This document shows positions 1-64,000 of a stretch of DNA of 64,000 nucleotides, piece after piece. This DNA is from Enterovibrio baiacu (GTDB lineage Bacteria; Pseudomonadota; Gammaproteobacteria; Enterobacterales; Vibrionaceae), in the NCBI RefSeq assembly GCF_004120195.1, contig NZ_SCHN01000008.1, positions 3,314-67,313 of the forward strand, in the 5' to 3' direction. Under the pieces are notes generated by a model. The model saw only the letters and a list, made by a program, of their open reading frames with translations. It searched no databases and was not told the DNA's origin. The position numbers and the translations under genes were made by a program. Every line of letters starts with the position of its first letter. The first letter of the stretch is position 1.

Positions 1-20
1 GTATTGAACGACATGTATCG

Positions 21-42
21 GATAAACAGGAGACTGTTTATC
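21..42 (+). other. Hairpin upstream of tRNA-Asp
   Basis: A perfect 9-bp inverted repeat (GATAAACAG / CTGTTTATC) with a GAGA loop lies 7 bases before the tRNA-Asp gene. No T-tract follows, so it looks more like an RNA processing stem in a 5S-tRNA transcript than a terminator. That is inference, because the upstream gene is outside the window. Confidence 0.4.
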
Positions 43-49
43 ACCGTGT

Positions 50-126
50 GGAGCGGTAGTTCAGTTGGTTAGAATACCGGCCTGTCACGCCGGGGGTCGC
101 GGGTTCGAGTCCCGTCCGCTCCGCCA
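50..126 (+). tRNA. tRNA-Asp (GTC)
   Basis: The 77-nt cloverleaf has acceptor arms GGAGCGG / CCGCTCC, anticodon loop CTGTCAC (anticodon GTC), T-loop GGTTCGAGTCC and an encoded CCA end. It is nearly identical to the E. coli tRNA-Asp sequence as I know it. In E. coli the aspU copy follows a 5S gene in the same neighbourhood as yafD and mltD, so an rRNA operon may end just upstream of this window. Confidence 0.97.
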
Positions 127-162
127 TTTATTCAGACAGAGTTAAGTCTTTAAAATAACTAC

Positions 163-239
<77 letters not shown>

Positions 240-246
240 CATTTAA

Positions 247-275
247 GGCTCCAGCAGAAATGCTGGAGCCTTTTT
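247..275 (+). terminator. Rho-independent terminator of the tRNA transcript
   Basis: A 10-bp perfect stem GGCTCCAGCA / TGCTGGAGCC with a GAAA loop is followed by five T. It begins 8 bases after the tRNA-Trp CCA end. Confidence 0.9.
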
Positions 276-598
276 CGTTTCAGTCACTTTTTCAAAGTGA
301 TGTTGGGAGCTGGAGCACAAGTCTGGCCGAGCCATTCCTTCTCTGCCAACATCTAAGCCTTAATTTACACGCCCATTTGAAAATACTAGGCCGTAATTAT
401 CCGTCGAATGCGACTTGCTATTACCCGTTAACTCTGCGAATTCATAAAAACTTTCTGTCTATTTGCGGGCGTTTCATATTTAGATTGGTGATAGAGGCTT
501 ATGAGCTGGTAGAATTTAGGTGTGAGAAGCCGCGGATGTGCTGGGCTATCCACTGAGATTCACAGACTTCTTTTGGTTATCACACGGCTACATCTGTA
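276..598. other. Intergenic region without a recognisable gene
   Basis: These 323 bases lie between the tRNA terminator and yafD. The only long open frame here starts inside tRNA-Trp and crosses the terminator, and its translation resembles no known protein. The region should hold the yafD promoter, but I see no convincing -35/-10 pair. Confidence 0.6.
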
Positions 599-1444
599 AT
601 GAAAAAAACGCTAAAAAAACGTTGGCTTATTCTTGGCACGGCGACCCTGATTGGTGCGATATCGGTATGGATCTATGACATGCTTGAAGTGCCTGAAGCA
701 CCCAGATTGGCAAGTAGCCAGAAGGACGTGCGGTGTTTGAACTATCCTGTGTCGTCTTCCATTGATGTGAGTAACCCATTGAGCATCGCTGTATGGAATA
801 TTTACAAGCAGCAGTTGGATGGGTGGGAAGATGAACTGTTGGCACTCTCCAAAACATCTTCTTTGATACTTCTTCAAGAGGCACAGTCATCTCAAGATCT
901 GCAGCATTACATTTCAGCACGCCAATGGCACAGTAATCAGGCATTTGCGTTTTCTGTAAATGATGAAGTGGCAGGCGTGATGACGCTGTCGGAACTCGTC
1001 CCTCAAAAAGTCTGTGCTTACACAAAAGTAGAGCCTTACTTACGCTTGCCTAAAAGTGCTTTGTATAGCGAGTTTCCGTTATCAAATGGCCAAACGTTGT
1101 CTGTTATTAATATTCACAGTATTAATTTTACCTTTGGGATAGAGGATTACCGCGAGCAGCTCAATGCATTGGTTGAAGCGGTGATAAAGCTTGATGGCCC
1201 AGTGATTGTAGCTGGGGATTTCAATACATGGAGTGATAAGCGGTTGAAGACGGTTAAGGCTGAGCTTAATCGCATTGGTTTAAAAGAAGCTGTCTTTAAT
1301 ACTGATGCGCGTTTAAAGGTGTTTAGTTTGCCGTTGGATCATATTTTCTATCGAGACTTAGAGTTGAATGACGCGAGCAGTCGAAGCACTTCGGCCTCTG
1401 ATCATGCCATGATGACGGCGAATTTTTCGTTTGAAGTCAATTGA
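599..1444 (+). CDS. yafD: YafD-like endonuclease/exonuclease/phosphatase family protein
   Basis: A 281-residue protein with an N-terminal membrane anchor (about residues 8-26) and an EEP (DNase I-like) domain. The metal and catalytic signature residues are visible: Asn67, Glu94 in LLQEA, His173, Asp207 and Asn209 in GDFNTW, Asp247-His248, and Asp268-His269 in SDHAM. The family cleaves phosphodiester or phosphomonoester bonds; the substrate of YafD is not firmly known. Its place between an rRNA/tRNA locus and mltD matches E. coli yafD, which supports the name. It is convergent with mltD and shares a bidirectional terminator with it. Confidence 0.85.
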   Translation: MKKTLKKRWLILGTATLIGAISVWIYDMLEVPEAPRLASSQKDVRCLNYPVSSSIDVSNPLSIAVWNIYKQQLDGWEDELLALSKTSSLILLQEAQSSQDLQHYISARQWHSNQAFAFSVNDEVAGVMTLSELVPQKVCAYTKVEPYLRLPKSALYSEFPLSNGQTLSVINIHSINFTFGIEDYREQLNALVEAVIKLDGPVIVAGDFNTWSDKRLKTVKAELNRIGLKEAVFNTDARLKVFSLPLDHIFYRDLELNDASSRSTSASDHAMMTANFSFEVN

Positions 1445-1468
1445 TGTGTTTAAGCATTCTTTGGATAC

Positions 1469-1502
1469 AAAAAAACGCGATACACATGTATCGCGTTTTT
1501 TC
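1469..1502. terminator. Bidirectional terminator between yafD and mltD
   Basis: The 14-bp stem AAAAACGCGATACA / TGTATCGCGTTTTT with a 2-base centre gives T-runs on both strands. It serves the convergent genes yafD and mltD. Confidence 0.9.
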
Positions 1503-1511
1503 TATAGGGTG

Positions 1512-3080
1512 CTAAGCGCTGACTTTCGTTACATCGATATACAGCTTCAGCTTTTGACCTGGTTTGATATACGCATTCTTCTTAAGAGAGTTCCATTCAA
1601 CTAGCTGTGAGACTGATACCTTGTAGCGTGCAGCAATACTACTTAGTGAGTCACCCTCACGAATTTGATAAACAATCGTGCGAATACGCTCGCCTTCCGC
1701 GCCTTTTTTCCAAACAACAAGCTCTTGGCCGATACGAAGCGGATCTTTAGGTGCCATGCCATTCCAGCGAGCTAAAGCGCTATGAGACACATCGTACTTG
1801 CGCGCGATCGTCCAAAAACTGTCGCCTTTTTTCACCTCATAAGACACTTTGTAGTCGCCACGCTTTTTGCTTGTTAGTTTTGCTAAGCGTTGAGGGGCGC
1901 TGAGTGAATACTGATTCTCGTCTTTCAACGCAACAGGGATCATCAGATGCTGACCAGCACGAATGGTCGTACTTTTCATATTGTTTGCACGCTGAATCAC
2001 TTTCACTGTGGTGTTGTTACGCTGAGCGATCAAGCCAAGGGAATCACCGCTTTTCACTTTGTAGCGCGTAACTTTGATGCCCTGATTATTGTTCTCAGCC
2101 AGTTTCTGCTTAAATCGACTTACTTTCTCATTCGGCAGCAGTAAGTGGGTCGGGCCATCAGGCGAGGTTGCCCAATGGTTGTAAGCAGGGTTTAGGCTTT
2201 GAAGTTCAGACAGTGACAAACCCGCGTAATTTGCGGCTAACGCTAGGTCCATTTGAACCTTTGGCTCGACCGTATCTAGCACGGGCTTATTAGCAATGGC
2301 TGGCAGTGGTAAACCATACTTATCTTGATGCTTCACCACATCCGCGACAGCGATGAGTTTAGGCACATATCCACTAGTTTCTTTTGGTAAGTCGAGTGAC
2401 CAAAAGTCTGTCGGTTTGCCAGCAGCTTTATTCTTTCGAATAGCACGGAATACACGACCTTCACCGGTATTGTAGGCTGCAAGCGCATGTAACCAATCGC
2501 CATCGAATTTCTTATGAAGGTACTCAAGCAGATCTAATGCAGCGTCTGTTGAGGCAACCACATCGCGGCGACCGTCATACCACCAGTTTTGTTCCAAGCC
2601 AAAACGACGACCCGTATCTGGCACAAATTGCCAAAGACCAGCGGCTCGACCATGGGAGTATGCAAATTGATCGAATGAGCTTTCCACCACAGGAAGTAAT
2701 GCGATTTCTAACGGAATGCCACGGGCTTCCACTTTCTCTGTGATAAGGAATAGAAAAGGCTCTGCGCGCTTGGCGACAGTTTTTAGGTGTTGTGGGTGCT
2801 TGAGATACCAATTGCGATAGTAATTTACCCGTTTGTTGTCAGGTACAGGCATTTCAAGCTGCATTGAGATCCGTTCCCAAACGTCATCTTGGCTCTGTGG
2901 CGTCACGACAGGGGCTTCAGGCTTTGTTTCAACAACAATAGCTGGTGCTTCCGCAACGCCTTGTGTAATCGTCGCATCTGGTTCTTTCGGCGTATTAGTC
3001 GTGGTGGCGACGTCTTCCTGCCCAGTAAGTTGGCATCCTGCGAGGAACATCGATCCTACTAATACATAACGGAACTTCAT
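1512..3080 (-). CDS. mltD: Membrane-bound lytic murein transglycosylase D
   Basis: This outer-membrane lipoprotein cuts the MurNAc-GlcNAc bond of peptidoglycan with 1,6-anhydro ring formation. The 522-residue protein has a lipobox LAGC (Cys16), an SLT domain with catalytic Glu133 in the VVESSF motif, the RAAGLWQF block and the AAYNTGEGRV block. Three C-terminal LysM peptidoglycan-binding modules follow (about 339-382, 413-456, 469-514); E. coli MltD is usually described with two. It is transcribed towards yafD, with gloB upstream on the same strand, as in E. coli. Confidence 0.96.
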   Translation of the reverse strand: MKFRYVLVGSMFLAGCQLTGQEDVATTTNTPKEPDATITQGVAEAPAIVVETKPEAPVVTPQSQDDVWERISMQLEMPVPDNKRVNYYRNWYLKHPQHLKTVAKRAEPFLFLITEKVEARGIPLEIALLPVVESSFDQFAYSHGRAAGLWQFVPDTGRRFGLEQNWWYDGRRDVVASTDAALDLLEYLHKKFDGDWLHALAAYNTGEGRVFRAIRKNKAAGKPTDFWSLDLPKETSGYVPKLIAVADVVKHQDKYGLPLPAIANKPVLDTVEPKVQMDLALAANYAGLSLSELQSLNPAYNHWATSPDGPTHLLLPNEKVSRFKQKLAENNNQGIKVTRYKVKSGDSLGLIAQRNNTTVKVIQRANNMKSTTIRAGQHLMIPVALKDENQYSLSAPQRLAKLTSKKRGDYKVSYEVKKGDSFWTIARKYDVSHSALARWNGMAPKDPLRIGQELVVWKKGAEGERIRTIVYQIREGDSLSSIAARYKVSVSQLVEWNSLKKNAYIKPGQKLKLYIDVTKVSA

Positions 3081-3151
3081 GTGTTAGAAACCTTTCAAAA
3101 AATAGCCGCTGATAATAAGCGGCCTATAGCAATGCTTACAAGTGACTAATG

Positions 3152-3910
3152 TCAAAATTCGTCCTTCCAACGTCTTAGCGCGGTGAAAGTTTCTAGATCT
3201 GACGTATCTTTAGCTCTGTGTTTAACCCCGTCTTTCACCGAGGGGTGATGTGCGCGAAGGAAAGGATTAATGGCTTTCTCTCTATCTATAGAGCTAGGGA
3301 TTGAGCTTTTCCCTTGTGAGCGCCAATTCGCAACCTCAGCAACATATTGATTCAGTTCAGTGTTATTCGGCTCGATGGCTTGTGCAAATTTCAAGTTTGA
3401 TTCTGTGTACTCGTGAGCGCAAAACACGCGAGTTTTATCAGGCAAGGCTGAAAAAGTAGACAATGAATGCAGCATTTGTGCAGGAGTACCTTCAAACAAT
3501 CGACCACAACCACCGGAGAATAAGGTGTCGCCACAAAACAACATGTCATCTGCGTAATAGGCAATGTGGTCTAGTGTATGACCGGCAACATGCATAACGT
3601 GAAATGCGGTATTGAAGAGTGTGAAAGTGTCTTTATCGTTAAGAGGGTTTGTCACATCAGGGAAGCGTTCAGCGTCCGGGCCGTAAACGGTGATTGAGGG
3701 AAAGGCCGCTTTAAGCGTTGCCACACCACCAACATGATCTGCGTGATGGTGGGTGATCAGAATCGCATCAAGCGTCAGCCCTAGGTTTTGTAACGTTTCC
3801 AGAACGGGGTTGGCATCACCAGGATCGACGACAACGCAATGATTGTCATCATTTTTTAGCAGCCAGATGTAATTGTCATTGAATGCGGGTATGCTTGATA
3901 CAGATAGCAT
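3152..3910 (-). CDS. gloB: Hydroxyacylglutathione hydrolase (glyoxalase II)
   Basis: Hydrolyses S-D-lactoylglutathione to D-lactate and glutathione, the second step of methylglyoxal detoxification in the cytoplasm. The 252-residue protein has the metallo-beta-lactamase metal motif THHHADH (His54, His56, Asp58, His59), plus His111, Asp128 and His166 for the binuclear site. The length is normal. A GGAGAA ribosome site precedes the ATG. It is divergent from yafS, with only 28 bases between the two start codons, so their promoters must overlap. Confidence 0.97.
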   Translation of the reverse strand: MLSVSSIPAFNDNYIWLLKNDDNHCVVVDPGDANPVLETLQNLGLTLDAILITHHHADHVGGVATLKAAFPSITVYGPDAERFPDVTNPLNDKDTFTLFNTAFHVMHVAGHTLDHIAYYADDMLFCGDTLFSGGCGRLFEGTPAQMLHSLSTFSALPDKTRVFCAHEYTESNLKFAQAIEPNNTELNQYVAEVANWRSQGKSSIPSSIDREKAINPFLRAHHPSVKDGVKHRAKDTSDLETFTALRRWKDEF

Positions 3911-3938
3911 TTCATTCTCCAGCTATAACATAGTATTT

Positions 3939-4673
3939 ATGAAACCAGCTCGCAGCCAACGTCCACTAGAATACCCTTATACATGGGATCAATTCGCGCA
4001 TGGCGAATGGGCGTGCGCGCACATTCAAACGCGTCTGGATGAGTGGCTTCCCAAAATGTTTGGTTATCACATGCTAAAGCTTGGTGGCTTGAGTTGTGAG
4101 TTAGTAAGTGGTCATTGTAACATTCAGCACCAAGTCTGTATCGACAAGTTAAACCCTCTCCGCAATGTCGAATCTGAAAACTATGACCTTCCTTTCGTTG
4201 ATAAAGCATTCGACGTTTGTGTGCTAGCAAACCAGCTTGACTACTCTGATGATCCCCACCGACTGCTTCGCGAAATTGACAGAGTGATGATCGATGATGG
4301 CTATCTCGTGATTACGGGAGTGAACCCCAGCAGTATCATGGGGATTGGGAGACTGATCCCTTGGCGTAAAAATCGAATGCCTTGGAATGGGCGGATGTTT
4401 ACACCGTTGAGGGTGCGTGACTGGTTAGGCGTATTAAATTACGAAATCGTCGAGCTCTCATGCTTCGGGTTAATTCCTGCCACAAAGCACCGCACGTGCG
4501 GCGTGTGGTTTGAAAATGCATGCTCTGGGCTGCTACCTGCCATCGGTTCACTGTATTTTATCGTTGCAAGAAAGCGAACATATCCATTGAAACCGATAAA
4601 ACCCGAGTGGAAGTTGCGAAAGCGTTTATCGCCAGTCAGCGTGAATTACAGAACGGGATCTGGCGACATTTAA
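3939..4673 (+). CDS. yafS: YafS-like class I SAM-dependent methyltransferase
   Basis: A 244-residue protein of the methyltransferase-11 type. A degenerate SAM-binding segment (around residues 45-60) is followed by the acidic DLPF and FDVCVLANQLDYSDDP blocks that place the motif where class I enzymes bind and react. The substrate is unknown. The open frame runs upstream into gloB, but I place the start at ATG 3939, whose product begins MKPARSQRP, because any earlier start would overlap the gloB coding region. The order gloB/yafS/rnhA/dnaQ is that of E. coli. It is convergent with rnhA. Confidence 0.8.
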   Translation: MKPARSQRPLEYPYTWDQFAHGEWACAHIQTRLDEWLPKMFGYHMLKLGGLSCELVSGHCNIQHQVCIDKLNPLRNVESENYDLPFVDKAFDVCVLANQLDYSDDPHRLLREIDRVMIDDGYLVITGVNPSSIMGIGRLIPWRKNRMPWNGRMFTPLRVRDWLGVLNYEIVELSCFGLIPATKHRTCGVWFENACSGLLPAIGSLYFIVARKRTYPLKPIKPEWKLRKRLSPVSVNYRTGSGDI

Positions 4674-4718
4674 ATACGTTGGTCGAAAGGTGAGGGACGA
4701 AACGTCCTGTGAATGGGG

Positions 4719-5186
4719 TTACTCGCTTGGTTGGTAGCCAGTATCGGGTTGTGTTGGTTTTTCTGCGCCAGCTCGAGCGAGCACGTCACAGCGCTCATTT
4801 TCAGGGTGACCAGCATGGCCTTTCACCCATTGCCAATCCACACGATGGCGCTGAGTTTCTTCATCTAGACGTTTCCACAAATCGGCATTTTTAACAGGCT
4901 TTTTGTCTGCCGTTTTCCAACTGCGTTTTTTCCAATTGTGGATCCATTGCGTAATGCCTTGGCGTACATATTGGCTGTCCGTCGTAAGGGTTACGTCACA
5001 AGGTTCTTTTAATGTCGCCAAACCAACAATGGCAGCGAGTAACTCCATGCGGTTGTTGGTCGTTAGGTCAAAGCCTTCACTAAGCTCTTTTTCGTGCGCT
5101 TTGTAGCGCATAACAACGCCATATCCACCAGGTCCAGGATTACCAAGACAAGAACCATCCGTGAAAATTTCTACCTGCTTGACCAT
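4719..5186 (-). CDS. rnhA: Ribonuclease HI
   Basis: Cleaves the RNA strand of RNA-DNA hybrids, removing R-loops and primer RNA. The 155 residues match the E. coli length, and the catalytic residues fall at the E. coli positions: Asp10 in [14 protein letters not shown], Glu48, Asp70, His124 and Asp134. It is divergent from dnaQ with 51 bases between starts, the classic rnhA/dnaQ arrangement in which overlapping promoters serve both genes. Confidence 0.98.
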
Positions 5187-5237
5187 ATTTGTTAGTATCT
5201 GTGTAAATTAATCGCCAAGTCTGACACAAGTGACGCC

Positions 5238-5975
5238 ATGAAAGCCAGTTACGACAGAATAATCGTTCTCGATACAGAAACCACGGGTATGAACCGTGAA
5301 GGTGGCCCTCACTACGAAGGCCATAGAATCATTGAAATCGGTGCCGTTGAGATCATCAATCGCAAACTCACCGGTAAGCATTTCCACGTCTATATCAAAC
5401 CAGATCGCGAGATCGATCCTGAGGCCATCGGTGTTCATGGTATTACCGATGAGTTCTTAATTGATAAGCCTGAATATGGCGAGATTCACAAAGAGTTTTT
5501 GGAATTCATCAAAGGCGCTGAAATGGTCGCGCACAATGCGCCCTTCGACGTCGGCTTCATGGATCATGAATTCCAAACGCTGGATCCAAGTATCGGTAAA
5601 ACAGAAGACTTCTGTAAGATCACCGATACCTTGGCGATGGCGAAGCAGATATTTCCGGGTAAGCGAAATAACCTCGATATTCTCTGTGAACGTTATGGCA
5701 TAGACAACTCTCACCGAACGCTCCACGGCGCATTGCTTGATGCCGAGATCTTGGCAGATGTTTATCTGTTGATGACCGGTGGGCAAACGTCGCTGGCATT
5801 TAGTGGCAGTGACGAGAACTCACAAAGTGGCGAATCTATTCGTCGTGTAGAAGCGGGTACGAAATCGCTAAAGATTATCCGTGCATCGGCCGATGAACTA
5901 CAAGAGCATAACGCGCAGCTTGATACCATTGAGAAAAATGGCAGCTGCTTGTGGAGGCAACAGGAGATTGTATGA
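5238..5975 (+). CDS. dnaQ: DNA polymerase III epsilon subunit (3'-5' proofreading exonuclease)
   Basis: Proofreading subunit of the replicative polymerase. The 245-residue protein is a DEDDh exonuclease: Asp12 and Glu14 in LDTETTG, Asp104 in HNAPFDVGF, and His163 and Asp168 in HRTLHGALLDAE. A sliding-clamp binding peptide QTSLAF (183-188) follows, then the C-terminal tail that contacts DnaE. The stop codon overlaps the ATG of the next gene by 4 bases (ATGA), which suggests translational coupling. Confidence 0.98.
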   Translation: MKASYDRIIVLDTETTGMNREGGPHYEGHRIIEIGAVEIINRKLTGKHFHVYIKPDREIDPEAIGVHGITDEFLIDKPEYGEIHKEFLEFIKGAEMVAHNAPFDVGFMDHEFQTLDPSIGKTEDFCKITDTLAMAKQIFPGKRNNLDILCERYGIDNSHRTLHGALLDAEILADVYLLMTGGQTSLAFSGSDENSQSGESIRRVEAGTKSLKIIRASADELQEHNAQLDTIEKNGSCLWRQQEIV

Positions 5976-7252
5976 AAAGAGGGTGGGCTGGGCTTCTGCT
6001 CGTTTTGCTGATGTCGTTCAACGTATCGGCCGCGCAGACATCTGATCGCGATATACGGTTGCTCAACAACCGATTCCGAATTGATTCCACCATCACTCAA
6101 GTTGCTTTCGTTATTTACCGTGAAGAAGCGAGCCGTCCTGTTGTGCTGATACAACCGGACGGAACCAAGCTTTATGAATGGCGACACCCTGACAATGTCT
6201 CATGGCACACTGAGGCCGACATGGACATTGTCTCCGTTTTCAATCCCATGCCCGGACCATGGCAGGCGATAGGCAAAGTCACGCCTGAGAACAAAATCCG
6301 CATCCTGTCTGAATTAAGCATGAAGGTAGACACCTTCCCCGATCGCCTTTACCAAGGTGAAACCCTCAAATTCACCGCGCAACTGATGCAAGCGGGCAAC
6401 CCCCTAAACCTCAGAGACTTTCTGGATAGCGTTGAATTGGGTGTCACTTTCACTGAGTTCATTGAGAGCGTGGAAGGCATTCCCGTTGATCAGCGCCCGC
6501 AAGCTCAATCTCTCGGACAATTTAAAGACGATGGTGCTGGCCTTGATGAGGTGGCGGGTGACGGTATGTTTACCGTAGAACTGCCTATCAATGTGCCGCC
6601 AGGGAAATACCGCGCCCGCGTTACATCGGGCAATGGCGTATTCTTCCGTACCCTTGAACAAGAAGTGTTGGTGTACCCCACGCCGCTAATGGCCACGTTT
6701 AAACAAAGCCGCAAGAAAGCCCTGCCACACCACTTTTTGGTAGAGTCCGATACGGCAAGCGTTGAACCCGGCACCATTGCCACCCATGTCGAGTTTACCG
6801 ACTCCAACGGTAAGCCCTCTGTCTATCAAGGGCAGGCAACGAAAGACTATACCCGCCTGACCGTTGATATCGATAATTTCGACGTACCAGGACGCCATAA
6901 ATGGCATGCATGGTTGTACGGCACAGACAAGCTTTCAAGCCGTCCTTTGGTGTTTGAGTTGCCAGAGCAAACCTTCGCGGTTGCAGACTATGAAGCGATA
7001 GAGCAAGCCAAGTTAGAACGCGAAGCGCGAGAAGCAGAGCGTGCGCGCATTGAAGAAGAAAAGCAGGCGGCGATTCAGCGTGAAGAAGACCGCAAGATGG
7101 CGTTGATTACCATCATTGGCGGGAACATCCTGTTGCTTGTGCTTGCGATTTTAACTTGGTTCATTATCCGTAAGATCAAGGCCAAGAAACTTGCTGCAGA
7201 GATGGAAGGGGAACTGGAAGCACCACCTGAAGAATCAGATAAAGCGGCATAA
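5972..7252 (+). CDS. TIGR03503 family membrane-anchored periplasmic protein
   Basis: A 426-residue protein with a signal peptide (about 1-22), a large Ig-like beta-rich periplasmic part, a charged coiled-coil-like stretch (about 345-378, rich in E, R, A) and one transmembrane helix near the C-terminus (about 382-404). A short acidic tail ends it. I recognise it as the TIGR03503 family found beside dnaQ in Vibrio and Shewanella; its function is unknown. The start is ATG 5972, overlapping the dnaQ stop, with AGGAG just upstream; the longer frame lacks such a site. Confidence 0.75.
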   Translation: MKRGWAGLLLVLLMSFNVSAAQTSDRDIRLLNNRFRIDSTITQVAFVIYREEASRPVVLIQPDGTKLYEWRHPDNVSWHTEADMDIVSVFNPMPGPWQAIGKVTPENKIRILSELSMKVDTFPDRLYQGETLKFTAQLMQAGNPLNLRDFLDSVELGVTFTEFIESVEGIPVDQRPQAQSLGQFKDDGAGLDEVAGDGMFTVELPINVPPGKYRARVTSGNGVFFRTLEQEVLVYPTPLMATFKQSRKKALPHHFLVESDTASVEPGTIATHVEFTDSNGKPSVYQGQATKDYTRLTVDIDNFDVPGRHKWHAWLYGTDKLSSRPLVFELPEQTFAVADYEAIEQAKLEREAREAERARIEEEKQAAIQREEDRKMALITIIGGNILLLVLAILTWFIIRKIKAKKLAAEMEGELEAPPEESDKAA

Positions 7253-7290
7253 ACTGAGCCACAATATTCGCGAACGGCAGTGTGAGAGAC

Positions 7291-7322
7291 AAAAAAGGAG
7301 AAGCCATGGCTTCTCCTTTTTT
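7291..7322. terminator. Bidirectional terminator
   Basis: The palindrome AAAAAAGGAGAAGCC / GGCTTCTCCTTTTTT lies between the convergent TIGR03503 gene and fadE, with T-runs in both directions. Confidence 0.9.
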
Positions 7323-7363
7323 ATGGTTCGCTTTTCACCTAAACGGCGTGAGCGACATGTTAC

Positions 7364-9814
7364 TTATGCAGCATGAATAACATTGTTTAGCGTGGTATCT
7401 GCAGCCGCAAGTTCTGCAGGGTCAAAATCATCAACATTGATGGTCTCTAAACGCCCTTCCTCTGCAATGCGAAGTTGCTCCGCTTCTTTATCGTTAATCA
7501 CGCCTTCTTTCAGGCCAATTTCAGCCACCTTGTCCAAGAACATAAATGGAAGGTTTTGACCTGTCGCTTTAACGATTTTTTGATAAATCGGTTCCGCGGT
7601 CAAAATGTCCATCAGTGCTTGCTCAATCTTACCGACAGGGTTGTGCTCTGAAGGCTCTAGGAACTGGCCTCGACCAATACGGCTGCGTGCTTCACTTGGG
7701 GTTTGAAGGATTTGTGCCACTTTGCCGTCCAGCTTGTCACTTGGTTTCGTTCTGCGTGTACCAAATGGGAACAGTAGGACACGCAATGGTGCTGCAACCA
7801 AGCGGTTAGGGAAGTTTGCGAGGAACTCAATCAAAGCTTCTTCAGCTTGATAAAGTGCATCTTGCATACCCCAGTGCACAAGCGGTAAATCATCTTTCTG
7901 ATAGCCTTCATCAGCGTAACGCTTCATTGTTGCCGATGCGAGGTACAGTTGGCTAAGCACATCACCGAGGCGCGCAGAAAGGCGTTCTTTACGCTTCAAG
8001 TTACCGCCAAGAACAGCCATGGAAATGTCCGCAAGAAGTGCCAAATTGGCGCTGTAGCGGTTCATTTGCTGGAAGTAACGAGTGGTTGCATCTTTACGTG
8101 GCGCTTTTGAAGTACGACCATCTGTAAGGCCTAACCAGACCGAACGCATTAGGTTGCTGATGACGAAGCCAACATGGCCAAACAGCGCCTGATCAAACGT
8201 TGCTAGAGCTTGCTTTTCATCGTCTTTGTAAGCGGCTTCCATTTCTGCTAATACGAAGGGGTGGCAGCGAATCGCACCTTGTCCAAAGATGATCATCGAA
8301 CGTGTGAGGATGTTTGCACCTTCCACCGTAATGGCAATCGGTGCGCCTTGATAGCCACGAGCTAAGAAGTTTTTCGGACCAATACAAATGCCTTTACCAC
8401 CCGCAACGTCCATCGCATCGATGATGCTGCGCTGGCCGCGATGGGTACAGTGGTATTTAACAATGGCAGAGATAACGGAGGGTTTCTCACCCAAATCGAT
8501 ACCGGCAACAGTAAGGGCGCTAGCCGCATCCATCACATAAGCATTACCGCCAATACGTGCCAATGGCTCTTCAATGCCTTCCATTTTACCGATAGGCAAT
8601 TTGAACTGACGACGAATACGTGCATAAGCCCCGGTTGCCAACGCAGCAGTTTTTAAGCCGCCCGTCGAGTTTGAAGGCAAGGTAATACCTCGACCAACAG
8701 ACAGACACTCAACCAGCATTCTCCAACCTTGTCCGGCCATTTCCGCGCCACCGATGATGAAATCAATAGGCACGAAAATGTTTTCGCCTTTTGTTGGACC
8801 GTTTTGGAAAGGCAGGTTTAGTGGGAAGTGACGGCGGCCAATTTCAACGCCTTCAATGTCGGTCGGAATCAACGCACAAGTGATACCAAGATCTTTGGTG
8901 TCACCTAATAGACCTTCTGGGTCTTTCAGCTTGAAGGCAAGACCCAGCACGGTCGCAACAGGGGCGAGCGTGATATAGCGCTTGTTCCAGGTAATCGACA
9001 TACCCAGCACTTCTTTGCCTTGCCACATGCCTTTAGTCACAAACCCTTCATCAGGGATTGAACCCGCATCGGAACCCGCTTCAGGACTCGTCAATGCAAA
9101 GCACGGGATCTCTTTACCTTCAGCAAGGCGGGGTAAGTAATGATTCTTTTGATCTTCTGTACCATAGTGTTGGAGCAGTTCGCCAGGGCCCAAGCTGTTA
9201 GGTACGCCAACGGTTGACGATAACACGCCTGATACACCGGTCAGTTTTTGTAATACCAAAGACTGCGCATACGCTGAAAATTCCAAGCCGCCGTATTCTT
9301 TTTTAATGATCATGGCGAAGAATTTATTGTCTTTCAGGTATTGCCAAACGTTCGGCGGTAAATCAGCCAGCTCATGCGTCACTTGGTATTCGTTCACCAT
9401 GCGACACACTTCGTTAACTGGACCGTTCAAGAACGCTTGTTCTTCCGCGCTGAGTCTCGGTGCAGGAATGTCATGGAGTTTGTTCCAATCAGGCGCGCCA
9501 CGGAAAAGATCCGCCTCCCACCAAACCGTACCCGCATCGATGGCTTCTTTTTCCGTTTGTGACATTTCAGGCATCACACCACGGAATGCTTTCAACGCCG
9601 GCTTACTTAACCAGCTTTCACGGAAAGATTTCACGTTCAATGGGATCGCGATGGCAACAAAAATAAGCCACGTGACTTGTCCCACGATGCCCATGATTGA
9701 TCCAACAATTAACAAACCAGCAGCGAGCGCAGTAAACAGCTTCAAGCCAGCACGGTGGTAAGCCATCACAGCCATGATGGCGGCAAACGTAATCAGGTAT
9801 AGGGTTGTTGCCAT
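7364..9814 (-). CDS. fadE: Acyl-CoA dehydrogenase FadE
   Basis: Catalyses the first oxidation of fatty acid beta-oxidation, acyl-CoA to trans-2-enoyl-CoA with FAD. The 816 residues are typical of the long FadE family rather than the 380-residue short enzymes. Two or three N-terminal hydrophobic segments (about 1-60) suggest inner-membrane association. The acyl-CoA dehydrogenase core follows ([13 protein letters not shown] block), then a DUF1974-type C-terminal region. A strong AAGGAGAA site precedes the ATG. The promoter carries a FadR operator, annotated separately. Confidence 0.96.
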
Positions 9815-9853
9815 TTTCGGTTCTCCTTCTCCAGCAACCCGTCACTAAATGGT

Positions 9854-9870
9854 AAGAGGTCATACCACTT
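9854..9870 (-). promoter_or_regulatory. FadR operator in the fadE promoter
   Basis: On the minus strand the 17 bases read AAGTGGTATGACCTCTT. This matches the FadR half-site rule (TGGT-N-GACC) and closely resembles the E. coli fadE operator as I recall it. It lies immediately downstream of the predicted -10 box, so bound FadR would cover the transcription start, and acyl-CoA would relieve repression. Confidence 0.75.
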
Positions 9871-9871
9871 A

Positions 9872-9900
9872 ATTGTAAGCAGGTTTTTGCAAGAATGTAA
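9872..9900 (-). promoter_or_regulatory. Predicted sigma-70 promoter of fadE
   Basis: On the minus strand TTACAT (9900-9895) and TACAAT (9877-9872) are separated by exactly 17 bases. The expected start point falls around 9865, inside the FadR operator and about 50 bases before the fadE ATG. Confidence 0.6.
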
Positions 9901-10101
9901 AACAATGACCGGTAAAAATGTGCTCCGTCTTTCATCCGTTAGAGAAATTACTCTAACGCGTTTTTCAGTTGATTGTTTTCAAACAACAATCACAACCGTC
10001 ATGGGAATATCGACAGCTTCCAGTGTTTACAGGTACACTGGCTCGACAGATATTTGGGCGGCTTGCCCCGTGTCATCCAACATAAAAAAAGAGAATAGCC
10101 C

Positions 10102-10680
10102 ATGTACCAAGACCTTATTCGCTCTGAGCTGACGGAAGCTGCAAGCGTGCTAGACACGTTTCTAAAAGACGAAAAGAACATTGCGAACATTGAAGCTGCT
10201 GCAAAGCTGCTGGCGGATTCATTTAAAGCAGGCGGTAAAGTGCTTTCATGTGGTAACGGTGGCTCCCACTGTGACGCAATGCACTTCGCTGAAGAATTGA
10301 CAGGTCGTTATCGCGAAAACCGTCCAGGTTACCCTGCGATTGCGATTTCAGACCCTAGCCATATCTCCTGTGTGAGTAATGACTTTGGCTACGAATTTGT
10401 ATTCTCTCGCTACCTTGAAGCGGTAGGCATGAAAGGCGATGTCTTGTTTGGTTTGTCGACATCTGGCAATTCGGGCAACATTCTTCGCGCGATTGAAGCA
10501 GCAAAAGCCAAAGGCATGACATCTATCATGCTGACAGGTAAAGACGGCGGTAAAATGGCTGGACTGGCGGACATTGAAATCCGTGTACCGCATTTTGGTT
10601 ATGCTGACCGTATTCAGGAAGTGCACATCAAGATCATCCACATCCTGATTCAGCTTGTTGAAAAAGAAATGGAAAAATAA
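10102..10680 (+). CDS. gmhA: Phosphoheptose isomerase
   Basis: Converts sedoheptulose 7-phosphate to D-glycero-D-manno-heptose 7-phosphate, the first step of heptose synthesis for the LPS inner core. The 192-residue protein has a SIS domain with the [21 protein letters not shown] block, the GLSTSGNS phosphate loop and the C-terminal [13 protein letters not shown] helix bearing the catalytic His. The length is normal. The order fadE (divergent), gmhA, yafJ is as in E. coli. Confidence 0.97.
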
Positions 10681-10757
10681 TTGGGCCTCGCCCATACAGT
10701 GCTGAGTTGCTCGATGATGAGCGACTCTCACCGTTGATAAGGAAAGCGTGACGGAAC

Positions 10758-11549
10758 ATGTGTGAACTTCTTGGCATGAGTGCCAATGTGCCAACCGATA
10801 TTTGTTTTAGTTTTACTGGTTTGATTCAGCGTGGTGGTAATACAGGTCCGCACCGAGATGGTTGGGGAATTGTATTCTATGAAGGCAAAGGCTTTCGCAC
10901 ATTCAAAGATCCCAACCCTAGCTGTAACTCTAAAATCGCTGAACTCGTTCAAAGTTATCCTATCAAAAGCTGTGCGGTAGTCAGTCATATTCGACAAGCT
11001 AACCGAGGGGATGTAAATCTAGAAAACACGCATCCTTTTACACGTGAGATTTGGGGTCGCTATTGGACGTACGCGCACAATGGTCAGCTGACAGGTTATG
11101 AAGATATGCCATCAGGGCACTTTAAACCGGTTGGTGAGACAGACAGCGAAAAAGCGTTTTGCTGGCTACTGAATGAAATTGAACAGTACTACCCAGAAAA
11201 GCCAGAAGACATGACTGAGGTCTTCCGCTTTATCGCAAGTCGCTGTGATAAATTGCGTGAGCTTGGTGTGTTCAACATGTTGTTCAGTGATGGCGATTAT
11301 GTCATGGCCTACTGCACTAACAATCTTCATTGGATCACGCGACGCGCGCCGTTTGGTAAAGCCAGCTTGATTGATGAAGATGTCACTGTCGACTTCCAAG
11401 AAGAAACCACACCGAATGATGTGGTGACCGTGATAGCGACGCAGCCGCTCACCAATAATGAAACGTGGCACAAAATGCAGCCTGGGGAATATTGTGTGTT
11501 CCACCTCGGCGAAGTGATCACCTGTAACCGAGCAGATTACGAGGCGTAA
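10758..11549 (+). CDS. yafJ: YafJ-like class II glutamine amidotransferase
   Basis: A 263-residue stand-alone class II amidotransferase domain (GATase_4). Cys2 directly after the initiator Met (MCELLGMS) is the expected N-terminal nucleophile. Other visible motifs are the HRDGWG block and the HNGQLTGYE block that forms the glutamine and oxyanion site. It hydrolyses glutamine to supply ammonia, but no synthase partner domain is present and the acceptor substrate is unknown. It lies 77 bases after gmhA, probably in the same transcript, and ends at a bidirectional terminator. Confidence 0.85.
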   Translation: MCELLGMSANVPTDICFSFTGLIQRGGNTGPHRDGWGIVFYEGKGFRTFKDPNPSCNSKIAELVQSYPIKSCAVVSHIRQANRGDVNLENTHPFTREIWGRYWTYAHNGQLTGYEDMPSGHFKPVGETDSEKAFCWLLNEIEQYYPEKPEDMTEVFRFIASRCDKLRELGVFNMLFSDGDYVMAYCTNNLHWITRRAPFGKASLIDEDVTVDFQEETTPNDVVTVIATQPLTNNETWHKMQPGEYCVFHLGEVITCNRADYEA

Positions 11550-11580
11550 CCCTCGTTATTAACGGTGATATTACAGAGAC

Positions 11581-11609
11581 AAAAAACGCGCTGTTAAGCG
11601 CGTTTTTTT
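11581..11609. terminator. Bidirectional terminator between yafJ and purN
   Basis: The 11-bp stem AAAAAACGCGC / GCGCGTTTTTT has loop TGTTAA. The A- and T-tracts suit both convergent transcripts. Confidence 0.9.
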
Positions 11610-11641
11610 ATTCTTTCAGCTGATGAGCAATGGGTTGAGTA

Positions 11642-12277
11642 TTACTCGGCCGCGTAACCGGCATCCCCTAAAACGTGTTTATCAAACAGCGCCTTTCCGT
11701 CAGCCATGCTCAAACGATCCTGACAGAACCATTGGACAACGAGTGGGTAAATGTTGTGTTCTTGTTCTTGAACACGTTCAAATACCGCGTCGGCATCGTC
11801 ACCGTCAAAAATAGGCACTTGAGCTTGAAGGATAACAGGGCCACCATCGAGTTCCTCAGTCACAAAGTGCACAGAGGTTCCATGCACTTTGTCACCCGCA
11901 TCAATGGCGCGCTGGTGGGTATTCAACCCTGTGTACTTAGGCAGTAGCGAAGGGTGAATATTGATCATTTTACCGTGGTAATGCTGAACAAATGCAGGTG
12001 TTAAAATACGCATAAACCCAGCAAGAACAATCAGGTCAGGTTGATAGCCATCAATGGCTGTCATTAACTTGTCGTCGTATTCGCTGCGATCTGTGATGCC
12101 TTTACTTGGCACCACAACGGCATCGATACCCGCCTCTTTCGCACGAGTCAGTCCGTAGGCACTTTCTTTATTCGCCATTACCGCTACGATATTGATGCCA
12201 TCTTTTCCATGACATCGGTCGATAATGGCTTGCAAGTTAGAGCCGTTGCCGGAGACCAGCACTACCACGTTTTTCAT
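11642..12277 (-). CDS. purN: Phosphoribosylglycinamide formyltransferase
   Basis: Transfers the formyl group of 10-formyltetrahydrofolate to GAR, the third step of purine synthesis. The 211-residue protein has the catalytic trio at E. coli numbering: Asn106 and His108 in INIHPSLLPKYTG, and Asp144 in EELDGGP. I place the start at ATG 12277 (product MKNVVVLVSGNGSN), which has AAGGGG five bases upstream. A GTG at 12283 overlapping the purM stop is the alternative. It is co-transcribed with purM. Confidence 0.97.
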   Translation of the reverse strand: MKNVVVLVSGNGSNLQAIIDRCHGKDGINIVAVMANKESAYGLTRAKEAGIDAVVVPSKGITDRSEYDDKLMTAIDGYQPDLIVLAGFMRILTPAFVQHYHGKMINIHPSLLPKYTGLNTHQRAIDAGDKVHGTSVHFVTEELDGGPVILQAQVPIFDGDDADAVFERVQEQEHNIYPLVVQWFCQDRLSMADGKALFDKHVLGDAGYAAE

Positions 12278-12279
12278 GA

Positions 12280-13323
12280 TCACCCCTTGATTTCTACCTG
12301 CTCTTCATCGGCAGCTGCATTCGCAATGTTGCCAAGAAGCCATGCGTTCTCACCTTCTTGGTTAAGAATGTCGATAGCTTGTTGCGCTTGCTCTGCAGGT
12401 AGGGCAATGATCAAACCAACACCACAGTTAAAGGTGCGGTACATTTCGTGTTGCGTCACGTTGCCATTTTCTTGTAGCCATTTGAAAATGGCTGGCCATT
12501 CCCAGCTGTTTCCATCAATAACCGCTTTCGTGCCTTCAGGCAGAACGCGAGGGATATTTTCCCAGAAGCCACCGCCAGTGATGTGAGAAATGGCGTGTGC
12601 ATCGCAGGTTTCTAGCATCTTAAGAACAGGTTTAACGTAAATGCGAGTCGGTTCTAGAAGGTGGTCACCCAAAGGCTTACCTTCAAGCTCTGCGGATACA
12701 TCGGCATTCGAAACTTCGATGATCTTACGCACTAAGCTGTAGCCGTTTGAGTGTGGACCAGATGATGCAATCGCGATGATTGCGTCGCCAGCACTGACTT
12801 TAGAGCCGTCAATGATGTCTTCTTTTTCCACAACGCCGACGCAGAAACCTGCAACGTCATAGTCTTCACCGTCATACATGCCTGGCATTTCAGCGGTTTC
12901 ACCACCGATCAAGGCACATCCTGACTGCAAACAACCTTCGCCGATACCTGTGACAACATCTGCCGCCGTATCCACATCCAGTTTGCCTGTGGCGTAGTAA
13001 TCAAGGAAGAACAGAGGTTCTGCACCTTGAACAATCAAATCGTTTACACACATGGCAACCAAGTCGATGCCGATGGTGTCATGTTTTTTTAGGTCCATCG
13101 CCAAGCGCAGTTTCGTGCCCACGCCGTCTGTGCCAGATACCAGCACAGGCTGTTTGTATTTGGTTGGTAGCTCACACAGTGCGCCAAAACCGCCGATACC
13201 ACCCATGACTTCAGGACGACGAGTGCGTTTTACGACGCCTTTGATACGGTCAACGAGTGCATTACCTGCATCAATATCAACACCTGCATCTTTGTAACTA
13301 AGAGAAGACTTATTACCGCTCAC
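12280..13323 (-). CDS. purM: Phosphoribosylformylglycinamidine cyclo-ligase (AIR synthetase)
   Basis: Closes the imidazole ring of AIR with ATP, the fifth step of purine synthesis. The 347-residue protein is a PurM/ATP-grasp-like dimer enzyme with the conserved [13 protein letters not shown] start, the GVGTKL motif and [11 protein letters not shown]. The initiator is GTG at 13323 with AAGGA upstream. It is the first gene of purMN, and its promoter region holds a PurR box. It is divergent from upp, as in E. coli. Confidence 0.98.
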
Positions 13324-13384
13324 TGGAGATCCTTACCGAGTTGTGGACTAAAAGCGGCGTCATTTTAACAGCGCATTTGCAAAA

Positions 13385-13400
13385 AGGAAAACGTTTGCGT
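13385..13400 (-). promoter_or_regulatory. PurR box of purMN
   Basis: The 16 bases AGGAAAACGTTTGCGT match the PurR consensus ANGCAANCGNTTNCNT at all but one fixed position. They lie 62 bases upstream of the purM start, in the purMN/upp intergenic region. Hypoxanthine- or guanine-bound PurR should repress here. Confidence 0.75.
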
Positions 13401-13464
13401 CAGTCGATTTGTGCTAAAAAAGCGCAACTGGATGAGCATTGCTATTCGGCGATTTTTTCTCGTG

Positions 13465-13470
13465 TATAAT
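13465..13470 (+). promoter_or_regulatory. Predicted -10 box of upp
   Basis: A perfect TATAAT lies 31 bases before the upp ATG. The -35 is weak: TTGCTA at 13439-13444 would give a 20-base spacer. Treat the -10 as likely and the -35 as unassigned. Confidence 0.5.
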
Positions 13471-13501
13471 GCGTAGAATTTGTTTTTTGCAGGAGTCTGT
13501 C

Positions 13502-14128
13502 ATGAAAGTCGTCGAGGTTATGCACCCGCTGGTAAAACACAAAATTGGTCTGATGCGCGAAGGTGATATCAGTACCAAACGTTTTCGCGAGCTGGCGACA
13601 GAAGTAGGTAGTCTGCTGACCTATGAAGCAACCTCTGATTTCGAAACTGAAAAAGTGACGATTGAAGGTTGGAATGGTCCAGTAGAAGTTGATCAGATTA
13701 AGGGTAAAAAAGTCACCGTTGTTCCTATCCTGCGTGCAGGTCTAGGTATGATGGATGGCGTTCTTGAGCACATTCCAAGTGCACGTATCAGTGTGGTAGG
13801 TATCTACCGTGATGAAGAAACGCTAGAGCCAGTGCCTTATTTCCACAAACTGGCAAGTAACATCAATGAGCGTATGGCGCTGGTGGTTGACCCAATGCTA
13901 GCGACGGGCGGCTCGATGATCGCAACCATCGATTTGCTGAAAGAAAATGGCTGTTTCAACATTAAGGTGTTGGTGCTTGTTGCTGCACCAGAAGGGATTG
14001 CAGCACTTGAAAAAGCACACCCAGACGTTGAGCTTTACACGGCAGCAATCGACGAAAAACTGAATGACAAAGGCTACATCGTTCCAGGTTTGGGCGATGC
14101 GGGTGACAAGATCTTCGGTACTAAATAA
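13502..14128 (+). CDS. upp: Uracil phosphoribosyltransferase
   Basis: Salvages uracil with PRPP to give UMP. The 208-residue protein is of normal length and has the PRPP-binding loop ([13 protein letters not shown], about residues 126-138) and the uracil-binding [12 protein letters not shown] motif near the C-terminus. The start is ATG 13502 with CAGGAGT upstream; the open frame continues 21 codons further but only into promoter sequence. It is convergent with uraA and functionally paired with it. Confidence 0.98.
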
Positions 14129-14149
14129 TACCGACCATCATCCAGCGCT

Positions 14150-14181
14150 AAAAAAGGCTTCCAGATTGGAAGCCTTTTTTG
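14150..14181. terminator. Bidirectional terminator between upp and uraA
   Basis: The stem AAAAAAGGCTTCCA / TGGAAGCCTTTTTT with a GAT-type loop lies between the two convergent genes. Confidence 0.9.
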
Positions 14182-14199
14182 TTCGCAATTGGGAAAGAA

Positions 14200-15441
14200 T
14201 CAATCTTCCATTTGCGCGTTATCGACAACGTGGCTTTCGCCCATGTCTTTTGGCAGAACAAGGTTCAGGAAGATAGCAACGATACCGCAAAGACTGATGC
14301 CCTGAAGGCTAAAGTCGCCAATACCAAACGCCATACCACCAATACCAAACACCAAGGTCACAGCAACAATCGCAAGGTTACGCGCTTTGTGCAGATCCAC
14401 TTGGTTTTTAATCAGCGTGTTTAAGCCAACCGTTGCGATAGAGCCGAACAACAAAATCATGATGCCGCCCATGACAGGAACGGGAATGGTTTGTAGCACC
14501 GCGCCCAGCTTACCCACAAATGCCAGCACCAACGCCGTCACCGCCGCCCAGGTCATGATGACAGGGTTGAAGGCACGCGTTAGCATGACAGCGCCAGTCA
14601 CTTCGCTGTAGGTCGTGTTAGGTGGTGCACCGAACATGGACGCAGCGATAGTGGCAAAGCCGTCGCCCGCCATGGTGCGGTGAAGACCCGGTTTTTTCAG
14701 GTAGTCTTTTTGCGTCACGTTAGAAATGGCCAGCATGTCACCCACATGCTCAACCGCTGGCGCGATTGCTACTGGGATCATGAACAACACAGCATTGATG
14801 TTGAACTCAGGCATGGTGAAGTTCGGCATGGACAGCCACGCAGCGTTTGTCACAGGCGAGAAATCGACCACGCCGAAGAACAGCGCTGTCGTATAACCTG
14901 CAATGATACCGCTTAAAATTGGCACAAGTTTAAAGAAACCTTTTGCAAACACTGACACTCCAATAGTGGTGATCAGTGAAATGGCGGAGATCCACAAAGC
15001 GACAGAACCATCAATCAGTTGTACCGCGCCATCGCCTGATTTACCCAGTGCCATGTTTACGGCTGAAGGAGCAAGGCCAAGGCCAATGACCATGATGACA
15101 GGGCCAACCACCACAGGTGGCAGTAAGGTGTGAATAAAGCCAACACCGCGAACCTTAATGATGCCGCCCATGATGACGTAAACGACACCTGCCACCATTA
15201 GGCCACCCATGGTCGCAGGAATGCCCCATGTTTGAACGCCGAAAAGAATGGGTGCGATGAACGCAAAAGAGGAGGCAAGAAAAATGGGTACGGAGCGTTT
15301 GGTGATTACTTGGAAGATAAGAGTACCAATACCGGCACCAAACAGTGCAACGTTAGGATCTAAGCCTGTTAACAACGGGACTAAAACTAACGCGCCAAAG
15401 GCAACAAATAACATTTGTGCCCCTTGTAGTATTTGCATCAT
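14200..15441 (-). CDS. uraA: Uracil permease (NCS2 family)
   Basis: An inner-membrane uracil:proton symporter. The 413-residue protein has about 14 hydrophobic segments in the NCS2 pattern, the opening QGAQMLFVAFGALVLVP block, and the Glu-containing PAVEHVGDM and PPNTTYSEVTGA motifs that line the substrate site. It feeds upp. In E. coli hda follows uraA; here no hda is found in this neighbourhood. Confidence 0.96.
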   Translation of the reverse strand: MMQILQGAQMLFVAFGALVLVPLLTGLDPNVALFGAGIGTLIFQVITKRSVPIFLASSFAFIAPILFGVQTWGIPATMGGLMVAGVVYVIMGGIIKVRGVGFIHTLLPPVVVGPVIMVIGLGLAPSAVNMALGKSGDGAVQLIDGSVALWISAISLITTIGVSVFAKGFFKLVPILSGIIAGYTTALFFGVVDFSPVTNAAWLSMPNFTMPEFNINAVLFMIPVAIAPAVEHVGDMLAISNVTQKDYLKKPGLHRTMAGDGFATIAASMFGAPPNTTYSEVTGAVMLTRAFNPVIMTWAAVTALVLAFVGKLGAVLQTIPVPVMGGIMILLFGSIATVGLNTLIKNQVDLHKARNLAIVAVTLVFGIGGMAFGIGDFSLQGISLCGIVAIFLNLVLPKDMGESHVVDNAQMED

Positions 15442-15668
15442 GACGCAGCATCCTTAATAAAAAAATCGGAAAATACTACCACGAGGTATAGGGTTTTCCC
15501 ATGACAGAACAAACCCTTGTCGACGAATTACACAATAAAGCAATAAGATAGGGGATGAGCTGGGAGGAATGAAATGGCTATATGACGCAATTTCGGCGTT
15601 TTACCATTGCTGCATCTCAGGCTTCATCTTATGATCAACGTTTAAGAATCGAGTTATCTGGCATAGTT

Positions 15669-16856
15669 ATGTTACGAATTTTCTTTTTGGCCCTCGCACT
15701 TTTTGTTGGGCAAACAAGCGCCATGGCTGCTTCTATTTTTAATGCAGAAGTAGTGCTGGATGACAGTGATGCCGCCACAGAGCAGTTGGCGAAGGAACAA
15801 GCCTTTGTTGATGTGCTTATTCGTGCATCAGGACAATCAAATGTGGGTGAAAACCCCGTCGTTAAAAAAGCCTTACCCACGGTAAATCAATACATCACGC
15901 AACTGGGCTATGGCGATGTGGAAGCTCAGCGAAGCCTTATCCTTGGTTTTGATGATGCGAAAATCCGTACCCTTTTGACACAAGCTCAAGCGAAGTATTG
16001 GGGTGTTCCTCGCCCTGAAGTACTTTTCTGGGTTGTTCAAGACCAAGCGTCATCGCGCAACGTGGTTTGGGAGCAATCCGGCTCTTCATTGATCAACGAA
16101 CTCAAGGCACAAGGTGAGCGTCGCGGTTTGCCTGTTCTGATGCCTGTGGGCGATTTCGACGATGTGGTGGCGATTTCAATTCCCGATTTGTGGGGCGGCT
16201 TCGCACAACCTATTGCTGAAGCAAGTGCGCGTTATAACCCTGCAGGTGTCGCCGTCGTTAAAATGCGTGGCAACCAACTGAGCTGGCAATTGTTCCCTAA
16301 TGTCGCAACCATGGGGAAAGATGCCCCTATTGAAGGTCGTGCATCTGGCGCTACGGCTGATGAATTTGCCACCATGGTAGATGACATCTCTGATTTCTAC
16401 GCGGAACGTTTCGGCGTGACCTTAGGTGTGGCTGATAGCGGTGCGAAGAAGCTGAATGTGTCGGGCATGGCGTCTGCAGAAGATTTCTTTGTTTTAGAGC
16501 GCACATTGAAAGGGCTGAATTCCGTGGCGGCGCTTCGCTTAGAATCACTGATTAACGATACAGCAACGTTCCGCGTTAGCCTGTTGGCCTCAGAAGATGT
16601 GTTCCACAATGAAATGCAATCTGATCGTCGCTTACGCCGTGTAGAGACCTTGCTGAGCCCGGTTGAGTCAGTCAATATCGTGACTCCAGCGCCATTGGTG
16701 GCTGACGGCTCTGTGGTTGATGCTGCAGTGGTTGATACCACTGTCGCTGATGATGCCGTGGTGATTGATGGCCAAGCTGTGCAGAGCATTGCACCAGCGG
16801 TGATTGCGCCAATCGATCCTGTTGAAGCGTCTCTTGATTACCAGTGGAATGGCTAG
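15669..16856 (+). CDS. DUF2066 domain-containing secreted protein
   Basis: A 395-residue protein with a clear signal peptide (residues 1-20, ending AMA) and a DUF2066 body. The C-terminal stretch (about 345-390) is low complexity, rich in Val, Ala and Asp (VVDAAVVDTTVADDAV). Its function is unknown; the family is widespread in gammaproteobacteria near the uraA/hda region. I place the start at ATG 15669 because it begins the signal peptide; the frame stays open back to 15582. It is divergent from uraA and ends at a terminator. Confidence 0.75.
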   Translation: MLRIFFLALALFVGQTSAMAASIFNAEVVLDDSDAATEQLAKEQAFVDVLIRASGQSNVGENPVVKKALPTVNQYITQLGYGDVEAQRSLILGFDDAKIRTLLTQAQAKYWGVPRPEVLFWVVQDQASSRNVVWEQSGSSLINELKAQGERRGLPVLMPVGDFDDVVAISIPDLWGGFAQPIAEASARYNPAGVAVVKMRGNQLSWQLFPNVATMGKDAPIEGRASGATADEFATMVDDISDFYAERFGVTLGVADSGAKKLNVSGMASAEDFFVLERTLKGLNSVAALRLESLINDTATFRVSLLASEDVFHNEMQSDRRLRRVETLLSPVESVNIVTPAPLVADGSVVDAAVVDTTVADDAVVIDGQAVQSIAPAVIAPIDPVEASLDYQWNG

Positions 16857-16890
16857 TCGCACGCCGATCATATCCGTTAGCTGAAAAAAC

Positions 16891-16918
16891 AAAAAGCAGG
16901 CTCAAGGCCTGCTTTTTT
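16891..16918. terminator. Bidirectional terminator
   Basis: The 11-bp stem AAAAAGCAGGC / GCCTGCTTTTT with loop TCAAG lies between the convergent DUF2066 and DUF2069 genes. Confidence 0.88.
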
Positions 16919-16931
16919 GATCCCGCGATTT

Positions 16932-17348
16932 CTATTTCTCTTCGTATCGCGCTTTTTCTTCTTTCTCAACCATCGACAGTTTCTTCAGGCCAATGCCGAG
17001 TTCTTTGCCTTTCAATTTGGCGTAATAAGTGTTGCTGACAAATGCGATGGAGGTGATGACCAGTTCAACAAACGCTAACCCGCGCTCTCCTTCATCAACG
17101 ATGAGTAACGTGAGTGCGTGGAGAAAGTAAAACATCAAAACAAAATTCGCCCACGCATGGGTATATGCATTGCCGGTGAGAATACCTTTCATGGGAAAAA
17201 GAAGCGGCAATAACCACGCAATCGTCACGCCCATCGCGTTAACGTGAGGGTGAGGGGACAGAACGCCATGCCAAAGGATTACCCAGCCAGTTAAAGCGAG
17301 GTAAGACGTTAGTGCGGCAATCCTCATTGTTGAGGGAGAAGAGAACAA
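16932..17348 (-). CDS. DUF2069 small inner-membrane protein (TTG start)
   Basis: A 138-residue integral membrane protein with about four hydrophobic segments (near residues 10-30, 42-58, 66-86 and 96-116) and a charged Lys/Glu C-terminus. It matches the DUF2069 family of unknown function. I assign the start to TTG 17348, because a strong AAAGGAG lies seven bases before it. The next in-frame ATG, at 17327, has no ribosome site. An ATG 47 codons further upstream would overlap wrbA extensively. It lies 46 bases after wrbA. Confidence 0.75.
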   Translation of the reverse strand: MFSSPSTMRIAALTSYLALTGWVILWHGVLSPHPHVNAMGVTIAWLLPLLFPMKGILTGNAYTHAWANFVLMFYFLHALTLLIVDEGERGLAFVELVITSIAFVSNTYYAKLKGKELGIGLKKLSMVEKEEKARYEEK

Positions 17349-17394
17349 CGGATAACTCCTTTTATCTGTGTATCGCGTATTAACGCGTTCATTT

Positions 17395-17985
<591 letters not shown>

Positions 17986-17991
17986 TCACGA

Positions 17992-18342
17992 TTACAGAAT
18001 ATCAAGAACGCTTTCTGGCGGACGGCCCATTGCCGCTTTACCATTCGCAACCACGATTGGGCGTTCGATGAGTTTTGGGTTGTCAGCCATGGCTTGAATC
18101 AACTGAGCATCAGTGACAGACGCGTCGCCAAGGTTAAGTGCTTTGTAGGTGTCTTCTTTCACTCGCATCATTTGACGCGGCGAATCATAGCTCAGCATCT
18201 CGAGTAAAGCGGTGAGCGTTTCAACAGACGGAGGTGTGTCGAGGTAAGCGACGATTTCTGGTTCAATGCCGCGTTCAGTCAACAGGCCAAGTGTTTGGCG
18301 GCTCTTTGAACAGCGTGAATTGTGATAAATGGTGACTGACAT
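17992..18342 (-). CDS. arsC: Arsenate reductase (glutaredoxin type)
   Basis: A 116-residue ArsC-family protein. The catalytic Cys11 sits in YHNSRCSKSRQTL, and the distal RPIVVANGKAAMGRPPE arginines are those that bind the arsenate oxyanion. The position beside bepA matches E. coli yfgD, so the true substrate may not be arsenate. It is probably the first gene of arsC-wrbA-DUF2069. Confidence 0.88.
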   Translation of the reverse strand: MSVTIYHNSRCSKSRQTLGLLTERGIEPEIVAYLDTPPSVETLTALLEMLSYDSPRQMMRVKEDTYKALNLGDASVTDAQLIQAMADNPKLIERPIVVANGKAAMGRPPESVLDIL

Positions 18343-18489
18343 GAAAGCTCCTTTAAAGAGTCACGGACAACGGTTGCGCTAGGCAACACTGTTTTTTGAG
18401 CCATGCACTTTGGCATGGCCATTTCGTTATAAATACGTTGAGAATGAATGGCGACGGCGAGCTACATCGCGGTGTATTGAAAATACGTG

Positions 18490-19947
18490 CTATCGCTGTA
18501 AAGCATTAAAGCGAGATTCTTCAACGCGTAGTTGATCTATACGTGCATCGTAGCGGGCTTGATCAAGGCTGCCAAGATCAACCAACTGGCTCGCTTGTGT
18601 GTAATTGTTAATGGCTTTATGCCAGCGGCCTTGTAACGCATACAGCTCACCTTGTGCAGCTAAGGCGCCAGCGCGATCGCCTTGGCTATCAGAGGCTTCT
18701 TGTAACAATGACCAACCATTGATATCCGCCGGATAACGGTGCGTGAACTTCAGCAATCCTGAGATGGCCTCCTTGAAGCGTCCAGCATTGACCAAAGCAT
18801 AATCCCTGTTTAGCAGCAGAACAGCATTGTTCGGCTGCGTTTCTAGCGCACTATTCAATCTGTTGATCGCGCTATCATATTTTTTCTGGTTGATATCGAG
18901 ATCGGTAGCTGCATCCAAGAAAAACGGGTTGTTAGGCTGTCGTTTAAGCAGCGGTGTCAGTAAGGCGGTCGCTTTATCAAATTGGCGACTGTCGATATAC
19001 ACCAACGCCTTGCCGTAATTCATCGACTGCTTCAGTGCGGGAGAGGCACTTTTGCTGTTGCGATTAAACCAATCCAGCGCTGCTGCGCTATCAATGCCGG
19101 CAAAACGTGCAATGACGCGGGCGCGTGCTAACTGGTAATTGGGCGACAAAGGAACGCTTCGCTGAGGATACTGCTGGGCGCGTGAACGCGAGTCCGTGAT
19201 ACGCGAATCCGGCAGTGGGTGCGTCAGCAAAAACTGAGGAGGCGTTGATGCAAAGCGATACTGGTCAGCCATGCGCGTAAAGAACGTCGGCATGGCGTTC
19301 GCATCAAACCCTGAGCGAGAAAGGGTTTCAATACCAATGCGGTCAGCTTCTTTTTCATTACTGCGCGTGTAGTTAATCCGGCTTTGAATCGATGCAGCCG
19401 TTGTTGCTTGTGCAGCAGCAATGCCCGCCTGAGGCGCTGCAATGGCGAGTAGCAAAGATCCTACAAGTGCTGCCATGGTCAGTGGAGATTGGCGAGCTTG
19501 TTGCTCCATGGCGCGAGCGAGGTGACGTTGGGTTAAGTGCGCAATTTCATGCGCAACAACAGACGCTAATTCACTCTCTGTTTTTGCATGCAGAAACAAC
19601 CCAGTGTGAAGTGCAACGTGACCACCAAAGAAAGCAAAGGCGTTAATGTCACGGTTACGGATCAGAAAAAACTCAAAAGGTGTTTTAACATCATTAGCGT
19701 TAGCCACGAGTGATGCGCCCAATGAAGAGACATATTCTGATAAAAGGGGATCACTCACGATCGGCTGACTGCCACGTAAAATACGCATGTAAGCATCGCC
19801 GTATTCGATTTCTTTCTCGACGGTGAGAGTGCCTGCAGCGGCAGTACCAATGTCTGGCAGATCGCTGTATGTGGTCGCTATAGCAGGTGACGGCAAAGCG
19901 AGCGATGCAACGAGAATGCTGATTATTGTTTTCTTAAACAGTTGCAT
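18490..19947 (-). CDS. bepA: Beta-barrel assembly-enhancing protease BepA
   Basis: A periplasmic M48 zinc metalloprotease and chaperone that degrades stalled LptD and BamA and helps LptD disulfide maturation. The 485-residue protein has a signal peptide (1-24), HEIAH zinc motif at 133-137, third ligand Glu200 in SNEKEADRIG, and a TPR domain from about 310 to the end. The start is ATG 19947 at the signal peptide; GGAGG lies 14 bases upstream. The longer frame would run into the tusA-like gene on the other strand. Confidence 0.95.
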   Translation of the reverse strand: MQLFKKTIISILVASLALPSPAIATTYSDLPDIGTAAAGTLTVEKEIEYGDAYMRILRGSQPIVSDPLLSEYVSSLGASLVANANDVKTPFEFFLIRNRDINAFAFFGGHVALHTGLFLHAKTESELASVVAHEIAHLTQRHLARAMEQQARQSPLTMAALVGSLLLAIAAPQAGIAAAQATTAASIQSRINYTRSNEKEADRIGIETLSRSGFDANAMPTFFTRMADQYRFASTPPQFLLTHPLPDSRITDSRSRAQQYPQRSVPLSPNYQLARARVIARFAGIDSAAALDWFNRNSKSASPALKQSMNYGKALVYIDSRQFDKATALLTPLLKRQPNNPFFLDAATDLDINQKKYDSAINRLNSALETQPNNAVLLLNRDYALVNAGRFKEAISGLLKFTHRYPADINGWSLLQEASDSQGDRAGALAAQGELYALQGRWHKAINNYTQASQLVDLGSLDQARYDARIDQLRVEESRFNALQR

Positions 19948-20114
19948 AACGTCCGTTGGTTCCTCCAGCGTTCGAAAACGGATTGCTAGGATATAGACAG
20001 CAAAGAGGACGACAGGTTTCCATTGAGTTTGCCGCATTGTGTGAAAGACCCAAACTACTTCTTCGTTCTGTTTAGGTATACAATGCGGACGATAATAACG
20101 AGCAGCGAGAAAGA

Positions 20115-20336
20115 ATGGAAATTCAATCCCTTGATTTGCGTACAGAGCGCTGCCCAATGGCTCTATTATTAGCCAAAAGAACCTGTGCTACCTTGGCGAA
20201 AAACCAACAAATCGATATCGTTGTTACAGACAGTGGGGCGTTGCGCGATATTCCCCGTTATCTCATCAGTAAAGGTTTTCGCGTTACTCAACGGACTGTC
20301 CAAGACGCGACGGTGCTCACTATCACCAAACTTTAA
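20115..20336 (+). CDS. TusA/SirA-family sulfurtransferase
   Basis: A 73-residue protein of the TusA fold. The active-site Cys13-Pro14 lies in the RCPMALLLAK motif, where TusA proteins carry a persulfide. It ends 13 bases before perM and is divergent from bepA. In vibrios a TusA-like gene is often found at this place, distinct from the tRNA-modifying TusA; the sulfur acceptor here is unknown. Confidence 0.8.
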   Translation: MEIQSLDLRTERCPMALLLAKRTCATLAKNQQIDIVVTDSGALRDIPRYLISKGFRVTQRTVQDATVLTITKL

Positions 20337-20349
20337 AACAGGACAATAC

Positions 20350-21429
20350 ATGCTAGAGATGCTTAACCGTTGGTATCAGAGACGATTTTCTGACCCTCAT
20401 GCCGTCAGTCTCGTCGCAATACTTGTTGCAGGTTTCATCGTCATCTACTTTTTCGGCAACCTCTTAGCGCCACTGCTTGTGGCGATTGTTCTTGCCTATC
20501 TTCTGGAATGGCCTGTTTCTAAACTCGTGAAATGTGGATTGCCTCGATTTGCGTCGGTGCTGGTGGTACTGATGCTCTTTGCTGGTTTCATGTTGATGGC
20601 TTGCTTTGGCTTAGTGCCGACGATATGGACGCAGATCGTCAATTTGATTGCCGATATACCGACCATGTTTAACGACTTCCAAAACTTCGTTTCTCACCTC
20701 CCTGAGCAGTATCCTGACCTTGTTCAGCCATACATGGTGAATACCTTCATTGATACGTTGCAAAGCCGCGTGTTGGGGTTAGGCGAAACTGTCGTGAAAA
20801 GCTCATTGTCTTCGCTTGTGAGTTTAGCGACCCTTGCGGTGTACCTGATTTTGGTACCGCTGCTGGTGTTTTTCTTGTTGAAAGACAAAAAAGAAATGCT
20901 GCGCTCATTCAGCGTGGTATTGCCGCGCAATCGCCGTCTGACAAACCGTGTGGCGAGCGAGATGAACCAGCAAATCTCCAATTATATTCGCGGTAAAGTG
21001 ACTGAAATTATCATTGTTGGTATCACAAGTTACATCACGTTTGCGTTGCTAGATCTGCGCTATGCCGCGTTGCTCAGTGTGGCAACGGGACTGTCAGTGC
21101 TTATTCCGTATATCGGTGCGGCTGCGGTGACCTTACCTATCTTTATGGTGGCGTTGTTCCAGTGGGGCATCAGCCCTGAGCTGGGTTACTTGATGCTGGC
21201 ATACGGTATTATTCAAGCGCTTGATGGCAATGTTCTCGTGCCTGTGTTGTTCTCTGAAGCGGTCAATCTGCACCCTGTTGCTATCATTGTTGCAGTGTTG
21301 GTGTTCGGTGGATTGTGGGGTTTCTGGGGTGTTTTCTTCGCGATTCCTCTTGCGACACTGGTGAAAGCCGTTTGGAATGCATTGCCAGCCAATGACGCTG
21401 ATGACGAAGACATAGCCACGCAATCGTGA
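20350..21429 (+). CDS. perM: AI-2E family transporter (PerM)
   Basis: A 359-residue inner-membrane protein with about eight transmembrane helices in the AI-2E/UPF0118 pattern, including the PLLVFFLLKDKKEM and LIPYIGAAAVTLPI blocks. Family members have been linked to autoinducer-2 export or Na+/H+ exchange; which applies here cannot be told. The start is ATG 20350, matching MLEMLNRWYQRRF of the family. It is likely co-transcribed with the TusA-like gene. Confidence 0.85.
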   Translation: MLEMLNRWYQRRFSDPHAVSLVAILVAGFIVIYFFGNLLAPLLVAIVLAYLLEWPVSKLVKCGLPRFASVLVVLMLFAGFMLMACFGLVPTIWTQIVNLIADIPTMFNDFQNFVSHLPEQYPDLVQPYMVNTFIDTLQSRVLGLGETVVKSSLSSLVSLATLAVYLILVPLLVFFLLKDKKEMLRSFSVVLPRNRRLTNRVASEMNQQISNYIRGKVTEIIIVGITSYITFALLDLRYAALLSVATGLSVLIPYIGAAAVTLPIFMVALFQWGISPELGYLMLAYGIIQALDGNVLVPVLFSEAVNLHPVAIIVAVLVFGGLWGFWGVFFAIPLATLVKAVWNALPANDADDEDIATQS

Positions 21430-21473
21430 AAAACGCGGTAACACGGTGATCCTAAACCCGAAGGTTAGGGTAA

Positions 21474-21506
21474 AAAGAGGAGACCCTAGTGGGTCTCTTC
21501 TTGTTT
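21474..21506 (+). terminator. Terminator after perM
   Basis: The stem AAGAGGAGACCC / GGGTCTCTTCTT (one G-T wobble) with a TAGT loop is followed by TTGTTTT. Confidence 0.75.
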
Positions 21507-21582
21507 TAGATAACGAAGAATCACTACAATAATGAAAGACGGTTCATATTGAATCCAATAATAAATATTGAGAGACACGATC

Positions 21583-23052
21583 GTGAGTGCTATTGAGGGC
21601 GCAAAAGTGGCAGAAACGGGCTTACCGTTCAAAGTTGGCATTGTGGGTGGTGGTGTTGCAGGCGCAACAGCGGCACTGAAACTGGCTGGATTAGGGGTAG
21701 AAACCCTTGTTTTTGAATCGAGTGAAAGCCTGGTCAGCGGTCCACCGATTTGTCATTTGCACGCGGGTGGCAACTTATACAGAGAGATTTCAGAAGCGCA
21801 GTGTATCGCGTTGTTGGAACAGTCCATTGCAACCGTGCGTGCGTATCCGCATTCCGTGAACCGCCGTCCCACTGTGATTGCGATACCTACTTCGGATCCT
21901 GGCGAACCGGACGCCATTTTACATCGCCTGAATGTGCTCACCGCACATTACCGAAAAATGCTCGAAAGTGACGCTGACAATGCTGTGCTGGGGTCACCAG
22001 ACGACTACTTCAGGCTTTACAGTAAAGAAGACATGTTGCGCCTTGCTCATGCGGAATTGCCAGACAATCCAACGTCGCCAGATGAATGGATGGTGCCCGT
22101 TGCCAAGTACATGTCACTTGAGCAGTTCAAATACCCGCTGGTGGTGGTACAAGAATACGGGTTAAGCGTATTCAGGTTAGCCGCGACGGCTGCACTCGGG
22201 TTGGAAGGTGTACCGAATTGCACGCTCAAGTTACAGCATCGTGTCACGGACGTTGAAGAAACGGCGCAAGGTTGGTCTATCACCACGCAAAATGCGTCGG
22301 GGGAAACCCACGCGCATCATGTCGATTTTCTTATCAACGCATGCGGTTTTCGCACAGGCTCTCTCGATGATTTGGCGCAGCGTCCTCGCGAACGTTGGGT
22401 GGAATACAAAGCGGCGTATCTCGCGCACTGGCCTTCACAACCGGGTATTTGGCCTGAAGTGATTGTGCATGGTGAAAGAGGCACGCCTCAAGGCATGGCG
22501 CAATTAACGCCATACCCGCAAGGGTTTATTCAGCTTCATGGTATGACCAAAGACATCACGCTGTTCGATGGTGGTCTTGTCAACGCCGGTCAACGCAGTG
22601 CCCAGCCGATGCTGCCGCAATGTATGATCGACAAAGTCGATGCAGGGTGGGAATGGGAACATGTCAAAGTGCGCACAGAGCGTGCGATCGGGCATTTCTC
22701 CCAATGGCTTCCTGCATTCGAAAACGCCGAAGTGGGTGGCATCCCGCTTTGTGGTGCGCAACAGATACCCGGCGATGACCCAAGTCTTCGTGCCGCCGAT
22801 GCGTCGTTTGATGGAGACCGCTACGCACGTATTGAATTGGTAAAAGCATCGTCAGCGTTACAAGCGGCAGACCGCATTCTGGCGCATTGTGAAAGCAAAG
22901 GTTGGATAACCTTGCCTGAGGCGTGGCAAAAACCGTCTCTAGCGTTAACAGCGTCTTTGCACCGAGATGCGATTGTTGAGAAAGCCAAAGCGATCGCAAC
23001 GCAAAGAAACTACCCCGAAGCCTTGGCGATTCCGTTGCCTGATCGGGAATGA
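21583..23052 (+). CDS. FAD-dependent oxidoreductase, function unknown
   Basis: A 489-residue flavoprotein. The dinucleotide-binding motif VGIVGGGVAGATAALKL near residue 20 ends in the FES acidic strand that binds FAD ribose. A PICHLHAGGNLYREI block follows at about 62, and the C-terminal half has the GIPLCGAQQIPGDDP block. I do not recognise the substrate. I place the start at GTG 21583; a TTG at 21568 is also possible, and neither has a strong ribosome site. It is transcribed alone, between the perM terminator and a terminator shared with bcp. Confidence 0.7.
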   Translation: MSAIEGAKVAETGLPFKVGIVGGGVAGATAALKLAGLGVETLVFESSESLVSGPPICHLHAGGNLYREISEAQCIALLEQSIATVRAYPHSVNRRPTVIAIPTSDPGEPDAILHRLNVLTAHYRKMLESDADNAVLGSPDDYFRLYSKEDMLRLAHAELPDNPTSPDEWMVPVAKYMSLEQFKYPLVVVQEYGLSVFRLAATAALGLEGVPNCTLKLQHRVTDVEETAQGWSITTQNASGETHAHHVDFLINACGFRTGSLDDLAQRPRERWVEYKAAYLAHWPSQPGIWPEVIVHGERGTPQGMAQLTPYPQGFIQLHGMTKDITLFDGGLVNAGQRSAQPMLPQCMIDKVDAGWEWEHVKVRTERAIGHFSQWLPAFENAEVGGIPLCGAQQIPGDDPSLRAADASFDGDRYARIELVKASSALQAADRILAHCESKGWITLPEAWQKPSLALTASLHRDAIVEKAKAIATQRNYPEALAIPLPDRE

Positions 23053-23071
23053 TTTGCTTGCAATACTGAGC

Positions 23072-23096
23072 AAAAAGCCGGCATTCGCCGGCTTTT
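23072..23096. terminator. Bidirectional terminator
   Basis: The perfect stem AAAAGCCGGC / GCCGGCTTTT with an ATTC loop lies between the convergent FAD oxidoreductase and bcp genes. Confidence 0.85.
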
Positions 23097-23131
23097 ACGA
23101 TCTTATCGCCAGAACGACAGCCTGAGTGGGC

Positions 23132-23602
23132 TTATTCGCCTTTCAGATAATTGATAACCACATCATGGTGATCTTTGGTTTTGAACTTGTTGAACACGTG
23201 CTCAACGTTGCCGTCTTCACCGATGAGGAAACTGATACGGTGAATACCATCATATTCTTTACCCATGAATTTTTTCGGGCCCCACACGCCAAAGGCATCA
23301 GCGACGGCGTGGTCTTCATCACTTAGCAGGGTGAAGTTTAATTCTTTCTTTTCTTCGAACCCTTTAAGTTTTTTCACTGGGTCTGGGCTGAGACCCAACA
23401 CCACGGTGTTTAGCGCTTCCAATTCACTTTTGCTGTCGCGCAATGAACAGGCTTGTGTTGTACAACCCGGCGTCATTGCTTTTGGGTAAAAATACACCAG
23501 AACCTTGTTTTTCCCTTTGAACTGACTCAGCGACACCATTTCGCCGTTTTGATCTTGAAGCGTAAATTCTGGTGCAGCAGCACCTGCGGTCAGCATTTGC
23601 AT
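23132..23602 (-). CDS. bcp: Thioredoxin-dependent thiol peroxidase Bcp
   Basis: A peroxiredoxin that reduces hydrogen peroxide and organic hydroperoxides, recycled by thioredoxin. The 156-residue protein has peroxidatic Cys47 and resolving Cys52 in the PGCTTQACSLRD motif, the atypical two-Cys arrangement of Bcp/PrxQ. In E. coli bcp follows gcvR in one unit beside dapA; here no gcvR lies between bcp and dapA. Confidence 0.96.
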   Translation of the reverse strand: MQMLTAGAAAPEFTLQDQNGEMVSLSQFKGKNKVLVYFYPKAMTPGCTTQACSLRDSKSELEALNTVVLGLSPDPVKKLKGFEEKKELNFTLLSDEDHAVADAFGVWGPKKFMGKEYDGIHRISFLIGEDGNVEHVFNKFKTKDHHDVVINYLKGE

Positions 23603-23970
23603 ATGTCTTCCTTATTGAAAATAGTAGCGTGTTGAGCGCTCCCATTCTTACATGAAAAATGGAATTTTGATGTATACCTAAGCAACCTGATTCCTTCATC
23701 TTCAGGTTGTTTGGGTATCAGCGTACACCTTTCTTGTTCGTGTCTGAATGAAAGGCCGTCCGTTCTGTCTCACTGATGATATCAAAGCGAAAATAACGCT
23801 TTTTGATGCGTTCAGACAAATTTGGCAATCAACATTACGGTAGTCAGGACAATATCGTTCATTTTCGTGGTGATCAACCGCGCAAAGCCAGCGTTTAGGC
23901 GCGGTCTCGGCGCTTGTTTTTGCAGGTCGCCAAAAGTACCATGGGACAAAACGCATTTTTGGAGAAGGAA
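23603..23970. other. bcp/dapA intergenic region lacking gcvR
   Basis: These 368 bases between divergent bcp and dapA hold an imperfect inverted repeat at 23673-23720 (listed separately). Short open frames here do not resemble the two-ACT-domain GcvR protein that E. coli carries at this position. Both promoters should lie here, but I see no clear sigma-70 boxes. Confidence 0.6.
23673..23720. repeat. Intergenic inverted repeat (copy 1)
   Basis: The arms TATACCTAAGCAACCTGA and TCAGGTTGTTTGGGTATC are nearly complementary around a short centre (TTCCTTCATCT). The same arm sequence recurs at 30309-30362 and 33814-33849. It resembles the small palindromic repeats common between genes in vibrios. Confidence 0.7.
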
Positions 23971-24849
23971 ATGTTTTCAGGAAGTATCGTGGCATTGGTC
24001 ACGCCGATGGATAGCTCTGGTGAAGTTGACTATACCAGTTTGAAAAATCTCGTAGATTTTCATGTTGATGCTGGCACAGATGCAATCGTTTCTGTGGGTA
24101 CAACAGGTGAATCTGCAACCGTCACCGTGGAAGAGCACATCAAGATTGTTCTGAAGACGCTAGAGTTCGCAGACGGACGCATTCCTGTAATTGCAGGGAC
24201 AGGTGCAAATGCCACACACGAAGCCATTACCTTCAGCAAAATGTTTGCAGGTTCAGGTATCGCTGGTTGTTTGAGCGTGGTGCCTTACTACAACAAACCG
24301 TCTCAAGAAGGGTTGTTCCAACACTTCAAAGCGATTTCTGAATCCACTGAACTCCCTCAAATTTTGTATAACGTGCCGGGGCGTACTGTCGCTGACATGT
24401 TGCCAGAAACCGTTGCGCGTTTATCTGAATTCGAAAACATCGTCGGCATCAAAGATGCAACCGGTGATTTAGACCGTGTGCGTGCTCACCGTGAACTTTG
24501 TGGCGAAGATTTTGTCCTTTTAAGTGGTGATGATTTAACAGGACTGGATTTCGTTGCTGCGGGCGGACAAGGTGTCATTTCGGTATCGAATAACATTGCT
24601 GCTGCGCAAATGGCAAAAATGATCAAATTGGCATTGGCGGGTGAGCTTGAAGAAGCGCGCTCAATCAATGAAAAGATCATGCCTCTTCACACTGATCTGT
24701 TTGTAGAAGCGAATCCAATTCCGGTTAAATGGGCACTGCATGAAATGGGCCTTATTGCGGATGGAACACTGCGTCTGCCTTTGACCCCGCTCAACACCGC
24801 GTTGCAGCCTAAGGTTAAACAGGCATTGATTGACGCTGGTGTGCTGTAA
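23971..24849 (+). CDS. dapA: 4-hydroxy-tetrahydrodipicolinate synthase
   Basis: Condenses pyruvate with aspartate semialdehyde, the first committed step to diaminopimelate and lysine. The 292-residue protein has Schiff-base Lys161 (VGIKDATGD), Tyr133 (ILYNVPGR), Thr44-Thr45 (VGTTGES) and Tyr107, all at E. coli numbering. The start is ATG 23971 with GGAGAAGGA upstream; the frame is open further 5' without conservation. It is followed after 18 bases by bamC, the conserved dapA-bamC operon. Confidence 0.98.
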
Positions 24850-24867
24850 TGCTTCTCTGGAGATCTA

Positions 24868-25893
24868 ATGAAACCTGTTTTTAAACTCGGCCTGTGTGCA
24901 GTTGTGGTCGCCTCGTTGGCGGCCTGTTCAAGCAGCGAGTCTCGTCGTCAGGCCTCTGATGACTTCGAGTATTTAGAATCTGCACCCTTGTCAGAATGGA
25001 AAAATTTGCCAGATCAACAGCCTGAGTTTTCAGGTGCGTATACTATTCCTAATCGTGACTTCGCAGGTCCTATTGGACGCAACATTGATATCCGCCCACC
25101 TCAGCAAATCTTGGAGCTTATTCCTGGTGCACGCTATGAGCGTGATGCGAAAGGTGTCACCGTATGGATGCCGCGAGAAGAGCAATCTGAACGTGTTTGG
25201 CAAACCATCAATACCTTGATTGAAGAAAACCAAATTCCGGTACGAACGTCTTCTATCGATGGTGTTGAAACGGATTGGTTGGTTTGGACGCTGGAAGATG
25301 ACGACGAAGTTATCGAAAGCCGCTACACCGTTGTGCCTGTGTCTGACCGAAGCCGTTCGGGTTTCCGCATCGATATGATCGAGTGGAAGCGCAATGGTCA
25401 AACGGAAGAGGTGAGTGTGGACATGCGTGATCGTTATAGCGCGCAGATGACCAACATGATCACATCACGTTATGACGGTGACTTGCGTGAAGAAGCGCGT
25501 ATTCGCGCGGCACAGCTGGTGAAGAACATTCCAATCAGCTTGGGTAAAGACCGCAGTGGCTTGCCTGTTATCATCGCTCGCGCACCTTACGACGTATTCT
25601 GGGAGCGTTTGCCTGCTATCTTGGGTCAATTTGGTATGACGATTGAAGATCGTAACCGTTCTCAAGGTACATTGACGGTGAAATACAAAGCGCCAGATGA
25701 TGAGTTCTGGGAAGAGATTGGCACAAAACCTCTTCAGTTTGACCGTGACAACTACAACATTCAGTTAGGTGATTTGGGTAACCGTACCTCTATCAACGTA
25801 ACGGATAGCGCGGGCAAGCCGATTGCAGAAGAGCAATTAGCAAGCTTTAGCCCTGTGTTGGTTGCAGCCGTTGAGCGTTTGAACCTCGATTAA
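24868..25893 (+). CDS. bamC: Outer membrane protein assembly factor BamC
   Basis: Lipoprotein subunit of the BAM complex that inserts beta-barrel proteins into the outer membrane. The 341-residue protein has a lipobox LAAC (Cys20), an unstructured N-terminal segment (about 21-95) that in E. coli binds BamD, then two helix-grip domains. GGAG precedes the ATG. It follows dapA in one transcript and ends at a strong terminator. Confidence 0.93.
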   Translation: MKPVFKLGLCAVVVASLAACSSSESRRQASDDFEYLESAPLSEWKNLPDQQPEFSGAYTIPNRDFAGPIGRNIDIRPPQQILELIPGARYERDAKGVTVWMPREEQSERVWQTINTLIEENQIPVRTSSIDGVETDWLVWTLEDDDEVIESRYTVVPVSDRSRSGFRIDMIEWKRNGQTEEVSVDMRDRYSAQMTNMITSRYDGDLREEARIRAAQLVKNIPISLGKDRSGLPVIIARAPYDVFWERLPAILGQFGMTIEDRNRSQGTLTVKYKAPDDEFWEEIGTKPLQFDRDNYNIQLGDLGNRTSINVTDSAGKPIAEEQLASFSPVLVAAVERLNLD

Positions 25894-25920
25894 CTTGAGT
25901 TCATGAATCGTTTGAAATGA

Positions 25921-25951
25921 AAAGAGGACGCCTAAGCGTCCTCTTTTTTTG
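25921..25951. terminator. Bidirectional terminator between bamC and purC
   Basis: The 11-bp stem AAAGAGGACGC / GCGTCCTCTTT with loop CTAA is followed by a T-run. It serves the convergent genes. Confidence 0.9.
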
Positions 25952-25975
25952 TTTTGGATTTTGAATGACGGTGAA

Positions 25976-27079
25976 TCAGTCAATCAAACCATATTCTTCG
26001 CGCAAGATATCGATGATTTCTTGCTTCGGGTTCTCGCTCAGGTGGATTGGCTGGCCGATGATTTTTTCAGCGATGCCGACATAAGTACGCGAAATATCCA
26101 TCAAGGCTTCAACGGGCAGTGCGTTGTCTCTCGCCAAGGCTTCTCGCTCAGGCATGCGTTCTTTGTTCAGCAAGATATCTGGGTCAGGGAAATGGCCTAG
26201 CAAGAACTGGCGGAACCCTTCTTTCGAATTCTCGACAATGTTGCCAGCCTCGTGTTCCGCCGTATCCCAAATACGTGATGAATCAGGTGTGCCTACTTCA
26301 TCCATGTAAATCAGCTTTTCTTGTCCTGATGCATCTGAGACGTAGCCGAATTCAAATTTGGTGTCGACGAAGGTTTGTCCTACGGCGTCGAGCGCGTTGC
26401 TAATAACACCAAAACCCTCTTTAAGATAGGTTTCGTAAAGGGCAATGTCATTGGCAGACGAGAAGTTAAATGCCGCAAAGTTATCTTCGATATTCTGACG
26501 CGTGATGTTTACATCATCGGCTTCAGGGACACCTGGAATGCCTTTCAAAATACCTTTGGTCGACGGTGTGATCAGTAACTCAGGCAACGCTTTGTCTTTC
26601 TCTAAGCCTTCAGGCATCGCAATGCCACAGAATTCACGCTCGCCTTTGGCGTATGAACGCCACATTGAGCCCGTGATGTATTGACGGCAAATGGCCTCAA
26701 TTTTGACAGGCTTGGCCTTTTGAACGATCCACACGAACGGGTGGGGAATGTCGAGAATGTGGCTGTCTGCTAAGCCATTTTCTTTAAACAACTTGAACCA
26801 GTGATTCGAAATGGCGTTGAGTGCAGCGCCTTTGCCGGGAACACCTTTTAAGCCGCCTTCCGCATGCCAGATGCAATCAAACGCAGAAATACGGTCACTG
26901 ATGACCATGATTGCAAGTGGGGCGTCGGGAGCAACATCGTAGCCTTTCTCTTGAATGAGGCGTTGGCTATCGGCTTCCGTGAGCCAATAAACAGAGCGGA
27001 CTTTTCCGCTGTGAACTGGCTGGTGGGTACGAATGGGAAGATCGTCGTTAACGGCGAGAACTTGATCCGCGAGGCTCAT
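25976..27079 (-). CDS. purC: Phosphoribosylaminoimidazole-succinocarboxamide synthase
   Basis: Joins aspartate to CAIR with ATP, the SAICAR step of purine synthesis. The 367-residue protein belongs to the longer PurC type rather than the 237-residue E. coli type. Visible motifs are the [10 protein letters not shown] nucleotide loop, SDRISAFDC, and DSSRIWD. The start is ATG 27079 (product [10 protein letters not shown]) with AGGAAT upstream; the frame is open 30 codons further without support. A perfect PurR box lies in the leader or promoter. Confidence 0.96.
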
Positions 27080-27200
27080 TGAGACATTCCTATCTGTTGT
27101 TGAACGGCACACAGAAGATGGCAGGGAGCGGAGATTCCTTGCGCTTACCATCCATTTGACACGCATCATACCAAGAAGTCTTTGCTCGCTGTTAGAGAAA

Positions 27201-27216
27201 AAGCAAACGTTTGCCT
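27201..27216 (-). promoter_or_regulatory. PurR box of purC
   Basis: The 16 bases AAGCAAACGTTTGCCT match every fixed position of the PurR consensus ANGCAANCGNTTNCNT. They lie about 120 bases upstream of the purC start, which implies co-regulation with purMN. Confidence 0.82.
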
Positions 27217-27255
27217 AAAAAGATGCAATGCACAGATTTAGGAAGAGGCGGGCAT

Positions 27256-27286
27256 AAAAAAAGCGACGTCAGGCGTCGCTTTTTTC
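27256..27286. terminator. Terminator after the DUF2897 gene
   Basis: The stem AAAAAAAGCGACG / CGTCGCTTTTTT with loop TCAGG has T-runs on both strands. It terminates the dapE-M15-DUF2897 transcript before purC. Confidence 0.85.
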
Positions 27287-27321
27287 CATTTAACATGGCG
27301 AATCAATTGACGAATGTGGGG

Positions 27322-27534
27322 TTACCAAAAAGAGGACTTGTCGTCTTCATCATCTTCTTTGTTGGCTTGAGCGGTCTTTTTCTGCGCTTCGTTTTCTTTG
27401 TTTTCGTCATCAGTTTTGGGCTTTTGCTTCATCCCAAATTTCGCATTTGCGGTGTACTTGAGCGCCATGATGTTGCTGACCACTACCGCGACCACAATGA
27501 AAATAATCACATAAGGGTTGGTTAGAAAATCCAT
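27322..27534 (-). CDS. DUF2897 small membrane protein
   Basis: A 70-residue protein with one N-terminal transmembrane helix (about 5-27) and a charged, Lys/Glu/Asp-rich cytoplasmic tail. It matches the DUF2897 family of unknown function. It starts two bases after the M15 peptidase stop codon, so the two are certainly one transcript and probably coupled in translation. Confidence 0.75.
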   Translation of the reverse strand: MDFLTNPYVIIFIVVAVVVSNIMALKYTANAKFGMKQKPKTDDENKENEAQKKTAQANKEDDEDDKSSFW

Positions 27535-27536
27535 GA

Positions 27537-28208
27537 TCAGGCCTCACACACATTGGAAATGTACTGTGAATATATCCAATTCAACATGGGAAGGATAGTT
27601 TCACGCCCTTGTATGTCGGATGACGCAATCACTGAATTCAAGGTTTGTGGTGTGAGCTGTTCTAGCAACCCTTGCGTCGTCGCTTTGTGGCTTATATGCC
27701 AAGGCTCGAATGCCACGCCGCCTTTGTCTTCACGGTAGGGAAGATAAAAGCCACATTGTTCGAGGTTATCCTCAAGCCAAGCAAACAACGATGCTTGATG
27801 GCCGGAAAGGTATTCCCAAGGCTCGAGTTGTAAGGAAACACCTTGTGGCAAAAGGTTCGTCGCATACACATCGATGTCGGTGCCCCAATGGTGTCGACTT
27901 GCGCCGGGAAGCGCTGACCATCGAAGGATCGCACGCACTTTTTCTTCATCGCTTAAACGTGAAGGGTCGAGTGCGGTACCGCTATCATCAAGGATCGGCC
28001 TAAGGCCCGTGAACTTGTTGTTCCAAATCATCTGCTGACGGTCGAAATCTCGAAAGCTGCTCGCTATCGCAAGTTCAAATCCGGCGGCCTGCGCTGTGGT
28101 TTGAAGGCGGATGAAATCCGCCTTCACGTCAGCATGCAGCAAGAAATCACCGTGCTCAACAAGGTGTTCCTGTGTTTGACCGGTCAGCGACGCAACACTC
28201 CAAGGCAT
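27537..28208 (-). CDS. M15 family D-alanyl-D-alanine carboxypeptidase-like metallopeptidase
   Basis: A 223-residue VanY/DdcY-type domain. The zinc motif is ASRHHWGTDIDVY (His and Asp ligands) and the C-terminal EPWHIS holds the last His ligand. No signal peptide is visible, so it is either cytoplasmic or exported by an unknown route. The start is ATG 28208, overlapping the dapE stop by one base (TAATG), which implies coupled translation. Likely role: trimming D-Ala or L-Ala-D-Glu peptides during cell-wall turnover, alongside the DAP pathway gene dapE. Confidence 0.8.
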   Translation of the reverse strand: MPWSVASLTGQTQEHLVEHGDFLLHADVKADFIRLQTTAQAAGFELAIASSFRDFDRQQMIWNNKFTGLRPILDDSGTALDPSRLSDEEKVRAILRWSALPGASRHHWGTDIDVYATNLLPQGVSLQLEPWEYLSGHQASLFAWLEDNLEQCGFYLPYREDKGGVAFEPWHISHKATTQGLLEQLTPQTLNSVIASSDIQGRETILPMLNWIYSQYISNVCEA

Positions 28209-29341
28209 TAGGCGAGCGCTTTCTCTAGGACTTTTTGATACATGTCCGTGAGCTTTTCTAAATCGGCAATTTTTACGCACTCATTCACTTTGTGGATGGT
28301 GGCATTCACTGGGCCGAGTTCGATAACCTGCGTGCCCATTTGCGCGATAAAGCGACCGTCAGACGTTCCGCCTGTGGTCAGAAGTTCTGGTTTCTGATGG
28401 TTCACTTCGTCAACTGCTTCAACCACGGCGTCCAGCAAGGTGCCCGTATCCGTAAGGAAAGGGTGTCCGCTAAATGTCCACGCCAAGTCGTATTCTAAAC
28501 CGTGTGCATCAAGGACTGAGTGAATACGTGATTTGATGTCATCAACTGTCGATTCAGTGCTGAAGCGAAGGTTGAATTGCACGTGAAACTCGCCAGGAAT
28601 GACATTGCTAGCGCCTGTGCCAGAAGCCACATTCGGGATCTGGAAGCTGGTTGGTGGGAAGTAGGCGTTACCTTGATCCCACTGGGTTGCCGCTAGTTCA
28701 GCCAGAGCTGGTAAGGCTTGATGTATAGGGTTACGCGCCAATTGCGGGTAAGCCACGTGGCCTTGGATTCCTTTGATCACCACGTCCCCTGTGATCGAGC
28801 CGCGACGGCCATTTTTCACCACATCGCCCACGGCGTGAGTGCTAGAGGGTTCGCCAACAATACACATATCAATGATTTCATTGCGTTCGACCAAGGTGTC
28901 GACCACGCGGGTAGTACCATTGATGAACGGGCCTTCTTCATCTGATGTGATCAAAAAGGCGATAGAACCTTTGTGGTCAGGGTTTTCCGCCACAAAACGT
29001 TCTGCCGCGACGACCATTGCTGCCAGTGAGCCTTTCATGTCTGCCGCGCCGCGACCGTGAAGATAACCATCAATGACGGTGGGCTCGAAAGGAGGCGTAT
29101 GCCATTGCTCAACAGGGCCTGATGGCACCACGTCGGTGTGGCCTGCGAAGGCAAACAATGGCGCTTCTGTACCACGGCGAGCCCAAAGGTTCGTTGTGTC
29201 TTCGAACACGAGGCGCTCGATAGAAAAACCAATCGCTTCTAAGCGAGAGATCATTAATTCTTGGCACCCTTCATCGATTGGGGTGACGGATGGGCGGCCG
29301 ATTAAATCCTTGGCCAAAGACAATACAGCACTGTCTGTCAT
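28208..29341 (-). CDS. dapE: Succinyl-diaminopimelate desuccinylase
   Basis: Removes succinate from N-succinyl-LL-DAP in lysine and peptidoglycan precursor synthesis. The 377-residue di-zinc M20 enzyme has His68 and Asp70 in [12 protein letters not shown], Asp101 in GAADMKG, Glu135-Glu136 in TSDEEGP, and a C-terminal His in the conserved block. The length is as expected. It follows yffB, as in E. coli, and leads into the overlapping M15 gene. Confidence 0.97.
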
Positions 29342-29396
29342 GGGGGTGTGTGTCCTTTCTGCTTATCGAGTTCTATAAGGGTGTTCTGCGTGTTGG

Positions 29397-29747
29397 TTAT
29401 TCCGCGAAAATATCGGCGTACTCAGCAGGTTTAAAGCCGAGGTAGTATTTGCCGCCGTGTGCAAGCAATGGCCGTTTAATCATTGCAGGTTGAACCAACA
29501 TTAGCGCGATAGCGTTAGATTCATCTAAGTTGTTCTTTTGCTCTTCTGTCAATGCGCGAAACGTAGTGCCGCGTTTGTTGACCAGTGCTTCCCAGCCCAA
29601 CTCATCGACAAATTTCTTCAGCATTTCCTGATCAATGCCATCTTTACGGTAATCGTGAAACGTAAAAGGTTTTCCTTCGGCTTCTAGCCATTTCAGGGCT
29701 TTTTTTATCGTGTCACAATTCTTGATACCGTAAACCATCGTGCTCAT
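29397..29747 (-). CDS. yffB: ArsC-family reductase YffB
   Basis: A 116-residue Spx/ArsC-like protein. The single active Cys11 lies in YGIKNCDTIKKALKW, the YffB hallmark, and GKYYLGFKPAEYADIF closes the protein. The family is thought to be a glutathione-dependent thiol reductase; the substrate is not known. The start is ATG 29747 with AAGGAA upstream. The yffB-dapE order is conserved with E. coli. Confidence 0.9.
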   Translation of the reverse strand: MSTMVYGIKNCDTIKKALKWLEAEGKPFTFHDYRKDGIDQEMLKKFVDELGWEALVNKRGTTFRALTEEQKNNLDESNAIALMLVQPAMIKRPLLAHGGKYYLGFKPAEYADIFAE

Positions 29748-29962
29748 TGATTGCTTCCTTTTTGCGTTAGGTTTTAGGGTGCTAGATTGACATTCCACCG
29801 TTTTGAAAGCAAGGCGGAGACGGTAATCCTCGTACGATTCATCGTTTTCTCACACCTCGATAATTGGGCCGACATCCATTGTTATATTATGTGCTGCTAA
29901 ATTAGATTTGATTCATCTATGGGTAATTAGCTATATCTATAAAGAGTAATATTTTTAGGGTG

Positions 29963-30286
29963 ATGAATGTGGATAGCGATTTGATTAATGACGCAAAAGA
30001 GGCCGCAGAAGTGCTGCGTATCCTTTCGCATCCAGAGCGATTGATTGTGCTTTGTCAGTTGCGAGAAGGAGAAAGGAACGTCTCCCAGCTTCTAGAAAAT
30101 AGTACGTTGAGCCAATCCGCGTTTTCTCAGCACCTTACGGTACTGCGTCAAGCTAACCTTGTTGCGACACGTAAATCGTCTCAATCGGTGTATTACAGTC
30201 TTGCGGCGCCAAAGGTGAAACACTTGATTGACGCGATTCAGAGCGCATGGTGTGAGCGACAGAACAAACGTACTCTAAAGAAATAA
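29963..30286 (+). CDS. ArsR-family regulator with SqrR/HlyU-type cysteine pair
   Basis: A 107-residue winged-helix repressor. The recognition helix region is SQSAFSQHLTVLRQANLV (about 50-67). Cys31 (in IVLCQL) and Cys97 (in SAWCERQ) are 66 residues apart. This is the same spacing as the redox and persulfide-sensing pairs Cys41/Cys107 of SqrR and Cys38/Cys104 of HlyU, so I infer a thiol switch rather than metal sensing. The ATG at 29963 follows AGGG; a GTG at 29960 is the alternative. No obvious target gene is adjacent. Confidence 0.8.
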   Translation: MNVDSDLINDAKEAAEVLRILSHPERLIVLCQLREGERNVSQLLENSTLSQSAFSQHLTVLRQANLVATRKSSQSVYYSLAAPKVKHLIDAIQSAWCERQNKRTLKK

Positions 30287-30308
30287 CAGGCTTTTTCCGC
30301 GCTACCGT

Positions 30309-30362
30309 TATATACCCAAACAAACTCTCGCTGAACAAGCATCTTGAGGTTGCTTGGATATA
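30309..30362. repeat. Intergenic inverted repeat (copy 2)
   Basis: The arms TATATACCCAAACAAACTC and TGAGGTTGCTTGGATATA face each other around AAGCATCT. The right arm is shared with the repeats at 23673-23720 and 33814-33849. It lies 23 bases after the ArsR gene and may act as its weak terminator. Confidence 0.6.
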
Positions 30363-30491
30363 GATGTTGAGATCACAACCTTCAATAACTGAAAGTTTGT
30401 ATGCCGTTGAATACGTGTTCCTTTTGATCAAGCGCAATACCTCGATTGCATTTCGTTGAATAATGAAGACAGTGCATTTTAGGAGGTCTCA

Positions 30492-30773
30492 ATGGAACTG
30501 AATCCGGTTTTTGCAAGAAGACTGTATCTCGCAAGTCTTGTCGAAGAAATGGAGCGCCCAAACGTTCCACGCTTAATTGAAGCCACAGGCTGGCCACGTC
30601 GCACCATTCAAGACGTGATCAAATCCTTGGCGGGCTTAGGGATTGAGCTGGCATTTATTCAAGACGGCCGACGTCATAATGATGGCTACTATCGCCTCAC
30701 TGACTGGGGACCGTTCAAACGCGAGTGGGTGGAAGAGCGTAAAGGCGATATCGTCTACACCTTGACCAGCTAA
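30492..30773 (+). CDS. Small winged helix-turn-helix protein
   Basis: A 93-residue protein with a predicted HTH (about residues 22-45: NVPRLIEATGWPRRTIQDVIKS region) and a wing-like basic segment that reads FIQDGRRHNDGYYRLTDWG. An exceptionally strong AGGAGG lies six bases before the ATG. It resembles conserved hypothetical regulators of Vibrio and Shewanella, whose targets I do not know. It stands alone between the ArsR gene and the PHA depolymerase. Confidence 0.65.
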   Translation: MELNPVFARRLYLASLVEEMERPNVPRLIEATGWPRRTIQDVIKSLAGLGIELAFIQDGRRHNDGYYRLTDWGPFKREWVEERKGDIVYTLTS

Positions 30774-31157
30774 TCACAAAAGACAATGCCAAGTTAGTTG
30801 AAGATGCAGCTCGGCGACAAGAGAATGAACGCCAATCGTGTTTCCGCAAATGTGCAGAACAAGATTGGGTCAAACCCATGTAAATGACGATCAGTCTGCC
30901 AGGCTGCAACTTCACGTTATTCTGCTCAACCCGCGTTAGGGTATGCCTCTTTTCCTTTGGGTTATAGGCCTATCACGCGCTGAATGTCACTTTTCCTACC
31001 TCGTTTTTTTACGTTAATTCCTTTGGTTCTCCCTGCAAACCCAATGAAAATGGGCGTGCAATGTCCTGCTCCATTTCTGGTCTAGTATGTTAATTGCGTG
31101 ACTACTCAATACGTTATTGGGGCGTCATTTAAAGCGGTTAATGAAAAGGGTGGAAGG
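30774..31157. other. Intergenic region upstream of the PHA depolymerase
   Basis: These 384 bases hold no recognisable gene. Short open frames on both strands show no family resemblance. The region should include the phaZ promoter. I see no strong terminator hairpin after the winged-helix gene. Confidence 0.5.
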
Positions 31158-32387
31158 ATGCTTTATCAACTCAATGCTGCGTACATGGAATCGATTAAAC
31201 CTCTGAATAGCTGGGCCAAGTTTGTCCGTGATGTGAATGCGGCGCCGTGGAATGGTTTTCGAATGTTTTCAGCGAATCGGAGCTTTGATGCGTCGATGGA
31301 GTTGATTGAGAGGCTCACTGACTGCTACGACGAACCCGCATGGGAGCTAGATTTCACTGAAATCGATGGCGAAAAAATTGCGATTCAATACAACGTCATT
31401 GCCAACAAACCGTTTTGTAACCTGCTGCATTTTCGACGCAGTAAGGCCCAGCCCAATCAACCGCGCGTGCTGTTTGTTGCACCACTATCCGGTCACTTTG
31501 CCACCTTGCTGCGCGGCACGATCCGCGAGTTTTTGCCGGACCACGATGTGTACGTTACCGACTGGCGCAATGCTCGTGATGTGCCCGTCTGTGACGGGGA
31601 GTTTCATTTCGACGACTATGTCGACTACCTGATTGAGTTTCTCGAAATGCTGGGGCCTGATACGCATACGGTGGCGGTGTGTCAGCCCTGTATTCCGCTG
31701 ATGGTGGCCACATCCATTATGTCAGCGAAGAATAACCCTGCGACGCCAGCCACCATGACCTTGATGGGCGGGCCTATTGATACCCGCATTAATCCAACAG
31801 AGGTGAATGACTATGCCAGTGGGAAGGACGCTGATTGGTTTGAATCCAATGTGATTTGCACTGTACCTGAAAGCTTTGAAGGGGCGGGGCAATTGGTGTA
31901 CCCGGGCTTTGTACAATTGTCAGGTTTTATGTCAATGAACCTCGATAGCCATGTGCAAAAGCACTTCAAGTTCTTTGATGATTTGATCAAAGGCGACGGT
32001 GACAATGCAGAAGCACATCGTAAGTTTTACAACGAATACCTTGCGGTGATGGATCTGCCGGCGCACTACTATCTGGATACGATCAGAAAGGTTTTTTTAG
32101 AGCAAGACCTGGCAAACAACACCATGACGTATCGCGGCGAAGCGGTCGATATGGCGGACATTACGCGAACGGCCATTTTCACCATTGAAGGTGAGGTGGA
32201 TGACATAACAGGGCGAGGCCAAACGGCTGCTGCGCTCGACTTATGCCATAAACTGCCGAAATCTAAAAAGGCACACCTCGAACAAGAAGGTGTTGGGCAT
32301 TACGGGATTTTCAATGGTAGGCGTTATCGAGAATTCATTGCGCCAGCCATCAAGGCATTTGTGAAAAAACACAACGCGAGAAAGTAG
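31158..32387 (+). CDS. phaZ: Intracellular polyhydroxyalkanoate depolymerase
   Basis: A 409-residue alpha/beta hydrolase of the PhaZ1 type that mobilises stored PHB granules. The opening MLYQLNA, the KPFCNLLHF block, APLSGHFATLLR and GGPIDTRINPT are the family signatures. The nucleophile is Cys175 in AVCQP, as in the Cupriavidus enzyme with its Cys183 box, and the C-terminal GVGHYGIFNGRRY holds the catalytic His. The start at 31158 matches the MLYQL opening of relatives; a GTG at 31098 is unlikely. No PHA synthase gene is in the window. Confidence 0.88.
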   Translation: MLYQLNAAYMESIKPLNSWAKFVRDVNAAPWNGFRMFSANRSFDASMELIERLTDCYDEPAWELDFTEIDGEKIAIQYNVIANKPFCNLLHFRRSKAQPNQPRVLFVAPLSGHFATLLRGTIREFLPDHDVYVTDWRNARDVPVCDGEFHFDDYVDYLIEFLEMLGPDTHTVAVCQPCIPLMVATSIMSAKNNPATPATMTLMGGPIDTRINPTEVNDYASGKDADWFESNVICTVPESFEGAGQLVYPGFVQLSGFMSMNLDSHVQKHFKFFDDLIKGDGDNAEAHRKFYNEYLAVMDLPAHYYLDTIRKVFLEQDLANNTMTYRGEAVDMADITRTAIFTIEGEVDDITGRGQTAAALDLCHKLPKSKKAHLEQEGVGHYGIFNGRRYREFIAPAIKAFVKKHNARK

Positions 32388-32411
32388 AGCGTGAGTGTAA
32401 AAATAGAAAGG

Positions 32412-32447
32412 AAACGGTCAGTCTAGCGAACAGGCTGACCGTTTTTT
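32412..32447. terminator. Terminator between phaZ and the yjbR-like gene
   Basis: The 10-bp stem AAACGGTCAG / CTGACCGTTT with a 13-base loop is followed by six T. It ends at the stop codon of the convergent yjbR-like gene. Confidence 0.8.
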
Positions 32448-32808
32448 ATTGCGTGTCTGGCGTGCCTTCTGGCCTCAATGCCTTTTGAACATACTTGGGC
32501 AGTTTATCCACCACCAAATGCCAAGATTGCGAAATGAGGGTTTGAAGTTCAGAGGTTGGAAGTGGACACGTGTCGCCAAACTCTATCCAGCCAACACGGG
32601 CAAGGTGCGGAGCAGGACGGCAGCCAGGTATGTCTGCCATCATCAAGAAATGCTCATCAGGCACTTTGCAGGCCATTTTGTTGCCGTCATAGAAAATGCA
32701 CACCATTTTTGTTTTGTGCACGCTATACACCTCAACACCGCCCCACTTTACGTCGAAACGAATGCCAATGAGGGCACCACAATGCGCTTTTAATGCTGCG
32801 ATATCCAT
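32446..32808 (-). CDS. MmcQ/YjbR family protein
   Basis: A 120-residue protein of the MmcQ/YjbR fold, a small double-stranded-DNA-binding-like domain of unknown role. Visible features are the FDVKWGGVEVYSV strand, KMACKVPD, and WIEFGDTCPLPTSELQTLISQSWHLV, the helix-rich C-terminal block of the family. The length is normal. It lies downstream of the DUF1499 lipoprotein on the same strand. Confidence 0.75.
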   Translation of the reverse strand: MDIAALKAHCGALIGIRFDVKWGGVEVYSVHKTKMVCIFYDGNKMACKVPDEHFLMMADIPGCRPAPHLARVGWIEFGDTCPLPTSELQTLISQSWHLVVDKLPKYVQKALRPEGTPDTQ

Positions 32809-32835
32809 GTCTATGTCGGTTACCTACTCCAATGC

Positions 32836-33276
32836 TTATAAGATCAAGCCAGCTTCTTTTAGGCTTTGGCGTAACGCTTCAGCACGTTTGCGGTTTGCAC
32901 TGAAATCAGAGTAACCCACGCGAGATTCTGAACGCACAATCAGATTGTCACCATCGATACGCAACTCAAGATCATCAACGAAACGAAAGACACGGCTCAC
33001 TGATTCAATGCGAGCGTAGTCTTTTGCGCGATCACCCGAGCGAGAGCCCGGTAGCGTCAGAGCGACTTCGATAATTTGCGAGATCGTGACATCGTCAGAC
33101 GCGAGGGTGAAGGGCGCTAACTGGAAATTCTCACGATCATCAAGTGTGGATACACAGTTTGGCTTATCACCACAGGGCGTGAGCGATTTGTCTGTCATGG
33201 CGTTATCTCCTTGAGCGCAACCGACGGATAACAAAAGTCCAAGGCTTGTGAGTGAGCCAATTATTGTTTTTTTCAT
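32836..33276 (-). CDS. DUF1499 lipoprotein
   Basis: A 146-residue protein. Its signal peptide ends in a lipobox-like SVGC (Cys20) and the DUF1499 signature follows, including the CGDKPNCVST motif and ESRVGYSDFSANRKRAE near the C-terminus. The function is unknown. The start is ATG 33276 with AGGAAGG upstream; a longer frame exists but would overlap the DUF2956 gene. Confidence 0.75.
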   Translation of the reverse strand: MKKTIIGSLTSLGLLLSVGCAQGDNAMTDKSLTPCGDKPNCVSTLDDRENFQLAPFTLASDDVTISQIIEVALTLPGSRSGDRAKDYARIESVSRVFRFVDDLELRIDGDNLIVRSESRVGYSDFSANRKRAEALRQSLKEAGLIL

Positions 33277-33299
33277 AGGGCCTTCCTTGTAGGGGCTTC

Positions 33300-33659
33300 T
33301 TAGCGAGCGATAAAGTGATAGGCGGCAAACCCAAGCCAACTCACCACGAGCAATACCCAAGGTAGGGGGGATGTGCGTGTTGAGTTGCTGTGCGATACCA
33401 CTACTTCGCGATCAGCTTGCTGAGAGTGTTCACCTGCGTTCTTTGCTTTGATTTGTTTCTTACGTTCTTTGTCACGATCTCGTGCTTTGGCTTTTTGCTG
33501 TTTTTTATAAAGCGCGATCCCTTTTTCAATACCCTGTGCAATGAGCTTAGTTTGCTCCTTTGATTGCCCAGGCTTTTGCGTTGCTTTTGCGATTTTCATC
33601 GCTTCATTTTGCGTTTCTGGAGACGGAGTTGGATTGCTCATCATACTGTTCTTGTTCAT
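33300..33659 (-). CDS. DUF2956 small membrane protein
   Basis: A 119-residue protein with a conserved N-terminal block (EAMKIAKATQKPGQSKEQTK, about 19-38), a strongly basic Lys/Arg/Gln-rich coiled-coil-like middle and a C-terminal transmembrane helix (about 99-116). It matches DUF2956 of vibrios, function unknown. The start is either 33659 or the MM at 33644/33641. A TATAAT box on the minus strand at 33674-33679 would give a very short leader and favours the inner start. It precedes the DUF1499 gene by 23 bases. Confidence 0.65.
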   Translation of the reverse strand: MNKNSMMSNPTPSPETQNEAMKIAKATQKPGQSKEQTKLIAQGIEKGIALYKKQQKAKARDRDKERKKQIKAKNAGEHSQQADREVVVSHSNSTRTSPLPWVLLVVSWLGFAAYHFIAR

Positions 33660-34015
33660 TTGTTAGTCTGGATTATACCTTTGATAACAATGTGCCACGA
33701 AACCAAAATCCACTATTCGTGTCAAAGTTCCAAATATAGGAATAAAGAGACACCGATATGCTGATGGTGAGCGTCAGTGGTACTACGGTTACGTGACGAT
33801 GTCCCTAAACTCTGTGAATCTTGCATCTTCAGATTGTTTGGGTGTAAATGTGACGTACATTAAATCCTGTATTGAAACCGCCTGCGCTGACCCGCAATTT
33901 TGTGCGTTAGGACTATGCCACCCGTGTGAATATTGAGACAGTGAATACGTGGTTGATGAACATTGTTTTATTAGCCATACCGCAGTTAATAGGGTCTATT
34001 GACCCTAGGACATGA
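33660..34015. other. Intergenic region with a repeat fragment
   Basis: These 356 bases lie between the divergent DUF2956 gene and the yfeZ-like gene. They contain a half copy of the intergenic repeat (33814-33849) and no recognisable gene. Confidence 0.5.
33814..33849. repeat. Intergenic repeat, half copy (copy 3)
   Basis: The sequence GCATCTTCAGATTGTTTGGG with flanks repeats the right arm of the elements at 23673-23720 and 30309-30362. The opposing arm is missing, so it looks like a decayed copy. Confidence 0.5.
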
Positions 34016-34504
34016 ATGAATACGCTTTTGTACCAATCACCTGATTATTTCGACAAACATGGCAACGCGAAACCCGCTCTATTTTTCTGGCTCGCGTGTA
34101 TTTTTCTCGCGAGAGCCTGGATTGTGTTTGTTGTTGCTGGCGTAAGCCGCGAACAAGGCGCAGATTTGCTTGCCTTGATTTACCCAAACCACGACGCGCT
34201 CTATTTGGGGTTAGCGGTTGGTTTTCCTTCCGTCGCGTTGATGTTGATGGCTGGTAACCTGCATCGATACCCGAGGGTGATAGAACGTGTTTGGCATTGG
34301 GGAAGAGCCATTTTATTAGCAGCGTTTAGCTGTGATTTAGTACTACAAATTAAGCATTTAATTGTTGGGCACTGGCGCTTTCATTGGAGCAGTGCGGTGA
34401 CATTACTGATTGCGCTTTGGCTAGTCATTTACTTATTAAGAAGCCGCCGCATTCAGTTTCTATTTGCTTCTCCGATTTACCGAGAAACAGAAAGAGAAAA
34501 ATAA
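34016..34504 (+). CDS. yfeZ: DUF2919 inner-membrane protein, YfeZ-like
   Basis: A 162-residue protein with four predicted transmembrane helices (about 22-42, 62-80, 95-112 and 122-140). It matches the DUF2919 family that includes E. coli YfeZ, function unknown. It is the first gene of a trio that ends with the yfeX-type peroxidase, the same partners as E. coli yfeZ-yfeY-yfeX. Its stop overlaps the next start by one base (TAATG). Confidence 0.65.
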   Translation: MNTLLYQSPDYFDKHGNAKPALFFWLACIFLARAWIVFVVAGVSREQGADLLALIYPNHDALYLGLAVGFPSVALMLMAGNLHRYPRVIERVWHWGRAILLAAFSCDLVLQIKHLIVGHWRFHWSSAVTLLIALWLVIYLLRSRRIQFLFASPIYRETEREK

Positions 34505-34899
34505 TGAACGAGTGGAAGAAAGGCCTTGTCCTGTTTAGCGCAATGCTTAGCCCGTTAGCCATGGCTGACTGGCAAGTCGACGTGAACTTTGAAATTGACC
34601 GCGCAGGTAAACATCAACGTGCGCAAAGCTCGGTGTCGCTGATTCCGGGTGAAGAAACCATTTTGTTTGAAAACAGCCAACAGCAAGGTGCATTGATCGG
34701 CAAAGCCGAATTGCTTGAAGTGACGGCAGATGAAGTCAAAATCTCCCTGCTTATCCAAGAACAATGCGACGATGGTAATTGGCGCACGATTATGTCACCC
34801 GTTGTACAGGCAGGATTGAACACACCCACGTCCATCGAGTGTGCGAATACACAACGCGACGAATTGGCATCATTGAAAGTTGAAATAACGTCCGTTTAA
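34504..34899 (+). CDS. Periplasmic protein of unknown function between yfeZ and yfeX
   Basis: A 131-residue protein with a signal peptide (about 1-21, cleavage after AMA) and a beta-rich body. It has two cysteines (in EQCDDGN and IECANTQ) that could form a disulfide. I do not recognise the family; it is not obviously YfeY (DUF1131), which occupies this slot in E. coli. The start is ATG 34504, coupled to the yfeZ stop codon; the longer frame reads back through yfeZ. Confidence 0.7.
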   Translation: MNEWKKGLVLFSAMLSPLAMADWQVDVNFEIDRAGKHQRAQSSVSLIPGEETILFENSQQQGALIGKAELLEVTADEVKISLLIQEQCDDGNWRTIMSPVVQAGLNTPTSIECANTQRDELASLKVEITSV

Positions 34900-35022
34900 T
34901 CATCATCTCGTCAAGTTTCCAGATCTAGGACAAAGTCTGTGCGTTTCTCTGCTACTATGCTTGAAATTTTCGCGCTATCAGACTTAAGAAGCTGAAAGAG
35001 CTGTATTTATCTGGAGGTAACA

Positions 35023-35922
35023 ATGGCGGTATCCCAGCCAGCAATCGTGGCCGACGCAGGGCCATTTGCACTGTACGTATTGTTCAAAGTCACGGGTTCA
35101 GCATCTGCTGTTCTTGGGCGCTCTCGTGACGTGCATGCGCTTGTTGATGACATCAACTCCAACCAGCCTGGCAGTAACATGAAAGCAGCCGTGTCGTTCA
35201 CACCTGCATTTTGCCAAGCCAATAACATCGTAACCCCTGACGATTTCATGCCTTTCAAAGCACTTGGTGAGGGTGACACGCATGCGCCAGCAACGGATTG
35301 TGATGTGTTGCTGCACGTGCACTCAACGCGTCATGACCTGAACTTCTATCTACTTAGAAAGTTCCTTGAAAACATCGGTTCAGACGTTACGGTTGTGGAT
35401 GAAACCTATGGTTACCGTTACTTGGATTCTCGTGACATGACGGGTTTCATTGATGGAACGGAAAACCCTGAAGGCGAAGAAGACCGTCGTGCTGTGGCCA
35501 TCATTGCTGATGGTGAATGTGCCGGTGGCAGTGTGGTCATGATGCAGCGCTACGTTCACCGTCTAAATGCGTGGGAACCTCTGTCAGTCAAACAGCAAGA
35601 GAAAATCATTGGGCGTACCAAATCTGACTCTATCGAGTTGGATGATGTGCCTGCGACATCCCACGTAGGACGTGTTGATATCAAAGAAGACGGCAAAGGC
35701 CTGAAAATGGTAAGACATAGTCTGCCGTATGGCTCGGTGTCAGGTGATCACGGCTTGCTGTTTATCGCGTACTGCCACACGCAGCATGTTCACAAAACGA
35801 TGCTAGAAAGCATGTTCGGTGAGCGCGATGGTAAAACAGACATGATGCTGCGCTTCACTACGCCAGTGACAGGCGCGTATTTCTTCGCTCCGTCGATGGA
35901 AGCATTAAGCAAAATTGCGTAA
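35023..35922 (+). CDS. yfeX: Dyp-type haem peroxidase, YfeX-like
   Basis: A 299-residue dye-decolourising peroxidase. The catalytic GFIDGTENP motif (about 141-149) carries the distal Asp, and the proximal His and distal Arg are expected in the VGRVDIKEDG and LLFIAYCHTQ regions. No signal peptide is visible, so it is cytoplasmic or a cargo of another compartment. In E. coli YfeX has peroxidase activity and has been linked to porphyrinogen oxidation. The start has GGAGGT upstream. Confidence 0.92.
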   Translation: MAVSQPAIVADAGPFALYVLFKVTGSASAVLGRSRDVHALVDDINSNQPGSNMKAAVSFTPAFCQANNIVTPDDFMPFKALGEGDTHAPATDCDVLLHVHSTRHDLNFYLLRKFLENIGSDVTVVDETYGYRYLDSRDMTGFIDGTENPEGEEDRRAVAIIADGECAGGSVVMMQRYVHRLNAWEPLSVKQQEKIIGRTKSDSIELDDVPATSHVGRVDIKEDGKGLKMVRHSLPYGSVSGDHGLLFIAYCHTQHVHKTMLESMFGERDGKTDMMLRFTTPVTGAYFFAPSMEALSKIA

Positions 35923-35945
35923 TTTATTGATGCAATCTAGAGAAC

Positions 35946-35979
35946 AAAAAGCACCGCCAATTGGCGGTGCTTTTTTTTG
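35946..35979 (+). terminator. Terminator after yfeX
   Basis: The perfect palindrome AAAAAGCACCGCCAA / TTGGCGGTGCTTTTT is followed by a long T-run. Confidence 0.92.
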
Positions 35980-36219
35980 TTTTTTTGTTTTTTTTGAAAG
36001 AAGGAAAGCGCGGAAACCCTCGGAACTGCGGTGGGTGGCTGCGGGGTTTTTCTTTGAACTGTGACTGATGCAGAACAATCATTTTCGCTAAGTTTGACCA
36101 CGCTTTGCTTTTGCGACACACCATAAAAATGTCCAGTGAAACTCCCTCGACGCACCCTCATTCAGTGTGGTGATCTTCAGGGTAATAACGTTATAAAAAC
36201 AGACGTGCTGGAGAAGATC

Positions 36220-36531
36220 ATGAACATTGTTGCCATTACTGCCTGCCCTTCAGGTGTTGCCCATACTTATATGGCTGCTGAATCATTAGAACAAGCGGCG
36301 ATTGCGCGCGGTTGGACCATTAAGGTTGAAACCCAAGGTGCGCTGGGTGCGGAAAATGAAATCACATCAGACGATGTACAAAACGCCGATGCGGTCATCG
36401 TCACAACGGACATCGAATTAGCGGGAATGTCTCGCTTTGATGGCAAAACCATCATCGAAACAACGGTGAAAAAGCTGGTGGTGAATGCTGCTGAAATACT
36501 CGATGCAGCTTGCGACGTAGCGGTGGTCTAA
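36220..36531 (+). CDS. Stand-alone fructose-type PTS EIIB protein
   Basis: A 103-residue EIIB domain. Cys9 in ITACPSGVAHTYMAAE is the phosphorylation site. It closely resembles the N-terminal EIIB of the EIIBC encoded at 43127-44689 (both share the HTYMAAE and KVETQG blocks). No EIIA or EIIC is attached or adjacent on this strand. GGAGAAG lies seven bases before the ATG. It ends two bases before the GH2 gene, so the two are co-transcribed. It could accept phosphate from the EIIA of the opposite operon, or act as a phosphorylation-dependent regulator; both are inference. Confidence 0.85.
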   Translation: MNIVAITACPSGVAHTYMAAESLEQAAIARGWTIKVETQGALGAENEITSDDVQNADAVIVTTDIELAGMSRFDGKTIIETTVKKLVVNAAEILDAACDVAVV

Positions 36532-36533
36532 CG

Positions 36534-38990
36534 ATGACAATGTTGAAATTAGACGGCGAATGGCAACTCACATCTTTAATGGATGCCTCTATTGTTGCAC
36601 CTATTATGCTGCCTGGTGATGTGCACAGTGCTTTGCTTGCTGCGGACATTATTCCTGACCCTTATCTTGGCTGTAACGAAACCAAGGTGCAGTGGGTTGG
36701 CGAGCATGATTGGGTGCTTGAGAAAACCTTCACCGCCGATGCCAACCTTCTGAATGCAAAGGCTGTTGACCTGATCTTGAGCATGGTCGATACCATGGCT
36801 GAGATTGTACTGAATGGTGAAACCATCTTGCTGTGTAGCAACATGTTCCGCCATTACCGCCGCGATGTTCGTCCGTACTTATGCGACGGCGAAAACACGC
36901 TGAAAATTACGCTTAAACGCGCAGACATTGAAGCCAAAGCACGCGCAGAGCGTTTGCCTTTTCCGGTGCCTTGGGCGGTGGGAAACAACCAAATTCCACA
37001 CATGAACACCTTACGCAAAACGCAGTGCCACTCAGGGTGGGACTGGGGCATTTGCTTATTGGTGAGTGGGATTTACGACAGCATTCGTTTGCAACCTGTG
37101 TCTGAAGTGCGTCTTCAGCAGGTGCGTTCAACACAACAATGGCACAGTGACGGTAGTTGTAATGTCATGGTCATCATTTCTGCAGAACAGATCAGCCCTG
37201 ATACTGACGCTCAGATTGAATGTTGTTTGGTGGGCCCTGATGGCGAGCGCATTTCGCAATCTATCGCGTTGAGCGGCATGGAGGCGGAATGTTGTTTTCG
37301 CGTGACGCAGCCTAAACGCTGGTGGCCTGCAGGGTACGGTGAGCAACCCCTGTATACCCTGACGGTGATGACAGACGGTCAAACCATCGAGAAGCGTTTG
37401 GGGCTTCGCGAATTGTATTTAGAAACGGGCGAAGACGACGTGGGTGCGGCAATGACGTTTGTCGTCAATGACAAAGCCATCATGGCAAAAGGCGCGAACT
37501 GGATCCCGTTGGATGCGATGCCTGGCAAGCAAACGCCTGATCATTACCGCCGCTTGTTGGAAGATGCGAAAGCCGCGAACATGAACATGATCCGTGTTTG
37601 GGGTGGCGGCATGTATGAGCGCGATACCTTCTATGATCTGTGTGACGAGCTAGGTCTGTTGGTGTGGCAGGATTTGATGTTCTCATGCGCCTTGTACCCG
37701 TCGACACCGGATTTCCTTCGCGACGTAGAACAAGAGATCACAGAACAAGTTCGCCGCCTAATCGATCACCCGTCATTGGCGTTGTGGTGCGGTGATAACG
37801 AGGTGATTGGTGCAATCAATTGGTACCCTGAGTCTCGTGCGAATCGCGAAAAATACGTGGTGAATTACGATCGTTTAAGCCGTGTTTTGCAAGAAGTGGT
37901 TGAGCGTGAAGACACAAGCCGCCGTTTCTGGGCGAGCTCGCCATGTAACGGTGAGTTGGACTTTGGTGATGCATGGCATGACGACAACAAAGGTGACATG
38001 CACTTTTGGGATGTGTGGCATTCCGGCAAATCCTTCGATGCCTACAGCAGCATTAAGCCGCGTTTTTGTAGTGAGTTTGGCTATCAGTCTTGGCCGTCAT
38101 TACCAACGGTAAAAACCTTTGCATCAGAGGAAGAGTGGAACGTTACCTCTCCGACCTTTGAGCAACACCAGAAAAATAGCCGCGGAAATAGCATCATCAC
38201 TGAAATGTTCACACGCTATTTCCGTTTCCCTTCTGACTTTTCTCAGATGCTGTATTTAAGTCAGGCTCAACAAGCGCTAGCCATTAAAACGGCGAGCGAA
38301 TACTGGCGTGCGAATAAGCCGGTTTGTCGCGGCATCTTGTACTGGCAATTGAATGATTGCTGGCCTGTCAGTTCTTGGTCGAGCATCGAGTACACCGGGC
38401 GTTGGAAGCAGCTGCACTACCATGCGAAACGCTTCTTCGCGCAGCAATTGGCGGTGTTTGTGGATGAAGAAAACACGCTACGATTGAATGTGATAAACGA
38501 TGAACACCGCCGTTTGGCAGCGAAAGGCCAAGTGACATGGTATGACTGGCACGGCGAAGTGATCGACACATGGCCGATTGAGAGCATGTTGGGTGAAGAT
38601 GATAACCAGGTGGTATGGCAGTGCGACCGCAACGTGATTAACGAACGCAAGCACGAAGGCTTCTTCCATGCGGTTGTTGAGTGTGACGGTCAAATCTTTA
38701 CCAACACATGGTTTGACGATGCATACAAGCGCCTGCCACTGCCTAAAGCGAACATCGAAACCAAGGTGGAAGAGGTCGATGGTCGTGTGATGGTGACTTT
38801 GAGTACTGATAAACCCGCCTTCTTTGTCCATCCTGAATTTGATGGCGAAGGCAGTGATACCGGCCGTTTTGATGATTCAAGCGTTACCTTGTTGCCGTCA
38901 CAGCCTATTACCTTGGAATACACGGGAAATACATCTGCTGAACAGTTGAAAGCAGGGCTCACTGTGTACCATTTAGCGGCGAGCTACTGA
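36534..38990 (+). CDS. GH2 beta-mannosidase
   Basis: An 818-residue glycoside hydrolase of family GH2 with no signal peptide, hence cytoplasmic. It has an N-terminal jelly-roll (about 1-165), an Ig-like domain, and a TIM barrel with the WGGGMYE block, the acid/base Asp-Asn-Glu in LWCGDNEV, and the nucleophile Glu in CSEFGYQSWPS. The subtype matches bacterial and eukaryotic beta-mannosidases rather than beta-galactosidases. It probably splits a phosphorylated or free mannoside after uptake. The start is ATG 36534, two bases after the EIIB stop. Confidence 0.88.
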   Translation: MTMLKLDGEWQLTSLMDASIVAPIMLPGDVHSALLAADIIPDPYLGCNETKVQWVGEHDWVLEKTFTADANLLNAKAVDLILSMVDTMAEIVLNGETILLCSNMFRHYRRDVRPYLCDGENTLKITLKRADIEAKARAERLPFPVPWAVGNNQIPHMNTLRKTQCHSGWDWGICLLVSGIYDSIRLQPVSEVRLQQVRSTQQWHSDGSCNVMVIISAEQISPDTDAQIECCLVGPDGERISQSIALSGMEAECCFRVTQPKRWWPAGYGEQPLYTLTVMTDGQTIEKRLGLRELYLETGEDDVGAAMTFVVNDKAIMAKGANWIPLDAMPGKQTPDHYRRLLEDAKAANMNMIRVWGGGMYERDTFYDLCDELGLLVWQDLMFSCALYPSTPDFLRDVEQEITEQVRRLIDHPSLALWCGDNEVIGAINWYPESRANREKYVVNYDRLSRVLQEVVEREDTSRRFWASSPCNGELDFGDAWHDDNKGDMHFWDVWHSGKSFDAYSSIKPRFCSEFGYQSWPSLPTVKTFASEEEWNVTSPTFEQHQKNSRGNSIITEMFTRYFRFPSDFSQMLYLSQAQQALAIKTASEYWRANKPVCRGILYWQLNDCWPVSSWSSIEYTGRWKQLHYHAKRFFAQQLAVFVDEENTLRLNVINDEHRRLAAKGQVTWYDWHGEVIDTWPIESMLGEDDNQVVWQCDRNVINERKHEGFFHAVVECDGQIFTNTWFDDAYKRLPLPKANIETKVEEVDGRVMVTLSTDKPAFFVHPEFDGEGSDTGRFDDSSVTLLPSQPITLEYTGNTSAEQLKAGLTVYHLAASY

Positions 38991-39004
38991 GTTAATTTGA
39001 TAGC

Positions 39005-39031
39005 AAAAAGCCCTCTTCGGAGGGCTTTTTC
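39005..39031. terminator. Bidirectional terminator within the mannoside cluster
   Basis: The 11-bp stem AAAAAGCCCTC / GAGGGCTTTTT with a TTCG tetraloop lies between the GH2 gene and the convergent rpiR-type regulator. Confidence 0.92.
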
Positions 39032-39076
39032 GTTACTGGTCAAACAGACGCCGAGGAAGCAGACGTTCGAAGCGAA

Positions 39077-39880
39077 TTATTTTCCAAATGGTGCTTCGGT
39101 CGACACCCAGTTTTTGATGGTCTCTCGGTCAAGCGATACGTAGTGATAGTAAAGATGGTCGATGGCCATCAGCATAGGCAGTTGCGCCGAAATCATCCCT
39201 GTTCGCTCTTCACCATTTAGCGAGGCGGTAAGCAAAGTGGCTGTGGCAGATTGAGACATCTTTGATTTAGGGTTCGCCGAAATTAAATAGGTTTCAATGC
39301 CGCGGCGTGTCAGGCTTTTCACGACCTTGGCCATGTCATCATTCTGCGCATTCAAACTCAGTACGATGACAAGGTTATCGGTCGTCAGAATGTCTTGGTA
39401 CATCTGCATCGAGTTTGTGTCTTGCACCACTTCGACGAACTTGCCGAGTCGCCCAAAGCGGAACTTAAAGTCCGCCCCCGCGAGTGCACTGAATCCGGTG
39501 CCGAATACATGGATAATTTGATGCCTTGCAATGGCGTGGGTGATTTGGTCGATAACGTCGGTATCAAGGCAGTGTTTTAGCTGCTGTAAAACATCGAAAT
39601 AATCTTGCTGGAGTCCGTCATTTTCGGGCTTAGACAAAGGGTTTGCGCTGTCCAATTGCTCTTGATAAAGAAACAGGAATTCCTTGAGGTTATTCAGGCC
39701 AATTTTTTGGCAAAAACGCGTGATGGAAGCGGTGGACACGCCGATGTCCGTGGCCAGCTCTTCAATGGTTTTGACGGGGCGACGTGCGAGAAAATACCCC
39801 GCAATCTTATTGTCGGTAGTGGTGAATTTGCTCCGTGCATATTCAAACAACAATCCAATATCTTTGTTCATCAGTACCAT
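39077..39880 (-). CDS. MurR/RpiR family sugar-responsive regulator
   Basis: A 267-residue regulator with an N-terminal RpiR-type HTH (about 1-77; IGVSTASITRFCQKIGL is the DNA-reading region). A C-terminal SIS domain (about 125-250) would bind a phosphosugar. It is the last gene of the EIIBC-EIIA-GH38 operon, 45 bases after the GH38 gene, so it probably controls this cluster in response to a phosphorylated intermediate. The E. coli mng operon uses a GntR regulator instead. The start may be ATG 39880 or the internal ATG at 39871; neither has a strong ribosome site. Confidence 0.85.
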   Translation of the reverse strand: MVLMNKDIGLLFEYARSKFTTTDNKIAGYFLARRPVKTIEELATDIGVSTASITRFCQKIGLNNLKEFLFLYQEQLDSANPLSKPENDGLQQDYFDVLQQLKHCLDTDVIDQITHAIARHQIIHVFGTGFSALAGADFKFRFGRLGKFVEVVQDTNSMQMYQDILTTDNLVIVLSLNAQNDDMAKVVKSLTRRGIETYLISANPKSKMSQSATATLLTASLNGEERTGMISAQLPMLMAIDHLYYHYVSLDRETIKNWVSTEAPFGK

Positions 39881-39925
39881 AGGCCATCAATCATTCGCCC
39901 CACTACCGTAGGGCGAACGCTCCTC

Positions 39926-42589
39926 TTAATCAAGCGTGATCTTAATGGTGCGGATTTGTTTCGCACGGAAGTCGCCAAGTTGAATCACATCGCCAGCAAC
40001 CACCAAGGTATTCAGGGTGTCGAACATCAGGTTGGTTTCTGCTGCGTGTATGAGTGCTGTATGTTTCACAGAGAGTGAGCCTGCGTTTTCGATGCTGTAT
40101 TCCGATGGATTAAACAGACGCACATGCAGGGCGTTGTTGTCGAACTGCACGCTGCTACAAACAAGCTGCGGCGCATCCAGCGTAAACAAACTGTCGCTAT
40201 CATTTACCGCGCGCTCGAGCGGATGCATGACGAAATACTTCAAGGTATTGGTGAATTGATTGAGCGTTTGTGCCTGATAGTAAGGCGTGTTCACACTCCA
40301 CGCTTGCCATTGCTGCACGGCGGCTGCTGCCGAGAACCTTGGATCGATGTGTAGACCAAGCGTGATGTGCTGGTGGCCTTTCATTTGGCTATCAGGGGTG
40401 GGGATGTATTTAAACTGCTGACCTGATGCAATCCCAGGGCGACGAAGAAGGTCAGGCTTGCCCAGCCAACCAACACTGCGGAAAAGCGTAAGGGCAAGGG
40501 TGCCGCTTGGCTGTTCCGCGTTCTCGATAAGCACTTCATACTCTTTGATGCCTTGGGCGAACACGGTCAAGCTGGCTTGCTCATCGTGCAGGTTGGCGTA
40601 GTTGATCATCGGGTAAATCCCACAAGGCTCTTCTTTCCAGCCGCGCTCGCGCCAATCCGCCAATTGCATTTGGAACAATGGGCGACGCGCAAAGCCAAAT
40701 GGCGTATCCGCAATGCTTTCTTTCGCTTTTATCGGGCTGTTAATGACCAACTGTAGGCGATGATCGTCGGCTTGATTGTCGATGACAATATCGATCTGCA
40801 AGGGTTGCTCATCGTTGGTGAGCGTCATGTTCACTGTGTATTCGCAAACGGTGTCTCGGAAACCCTGAGCGCGAGCTTCTAAGTTTTCTGGCAGCAACCA
40901 CGTGCCTTTCAAGGTCATTTGTTGTTTACATTGACCGGATTGTGTCGTGCATTCCGCGTGACTGAATGACAAGGTGATCACCCAATCATTTTCAGGTGGT
41001 GAGTAGTCGTAGGTATCGCCATCATCGCCGCCATCACGCAACGTGAAGGCTTGCGGCCAATGCTGACCTGTTTGTTTGTCAGTAAGATTCAATTCGCCGT
41101 TTTGATAGTCGAGACGGTAACGATCATTCTCGATGCATTTTCCAAGCACGGTGGGTAACACTTGCGCGTCTTTTTCGGGCATTTCTTGAATGATGAGAGA
41201 CGTAAAACCTAATGCGGGAAGCGCATGTTGAACGGCGATGTCAGTTTGGTAGTAGTAGCCATTCGGATCATTGTCTTCGGGATTGCGTTGGATGCTGCCG
41301 TTGTAGTGTTGGGTTTTTGCTAATACATCAAATTCCACGTTCTCACCCGCTAAGGTGCTTAGCGTGAAATGCGGTGACTTGGTTGAAAGTGTGATGTCTT
41401 GAACCTGATTACGGGCAACAGGCAAGGTATTGAACAGCGTCAGGCGCGCGCCGTTGTCGAGCTTTGGCTGAGAATCCGCAAGTTTACGCACTAAGTAATC
41501 TCGAGCTGCACTTGATGTTTGATCAACCTGTTCAAAACGCTCAACGATGATCTTGTTGGTTTTGTCTGTGTTGCAACCGCCGGCACTGTCGTGGGCATGG
41601 TTGCGCGTCATGATGCGCCAAAGGTTATTAATGAGTTCAGGTTGATAGCCGATACCATAACGGGTGGCGAGCGCCATAAGGGGCTCAAGCTCAAGGGTGA
41701 TGCGTCGCTCTAGCATATCGTTCAGGCGCTTGTGATCGGCGCGTGACGAGTAAATGGAACGGTGGATTTTCGATACTTGCCCGTCGATCATCTCGCCGCT
41801 CAGCGTGTCCATTGGCAGGTCTTTTACGTTAAGTGAGGCAAACAGCGTGTCGTAGCTGCTTTCAATCAGTTGGCTATCGATGTTGGCGTCTGCCAGCTTT
41901 TGATTAAACAGCGCAATGCGCTCTTTGACGTTACGATCGACAAAGCGTTGGTCGCCGCCCAGTGGCAGGGCAACGTGATCGCTAAGGCAGTCTTTTTCGA
42001 CTTGCTGGGTCAGTGAAATAGCATCGTCAGAGTAGATCAGTTGTCCACCCACGTAATAGCCATCTTTGATGTTGTAGAAAAGCACGTGGCTACCATCTTC
42101 ACTTTGCCATTGGCCTTCTCGGTGCGGATAAACGTCCGTCGACAGTCCGCGCCAAAACACCGTTTTATCGATGCCGACGCCGTTATAAATCTTTGGCATG
42201 TCCATGCTTTGACCAAAAGCGTCCGGCACATAGCCCAGCATTTCGCAGCCACCGAGTGATTCACCAAGACGAATACCCAGCTGCAGGTTTCGGATGATGG
42301 ACTCACCCGAAATGATCAGTTGATCGGTTTGGCTATACCAAGGGCCGATCTTTAGTTTTCCGCTTTCGACCAAATGACAAAAACGTTCTTTGTGTTGCGG
42401 GCAGGCCGACAAATAATCCTCTACTATGCTCAGCTGTCCATCCAAGTAGTAGTTATCTACTTCGCCCTTCTCGAGCGCGTCCATCACTTCTTCGAGGTGA
42501 TAGATCAATTGAATGAGCGATTCATGAGCGGAGAAGTACCACTCAAAATCCCAATGGGTATGGGAGATAACATGTAGTTGTTTTTTCAT
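39926..42589 (-). CDS. mngB: GH38 alpha-mannosidase, MngB-like
   Basis: An 887-residue cytoplasmic enzyme of GH38. The zinc site begins with His10, His12 and Asp14 (SHTHWDFEW), and the nucleophile is Asp123 in YVPDAFGQ. A later HDSAGGCNTD block carries the remaining zinc ligands. It matches E. coli MngB (mannosylglycerate hydrolase), which acts on 2-O-(6-phospho-mannosyl)-D-glycerate. Because two PTS genes precede it in the same operon, a PTS-imported phosphorylated alpha-mannoside is the likely substrate. Confidence 0.85.
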   Translation of the reverse strand: MKKQLHVISHTHWDFEWYFSAHESLIQLIYHLEEVMDALEKGEVDNYYLDGQLSIVEDYLSACPQHKERFCHLVESGKLKIGPWYSQTDQLIISGESIIRNLQLGIRLGESLGGCEMLGYVPDAFGQSMDMPKIYNGVGIDKTVFWRGLSTDVYPHREGQWQSEDGSHVLFYNIKDGYYVGGQLIYSDDAISLTQQVEKDCLSDHVALPLGGDQRFVDRNVKERIALFNQKLADANIDSQLIESSYDTLFASLNVKDLPMDTLSGEMIDGQVSKIHRSIYSSRADHKRLNDMLERRITLELEPLMALATRYGIGYQPELINNLWRIMTRNHAHDSAGGCNTDKTNKIIVERFEQVDQTSSAARDYLVRKLADSQPKLDNGARLTLFNTLPVARNQVQDITLSTKSPHFTLSTLAGENVEFDVLAKTQHYNGSIQRNPEDNDPNGYYYQTDIAVQHALPALGFTSLIIQEMPEKDAQVLPTVLGKCIENDRYRLDYQNGELNLTDKQTGQHWPQAFTLRDGGDDGDTYDYSPPENDWVITLSFSHAECTTQSGQCKQQMTLKGTWLLPENLEARAQGFRDTVCEYTVNMTLTNDEQPLQIDIVIDNQADDHRLQLVINSPIKAKESIADTPFGFARRPLFQMQLADWRERGWKEEPCGIYPMINYANLHDEQASLTVFAQGIKEYEVLIENAEQPSGTLALTLFRSVGWLGKPDLLRRPGIASGQQFKYIPTPDSQMKGHQHITLGLHIDPRFSAAAAVQQWQAWSVNTPYYQAQTLNQFTNTLKYFVMHPLERAVNDSDSLFTLDAPQLVCSSVQFDNNALHVRLFNPSEYSIENAGSLSVKHTALIHAAETNLMFDTLNTLVVAGDVIQLGDFRAKQIRTIKITLD

Positions 42590-42674
42590 AAACCTGTCCG
42601 CTTTGGAATGCTATCCGCAGAATGTGAAGGTGCGGCTCGGCGAGCGGCACCTTCATGTCATTGGATATGTAAAC

Positions 42675-43121
42675 TCACGCAATCACGTGTTGAATGGTAT
42701 CTAAAATGGCTTGCGTGTCGTTCTGTTGTAGCGTGTTTCGAATGTCGGGTTTCATCATGGCGCGCGATAACTTCGTCAGCATCATCAAGCTTTCTTCTGC
42801 CCCTGATTCTGGAATCGCTAACGACACTGCCGTGGTGACAGGTTCATCGTCCATGGTGTCCCATTCGATAGGGTTGGCAAAGTGCACCACAAAAATCGCC
42901 GGTGTTTTCACATGGGAGGATTTGCAGTGTGGTACGGCCATTCCGCCGAGAAAACCCGTGCTGTCATGCGACTCACGCGCTTGCAACCCACGAGCAAAAC
43001 CATCAACGCTGTCGATGTAACCCAATTGATGGGCGTGCTCGGCAATAAACTGAAACGCTTGCTGCTGAGAGGTTGAGTGAGCATCCGTCAGAATATGTTC
43101 GACGTTAAAGACGTTATTCAT
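42675..43121 (-). CDS. Fructose-type PTS EIIA protein
   Basis: A 148-residue EIIA of the fructose/mannitol family. The phosphorylated residue is His65 in GGMAVPHCKSSHV. It receives phosphate from HPr and passes it to EIIB. In E. coli MngA the IIA, IIB and IIC domains are fused; here IIA is separate. It starts five bases after the EIIBC stop and precedes the GH38 gene by 85 bases, in one operon. Confidence 0.9.
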   Translation of the reverse strand: MNNVFNVEHILTDAHSTSQQQAFQFIAEHAHQLGYIDSVDGFARGLQARESHDSTGFLGGMAVPHCKSSHVKTPAIFVVHFANPIEWDTMDDEPVTTAVSLAIPESGAEESLMMLTKLSRAMMKPDIRNTLQQNDTQAILDTIQHVIA

Positions 43122-43126
43122 GAGGT

Positions 43127-44689
43127 TTATCCATTCACTGCGGTTGAGGTGGCAACAGCGGGTGTGGCTGTTTCTGGCTGCATGGTGCTTGATATTGTGC
43201 CCGCTTCGTTTGCATCAGCGACTGGCTGTTTAGAAGGGCGTCGCCAGAATCCGATAATCATGGCGGTGGTTGCGATACCCGCGAAGGTACAGGCAATCCA
43301 CGTCACGAAAGGAATCGGCTGCTCGATGTAACCGATGAATGTCCCCAACGGAGAGCCAATACCGCCGTAGAATTTCACGTCCAAGTAACCCACAAGGCCA
43401 CCGGCTAGGGCTGAACCTGCCACACTGGCGGTGATGATTTGAACAGGGTTTGCCGCAGCAAACGGAATAGCACCTTCAGTTACCCCAACAATACCCATAC
43501 CGAACGCAGAGTTTGCAGAAACTTTTTCAGTGTCTGTGAAGCGGTTTTTAAACAGTTTTGATGCCAAGAAGATACCCAGTGGCGCGACAGAAATAGCCGC
43601 TTGCGCTGCGGTGCCTGGTACAAAGTTAGCGCCTTCAATGCCGTATTTTGCAACGGTGTCTGTCCACACGGCAGTACCGAAAATCAGTGCCGTTTTGTTG
43701 ACTGGGCCACCGAAGTCGAAGCCGATCATTGCACCAATAATGGCACCGATAATGAAGGTAGACGCGCCGTAGGTGTTGGTTAGCCAGTTTAGGCCTTCAT
43801 AGAGCGCGCTCATTGCGCCCGCGATAGGCTGGCCAATGAAATACAGCACAACAACGGTAATGAAGAAGGTCGCGATCAACGGAATGATCATGATTGGAAC
43901 AAGGGGTTGAAGCAATTTCGGCCATTTGATTTTCTTTAGTTGCTTCACGAAGTAGCCGACAAGGAAAGCAACAAGAATGGCTGACAGGAAGCCGCCACCT
44001 GCGTCTGTCCCCAGGAATGCAGGGTCATTCGCCATGTATGCGCCTAACATAGCTGGTGCGATAGCTGGACGATCTGCGATGGAGTTTGCCACGAAGCCTG
44101 CGAACAATGGAATCATCAGCAAGAAGCCGATTTGACCCACTTTGAACAAGTGCGCCATGAAGTAACCGAGTGGTTCTGTTTGGTCAAAGCCCCAAGCGAC
44201 CATACGGCCTAGGTCATCACGTTGGAAGGCAAAAATGTTCGCGATGGCCAACAACAAACCCGCAGCAATAACCATAGGTACCATGTAAGAGATACCGCTC
44301 ATGATGTGCTGAACAAAACCGTTTTCAGTGGTTTTACCCAAGGTTACGTTACCGACTTTTGTGCCTTTCGCACCAAAGACAGTCGCGTTTTCTTCGGCTT
44401 CTTTGATGAGTGCCATGGCGTCGCGAATCGCGGCTTTTGGACGCGCCTTGTAAACACGTTTCCCTGCAAAGCGAGCAAGATCAATTTCAATGTCAGAGGC
44501 GATGATCACCAGTTCTGCATCGTTAATTTCTTGTTCTGTTAAAACATTCTGCGCACCGATTGAACCTTGGGTTTCAACCTTTACAAAAAAATTGTGTTCT
44601 TTGCCAGCTTGCTCGAGGGCTTCAGCTGCCATGTAAGTGTGAGCAATACCAGCAGCACAGGCGGTTATCGCAACAACATTTTTGGTCAT
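43127..44689 (-). CDS. Fructose-type PTS EIIBC permease, MngA-like
   Basis: A 520-residue transporter. The N-terminal EIIB has Cys11 (ITACAAGIAHTYMAAE), followed by a linker and a membrane EIIC domain with about nine helices. The EIIC contains the DFGGPVNKTA and GVTEGAIPFAA motifs of the fructose family. Given the GH38 partner it is likely specific for 2-O-alpha-mannosyl-D-glycerate or a related mannoside. The last 30 residues are a Thr/Ala-rich tail. GGAGAA lies upstream of the ATG. It is the first gene of the minus-strand operon and is divergent from the AraC-type regulator. Confidence 0.88.
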   Translation of the reverse strand: MTKNVVAITACAAGIAHTYMAAEALEQAGKEHNFFVKVETQGSIGAQNVLTEQEINDAELVIIASDIEIDLARFAGKRVYKARPKAAIRDAMALIKEAEENATVFGAKGTKVGNVTLGKTTENGFVQHIMSGISYMVPMVIAAGLLLAIANIFAFQRDDLGRMVAWGFDQTEPLGYFMAHLFKVGQIGFLLMIPLFAGFVANSIADRPAIAPAMLGAYMANDPAFLGTDAGGGFLSAILVAFLVGYFVKQLKKIKWPKLLQPLVPIMIIPLIATFFITVVVLYFIGQPIAGAMSALYEGLNWLTNTYGASTFIIGAIIGAMIGFDFGGPVNKTALIFGTAVWTDTVAKYGIEGANFVPGTAAQAAISVAPLGIFLASKLFKNRFTDTEKVSANSAFGMGIVGVTEGAIPFAAANPVQIITASVAGSALAGGLVGYLDVKFYGGIGSPLGTFIGYIEQPIPFVTWIACTFAGIATTAMIIGFWRRPSKQPVADANEAGTISSTMQPETATPAVATSTAVNG

Positions 44690-44790
44690 GAGGTTCTCCT
44701 TCTACGACCTTCAAATAGGGTTTTGGCATAAGAATGATGAAAATATTTCCAATTTAAGACTGTGATTGAACGCATATTAGTCATTTTGTT

Positions 44791-44876
44791 GTAAATATTT
44801 ACAGTTAAAGGGTGCTATCCATCATGGAAATTTTCTCAAAACACTGTAAATTTTTTCACCGTAAACTGAACAGTTA
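44791..44876. promoter_or_regulatory. Cluster of palindromes between the EIIBC and araC-type genes
   Basis: The 235-base divergent intergenic region holds a perfect 12-bp palindrome GTAAATATTTAC (44791-44802). It also has the octamer pair TTTACAGT (44798-44805) and ACTGTAAA (44843-44850) in opposite orientation, and AACTGAACAGTT (44864-44875). All share TTTACAGTT-like half-sites, which suggests operator DNA for one of the two local regulators. This is sequence-based inference only. Confidence 0.4.
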
Positions 44877-44924
44877 GTGTTCTCGTGAATGTATTTTCAC
44901 ATCCAACAATGAGAGTGATGCCTA

Positions 44925-45818
44925 ATGCCCAACACGACTAACCAGCCCGACACATTTTCATATTTGGTGCTTTCAGAGATTGCAGGTCGTCTAGATGGAA
45001 AGCTCAATGCGGAATATCACCACGCATTGCCATGCAATGACATGCCGTTGTTGGCATGGTGCACGCCAGACGAAAGAGTTGAAATTGTTGTGGAAGGGGC
45101 CGTGGACATGATGTTCAGTCACGGTGGTGGGGAGCGAGGTGTGGTGCGCATGCAGCCTGGCGATGTACTTCGTGTTGCGGCTCACGGTTGGAATTTGCCG
45201 TACGCGGATGAGGCAAATACCTTGAGCATTTGTTGTCGCGGTGAAAAACTTGGTCTGAGTTATAACCATTGGCAAGATGGCCGTTGCATCAGTTTGGCGA
45301 AATGGGCGATGCCGCTAACCTCTCTCAATGCGTTGCTGCTTGGCTTAACGTCAGATGTTAGGGGATTAAACGATGTGAAGCTTGATGTATTGTTACGGGC
45401 GATCTCTCGCAAGCTCAGCGCCAATGCCTCAGATGTGTCTAAACAAAAACAGCTCTTTCATCAGATTCTGACTTACATGCGCTGCCATTTTCATGAGTCG
45501 ATATGCCGAGAGTCGGTTGCCGAGCATTTCTGTATTTCATCAAGTTACCTTTCTCACCTGTTTCAGCAGCACAGCGACATTGGCTTTAACGAGTACATCA
45601 ATCGAGAACGTTTTGCTCATGCCCGACACCTGTTGATTGAAAAAGGCCTGCGCGTGAAACAGGTGGCGCTGGAAAGTGGGTTTGTGGATGCAGATTACTT
45701 TTGTCGCTTGTTTAAAAGGCTAGCAGGGATGACCCCAACGCAATATCGACAGCATTACATTAGCCAACAGCAGAGCTTTTCTCATGAGTTTTCTCACGAC
45801 GCTGTTGTGACGAGTTAA
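44925..45818 (+). CDS. AraC-family transcriptional regulator
   Basis: A 297-residue protein. The N-terminal half (about 1-150) is a cupin-like sensor (MQPGDVLRVAAHGWNLPYAD block). The C-terminal AraC DNA-binding domain (about 185-280) has two HTH motifs, the second ending with the family signature DADYFCRLFKRLAGMTPTQYR. It is divergent from the EIIBC gene, so it most likely activates or represses the mannoside operon. Its start lies 235 bases from the EIIBC start. Confidence 0.88.
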   Translation: MPNTTNQPDTFSYLVLSEIAGRLDGKLNAEYHHALPCNDMPLLAWCTPDERVEIVVEGAVDMMFSHGGGERGVVRMQPGDVLRVAAHGWNLPYADEANTLSICCRGEKLGLSYNHWQDGRCISLAKWAMPLTSLNALLLGLTSDVRGLNDVKLDVLLRAISRKLSANASDVSKQKQLFHQILTYMRCHFHESICRESVAEHFCISSSYLSHLFQQHSDIGFNEYINRERFAHARHLLIEKGLRVKQVALESGFVDADYFCRLFKRLAGMTPTQYRQHYISQQQSFSHEFSHDAVVTS

Positions 45819-45942
45819 TTTCTGCGCTTATCCATTGATGTTTTGAAAATGGATGGCTGATAAGTGGGTGTTAGGCAAGTTGAGGCTTGTCGGTGCGTGA
45901 AAGCACGTTGAATATGGCAGAGCAGATAGAAACAAGAGGCAA

Positions 45943-45973
45943 CAAAAAAGCGCAGCCGAGGCTGCGCTTTCTC
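45943..45973. terminator. Bidirectional terminator between the araC-type gene and crr
   Basis: The stem AAAAGCGCAGCC / GGCTGCGCTTT with a GA loop is flanked by an A-run on the left and CTCTT on the right. It mainly terminates the ptsHI-crr transcript on the minus strand. Confidence 0.8.
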
Positions 45974-45987
45974 TTACACACAAAGAA

Positions 45988-46497
45988 TTACTTCTTGATG
46001 CGTAGTACTGGTGTTTGGCCAACAACAACAGAACCAGAAAGCTTGTTCAGCTCTTTGATTTCGTCCATGTTAGAAATAACAACAGGTGTCAGAGTAGACT
46101 TCGCTTTTTCTTCTAGCATTGCTAGATCGAACTCGATGATTGGGTCGCCAACTTTAACAGTTTGACCTTCTTCAGCGATACGCTTGAAGCCTTCACCTTT
46201 TAGCTCAACAGTGTCGATACCGAAGTGAACGAACATTTCGATGCCGTCTTCAGATTCGATTGAGAAAGCGTGGTTAGTTTCAAAAATCTTACCAATGGTA
46301 CCGTTTACTGGTGCAACCATTTTGTCGCCAGTTGGTTTGATTGCGATACCGTCACCAACGATTTTTTCTGCGAAAACAACATCTGGCACATCTTCGATGT
46401 TTACGATTTCACCAGAAAGTGGTGCCATGATTTCAATCACACCTGCATCGCTGCTGTCGTCAGAAACCAGCTTCTTCAGTTTGTCAAACAGACCCAT
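45988..46497 (-). CDS. crr: PTS glucose-specific EIIA (EIIA-Glc)
   Basis: The 169-residue central regulator of carbon catabolite control. His91 ([11 protein letters not shown]) is the phosphorylation site and His76 the supporting residue, one off the E. coli numbers 90 and 75. It accepts phosphate from HPr, passes it to EIIBC-Glc, controls adenylate cyclase and inhibits non-PTS permeases. AGGAG precedes the start. It is the last gene of ptsH-ptsI-crr. Confidence 0.98.
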
Positions 46498-46539
46498 AGT
46501 GTTTGCTCCTAAGCGTTATCAATACTTTGCTGCCGTAAT

Positions 46540-48267
46540 TTAGCAGACAGTTTTCTCAGCAATGAATTTTTCTACATGCTCAGCGATTTCCGCAGCAGTA
46601 GGCATTGCAAGTGCTTCGTCTGCCATTGCTTTAACATCAGCAAAGTTGGCATTACGGATAATTTTCTTGATGCGTGGGATTGAGATGCCGCTCATGCTGA
46701 ACTCATCAAGGCCCATACCCATCAGTAGTAGCGTTGCACGCTCGTCGCCTGCAAGCTCACCACACATGCCAGTCCATTTGCCTTCTTTGTGAGAAGCATC
46801 AATTACCTGCTTGATCACAGTAAGTACAGCTGGAGACAGCGGGTTGTACAGGTGAGAGATCATCTCGTTACCACGGTCAACCGCAAGAGTATACTGGGTT
46901 AAGTCGTTTGTACCAATGCTAAAGAATGCAACTTCTTTCGCTAGGTGGTGAGCAATCGCTGCAGCTGCTGGTGTTTCAACCATTACACCGATCTCGATGT
47001 TCTCATCAAACGCATGGCCTTCTGCGCGAAGTTCCACTTTGTATTCTTCGATTGCTTTTTTCAGCTCACGGATTTCTTCTACAGAGATGATCATAGGGAA
47101 CATCACGCGTAGTTTACCGTGTGCAGATGCACGAAGGATGGCACGAAGTTGGTCACGTAGAATCTCACGACGATCCAAGCTGATGCGAATTGCACGCCAG
47201 CCTAGGAACGGGTTCATTTCTTTTGGCAGATCCATGTACGGTAGATCTTTGTCACCACCGATATCCATAGTACGGATAATCACTGGGTGACCTTGCATTG
47301 CAAGCGCAACGTCTTTGTATGCTTTGTACTGCTCTTCTTCAGTAGGCAGTGCATCGCGGTCCATGAACAGGAATTCGGTGCGGTAAAGGCCTACGCCTTC
47401 GCCGCCGTTACGGTTAACACCATCACAGTCTTTCACGGTACCGATGTTACCGCATACTTCAACTTGGTGACCGTCCAGAGTGATTGCTGGCAAATCTTTC
47501 AATTTAGCCAGTTCTTCTTTCTCTGCGATGAATTCGTCACGGATCGCTTTGAATTTGCTTAGCTCTTCTTCGCTTGGGTTGATAACAATCTTATTGTTGA
47601 TTGCATCAAGTACCAGCATGTCACCGTTGTTCACTGTTTTAGTGATGTTCATGGTACCAACGATTGCTGGTAGCTCTAGCGAGCGCGCCATGATTGAAGT
47701 GTGAGAAGTGCGACCACCGATATCGGTGATAAAACCTAGTACGTAATCCAGGTTGATTTGCGCAGTTTCTGAAGGTGTTAGGTCGTTAGCAACCAAAATC
47801 ACTTCTTCGTCGATAGCGCTTAGAGAAACGATGTTGATACCCAGGGCGTTCTTAACAAAGCGTGAGCCAATGTCACGGATGTCAGTTGCGCGTTCTTTTA
47901 GGTATTCGTCGTCAAGAGACTCAAGCGTAGATGCTTGCTCTTCGAATACGCTGTAAATCGCGTAATCAGCCGCTGCGTTGTTCTCTTTAATGAAAGCTAT
48001 GATTTCTTCTTCTAGCTCTTCATCTTCCAACAGCATGATGTGGCCTTCAAAGATAGCTTCTTTCTCTTCACCAAACGTGATGAGTGCTTTTTCTTTGATA
48101 GCTTCTAGCTGAAGTTTAGATTTTTCGCGCGCATCGAAAAGGCGCTGAATTTCCGCGTCCACTTTGTCAGCTGAAACAGGGTTTTTGTTGATGACGATTT
48201 CGTCTTCTTGAAGTAGCAGCGCTTTACCGAATGCAATACCAGGAGATGCCAGAATGCCTGAAATCAT
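46540..48267 (-). CDS. ptsI: PTS enzyme I
   Basis: Phosphoenolpyruvate-protein phosphotransferase, the first PTS phosphate carrier. The 575-residue protein has the phosphorylated His189 in [15 protein letters not shown], the PEP-binding Arg residues of [10 protein letters not shown], and Cys in GMCGELAGD near the C-terminus, as in E. coli. It follows ptsH by 54 bases. It supplies phosphate to the neighbouring mannoside EIIA. Confidence 0.99.
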
Positions 48268-48321
48268 AGCTTTACCTTACGTTGACCAAATTTAATTGCT
48301 AATGGATAGAAAAAAGCTGGA

Positions 48322-48579
48322 TTATTCCAGCTCGTCCATCAGTTTAACTAGGTGATCAACAGCTTCTTGAGCTTGTGCACCATCAGCTTTGATAGTTACA
48401 ACGGTACCTTTAGTCAGGCCAAGAGTTTGCAGTTTGAACAGGCTAGTTGCGCTTGCTTCTTTACCGCCAGATTCAACAGTAATTTTTGCATCGAAGCCTT
48501 TTGCTTCCTTAACAAACTGAGCAGCAGGACGAGTGTGCAGACCGTTTTCAGCAGTGATTTCTACTTGCTTTTGATACAT
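48322..48579 (-). CDS. ptsH: Phosphocarrier protein HPr
   Basis: An 85-residue small carrier. His15 in [12 protein letters not shown] receives phosphate from enzyme I and passes it to the EIIA proteins. Ser46 is present at the usual position, although enteric-type HPr is not Ser-regulated. It is the first gene of ptsH-ptsI-crr. Confidence 0.99.
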
Positions 48580-48896
48580 GATTTACCCCGATACATTATT
48601 TATTTAAGTTTATGTATTAAATCTGTTGATAGCTTAAACCGAATGACCTGATTTGGCTATCGGTGGAGCCTAAACTAACGAAGATTTGCATGCCTTTGCT
48701 TAATCCAAGTCAAATTTTTGTGACATTTTCGCTTGAATGGGCATCTGCCTCGAACACGAGGCGGCTTTTTATTTCGAGCCTCGAAAATAAGAAGCGGGGA
48801 TTTTTTACTAGAGCGGGCTAAAAAAATCAAACAAAAAAGCCCCGGAGGGGCTTTTTTGTTGTCTGTCAGACTATTGTCTGTAACAAATTGTATATA
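48580..48896. other. ptsH promoter region and end of cysK
   Basis: These 317 bases lie between cysK and ptsH, both on the minus strand. They hold the cysK terminator (48834-48857) and, nearer ptsH, its promoter. In E. coli the pts promoters bind CRP; I see only a half-matching TGTGACATTTTCGCTT (48719-48734), which I do not call a site. Confidence 0.5.
48834..48857 (-). terminator. Terminator after cysK
   Basis: The stem AAAAAGCCCC / GGGGCTTTTT with a GGA-type loop yields a T-run on the minus strand (and on the plus strand). Confidence 0.88.
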
Positions 48897-49865
48897 TTAC
48901 TGCTGGTTTTCTAACTCAGTGAAGATGCCTGCGAACAGTGCAGTACTGAGGTAACGCTCACCAGAACTTGGTAGAATGGTAACAATGTTTTTGCCTGCGA
49001 ACTCAGGAAGCTCTGCAACTTTGTTTGCCGCTACAACCGCTGCGCCTGATGAAATACCGGCTAGAATACCTTCTTCTTCCATCAAACGACGTGCCATAGC
49101 AATCGCTTCGTCAGAGGTAACGTGAACGACTTTATCAATCAGTGATAGATCAAGGTTGCCAGGTACGAAACCTGCGCCGATACCTTGAATTTTGTGTGGT
49201 GCAGGTTGAACTGCATCACCCGCAACTGTTTGTGCAATAACCGGTGATTCTGAAGGCTCAACGGCAACGGTTGTGATCGCTTTACCTTGGGTGTTTTTAA
49301 TGTAACGGCTAACACCAGTTAGCGTACCACCAGTACCTACACCCGCAACGAATACATCGATTTCGCCGTCAGTGTCTTCCCAGATTTCAGGACCCGTCGT
49401 CTTTTCGTGGATCTCTGGGTTAGCAGGGTTATCAAACTGTTGAAGCAACAGGTATTTTGCTGGGTCAGTGGCGACAATTTCTTCTGCTTTAGCAATCGCA
49501 CCTTTCATGCCTTTTGCTGCTTCTGTCAGCACAAGGTTTGCACCCAGCGCTTTTAGCAGTTTACGGCGCTCAAGGCTCATTGATTCAGGCATGGTCAACG
49601 TCAACTTGTAACCGCGAGCGGCTGCAACGTATGCCAATGCAATACCTGTGTTACCACTGGTAGGCTCTACCAACTCTACACCTGGTTTCAGTGTGCCTTT
49701 TTTCTCGGCATCCCAAATCATGTTCGCACCGATACGACATTTAACGCTGAAACTTGGATTACGCGCTTCAATCTTTACCAGCACTTTTCCGTTAGATACA
49801 CGGTTAAGGCGTACTAGAGGGGTGTTGCCGATGGTAGTTGTATTATCTTCGTAAATCTTACCCAT
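48897..49865 (-). CDS. cysK: Cysteine synthase A (O-acetylserine sulfhydrylase)
   Basis: A PLP enzyme that joins sulfide to O-acetylserine to give cysteine. The 322-residue protein has PLP Lys42 in [14 protein letters not shown], the [10 protein letters not shown] substrate loop and the GTGGTLTG phosphate cradle. The start is ATG 49865 (product [10 protein letters not shown]) with AAGGAA upstream. It lies near cysZ on the same strand, the usual sulfur grouping. Confidence 0.98.
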
Positions 49866-50116
49866 GTTCTTCGTTCCTTCGGTTTGCTGGGGAATACGTC
49901 TAAAATAATATCGCCGTTTGCATAAATGCAAAGGAATCGTTGGTTATATCTTATTGTGATTTCAGAACTTAGACAGTTATTTCTGGCTTTTGTGATATGG
50001 AAAGTAGACAGGGGTTGGCTAATTATGGAGGCGTTTCTTTGCATGACTCTGCCGCCCGTGAGGTTGGGCGACAAAGTTAACATGTATATAGAAGAAGAGG
50101 ATTTGCTCCTCGGTGG

Positions 50117-50878
50117 TTAGTAGCGCGCGAGCTCGCCACGGTATTTGTCTACCCACATTGCAGTGGCGCCACACACAGCGGCGGGCATGACAAACAGGTT
50201 AAGCACTGGGGTCATGGTGAACACCATGACTAACGCCCCAAAGCTCATGCTCATGCCTTTTTGTTCACGCAGTGTGGCTTTCATTGATGGAAACGACACG
50301 CGGTGGTTATCAAATGGGTAGTCACAGTATTGAATACCCATCATCCATGCGCTGAACAAAAACCAAAGTACTGGCCCTAGTGTTTGTCCGATCGCCGGAA
50401 TCCACATCAAAATCAGCAGCCCCAGTGCTTTCGGTAGGTAATACCAAAGTTTCTGCCATTCTCGTTTGAATATACGCGGTAAATCTTTAATGATCCCAGC
50501 GATACCATCGTCTGGTGGGCGCTTGCCGGTGAGTTTTGCTTCCAAGTGCTCAGCCAATAAGCCATTAAAGGGAGCGGCTATCCAGTTAGCGACCGTGCTG
50601 AAAAAATACGAGCAGATGACCAACACGAAAATTGCCAGCAATGGCCAGAGTAGGTAGGAAAGCCAATCTAGCCATGAAGGAATATAGGAGAGCCACCCAT
50701 CAATCCAAGTACTGAGTTGTGACAATAGCACGCCAATCAGGGTACCCATCAACAAGAGGTTAACCATCAATGGAATGATGACAAATCTGCGGATACCTGG
50801 CGTAAACGCCAGAGAAAATCCACGCAGGAAATAACCTGCACCGGATGTTGGTTGTTGTACCAGTTTTGAGGGGGTCAT
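50117..50878 (-). CDS. cysZ: Sulfate transporter CysZ
   Basis: A 253-residue inner-membrane sulfate uptake protein of the CysZ/EI24 family. It has about four membrane segments (near 20-55, 65-100, 140-170 and 200-235), the family's [21 protein letters not shown] opening and the [13 protein letters not shown] loop. The start is ATG 50878 with AAGGAG upstream. It is divergent from zipA, as in E. coli and vibrios. Confidence 0.94.
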
Positions 50879-51154
50879 AGTGTCTCCTTGCTTTAACCTC
50901 TGCATGGTAACGGTTTCCTGTTGGTATTGGCAATTTATGCTGGCGTGGAATTTTTAAGTGCATTGCGTGTCAAAAGCCAGAAAGAACAGGCACTTTTTGA
51001 GTGTTCTTATGGGTTGAGCATTAACTTTTATGCGCTTTTTGGTACAGTAGTCAGCAAATTGTATGCGCGACATTGCCAAAGCTTGTTCCAAGGTGTTTAG
51101 ATAGGGGCTTGCTCTATGGTTTCTCGTCGCTAATTAGATAAATACTGAGATTAA

Positions 51155-52195
51155 ATGATGCAGGAATTGCGCCTTGTATTGATCATTTTGGGAGCGGTAG
51201 CGATAGCTGCGCTTCTGCTTCATGGCCTTTGGACCAGTAGGAAAGAAAAGCCTGCCAAATTTGGTGAAAAACCCATTGGTAAGCTGACAGAGAAGGATGA
51301 CACTGGCTTTGATCAGGATGGTATCGGCTCTGTTCGTGTCATCAAATCGGGTGATGACAAGCCTAAAGTGGACAGGAAAGAACCTGGTTTAAGCTTTGGC
51401 GATAAGTCTGATGTTGATCCGCTGTTCGCGAACGAAACGCGTACCGACGAAGCATCGACACCTGATACACGTATTGATAATGACCTTGAGTCAAACACCG
51501 TTGCGAACGATGTTGTTGTCGATACAAAAGAAGAAGCGTTTGATCTGCCGGCTTTCTCTGCCTCAGATAACGACGCGCCATCTTTTACCGTTGATGAGCC
51601 GCGTGTTGATGCTGAACCGGTTGCTGAACCGAAGAAAGCGTCGAACGATTTTTACCAAACCGCGTCGTCTTATGATGAAGATGTGGTGGACGTGCCAGCC
51701 AAAGATGCTGTTGCTGAAACATCTGAAGAACAAGATGTTGCCGCGGTTGATGAAGAGCCAGAGGTTGCACCTGAGCCTCAACAGCAAGTGCTGATCATCA
51801 ATGTGCAAGCGGGCAATAACCAAGAGTTCGATGGCACTGAGTTGATTAACTGCCTTGAGCAACATGGTTTGCTGTATGGCGAAATGGAAATCTTCCATCG
51901 TCATGCGGATTTAGCGGGTACGGGTAAAGTGTTGTTCAGTGCTGCGAACATGTTTAACCCAGGCAGTTTCCCATTAGAAACTATCCATCAATTCACCACG
52001 CCAGGCATTTCGTTGTTTATGACGTTACCGTGTTATGGCGAAGCTGAGCAAAACTTTAAGTTGATGCTGCAGACAGCTCAACAAGTTGCGGATCAGTTAG
52101 GTGGTTTGGTGACGGATGATTCTCGTACCATGATGACGCCTCAGCGCATTGATACGTACAGAGAAAAAATTAAAAAATTCCATTCACCTGCTTAA
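51155..52195 (+). CDS. zipA: Cell division protein ZipA
   Basis: An FtsZ-anchoring protein of the divisome. The 346-residue protein has an N-terminal membrane helix (about 5-25), a charged, Asp/Glu/Pro/Val-rich linker (about 35-208) and a C-terminal FtsZ-binding domain (about 210-340; FNPGSFPLETIHQFTTPGISLFM block). The start may be either of two adjacent ATG codons. In related genomes ligA follows directly; here a 9.6-kb segment intervenes. Confidence 0.95.
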   Translation: MMQELRLVLIILGAVAIAALLLHGLWTSRKEKPAKFGEKPIGKLTEKDDTGFDQDGIGSVRVIKSGDDKPKVDRKEPGLSFGDKSDVDPLFANETRTDEASTPDTRIDNDLESNTVANDVVVDTKEEAFDLPAFSASDNDAPSFTVDEPRVDAEPVAEPKKASNDFYQTASSYDEDVVDVPAKDAVAETSEEQDVAAVDEEPEVAPEPQQQVLIINVQAGNNQEFDGTELINCLEQHGLLYGEMEIFHRHADLAGTGKVLFSAANMFNPGSFPLETIHQFTTPGISLFMTLPCYGEAEQNFKLMLQTAQQVADQLGGLVTDDSRTMMTPQRIDTYREKIKKFHSPA

Positions 52196-52206
52196 ACAGC
52201 GTGAAG

Positions 52207-52235
52207 AAAAAAACGCCCGTTAAGGGCGTTTTTTT
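52207..52235. terminator. Bidirectional terminator between zipA and the LPMO gene
   Basis: The 12-bp stem AAAAAAACGCCC / GGGCGTTTTTTT with loop GTTAA serves the convergent genes. Confidence 0.92.
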
Positions 52236-52262
52236 ATGGAGAAACCCTTTGATGGTTTTCTT

Positions 52263-53834
52263 TTACTTCACGCGTTTCCAAGGGCCACCATTTGATGGAA
52301 GGTCGCCTTTGGTCCACCATTTTGCTTCATAGCTCGCGTTCTCAAACATCACGATGTCACCCGCTGAATAAGCAACGCCGTCGTTCCATGCTTGATCGCC
52401 ACCCCCCGCTTGTGCCTGCCATACGGATGATGTGCCTGGTTCGTCACCTTTCGTCCACCACTGTGCAGTGTATTGCGTTCCAAGGTGGTTTACTGAATCT
52501 CCCGACAGGTAGACGTTATCGGCACGCCAATCGGTTTCCCCTACAGGGCCAGTCCCCTTCACAGCAATATCAACAACTGTTGATACGGTTGCTTGGCCAT
52601 CTGTGGCCGTGATTTGAACCTGTTGGATCAGATCTTGAAGGGTGTCGGGCGCTGAATATGTCACTGTGGCTGTGTTTCCTTTAATCGAGAAGCTTCCTTC
52701 TGAGATGGAAAAATCGATAGGGTCATTATCTGCATCCGTTGCGGACACGGAGAATTGAACGTCTTGGCCGCTATCAACAGAGACCGAAGTGGGCGCTGAC
52801 AAAACAGGTGCAGCATTCACGGCGGCTTTTTTCACTTCGAGTTGGAAACTGTGGTTGGTGTTTTTTACAAAGACCAAGTTGCCATAAAGATCATTGCTGT
52901 CCCAAGCGACTGTCCCGTCTTCTGCCAATTTACCTAAACGTGCGCTTGAGGATGTGTTGTTGACTGCGTTAGCGAGCTGCGCGCCCCACACGGTTTCTGC
53001 GTCATTGGTTGCGTCTATTGGTAGCTTTTCGAATACCGTTTCAGCGCCTGAACCATCAAACACGCGGAACCAAACAGTATCGCCTGCAGAGGCATCTGTG
53101 GTGGATTTTATTGCACTGCCGATGCTGTTCCATGTTGGCGCAACAACATCGCCGCCAAAGCTGATATCACTACAGTTATAGAAACCTTCCCCCGCGGCAT
53201 CGACGCGTTGCCAGCGAGAAAAGAGCACAGCATTCCCCGTTCTGTCTGTTGGGAGTGTCACTTGCATTTGGTAGTACTTTCTCTCGTTGATCACCACAAC
53301 GGGCAAATCATCGAACTCAGCAATCAAATCAATATCAGACCAAGCGAGTGGTGAGGAGGCAGGATTGTAATTGGCGTTTGATAGGTAGATTTTCCAGAAG
53401 CTTGGATTGTGCGGTGTGTCTGCGTGATAAAGCAGCGTCAATTTGCCATTGGCTGCGGGATCAATGGGGGTGGTTTGCCATTCAGAAGACGGTAAATCAA
53501 TGCCCGCTTTATCGGGATCGCCACCAGAACACAGAGCGCCGCTTGGTATGGCTTCTTCAACAGCGGCTTGGTTGGTGTAATCAGAGACGAGTTTGGCGAA
53601 CTCATGTTTTTGAATAAAGGGTATCCAGCTGGACTCCCAAAACGCAGCACGACAGGCTGCATTCGGAATGGTAGAGCCATCTGCCGAATCCCAGAAGCCG
53701 CCATCACTGTCGCAGATTTCTTGTCGAGCGGGCGGGTAATCCATATACCCATGTGCGGATACCGTGTGCGGAATGGCTACTGCTGAAACAGCAGACGCTA
53801 TCGCGATATAGGGGAGTAGTCGAGTACGTAACAT
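52263..53834 (-). CDS. Secreted AA10 lytic polysaccharide monooxygenase with two chitin-binding modules
   Basis: A 523-residue copper-dependent enzyme that oxidatively cuts chitin. Signal peptide cleavage before His28 (SA|HGYMDYPPARQ) exposes the N-terminal copper His, and a second His lies in the TPHNPSFWKIY strand. After the AA10 domain (28 to about 210) comes a GbpA-like module (to about 320), then a cadherin/Ig-like domain (about 330-425). Two CBM5/12 modules with paired Trp (QWWTKGD, KWWTKGD) lie at about 430-472 and 478-522. GGAAGGAAC precedes the ATG. It differs from V. cholerae GbpA in its C-terminal modules. Confidence 0.9.
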   Translation of the reverse strand: MLRTRLLPYIAIASAVSAVAIPHTVSAHGYMDYPPARQEICDSDGGFWDSADGSTIPNAACRAAFWESSWIPFIQKHEFAKLVSDYTNQAAVEEAIPSGALCSGGDPDKAGIDLPSSEWQTTPIDPAANGKLTLLYHADTPHNPSFWKIYLSNANYNPASSPLAWSDIDLIAEFDDLPVVVINERKYYQMQVTLPTDRTGNAVLFSRWQRVDAAGEGFYNCSDISFGGDVVAPTWNSIGSAIKSTTDASAGDTVWFRVFDGSGAETVFEKLPIDATNDAETVWGAQLANAVNNTSSSARLGKLAEDGTVAWDSNDLYGNLVFVKNTNHSFQLEVKKAAVNAAPVLSAPTSVSVDSGQDVQFSVSATDADNDPIDFSISEGSFSIKGNTATVTYSAPDTLQDLIQQVQITATDGQATVSTVVDIAVKGTGPVGETDWRADNVYLSGDSVNHLGTQYTAQWWTKGDEPGTSSVWQAQAGGGDQAWNDGVAYSAGDIVMFENASYEAKWWTKGDLPSNGGPWKRVK

Positions 53835-54175
53835 GTTCCTTCCTTTTATATTTCTCGTTGTTTTAGTGATTGCCTCCTTGGTGTGCGCAATTATTAAAAC
53901 TGCTTCAATTCATTGTTATCACAATTAAAAAGTGGCTCGAAAAAGAAAGAGACTTTTTTCAAAAGGATGAAAATTTTCGAGTTAAACGGGAAGGTAAATC
54001 ACTAAACCTTAGCAACACAAAATACAACGTAAAATGACTTAACATATTGAGGTGTATAGAAGAAAAATGTCGGCACGCTTAAGGTTTAAGCATGAAGGTC
54101 GAGGAGGGCAATGGAGTGAGGAAAAAGCTTTCCTCACTCGATCTCGATAAAGACCAGTTTCTTTATCTTTGGTCA
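53835..54175. other. AT-rich promoter region of the LPMO gene
   Basis: These 341 bases separate the LPMO gene from the ScsC-like gene. They are AT-rich and hold no recognisable gene. The right end has two hairpins (listed separately) that may mark the end of the scs transcript. Confidence 0.5.
54114..54167 (-). other. Paired hairpins after the ScsC-like gene
   Basis: GAGTGAGGAAA / TTTCCTCACTC (54114-54139, loop AAGC) and GATAAAGA / TCTTTATC (54146-54167, loop CCAGTT) stand in tandem just past the ScsC-like stop. Neither is followed by a T-tract on the minus strand, so a factor-dependent end or an RNA stabiliser is as likely as intrinsic termination. Confidence 0.4.
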
Positions 54176-54916
54176 TTAGGCTTTGTCTAAGGCAGATTCG
54201 ATCAACGGTGCAAGTTTTTCGGCAGGCAGATAGCCAGGTACAACATCACCGCCAATGATCATGGCTGGCGTGCCGCGCAGGCCAAGTTGCTGGAACAGAG
54301 AAACGTTTTTCTCAACCATCTCGACGCTATCATCGTGTTGTTTGAGTTGATCTCGCGTCCCCGTTTTGTCAGCAATACGTGCCAAAGAGCGTTGATCATG
54401 AGCGCTAGGCTTGGTGAGGAGTAACTGGTGAACATCAAAGTACTTATCACGCGCCTGTTGCCATACGTTCAGTGCAAATGCCGCTGAATTCATCTCAGAC
54501 AGAGGGGCGTCCATTTCTTTTAGCGGCACATAGATGTTGACCACTTTTATGTCTGGGTAGGCTTTGGCCATGTCATGTAAAACCGGATCGAGGCGTTTGC
54601 AGAAAGGGCAGTTGTAGTCGGTAAAGTTCACAATGGTGAGCTTGGGCTCAGTCGCGCCAAATTGGGTATGATTTGGGTTGTTATAGAGGTAGTCGTGGTT
54701 GGCAGTGAGTATGCCCTTGAAGCCTTGTTGCTGTGCGACGTATTGCGTCAGGCTTTGGTGTAAACCAGGAATAATGTCTGGATTTTTCTGAAGTAGCGTA
54801 GTGATGGCGTTCAATTGCTGTTGTTGTGTTTTATTCAATGCTGTTTCGGACACGGCATTGAAAGAGGTCAAGGTGGCGATCATCACCAACAGGATTGGAA
54901 GTAATGTGTTTTTCAT
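54176..54916 (-). CDS. DsbA-family thiol-disulfide oxidoreductase, ScsC-like
   Basis: A 246-residue periplasmic protein with a signal peptide (about 1-22), an N-terminal helical extension (about 25-70, Gln-rich, the region that trimerises ScsC relatives) and a DsbA fold with Cys103-Pro-Phe-Cys106. The cis-Pro loop is GTPAMII. In Proteus and Salmonella, ScsC is an isomerase or chaperone kept reduced by ScsB and contributes to copper tolerance. It is the last gene of the scs operon, 19 bases after the ScsD-like gene. Confidence 0.82.
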   Translation of the reverse strand: MKNTLLPILLVMIATLTSFNAVSETALNKTQQQQLNAITTLLQKNPDIIPGLHQSLTQYVAQQQGFKGILTANHDYLYNNPNHTQFGATEPKLTIVNFTDYNCPFCKRLDPVLHDMAKAYPDIKVVNIYVPLKEMDAPLSEMNSAAFALNVWQQARDKYFDVHQLLLTKPSAHDQRSLARIADKTGTRDQLKQHDDSVEMVEKNVSLFQQLGLRGTPAMIIGGDVVPGYLPAEKLAPLIESALDKA

Positions 54917-54935
54917 CTTTTTAGCTCATCAGTTG

Positions 54936-55472
54936 TTAGGAAAACCACAGGCGAGCCAGCAGACCCGGCGGCGTTGTAATGCCTGTTGTTATAGATTCGA
55001 CGTGGCCATGTTTAATGATGACGATAGTGGGTGTGGCTTGAATGCCCCAGGTTTGTCCAATTCTCCCTTTCTCGTCGTTGACGGTATCAAAATGAAGGTC
55101 ATGACTCTCGAGATAAGCTTGAACTCGGCGGTTGTTACCTGATGTCATTGCTACGGATATCACAGGGTAAGAATCAGAAAACCAGTCAACGGTAGGCGTG
55201 ACAAATTTGCAGGCCGGACACCATGTCGCCCAAAAATACAGCACAACCGGTCCTTCATGGCTGAGGGCGACCAAGTCGATAGCATCGCCGGATATTGTCG
55301 TCATTGGCATTGCTGGCACCGCGCCTTTTGGCATGTCTTGGGTTCGCCACCAATCCATCGCAAATGCCATCACACTGAAAAGAACCACTAAAGTCGCAAA
55401 CTCTCGAAGCCACCATTTTGGGTTCTTCCATTTACGTTTGGGTTCCATTTTCTGTGGCGTGTTGTCACTCAT
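54936..55472 (-). CDS. Thioredoxin-like membrane-anchored protein, ScsD-like
   Basis: A 178-residue protein with one N-terminal transmembrane helix (about 24-41) and a periplasmic thioredoxin domain with Cys85-Pro-Ala-Cys88 in WATWCPACKF. The start is ATG 55472 with AAGGA seven bases upstream. It overlaps the end of the ScsB-like gene by eight bases, so the two are coupled. It is probably a partner or target of ScsB in thiol reduction. Confidence 0.8.
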   Translation of the reverse strand: MSDNTPQKMEPKRKWKNPKWWLREFATLVVLFSVMAFAMDWWRTQDMPKGAVPAMPMTTISGDAIDLVALSHEGPVVLYFWATWCPACKFVTPTVDWFSDSYPVISVAMTSGNNRRVQAYLESHDLHFDTVNDEKGRIGQTWGIQATPTIVIIKHGHVESITTGITTPPGLLARLWFS

Positions 55473-57576
55473 AAGACGTTCCTTGTGCGAGCTTGATGGC
55501 ATGGAGTACGGCGTCGTTGGAAAGGATCACAGGTAAAGGGATGCCATTGGGTGCATTGGGGCCATAAACAATGTTGAAGGGCACGCCATATCTGCCGTGA
55601 CGTTGAAGATACTGAGTGACGGAATCACTGGGTGACGTCCAATCACCCTGCATTCGAACGATGTTCTGACCGTTGAGCGCACTGTAAACCGGCTCTTGAA
55701 GCAATACGCCGATTTTGTTGGCTTTGCAGGTAATACACCAATCTGCTGTCACATCTACAAAGACGGTTTTACCTTGCCCGACATAGTGACTAATTTGCGC
55801 AGAGGAAAGTTTCTCCCAGTTGTGGTCGGTAGGTAGCGGCGTGGCCCATTTGGATGCTGTCAAACTTGCTGTGGCAATGCCGACCACGATCAGAACCATG
55901 GCAAACGCGCTGACGAGAACCGTCGTTTTTCTCCCATACACTGACGATGTTCGCCAGAGAAAAATCACTGTCGCCACGAATACGATAGCGACTACCCAAC
56001 CCAAAGAAAAATGGCTTTGTAGTAGAGACATTAACCATATGCTGGTGGCAAGCATCATCACACCGAAGGTAACTTTGAGTCTGTTCATCCAATGGCCAGG
56101 CTTGGGTAACCGTTGGGCGATGGATGGCATAGCGGCAACCAACAACCAAGGTACTGCCATGCCGAACGCCAATGCGGTGAAAATGACAAACAGCATGAGG
56201 TAATTTGTGGTGAGAGCAAACGCGACAGCCGTTCCCAAAAAAGGTGCTGAACAAGGTGTTGCCAATAAGGTTGCAAACATACCTTGGGTGAAATGACCGG
56301 CGTAAGAGTTATCTCCTTTGCTGGCAAGCCACGTATTTGCTGTGCTAGGAAGGCGGATTTCAAACAAGCCAAGCATGTTGGCGGCAAAAATAGCGGTTAC
56401 TGCCATCATCAAACCGATGAACAATGGGCTTTGAAATTGAATGCCCCAACCAAATGCGTGCCCTGTGAGCTTTAAGGTGCTGATTAGTGCGGCAATCGCC
56501 CAGAACGAAAATAGAATTCCCATCGCAGAGGCAATGAATTGGCGTCTGATCTGCGATTTTTCCAGTCCTTGCACGGATATCACGCTGCCGAGCTTCATGC
56601 CGAGGACGGGCAGGACGCAGGGCATGATATTCAAAATCAATCCGCCCAATACGGCGAATAAGATGGCCGTGAAAAATGACGGTTGAGATGGCGAAGTCGC
56701 GATGCCTCTTTTCGCTGTTGATGCATGCTCTGCGATAAAGCTGTCATCGAGAAACGTCACTTTGAGTGTTTCATCGCTTAACTCAGGTTTTCCCATCCAG
56801 CTGCTTGCGTCAAAGCGTGCGCGCAAGGTGTTTCCCGTGACTTGAATGTAGGGAACGGAGAAGAAAGTGTCCTGAACCGCGTCGGTGCTTCCATCAATCA
56901 ATACATCCGGCGTTTGCCAGCCCGTCGTTTTTTTCGCAGTGATCTCTACCTGCTGCGCACTTTCGTCCCAAATGACGGAAAGCGCTTCTATGAGCGGCGA
57001 AGGCTGAGGCACATTGCTCATGCCTTGCGCGAATAAATGAAGCGCTTGAAGATCGGTTTTCAAGGCGGCTGGCATTACCGTTAAATCAATGGGGTAGTCG
57101 GTGAGTACACATACGGTTGTGCACGACGATACCGTGACGTTGCCTTTGATGTTTACAGGCTTCTGAATATTCACTGCCGTAAACGTGAGAGGAAAGATAA
57201 CGTGCCCTTTGTAACCAAGGGTATCAATACCTAACAGGTCAAAGCGTTGAGGAGCAGGCCAGTGCCAAGTGATATCTTTTATGTTTTCTGATGCTTGCCA
57301 GTCAAAGCTGGGGGCAATGCCACCTTCACCTGGCGTTCGCCAGTAGGTTTTCCAATCATCATTCAATTGGACTTCTAAAAAGCCATCAAAGGTATTGGCG
57401 TCAGCGTTAGTTGCCCCTGTTAGCACGATACGGGTGCTAAGCGGAGGGTGGGCTGGGTTATTGAGCCAGCCTGTCGACGGCGTCTCAGCTTGTGCCGCCA
57501 TTACGGTTGAAAAAGCGATGCTCAAACTCACGATGAGTAAGACCAGCTTTCGTGAGAGTGTGTTTAGAACGTGCAT
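55465..57576 (-). CDS. DsbD-like protein-disulfide reductase, ScsB-like
   Basis: A 703-residue inner-membrane electron conduit. Signal peptide (about 1-30), N-terminal periplasmic domain (about 35-270, with CTTVC), eight-helix membrane domain (about 290-580) with PCVLPVLGMKLGSV and ATPCSAPFLGTA cysteines, and a C-terminal thioredoxin domain with ADWCITCK. It moves reducing power from cytoplasmic thioredoxin to the periplasm. Size and order with the ScsD- and ScsC-like genes point to ScsB rather than DsbD. AGGAATACACCC precedes the ATG. Confidence 0.85.
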   Translation of the reverse strand: MHVLNTLSRKLVLLIVSLSIAFSTVMAAQAETPSTGWLNNPAHPPLSTRIVLTGATNADANTFDGFLEVQLNDDWKTYWRTPGEGGIAPSFDWQASENIKDITWHWPAPQRFDLLGIDTLGYKGHVIFPLTFTAVNIQKPVNIKGNVTVSSCTTVCVLTDYPIDLTVMPAALKTDLQALHLFAQGMSNVPQPSPLIEALSVIWDESAQQVEITAKKTTGWQTPDVLIDGSTDAVQDTFFSVPYIQVTGNTLRARFDASSWMGKPELSDETLKVTFLDDSFIAEHASTAKRGIATSPSQPSFFTAILFAVLGGLILNIMPCVLPVLGMKLGSVISVQGLEKSQIRRQFIASAMGILFSFWAIAALISTLKLTGHAFGWGIQFQSPLFIGLMMAVTAIFAANMLGLFEIRLPSTANTWLASKGDNSYAGHFTQGMFATLLATPCSAPFLGTAVAFALTTNYLMLFVIFTALAFGMAVPWLLVAAMPSIAQRLPKPGHWMNRLKVTFGVMMLATSIWLMSLLQSHFSLGWVVAIVFVATVIFLWRTSSVYGRKTTVLVSAFAMVLIVVGIATASLTASKWATPLPTDHNWEKLSSAQISHYVGQGKTVFVDVTADWCITCKANKIGVLLQEPVYSALNGQNIVRMQGDWTSPSDSVTQYLQRHGRYGVPFNIVYGPNAPNGIPLPVILSNDAVLHAIKLAQGTSYE

Positions 57577-57639
57577 GGGTGTATTCCTAGAAATTAAACA
57601 AATATAAAAACGTCTAGCGTGTGCCAGTGTTTGATGTGT

Positions 57640-58051
57640 TTATTCTCTAAAAACGCACAACGTGAGGTGTAATCGCCGGGGCGGAGGAATGGGTTCAGGG
57701 TGCTTTGGAACAAATGTGGATGTCGACAGCAGCCAAGCAATAATGGCGAACGCAAACACCCACATGGTAAATGTCGCTGACTCCCACGATGACGAAGATA
57801 GCTGAACCAGCTTTTCAGAAAGCTCGCAATTGCTCGCCATTGCTCGCCATTGCAGTGGTGTCATTGTTGGATGTTAGTGAGGTACTTTGCGTTGACGTCG
57901 TGGCTTCATTTATTACAACGCCATGGTTCATGCCGCAGGCATTGAAGGCGCCCGCATTTTGCGACAAACACACAAACACCACCCACCAAACTAGGGTAAG
58001 TGCCCACTGCGCGCGTGTGATCGATGTTGTGTAGGGTTTAATGTGTCGCAA
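57640..58051 (-). pseudogene. Small membrane protein gene broken by a 10-bp tandem duplication
   Basis: Two overlapping frames make up one apparent gene. The 5' part (58051 to about 57815) encodes a signal peptide or membrane helix (WALTLVWWVVFVCL) and an ACGMNH motif. The 3' part (to 57640) encodes a second helix and a C-terminus ending LHLTLCVFRE. They are out of frame because a 10-bp unit occurs twice (57831-57850). Removing one copy restores a 133-residue reading frame (TTAMASNCELSEK across the junction). It sits directly upstream of the scsB-like gene. I do not recognise the family; Cys, Met and His near the N-terminus could bind copper. The upstream frame starts at TTG. Confidence 0.6.
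57831..57850. repeat. 10-bp tandem duplication causing a frameshift
   Basis: TGCTCGCCAT occurs twice in a row, with a third degenerate copy (AGCTCGCAAT) just before it. Because 10 is not a multiple of three, each gain or loss changes the reading frame of the gene it lies in. Confidence 0.85.
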
Positions 58052-58177
58052 TCTCTGAAAACTCGGCGTTATCGAAGCTGTTGTTTATCTCTCTATTGAA
58101 CACGGTTGGACGCGGATTGGGAATGTTTGTTCAGCATTTTTTTATAAAAACATCTAAATCCAGTTGGTTGCATGCGG

Positions 58178-58214
58178 TAAAAAGCAGTAAGGCCCAAGAA
58201 GATGAGCCTTACTG
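58178..58214 (-). terminator. Terminator after secF
   Basis: On the minus strand CAGTAAGGC and GCCTTACTG pair around a 12-base loop, followed by CTTTTT. It separates the secDF transcript from the scs operon. Confidence 0.8.
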
Positions 58215-58243
58215 TTGGATTGAACATCCGTGCTGGTTCGTGT

Positions 58244-59140
58244 CTATGGTGTGTCAGACACTGGCGCTGGTGCGTAGTGTTGAGGACCAAGATGCGTGAG
58301 TTCGGGGATGATGGTAGCAACTGTCATGGTTGACCATGTGCCTGCAACGATACCGATGAACATGGTGATAGAGAACCCGTACAGTGGCTCTCCTCCAAGC
58401 AACCACAGTGACCCCACCGAAATCAGCGTGGTTCCCGACGTGATCAAGGTACGCGACAAAGTAGAAACAATGGCGCGGTTGTTCAATTCAGCAATCGGCA
58501 GGCTGACGTTGGCTTTTAGTAGTTCGCGAATGCGGTCTGAAATGATGATGGAGTCATTGAGTGAGTAACCTAATACTGCTAGCAATGCCGCCAGCACGGT
58601 GAGGTTAAACTCCATTCCCGTGAGCGAGAAGAATCCTAGCAGCAGCACCACGTCATGCACCAAGGCCAGCAATGCGCCAGATGCCAGTCTCCATTCGAAG
58701 CGCATGCTCAAATAACCAAGTATTACCAACAGCGTAATCAGTACCGCCAAGCCACCTTGCTCTGCCAGTTCTTGCCCTACTTGTGGGCCAACCAGACTGA
58801 CGTTGAGCATTTCAACGTTGTCAGAAAAGCCATTGAGTAGCGTTTTGATTTCTGGTTGATCGCTGAGCGTCTCAGGTGCGGCATAGCGAAGTACCCACTG
58901 ACCTGGGTCTCCCGCTTCCACCACTGACACGGGTTGGTTCAATGCGGTTTCTAAGTGGGATTGAATCTCTTTGGCTGTCAGGGTTTTATCCAGTCTGACT
59001 TCGCTGATCATTCCCCCCGTGAAATCGAGCCCGTAGTTCAAGCCTTTCGTCGCGAGTGTGAAAATGGAAATCAACATCACTACACAAGAAAGCAAGGTGC
59101 CGATATGGCGCCATTTGGTCATGTTTTTGACTGTTATCAT
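58244..59140 (-). CDS. secF: Protein translocase subunit SecF (second-copy type)
   Basis: A 298-residue inner-membrane protein with six helices. The family opening is GLDFTGGMISEV, and the membrane core holds GYSLNDSIIISDRIRE and the Gly-rich last helices. With SecD it uses the ion gradient to pull exported proteins off the Sec channel. It starts two bases after secD. The pair lacks the yajC, tgt and queA neighbours of the main secDF locus, so it is probably a paralogue of the SecDF2 kind known in Vibrio. Confidence 0.9.
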   Translation of the reverse strand: MITVKNMTKWRHIGTLLSCVVMLISIFTLATKGLNYGLDFTGGMISEVRLDKTLTAKEIQSHLETALNQPVSVVEAGDPGQWVLRYAAPETLSDQPEIKTLLNGFSDNVEMLNVSLVGPQVGQELAEQGGLAVLITLLVILGYLSMRFEWRLASGALLALVHDVVLLLGFFSLTGMEFNLTVLAALLAVLGYSLNDSIIISDRIRELLKANVSLPIAELNNRAIVSTLSRTLITSGTTLISVGSLWLLGGEPLYGFSITMFIGIVAGTWSTMTVATIIPELTHLGPQHYAPAPVSDTP

Positions 59141-59142
59141 GG

Positions 59143-60957
59143 TTATACCCTCACATCACGGCGCGCATCTTTACCCCAAAATAGGTTAATCACCGCGCGA
59201 GAAGCGAAAATACCCGTGAACATGCTTGTTAGAAGACCTAGCCCCAATGTGAGGGCGAAGCCCTGAATCGGGCCATTACCGATTGCGTATAACGTTGCGG
59301 CGGAAATTAGCGTGGTGATGTTTGAGTCCAAAATGGTGGCAAACGCACTGCTAAAGCCAAGATCGATAGATTGCGCGAAGCTTCGTCCTTCCCGCATTTT
59401 TTCTTTTATTCGCTCGAAGATAAGCACGTTGGTATCAACGGCCATACCGATGGTGAGCACGAGACCTGCAATACCCGGAAGCGTCAGAACTGCCCCTGGC
59501 AGTAACGCGATAAGACCCAGCAACATCACCATGTTGATGAGAAGCGCAAGGTTCGCCACCCAACCCAGTTTGCGATACCAGACCGCCATGAACAGCAAGG
59601 TCAACCCCATGCCAAGCGCCAGCGCCGCGAAACCGTTTTGAATGTTTTCAGCACCCAAAGAAGGGCCAATGGTGCGCTCTTCAACGATGGTGACTGGCGC
59701 GGTCAGTGAGCCTGCGCGCAGCAACAGTGCTAAGTCTTGGGCTTCTTCAAGTTGGCCGACACCCGTAATACGGAAGCGGTTACCCAGCTGAGATTGAATT
59801 GTTGCAATGCTGATGATGGTGTTGGTTTGCTCGACATTGCCTTTGCTGTCGCGGCTGTATTCGCTATACGCCGTGCCCATTGGGTCGCCAATGTGCTTCG
59901 CCGAGTAATCTGACATCATTTTGCCGCCAGAGGCATCCAATGAAATGTTTACTTCTGGTGTGCCCATTTCGCCCATTCCTGCTCGTGCATCCACAATGTG
60001 TTCGCCAGAAAGAATCGGTTTGCGGCTCACATAAACAGGTGCACCTTTGTCATCAGGGATCATCATTGAGCCCGGCGTGGGTGACGTTTTTACTTCATAG
60101 AACGCCAAGCTTGCTGTTGCGCCGATAACATTTTTTGCAGCGGCAGGATCTTGAACGCCTGGCAATTCAATGCGGATGCGGTGTTCACCTTGGCGTTGAA
60201 CAGCAGCTTCAGTGATGCCCAACTCCTCGATGCGGCTGCGCATGGTTTGCAAGTTTTGCTGCACAGTCAGGTTGGTGAGGGTTTGCTTTTCTGCCTCCTT
60301 TAGACTGATTGACAAGCCCAAGTCACCTTTCCCTTGCACATCCCACTGCGGGAATTGCTCACGAAGGTATTGTCGAACCGCACGTTGTGCCTCGTCAGAG
60401 GGGGCATTCACCACAAAACCATCAGCGTTGGATTGATGAACACGCAAGCCACGAATGCGATTTTCGCGGGCAAAGGCTTTGACGGAATCTGCTGCTTGAT
60501 CGGCGTGAGAGCGGAAGACTTGCTGCATATCTACATCCAGCAAGAATTGCACACCACCGCGTAAATCTAGGCCGAGCTTGATGGGCTTAAAGCCCATTTC
60601 AAGCAACCAACTTGGGGCCGCAGGAACCATGCCTAGGGTGACAATGTCGTCTTTGTTCGAATACTCCGTCAGAATACTTTTCGTTTTGTTCTGATCGGCA
60701 GCATCTTGCAGGACAACGGTGGTGCTGTTGCCTTTTTGGTCGATGCGTTTCACATCGACGCTATGCGCATCCAATTGGTGCTTTAGTGTGACAGGGGCGA
60801 TGCCATTATCTTTATGTTTGATGAAAACAGCCGCCTCTTCACCAAACCAAGAAGGAAGGGCGCTGAGAAGCATAATGATGATGGTCGTAACAAGGACGAC
60901 GTATTTCCATGCTGGGTAATGATTCAGCACGGTCTTTCGTTTTGGTTTTAACTGCAT
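59143..60957 (-). CDS. secD: Protein translocase subunit SecD (second-copy type)
   Basis: A 604-residue inner-membrane protein. The first helix (about 15-35) is followed by a large periplasmic P1 domain with GLDLRGGVQFLLDVD, then five C-terminal helices including LPGIAGLVLTIGMAVDTNVLIFERIKE, which holds the conserved Asp used for ion movement. The start is ATG 60957 (product MQLKPKRKTV) with GTGAG upstream. It forms one operon with secF and probably with the upstream unknown gene. Confidence 0.9.
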   Translation of the reverse strand: MQLKPKRKTVLNHYPAWKYVVLVTTIIIMLLSALPSWFGEEAAVFIKHKDNGIAPVTLKHQLDAHSVDVKRIDQKGNSTTVVLQDAADQNKTKSILTEYSNKDDIVTLGMVPAAPSWLLEMGFKPIKLGLDLRGGVQFLLDVDMQQVFRSHADQAADSVKAFARENRIRGLRVHQSNADGFVVNAPSDEAQRAVRQYLREQFPQWDVQGKGDLGLSISLKEAEKQTLTNLTVQQNLQTMRSRIEELGITEAAVQRQGEHRIRIELPGVQDPAAAKNVIGATASLAFYEVKTSPTPGSMMIPDDKGAPVYVSRKPILSGEHIVDARAGMGEMGTPEVNISLDASGGKMMSDYSAKHIGDPMGTAYSEYSRDSKGNVEQTNTIISIATIQSQLGNRFRITGVGQLEEAQDLALLLRAGSLTAPVTIVEERTIGPSLGAENIQNGFAALALGMGLTLLFMAVWYRKLGWVANLALLINMVMLLGLIALLPGAVLTLPGIAGLVLTIGMAVDTNVLIFERIKEKMREGRSFAQSIDLGFSSAFATILDSNITTLISAATLYAIGNGPIQGFALTLGLGLLTSMFTGIFASRAVINLFWGKDARRDVRV

Positions 60958-60997
60958 AGCAATCGTCTCACTGGCAATTGGCCAGCAACTTTGTCTT

Positions 60998-61023
60998 ATA
61001 CCTACCAATTTGATTGGTATTCA
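60998..61023. repeat. Short palindrome upstream of secD
   Basis: The arms TACCTACCAAT and ATTGGTATTC flank a short centre (TTG) between the unknown gene and secD. It resembles the small palindromes of vibrio intergenic DNA but is not the same as the other repeats listed. It may also act as an RNA stem in the polycistronic message. Confidence 0.4.
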
Positions 61024-61121
61024 TTCATGACACGTAAAGACCCGCCAATACGCTAAGTTCGCGTATGACTAAGTTTTCAAACGTGCAAAAGCGGTGAGCG
61101 AGACGCTCAAAATGATAAGAG

Positions 61122-61598
61122 TTAAGACGCAGTGTCAGCTTGGCTGATAAACCGATAGAGCAGATTGGATTCCTTCCATCCTGAAATACGGTGCAAAGAG
61201 GAAGGGGGGCCTCTTAACGTCCAATCGTGCCAATGACGTGATTGGACGTGCACATATTGCAATCGTGATGGAATGCTTGAAGGTTCAAAATCAAAAACGA
61301 GTTCGTAGTTTGGTTCTGTATTGTGTAATCGCTCAGGCAGGAAAGATCCATTTCGAAGAATGGATGATAAACCGGGAGCGATGGATTTCGCAGGGGCACG
61401 ATGTTCGAGATGCGCATCGTTTTGTGATGTTGTGGCATCTTGCTGGTGGTGAGTCAGGGGAGACAAAACGATAGTCGACAGATCCGACATTGCCGTTTGT
61501 CGTTCGAAAGTGGTGGATGCGCCAGCAGAAAAACAGACGAGCAGCAAACTGAGCAAGACGCCCAATAGACTTCGTTGTTTATTCCAAATACTGCACAT
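61122..61598 (-). CDS. Unrecognised secreted or membrane protein preceding secDF
   Basis: A 158-residue protein. It has an N-terminal signal peptide or membrane helix (about 9-28), a His- and Gln-rich middle (THHQQDATTSQNDAHLEH) and a conserved-looking C-terminus (HWHDWTLRGPPSSLHRISGWKESNL). I do not recognise the family. I place the start at ATG 61598, which has GGTGAG about seven bases upstream; an ATG at 61628 is the alternative. It is followed after 164 bases by secD on the same strand and is divergent from ligA. Several histidines could bind metal. Confidence 0.55.
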   Translation of the reverse strand: MCSIWNKQRSLLGVLLSLLLVCFSAGASTTFERQTAMSDLSTIVLSPLTHHQQDATTSQNDAHLEHRAPAKSIAPGLSSILRNGSFLPERLHNTEPNYELVFDFEPSSIPSRLQYVHVQSRHWHDWTLRGPPSSLHRISGWKESNLLYRFISQADTAS

Positions 61599-61800
61599 AC
61601 AAGGACTCACCCATAAATTCGGTTTCATATTACTTGCGAGTGCTTCTTTCAACAAGCACTGAATGCGGCTTTGTGAGGGATCTGAAAATCGGTCAAACCT
61701 TATCCGTCATCGGTGAATTTCGATATTGTGTAACTGCAACGCAGATACGCTTGAGGTTATACTACGGCCTTATTCTATTTATCCTTTACTCGTCGTTTGA

Positions 61801-63837
<2,037 letters not shown>

Positions 63838-63865
63838 ATAAATACTGTCGCTTCATGTTGAGCAT

Positions 63866-63893
63866 AAACGCCAGTCTTTGACTGGCGTTTTTT
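63866..63893 (+). terminator. Terminator after ligA
   Basis: The 10-bp stem AAACGCCAGT / ACTGGCGTTT with loop CTTTG is followed by a T-run. Confidence 0.9.
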
Positions 63894-64000
63894 GTGCGCG
63901 GAAAACAACACATCAATAACGCCAATAATTCTTCTCGAGAAATATCATGACTCACCACTGAGTATCAGTGCTTTTATTGAGATTTAATTCTTTTGATTGG

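Follow-up and report, generated by a model that had tools for sequence, protein, structure and literature searches.

Free EIIB proteins that come without their own EIIC are already known. In Escherichia coli, FrwD is such a protein, encoded beside the enzyme genes pflD and pflC in a frw locus that also holds FrwC and FrwB. FrwB is a stand-alone EIIB of the fructose family of about 105 amino acids with the P-loop CPSGVAHTYMAAE, and its gene adjoins that for the EIIC FrwC. The annotation of the Frw proteins in E. coli does not go beyond "putative" and "fructose-like." In Vibrio cholerae, VC1823 is described as a free fructose-family EIIB in a mannose regulon, which is under control of the AraC protein ManR via AATCC boxes, and the next gene encodes an EIIA (PMC9392796). 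In E. coli, MngA/MngB, the system for 2-O-alpha-mannosyl-D-glycerate, combines a PTS of the fructose family and a GH38 enzyme.

In Enterovibrio baiacu, a gene for a free EIIB precedes a gene for a predicted GH2 beta-mannosidase (Table 1). The whole stretch of DNA analyzed, here "the window," comprises 64,000 nucleotides of contig NZ_SCHN01000008.1. The EIIB of the window shares with FrwB the stand-alone architecture, the size, the P-loop, and 57% identity (53/93) but not the neighboring EIIC gene. It resembles FrwD (44% identity, 41/94) in being a free EIIB beside an enzyme gene and in the common motifs TDIELAG and ETQGALG, although FrwC and FrwB are missing from its surroundings. VC1823 is another free EIIB from the Vibrionaceae but one with an adjoining EIIA gene (PMC9392796). 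A locus at 227 kb of contig C6 in the own genome resembled the VC1823 gene order in our comparison, and its EIIB was 44% identical to that of the window (42/95).

The new element is the fixed tie of a free EIIB to a beta-mannosidase gene. A preliminary description of this locus had called the arrangement unusual, which holds for the tie to the glycosidase but not for a free EIIB as such, with FrwD and VC1823 (PMC9392796) as known cases. A literature search by titles and the starts of abstracts yielded no publication that links an EIIB with a beta-mannosidase, nor anything on "orphan EIIB" or on the combination of beta-mannosidase, glycosylasparaginase, and operon.

Table 1. Features around the orphan EIIB gene, in positions of the window.
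Feature	Position	Strand	Basis or remark
Upstream region of EIIB-GH2	35923..36219	+	DyP-side terminator hairpin at 35946-35975, then stretch with CTCGAC at 36146
Free fructose-family EIIB, 103 aa	36220..36531	+	Matches to TIGR00829 and PF02302; phospho-Cys is residue 9
GH2 beta-mannosidase (predicted), 818 aa	36534..38990	+	Pfam Glyco_hydro_2_N2 and Ig_mannosidase; putative catalytic Glu423 and Glu514
Hairpin AAAAAGCCCTC-TTCG-GAGGGCTTTTT separating the convergent genes GH2 and rpiR	39005..39030	.	Read by eye
RpiR-type regulator with SIS domain	39077..39880	-	Domain scan
GH38 alpha-mannosidase, MngB-like	39926..42589	-	736.5 bits, below the mannosylglycerate hydrolase cut-off of 1138
Fructose-type EIIA, nearest possible phosphate donor	42675..43121	-	His65 in PHC motif
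Fructose-type EIIBC; Cys11 in the built-in EIIB domain	43127..44689	-	Family models
AraC-type regulator beside the EIIBC operon	44925..45818	+	Domain scan

The orphan EIIB and the neighboring beta-mannosidase

Coordinates, family models, and the position of the cysteine residue agreed with the preliminary description of a single fructose-type EIIB with its phospho-Cys two bases in front of the GH2 gene: 2 nt separate the EIIB stop codon from the ATG of GH2. The EIIB reached 118.7 bits with the fructose EIIB model TIGR00829 (cut-off, 76.85) and 75.1 bits with PF02302 (cut-off, 23.6), and its P-loop holds Cys9 in TACPSGVAHT. The statement that no EIIA or EIIC is encoded on the same strand was borne out as well, since none was found among the plus-strand proteins of the window scanned with family models, and both EIIBC and EIIA are located on the minus strand. 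With a fructose-type EIIC as the query, five places were detected in the own genome, and the only one inside the window was this minus-strand EIIBC.

Over nearly its full length, the GH2 protein aligned with two beta-mannosidases of known structure, 6bye (9.8e-154) and 2vjx (2.5e-135), with Glu423 and Glu514 in register with both. The 6bye protein is also represented by the entries 6byi and 6byg, in which Ala takes the place of one or the other Glu. The model Glyco_hydro_2_C scored just under its cut-off (20.2 of 21 bits). With GH2 domains, mannosidase Ig domains, and the two putative catalytic Glu residues, the protein has the features of a beta-mannosidase and is predicted to act as such. 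GH2 beta-mannosidases are known to act on unphosphorylated sugars, so the product of a PTS need not be the substrate of this enzyme.

Orthologues of the EIIB were present in 8 of the 18 genomes of the genus, the own genome included, with identities of 79 to 100%, and the next best EIIB match in these genomes was at 56%. These eight were collected by a search without the Cys motif. All eight contained Cys9 and an intact P-loop. In contrast, that every one of the 98 rows in the wider EIIB tree has this Cys is partly by construction because the rows were collected with a Cys-containing motif. Loss of Cys9 in relatives had been named beforehand as the sign of a non-expressed duplicate, and Cys9 was retained in every orthologue. 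The GH2 gene follows directly 3' of the EIIB gene in all carriers, with a gap of 2 nt in seven of them; the eighth, G081, differs in sequence past the EIIB stop. By the Nei-Gojobori method, dN/dS of the EIIB gene was 0.019 to 0.161 in 24 of the 28 genome pairs, dS being saturated in the remaining four, and the gene is therefore under purifying selection. Judged from these alignments, it is a live gene and no decaying copy.

The GH2 gene is the more widespread of the two, being present in 16 of the 18 genomes, and 8 of these 16 are without the EIIB gene. The two genomes that contain neither comprise 2.1 and 2.6 Mb. A class-wide search with E values of up to 1e-26 matched the EIIB in 1 of 369 sampled genomes, the own one. 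Among the matches listed for 296 sampled Vibrionaceae genomes, the best beyond the eight carriers were at most 58% identical. For 394 sampled genomes of the order, none of the 29 EIIB rows taken from the best listed loci joined the branch of the orphan EIIB. The free EIIB could reveal a link between the PTS and a glycan operon fed by an ABC transporter. The gain would be modest, with the EIIB-GH2 pair known from one genus and its function being predicted.

Family placement of the EIIB

In a tree of 98 EIIB rows, the eight orphan EIIBs formed a separate branch (support, 99/98). The FrwB branch with 40 rows (100/98) and the FrwD branch with 14 rows (99/93) were both without any of the eight, and the window's EIIBC, entered with its EIIB domain, was also placed on another branch. 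AU tests rejected none of the three unions of the orphan EIIBs, with P values of 0.20 for FrwD, 0.31 for FrwB, and 0.32 for EIIBC. The orphan EIIB appears to stand outside the FrwB, FrwD, and EIIBC-domain branches, and the tree singles out no nearest relative for it.

The equivalog models gave a similar picture. With the FrwB model PRK10474, the EIIB scored 128 bits, below the cut-off of 135, whereas FrwB of E. coli scored 210.4. With the FrwD model PRK10427, the EIIB scored 110.7 bits (cut-off, 153) and FrwD of E. coli 224.1. The place off the FrwB branch and the lack of an adjoining EIIC gene both speak against membership in FrwB. Seven positions, S22, R30, L42, T63, L67, L86, and V88, were constant in all eight orphan EIIBs and differed from the one residue that at least 90% of the 40 FrwB rows have there. 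T63 adjoins the conserved D64-I65.

A FrwD identity was a candidate for some time. In a tree of 69 EIIBs with a single FrwD, the orphan EIIB joined E. coli FrwD (98/97; FrwD branch, 2.37), but this union was gone with 14 FrwD proteins among the 98 rows, and the assignment was withdrawn. The best PDB match of the window's EIIB was 4tn5 (7.6e-24), which matches E. coli FrwD over the full length (2.9e-71).

The EIIB had also been described as a near twin of the EIIB domain in the nearby EIIBC. This could not be upheld: the identity was 44% (45/102) and lower than the 54% (51/94) to a stand-alone, FrwB-like EIIB encoded at 498 kb of contig C28 in the own genome.

Gene company in sister species and in other Vibrionaceae

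In six of the eight carriers, the GH2 gene is followed by genes for a family-5 binding protein, OppB, OppC, OppD, OppF, an M17 aminopeptidase, and an Asparaginase_2 protein. This set was present in G031, G036, G059, and G051 and in pieces in G078 and G081, with no ORF labeled OppD or OppF in G081. The binding protein matched the chitin oligosaccharide binding protein of V. cholerae (1zty, 2.2e-260). The best PDB matches of the Asparaginase_2 protein were glycosylasparaginases (1.6e-33), and its sole NCBIfam match, beta-aspartyl-peptidase, was far below the cut-off (110.5 of 567); on the basis of the PDB match, the protein is probably glycosylasparaginase-like. The row of EIIB, GH2, ABC transporter, M17, and glycosylasparaginase-like genes would fit uptake and trimming of mannosylated cores of glycans, N-glycans, or glycopeptides. 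The genome of the window and G063 contain the ABC-M17-glycosylasparaginase-like set on another contig. A deletion of the set from the window was considered and dropped on this ground, and the claim is therefore limited to the set lying elsewhere. The GH2 gene with the whole ABC set, but without an EIIB gene, was also found in G054 from another genus (g12).

In Photobacterium (genus g7), a FrwC-FrwB-AraC cassette is followed by the GH2 gene and the same kind of ABC set. This order was read gene by gene in four genomes (G056, G122, G126, and G060); OppD and OppF were not seen in the sets read, and the last stretch ends in M17. By coordinates, an EIIB gene lies less than 2 kb in front of the GH2 gene on the same strand in at least 11 genomes of this genus. 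G124 and G149 contain a FrwC-FrwB-AraC cassette near GH2 and RpiR genes. A Fry identity of this EIIC-EIIB-AraC cassette was rejected, since the E. coli fry and frw genes together with the family models assigned it as Frw-like.

The own genome contains a FrwC-FrwB-AraC cassette at 498 kb of C28, where the FrwB-like EIIB mentioned above is encoded. A run of five genes for GH92 alpha-mannosidases, all five assigned to GH92 by the scan, leads up to it, and ahead of this run, at 481 kb, are genes for an EIIB and an HPr-EI-EIIA protein. The AraC protein of the cassette is 47% identical to that of the locus at 227-233 kb of C6, which encodes an EIIB, an EIIA-like protein, the AraC protein, an EIIABC protein, and mannose-6-phosphate isomerase; it is 27% identical to the AraC protein of the window. 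Because of the GH92 run, the related AraC proteins, and the V. cholerae ManR regulon, Frw-type PTS genes, mannosidase genes, and mannose genes keep company in the Vibrionaceae, which is context rather than proof of a substrate. Together with the GH2 and glycosylasparaginase-like genes, these contexts point to glycan mannose as a candidate substrate of the Frw systems.

Upstream region and distribution of the EIIB gene

The upstream motif CTCGAC was conserved in all 15 upstream regions aligned, 8 with and 7 without an EIIB gene; G055, the eighth genome lacking EIIB, was left out of this alignment. The motif is kept with and without EIIB, and the EIIB gene therefore sits between an old control region and the GH2 gene. 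In agreement with the order in the window, a DyP peroxidase gene precedes GH2 in seven of the eight genomes lacking EIIB, and the contig of the eighth ends before the place of this gene. In a GH2 tree of 23 rows, from which G078 and G081 were left out, the EIIB-lacking G041 and G067 were found among the carriers, and the other six lacking genomes formed a sister group. A single gain followed by one loss, two losses of an EIIB gene of older origin, and two separate gains would all agree with this tree.

No AATCC box as known from ManR of V. cholerae was present at positions 35923 to 36219 on either strand, and it was also absent from 44690 to 44924. A promoter pattern taken from the relatives had no match in the window at three mismatches; the window carries CTCGAC and TGTGGTGATCT at a spacing other than in that pattern. 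A consensus promoter scan yielded two sites, fewer than the mean of 4.0 in shuffled sequences.

Possible functions of the EIIB

The EIIB may be an auxiliary soluble EIIB, with the adjacent EIIA phosphorylating Cys9 and an unlinked FrwC-type EIIC or the EIIBC using the phosphate. This reading is preferred tentatively, at somewhat under an even chance. The protein would then be an accessory component of a PTS of the fructose family for mannose or mannosides. Its gene would head an operon for mannosylated glycans with a single transcript, in sister species extending from EIIB and GH2 to the ABC, M17, and glycosylasparaginase-like genes. The phosphate would travel from PEP via EI, HPr, and the EIIA of the neighboring operon to Cys9, and from there to a sugar bound by an EIIC whose gene is located at another site; the FrwC-type protein at C28:498 kb is the most likely candidate, followed by the adjacent EIIBC. 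The score with the fructose EIIB model, the retained Cys9, the low dN/dS values, the constant GH2 gene, the ABC set, the Frw cassettes of Photobacterium and of the own genome, and the EIIA, the GH38 alpha-mannosidase, and the EIIBC close by were counted for this reading. The upstream region without AATCC, the action of GH2 beta-mannosidases on unphosphorylated sugars, and the dependence of the glycosylasparaginase assignment on the PDB match were counted against it. A pairing of the EIIB with FrwC is a guess because of the FrwB and FrwD scores below the cut-offs and the place outside the FrwB branch. FrwC was present in 16 of the 18 genomes of the genus, in 2 of them in pieces. It has its own FrwB, and eight of the genomes with FrwC are without the orphan EIIB; the co-occurrence does therefore not single out FrwC.

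Alternatively, and as also raised in the preliminary description, the EIIB may be regulatory: it would take phosphate from the PTS but give none to a sugar, and its phosphorylation state or binding would report the flow of PTS sugars to the glycosidase/ABC operon or to a regulator, either RpiR or an AraC protein. This is the main rival, somewhat less likely than the auxiliary EIIB. In its favor, the gene row headed by EIIB in six of the eight genomes imports via an ABC transporter without an EIIC, no EIIC adjoins the EIIB itself, and its place immediately before GH2 is fixed in all carriers. The seven positions that set the orphan EIIBs apart from FrwB, T63 included, point in the same direction. 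On the other hand, the P-loop residues are the same as in transport EIIBs, Pfam found no PRD domain in the RpiR and AraC proteins of the window, and binding of a regulator to the EIIB is a supposition. In a more specific and rather improbable form, the EIIB would be a phosphate-state sensor for an ABC-fed operon for mannosylated glycopeptide cores, a PTS protein recruited to couple this non-PTS uptake and hydrolase pathway to the phosphorylation state of a mannose PTS while taking no part in sugar transport.

A second EIIB for the EIIBC of the neighboring alpha-mannoside operon, providing extra phosphate flow or competition, is doubtful. The preliminary description had proposed that the free EIIB may replace the domain within EIIBC or compete with it, and the distribution agrees at first sight: EIIBC was present in 10 of the 18 genomes, 8 of these 10 had the EIIB, none of the 8 genomes without EIIBC had it, and an EIIA gene adjoins that for EIIBC. 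This co-occurrence counts for about one event, however, because it follows one split in the GH2 tree. G041 and G067 contain EIIBC at 87% identity but no EIIB orthologue, and among the carriers EIIBC holds a stop in G078 and is in pieces in G081. Moreover, EIIBC retains its own Cys11, and the 44% identity and the different tree branch also count against this role.

That the EIIB is a functionless leftover of a split PTS of the FrwC-FrwB type, kept through linkage, would be in line with the lack of a nearby EIIC, with EIIC and EIIB ahead of the same GH2 in Photobacterium, and with the 8 of 16 GH2-bearing genomes of the genus that do without it, but it is highly improbable in the face of the low dN/dS values outside the four saturated pairs, the intact Cys and P-loop in all eight orthologues, and a position off the branch of the Photobacterium FrwB.

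The neighboring minus-strand operon

Like MngA/MngB of E. coli, the operon opposite to EIIB-GH2 encodes a GH38 enzyme alongside PTS proteins of the fructose family. It differs in having the PTS split into EIIBC and EIIA and an RpiR protein instead of MngR, and the identity of its proteins to MngA and MngB is 30 to 33%, with 33% between the GH38 protein and MngB. The hairpin between GH2 and rpiR was not reported by the automated hairpin scan. Beyond EIIBC, the window continues with the AraC gene, crr, and ptsI. A nearer relative of MngA, together with a GH38 protein, is encoded at 88 kb of contig C8 in the own genome.

Genes downstream of the beta-mannosidase gene

At locus L154 (5734-13853) and in relatives, the GH2 gene is followed consecutively by genes for a chitin-oligosaccharide-type ABC transporter, an M17 aminopeptidase, and a glycosylasparaginase-like protein. 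This row is possibly an N-glycopeptide operon in several Vibrionaceae. In two of the eight genomes carrying the orphan EIIB, the set was separated from EIIB-GH2 (see table), and the M17 protein of the separated set shared 69% identity with that of L154, compared with 89-90% for those of genomes G031 and G036. A similar set, also located elsewhere, was present in G041 and G067, which do not have the orphan EIIB.

ABC-M17-glycosylasparaginase-like sets located apart from EIIB-GH2
Genome	Position	Locus
E. baiacu (source genome)	C6:209959-218186	L190
G063	C44	L192

EIIB was open in G078 and G081 (L152, L155), but GH2 and several adjacent genes were fragmented. Sequence errors are one possible reason, because the listed contamination was 6% and 5%, respectively.

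Other possibly mannoside-related PTS loci

The E. baiacu genome contains two PTS-GH38 systems, at 39926-44689 of the window and at C8:88 kb (L006). The C8 EIIB clustered with MngA of E. coli (support, 100/99; EIIB tree of 69 sequences); therefore, the window system may handle a different alpha-mannoside.

At C28:480.9-500 kb (L195, L159), genes for an EIIB, an HPr-EI-EIIA protein, five GH92 alpha-mannosidases (GH92 found in 5/5 genes scanned), and AraC-FrwB-FrwC are clustered, which suggests a mannose-related role of a Frw-type PTS.
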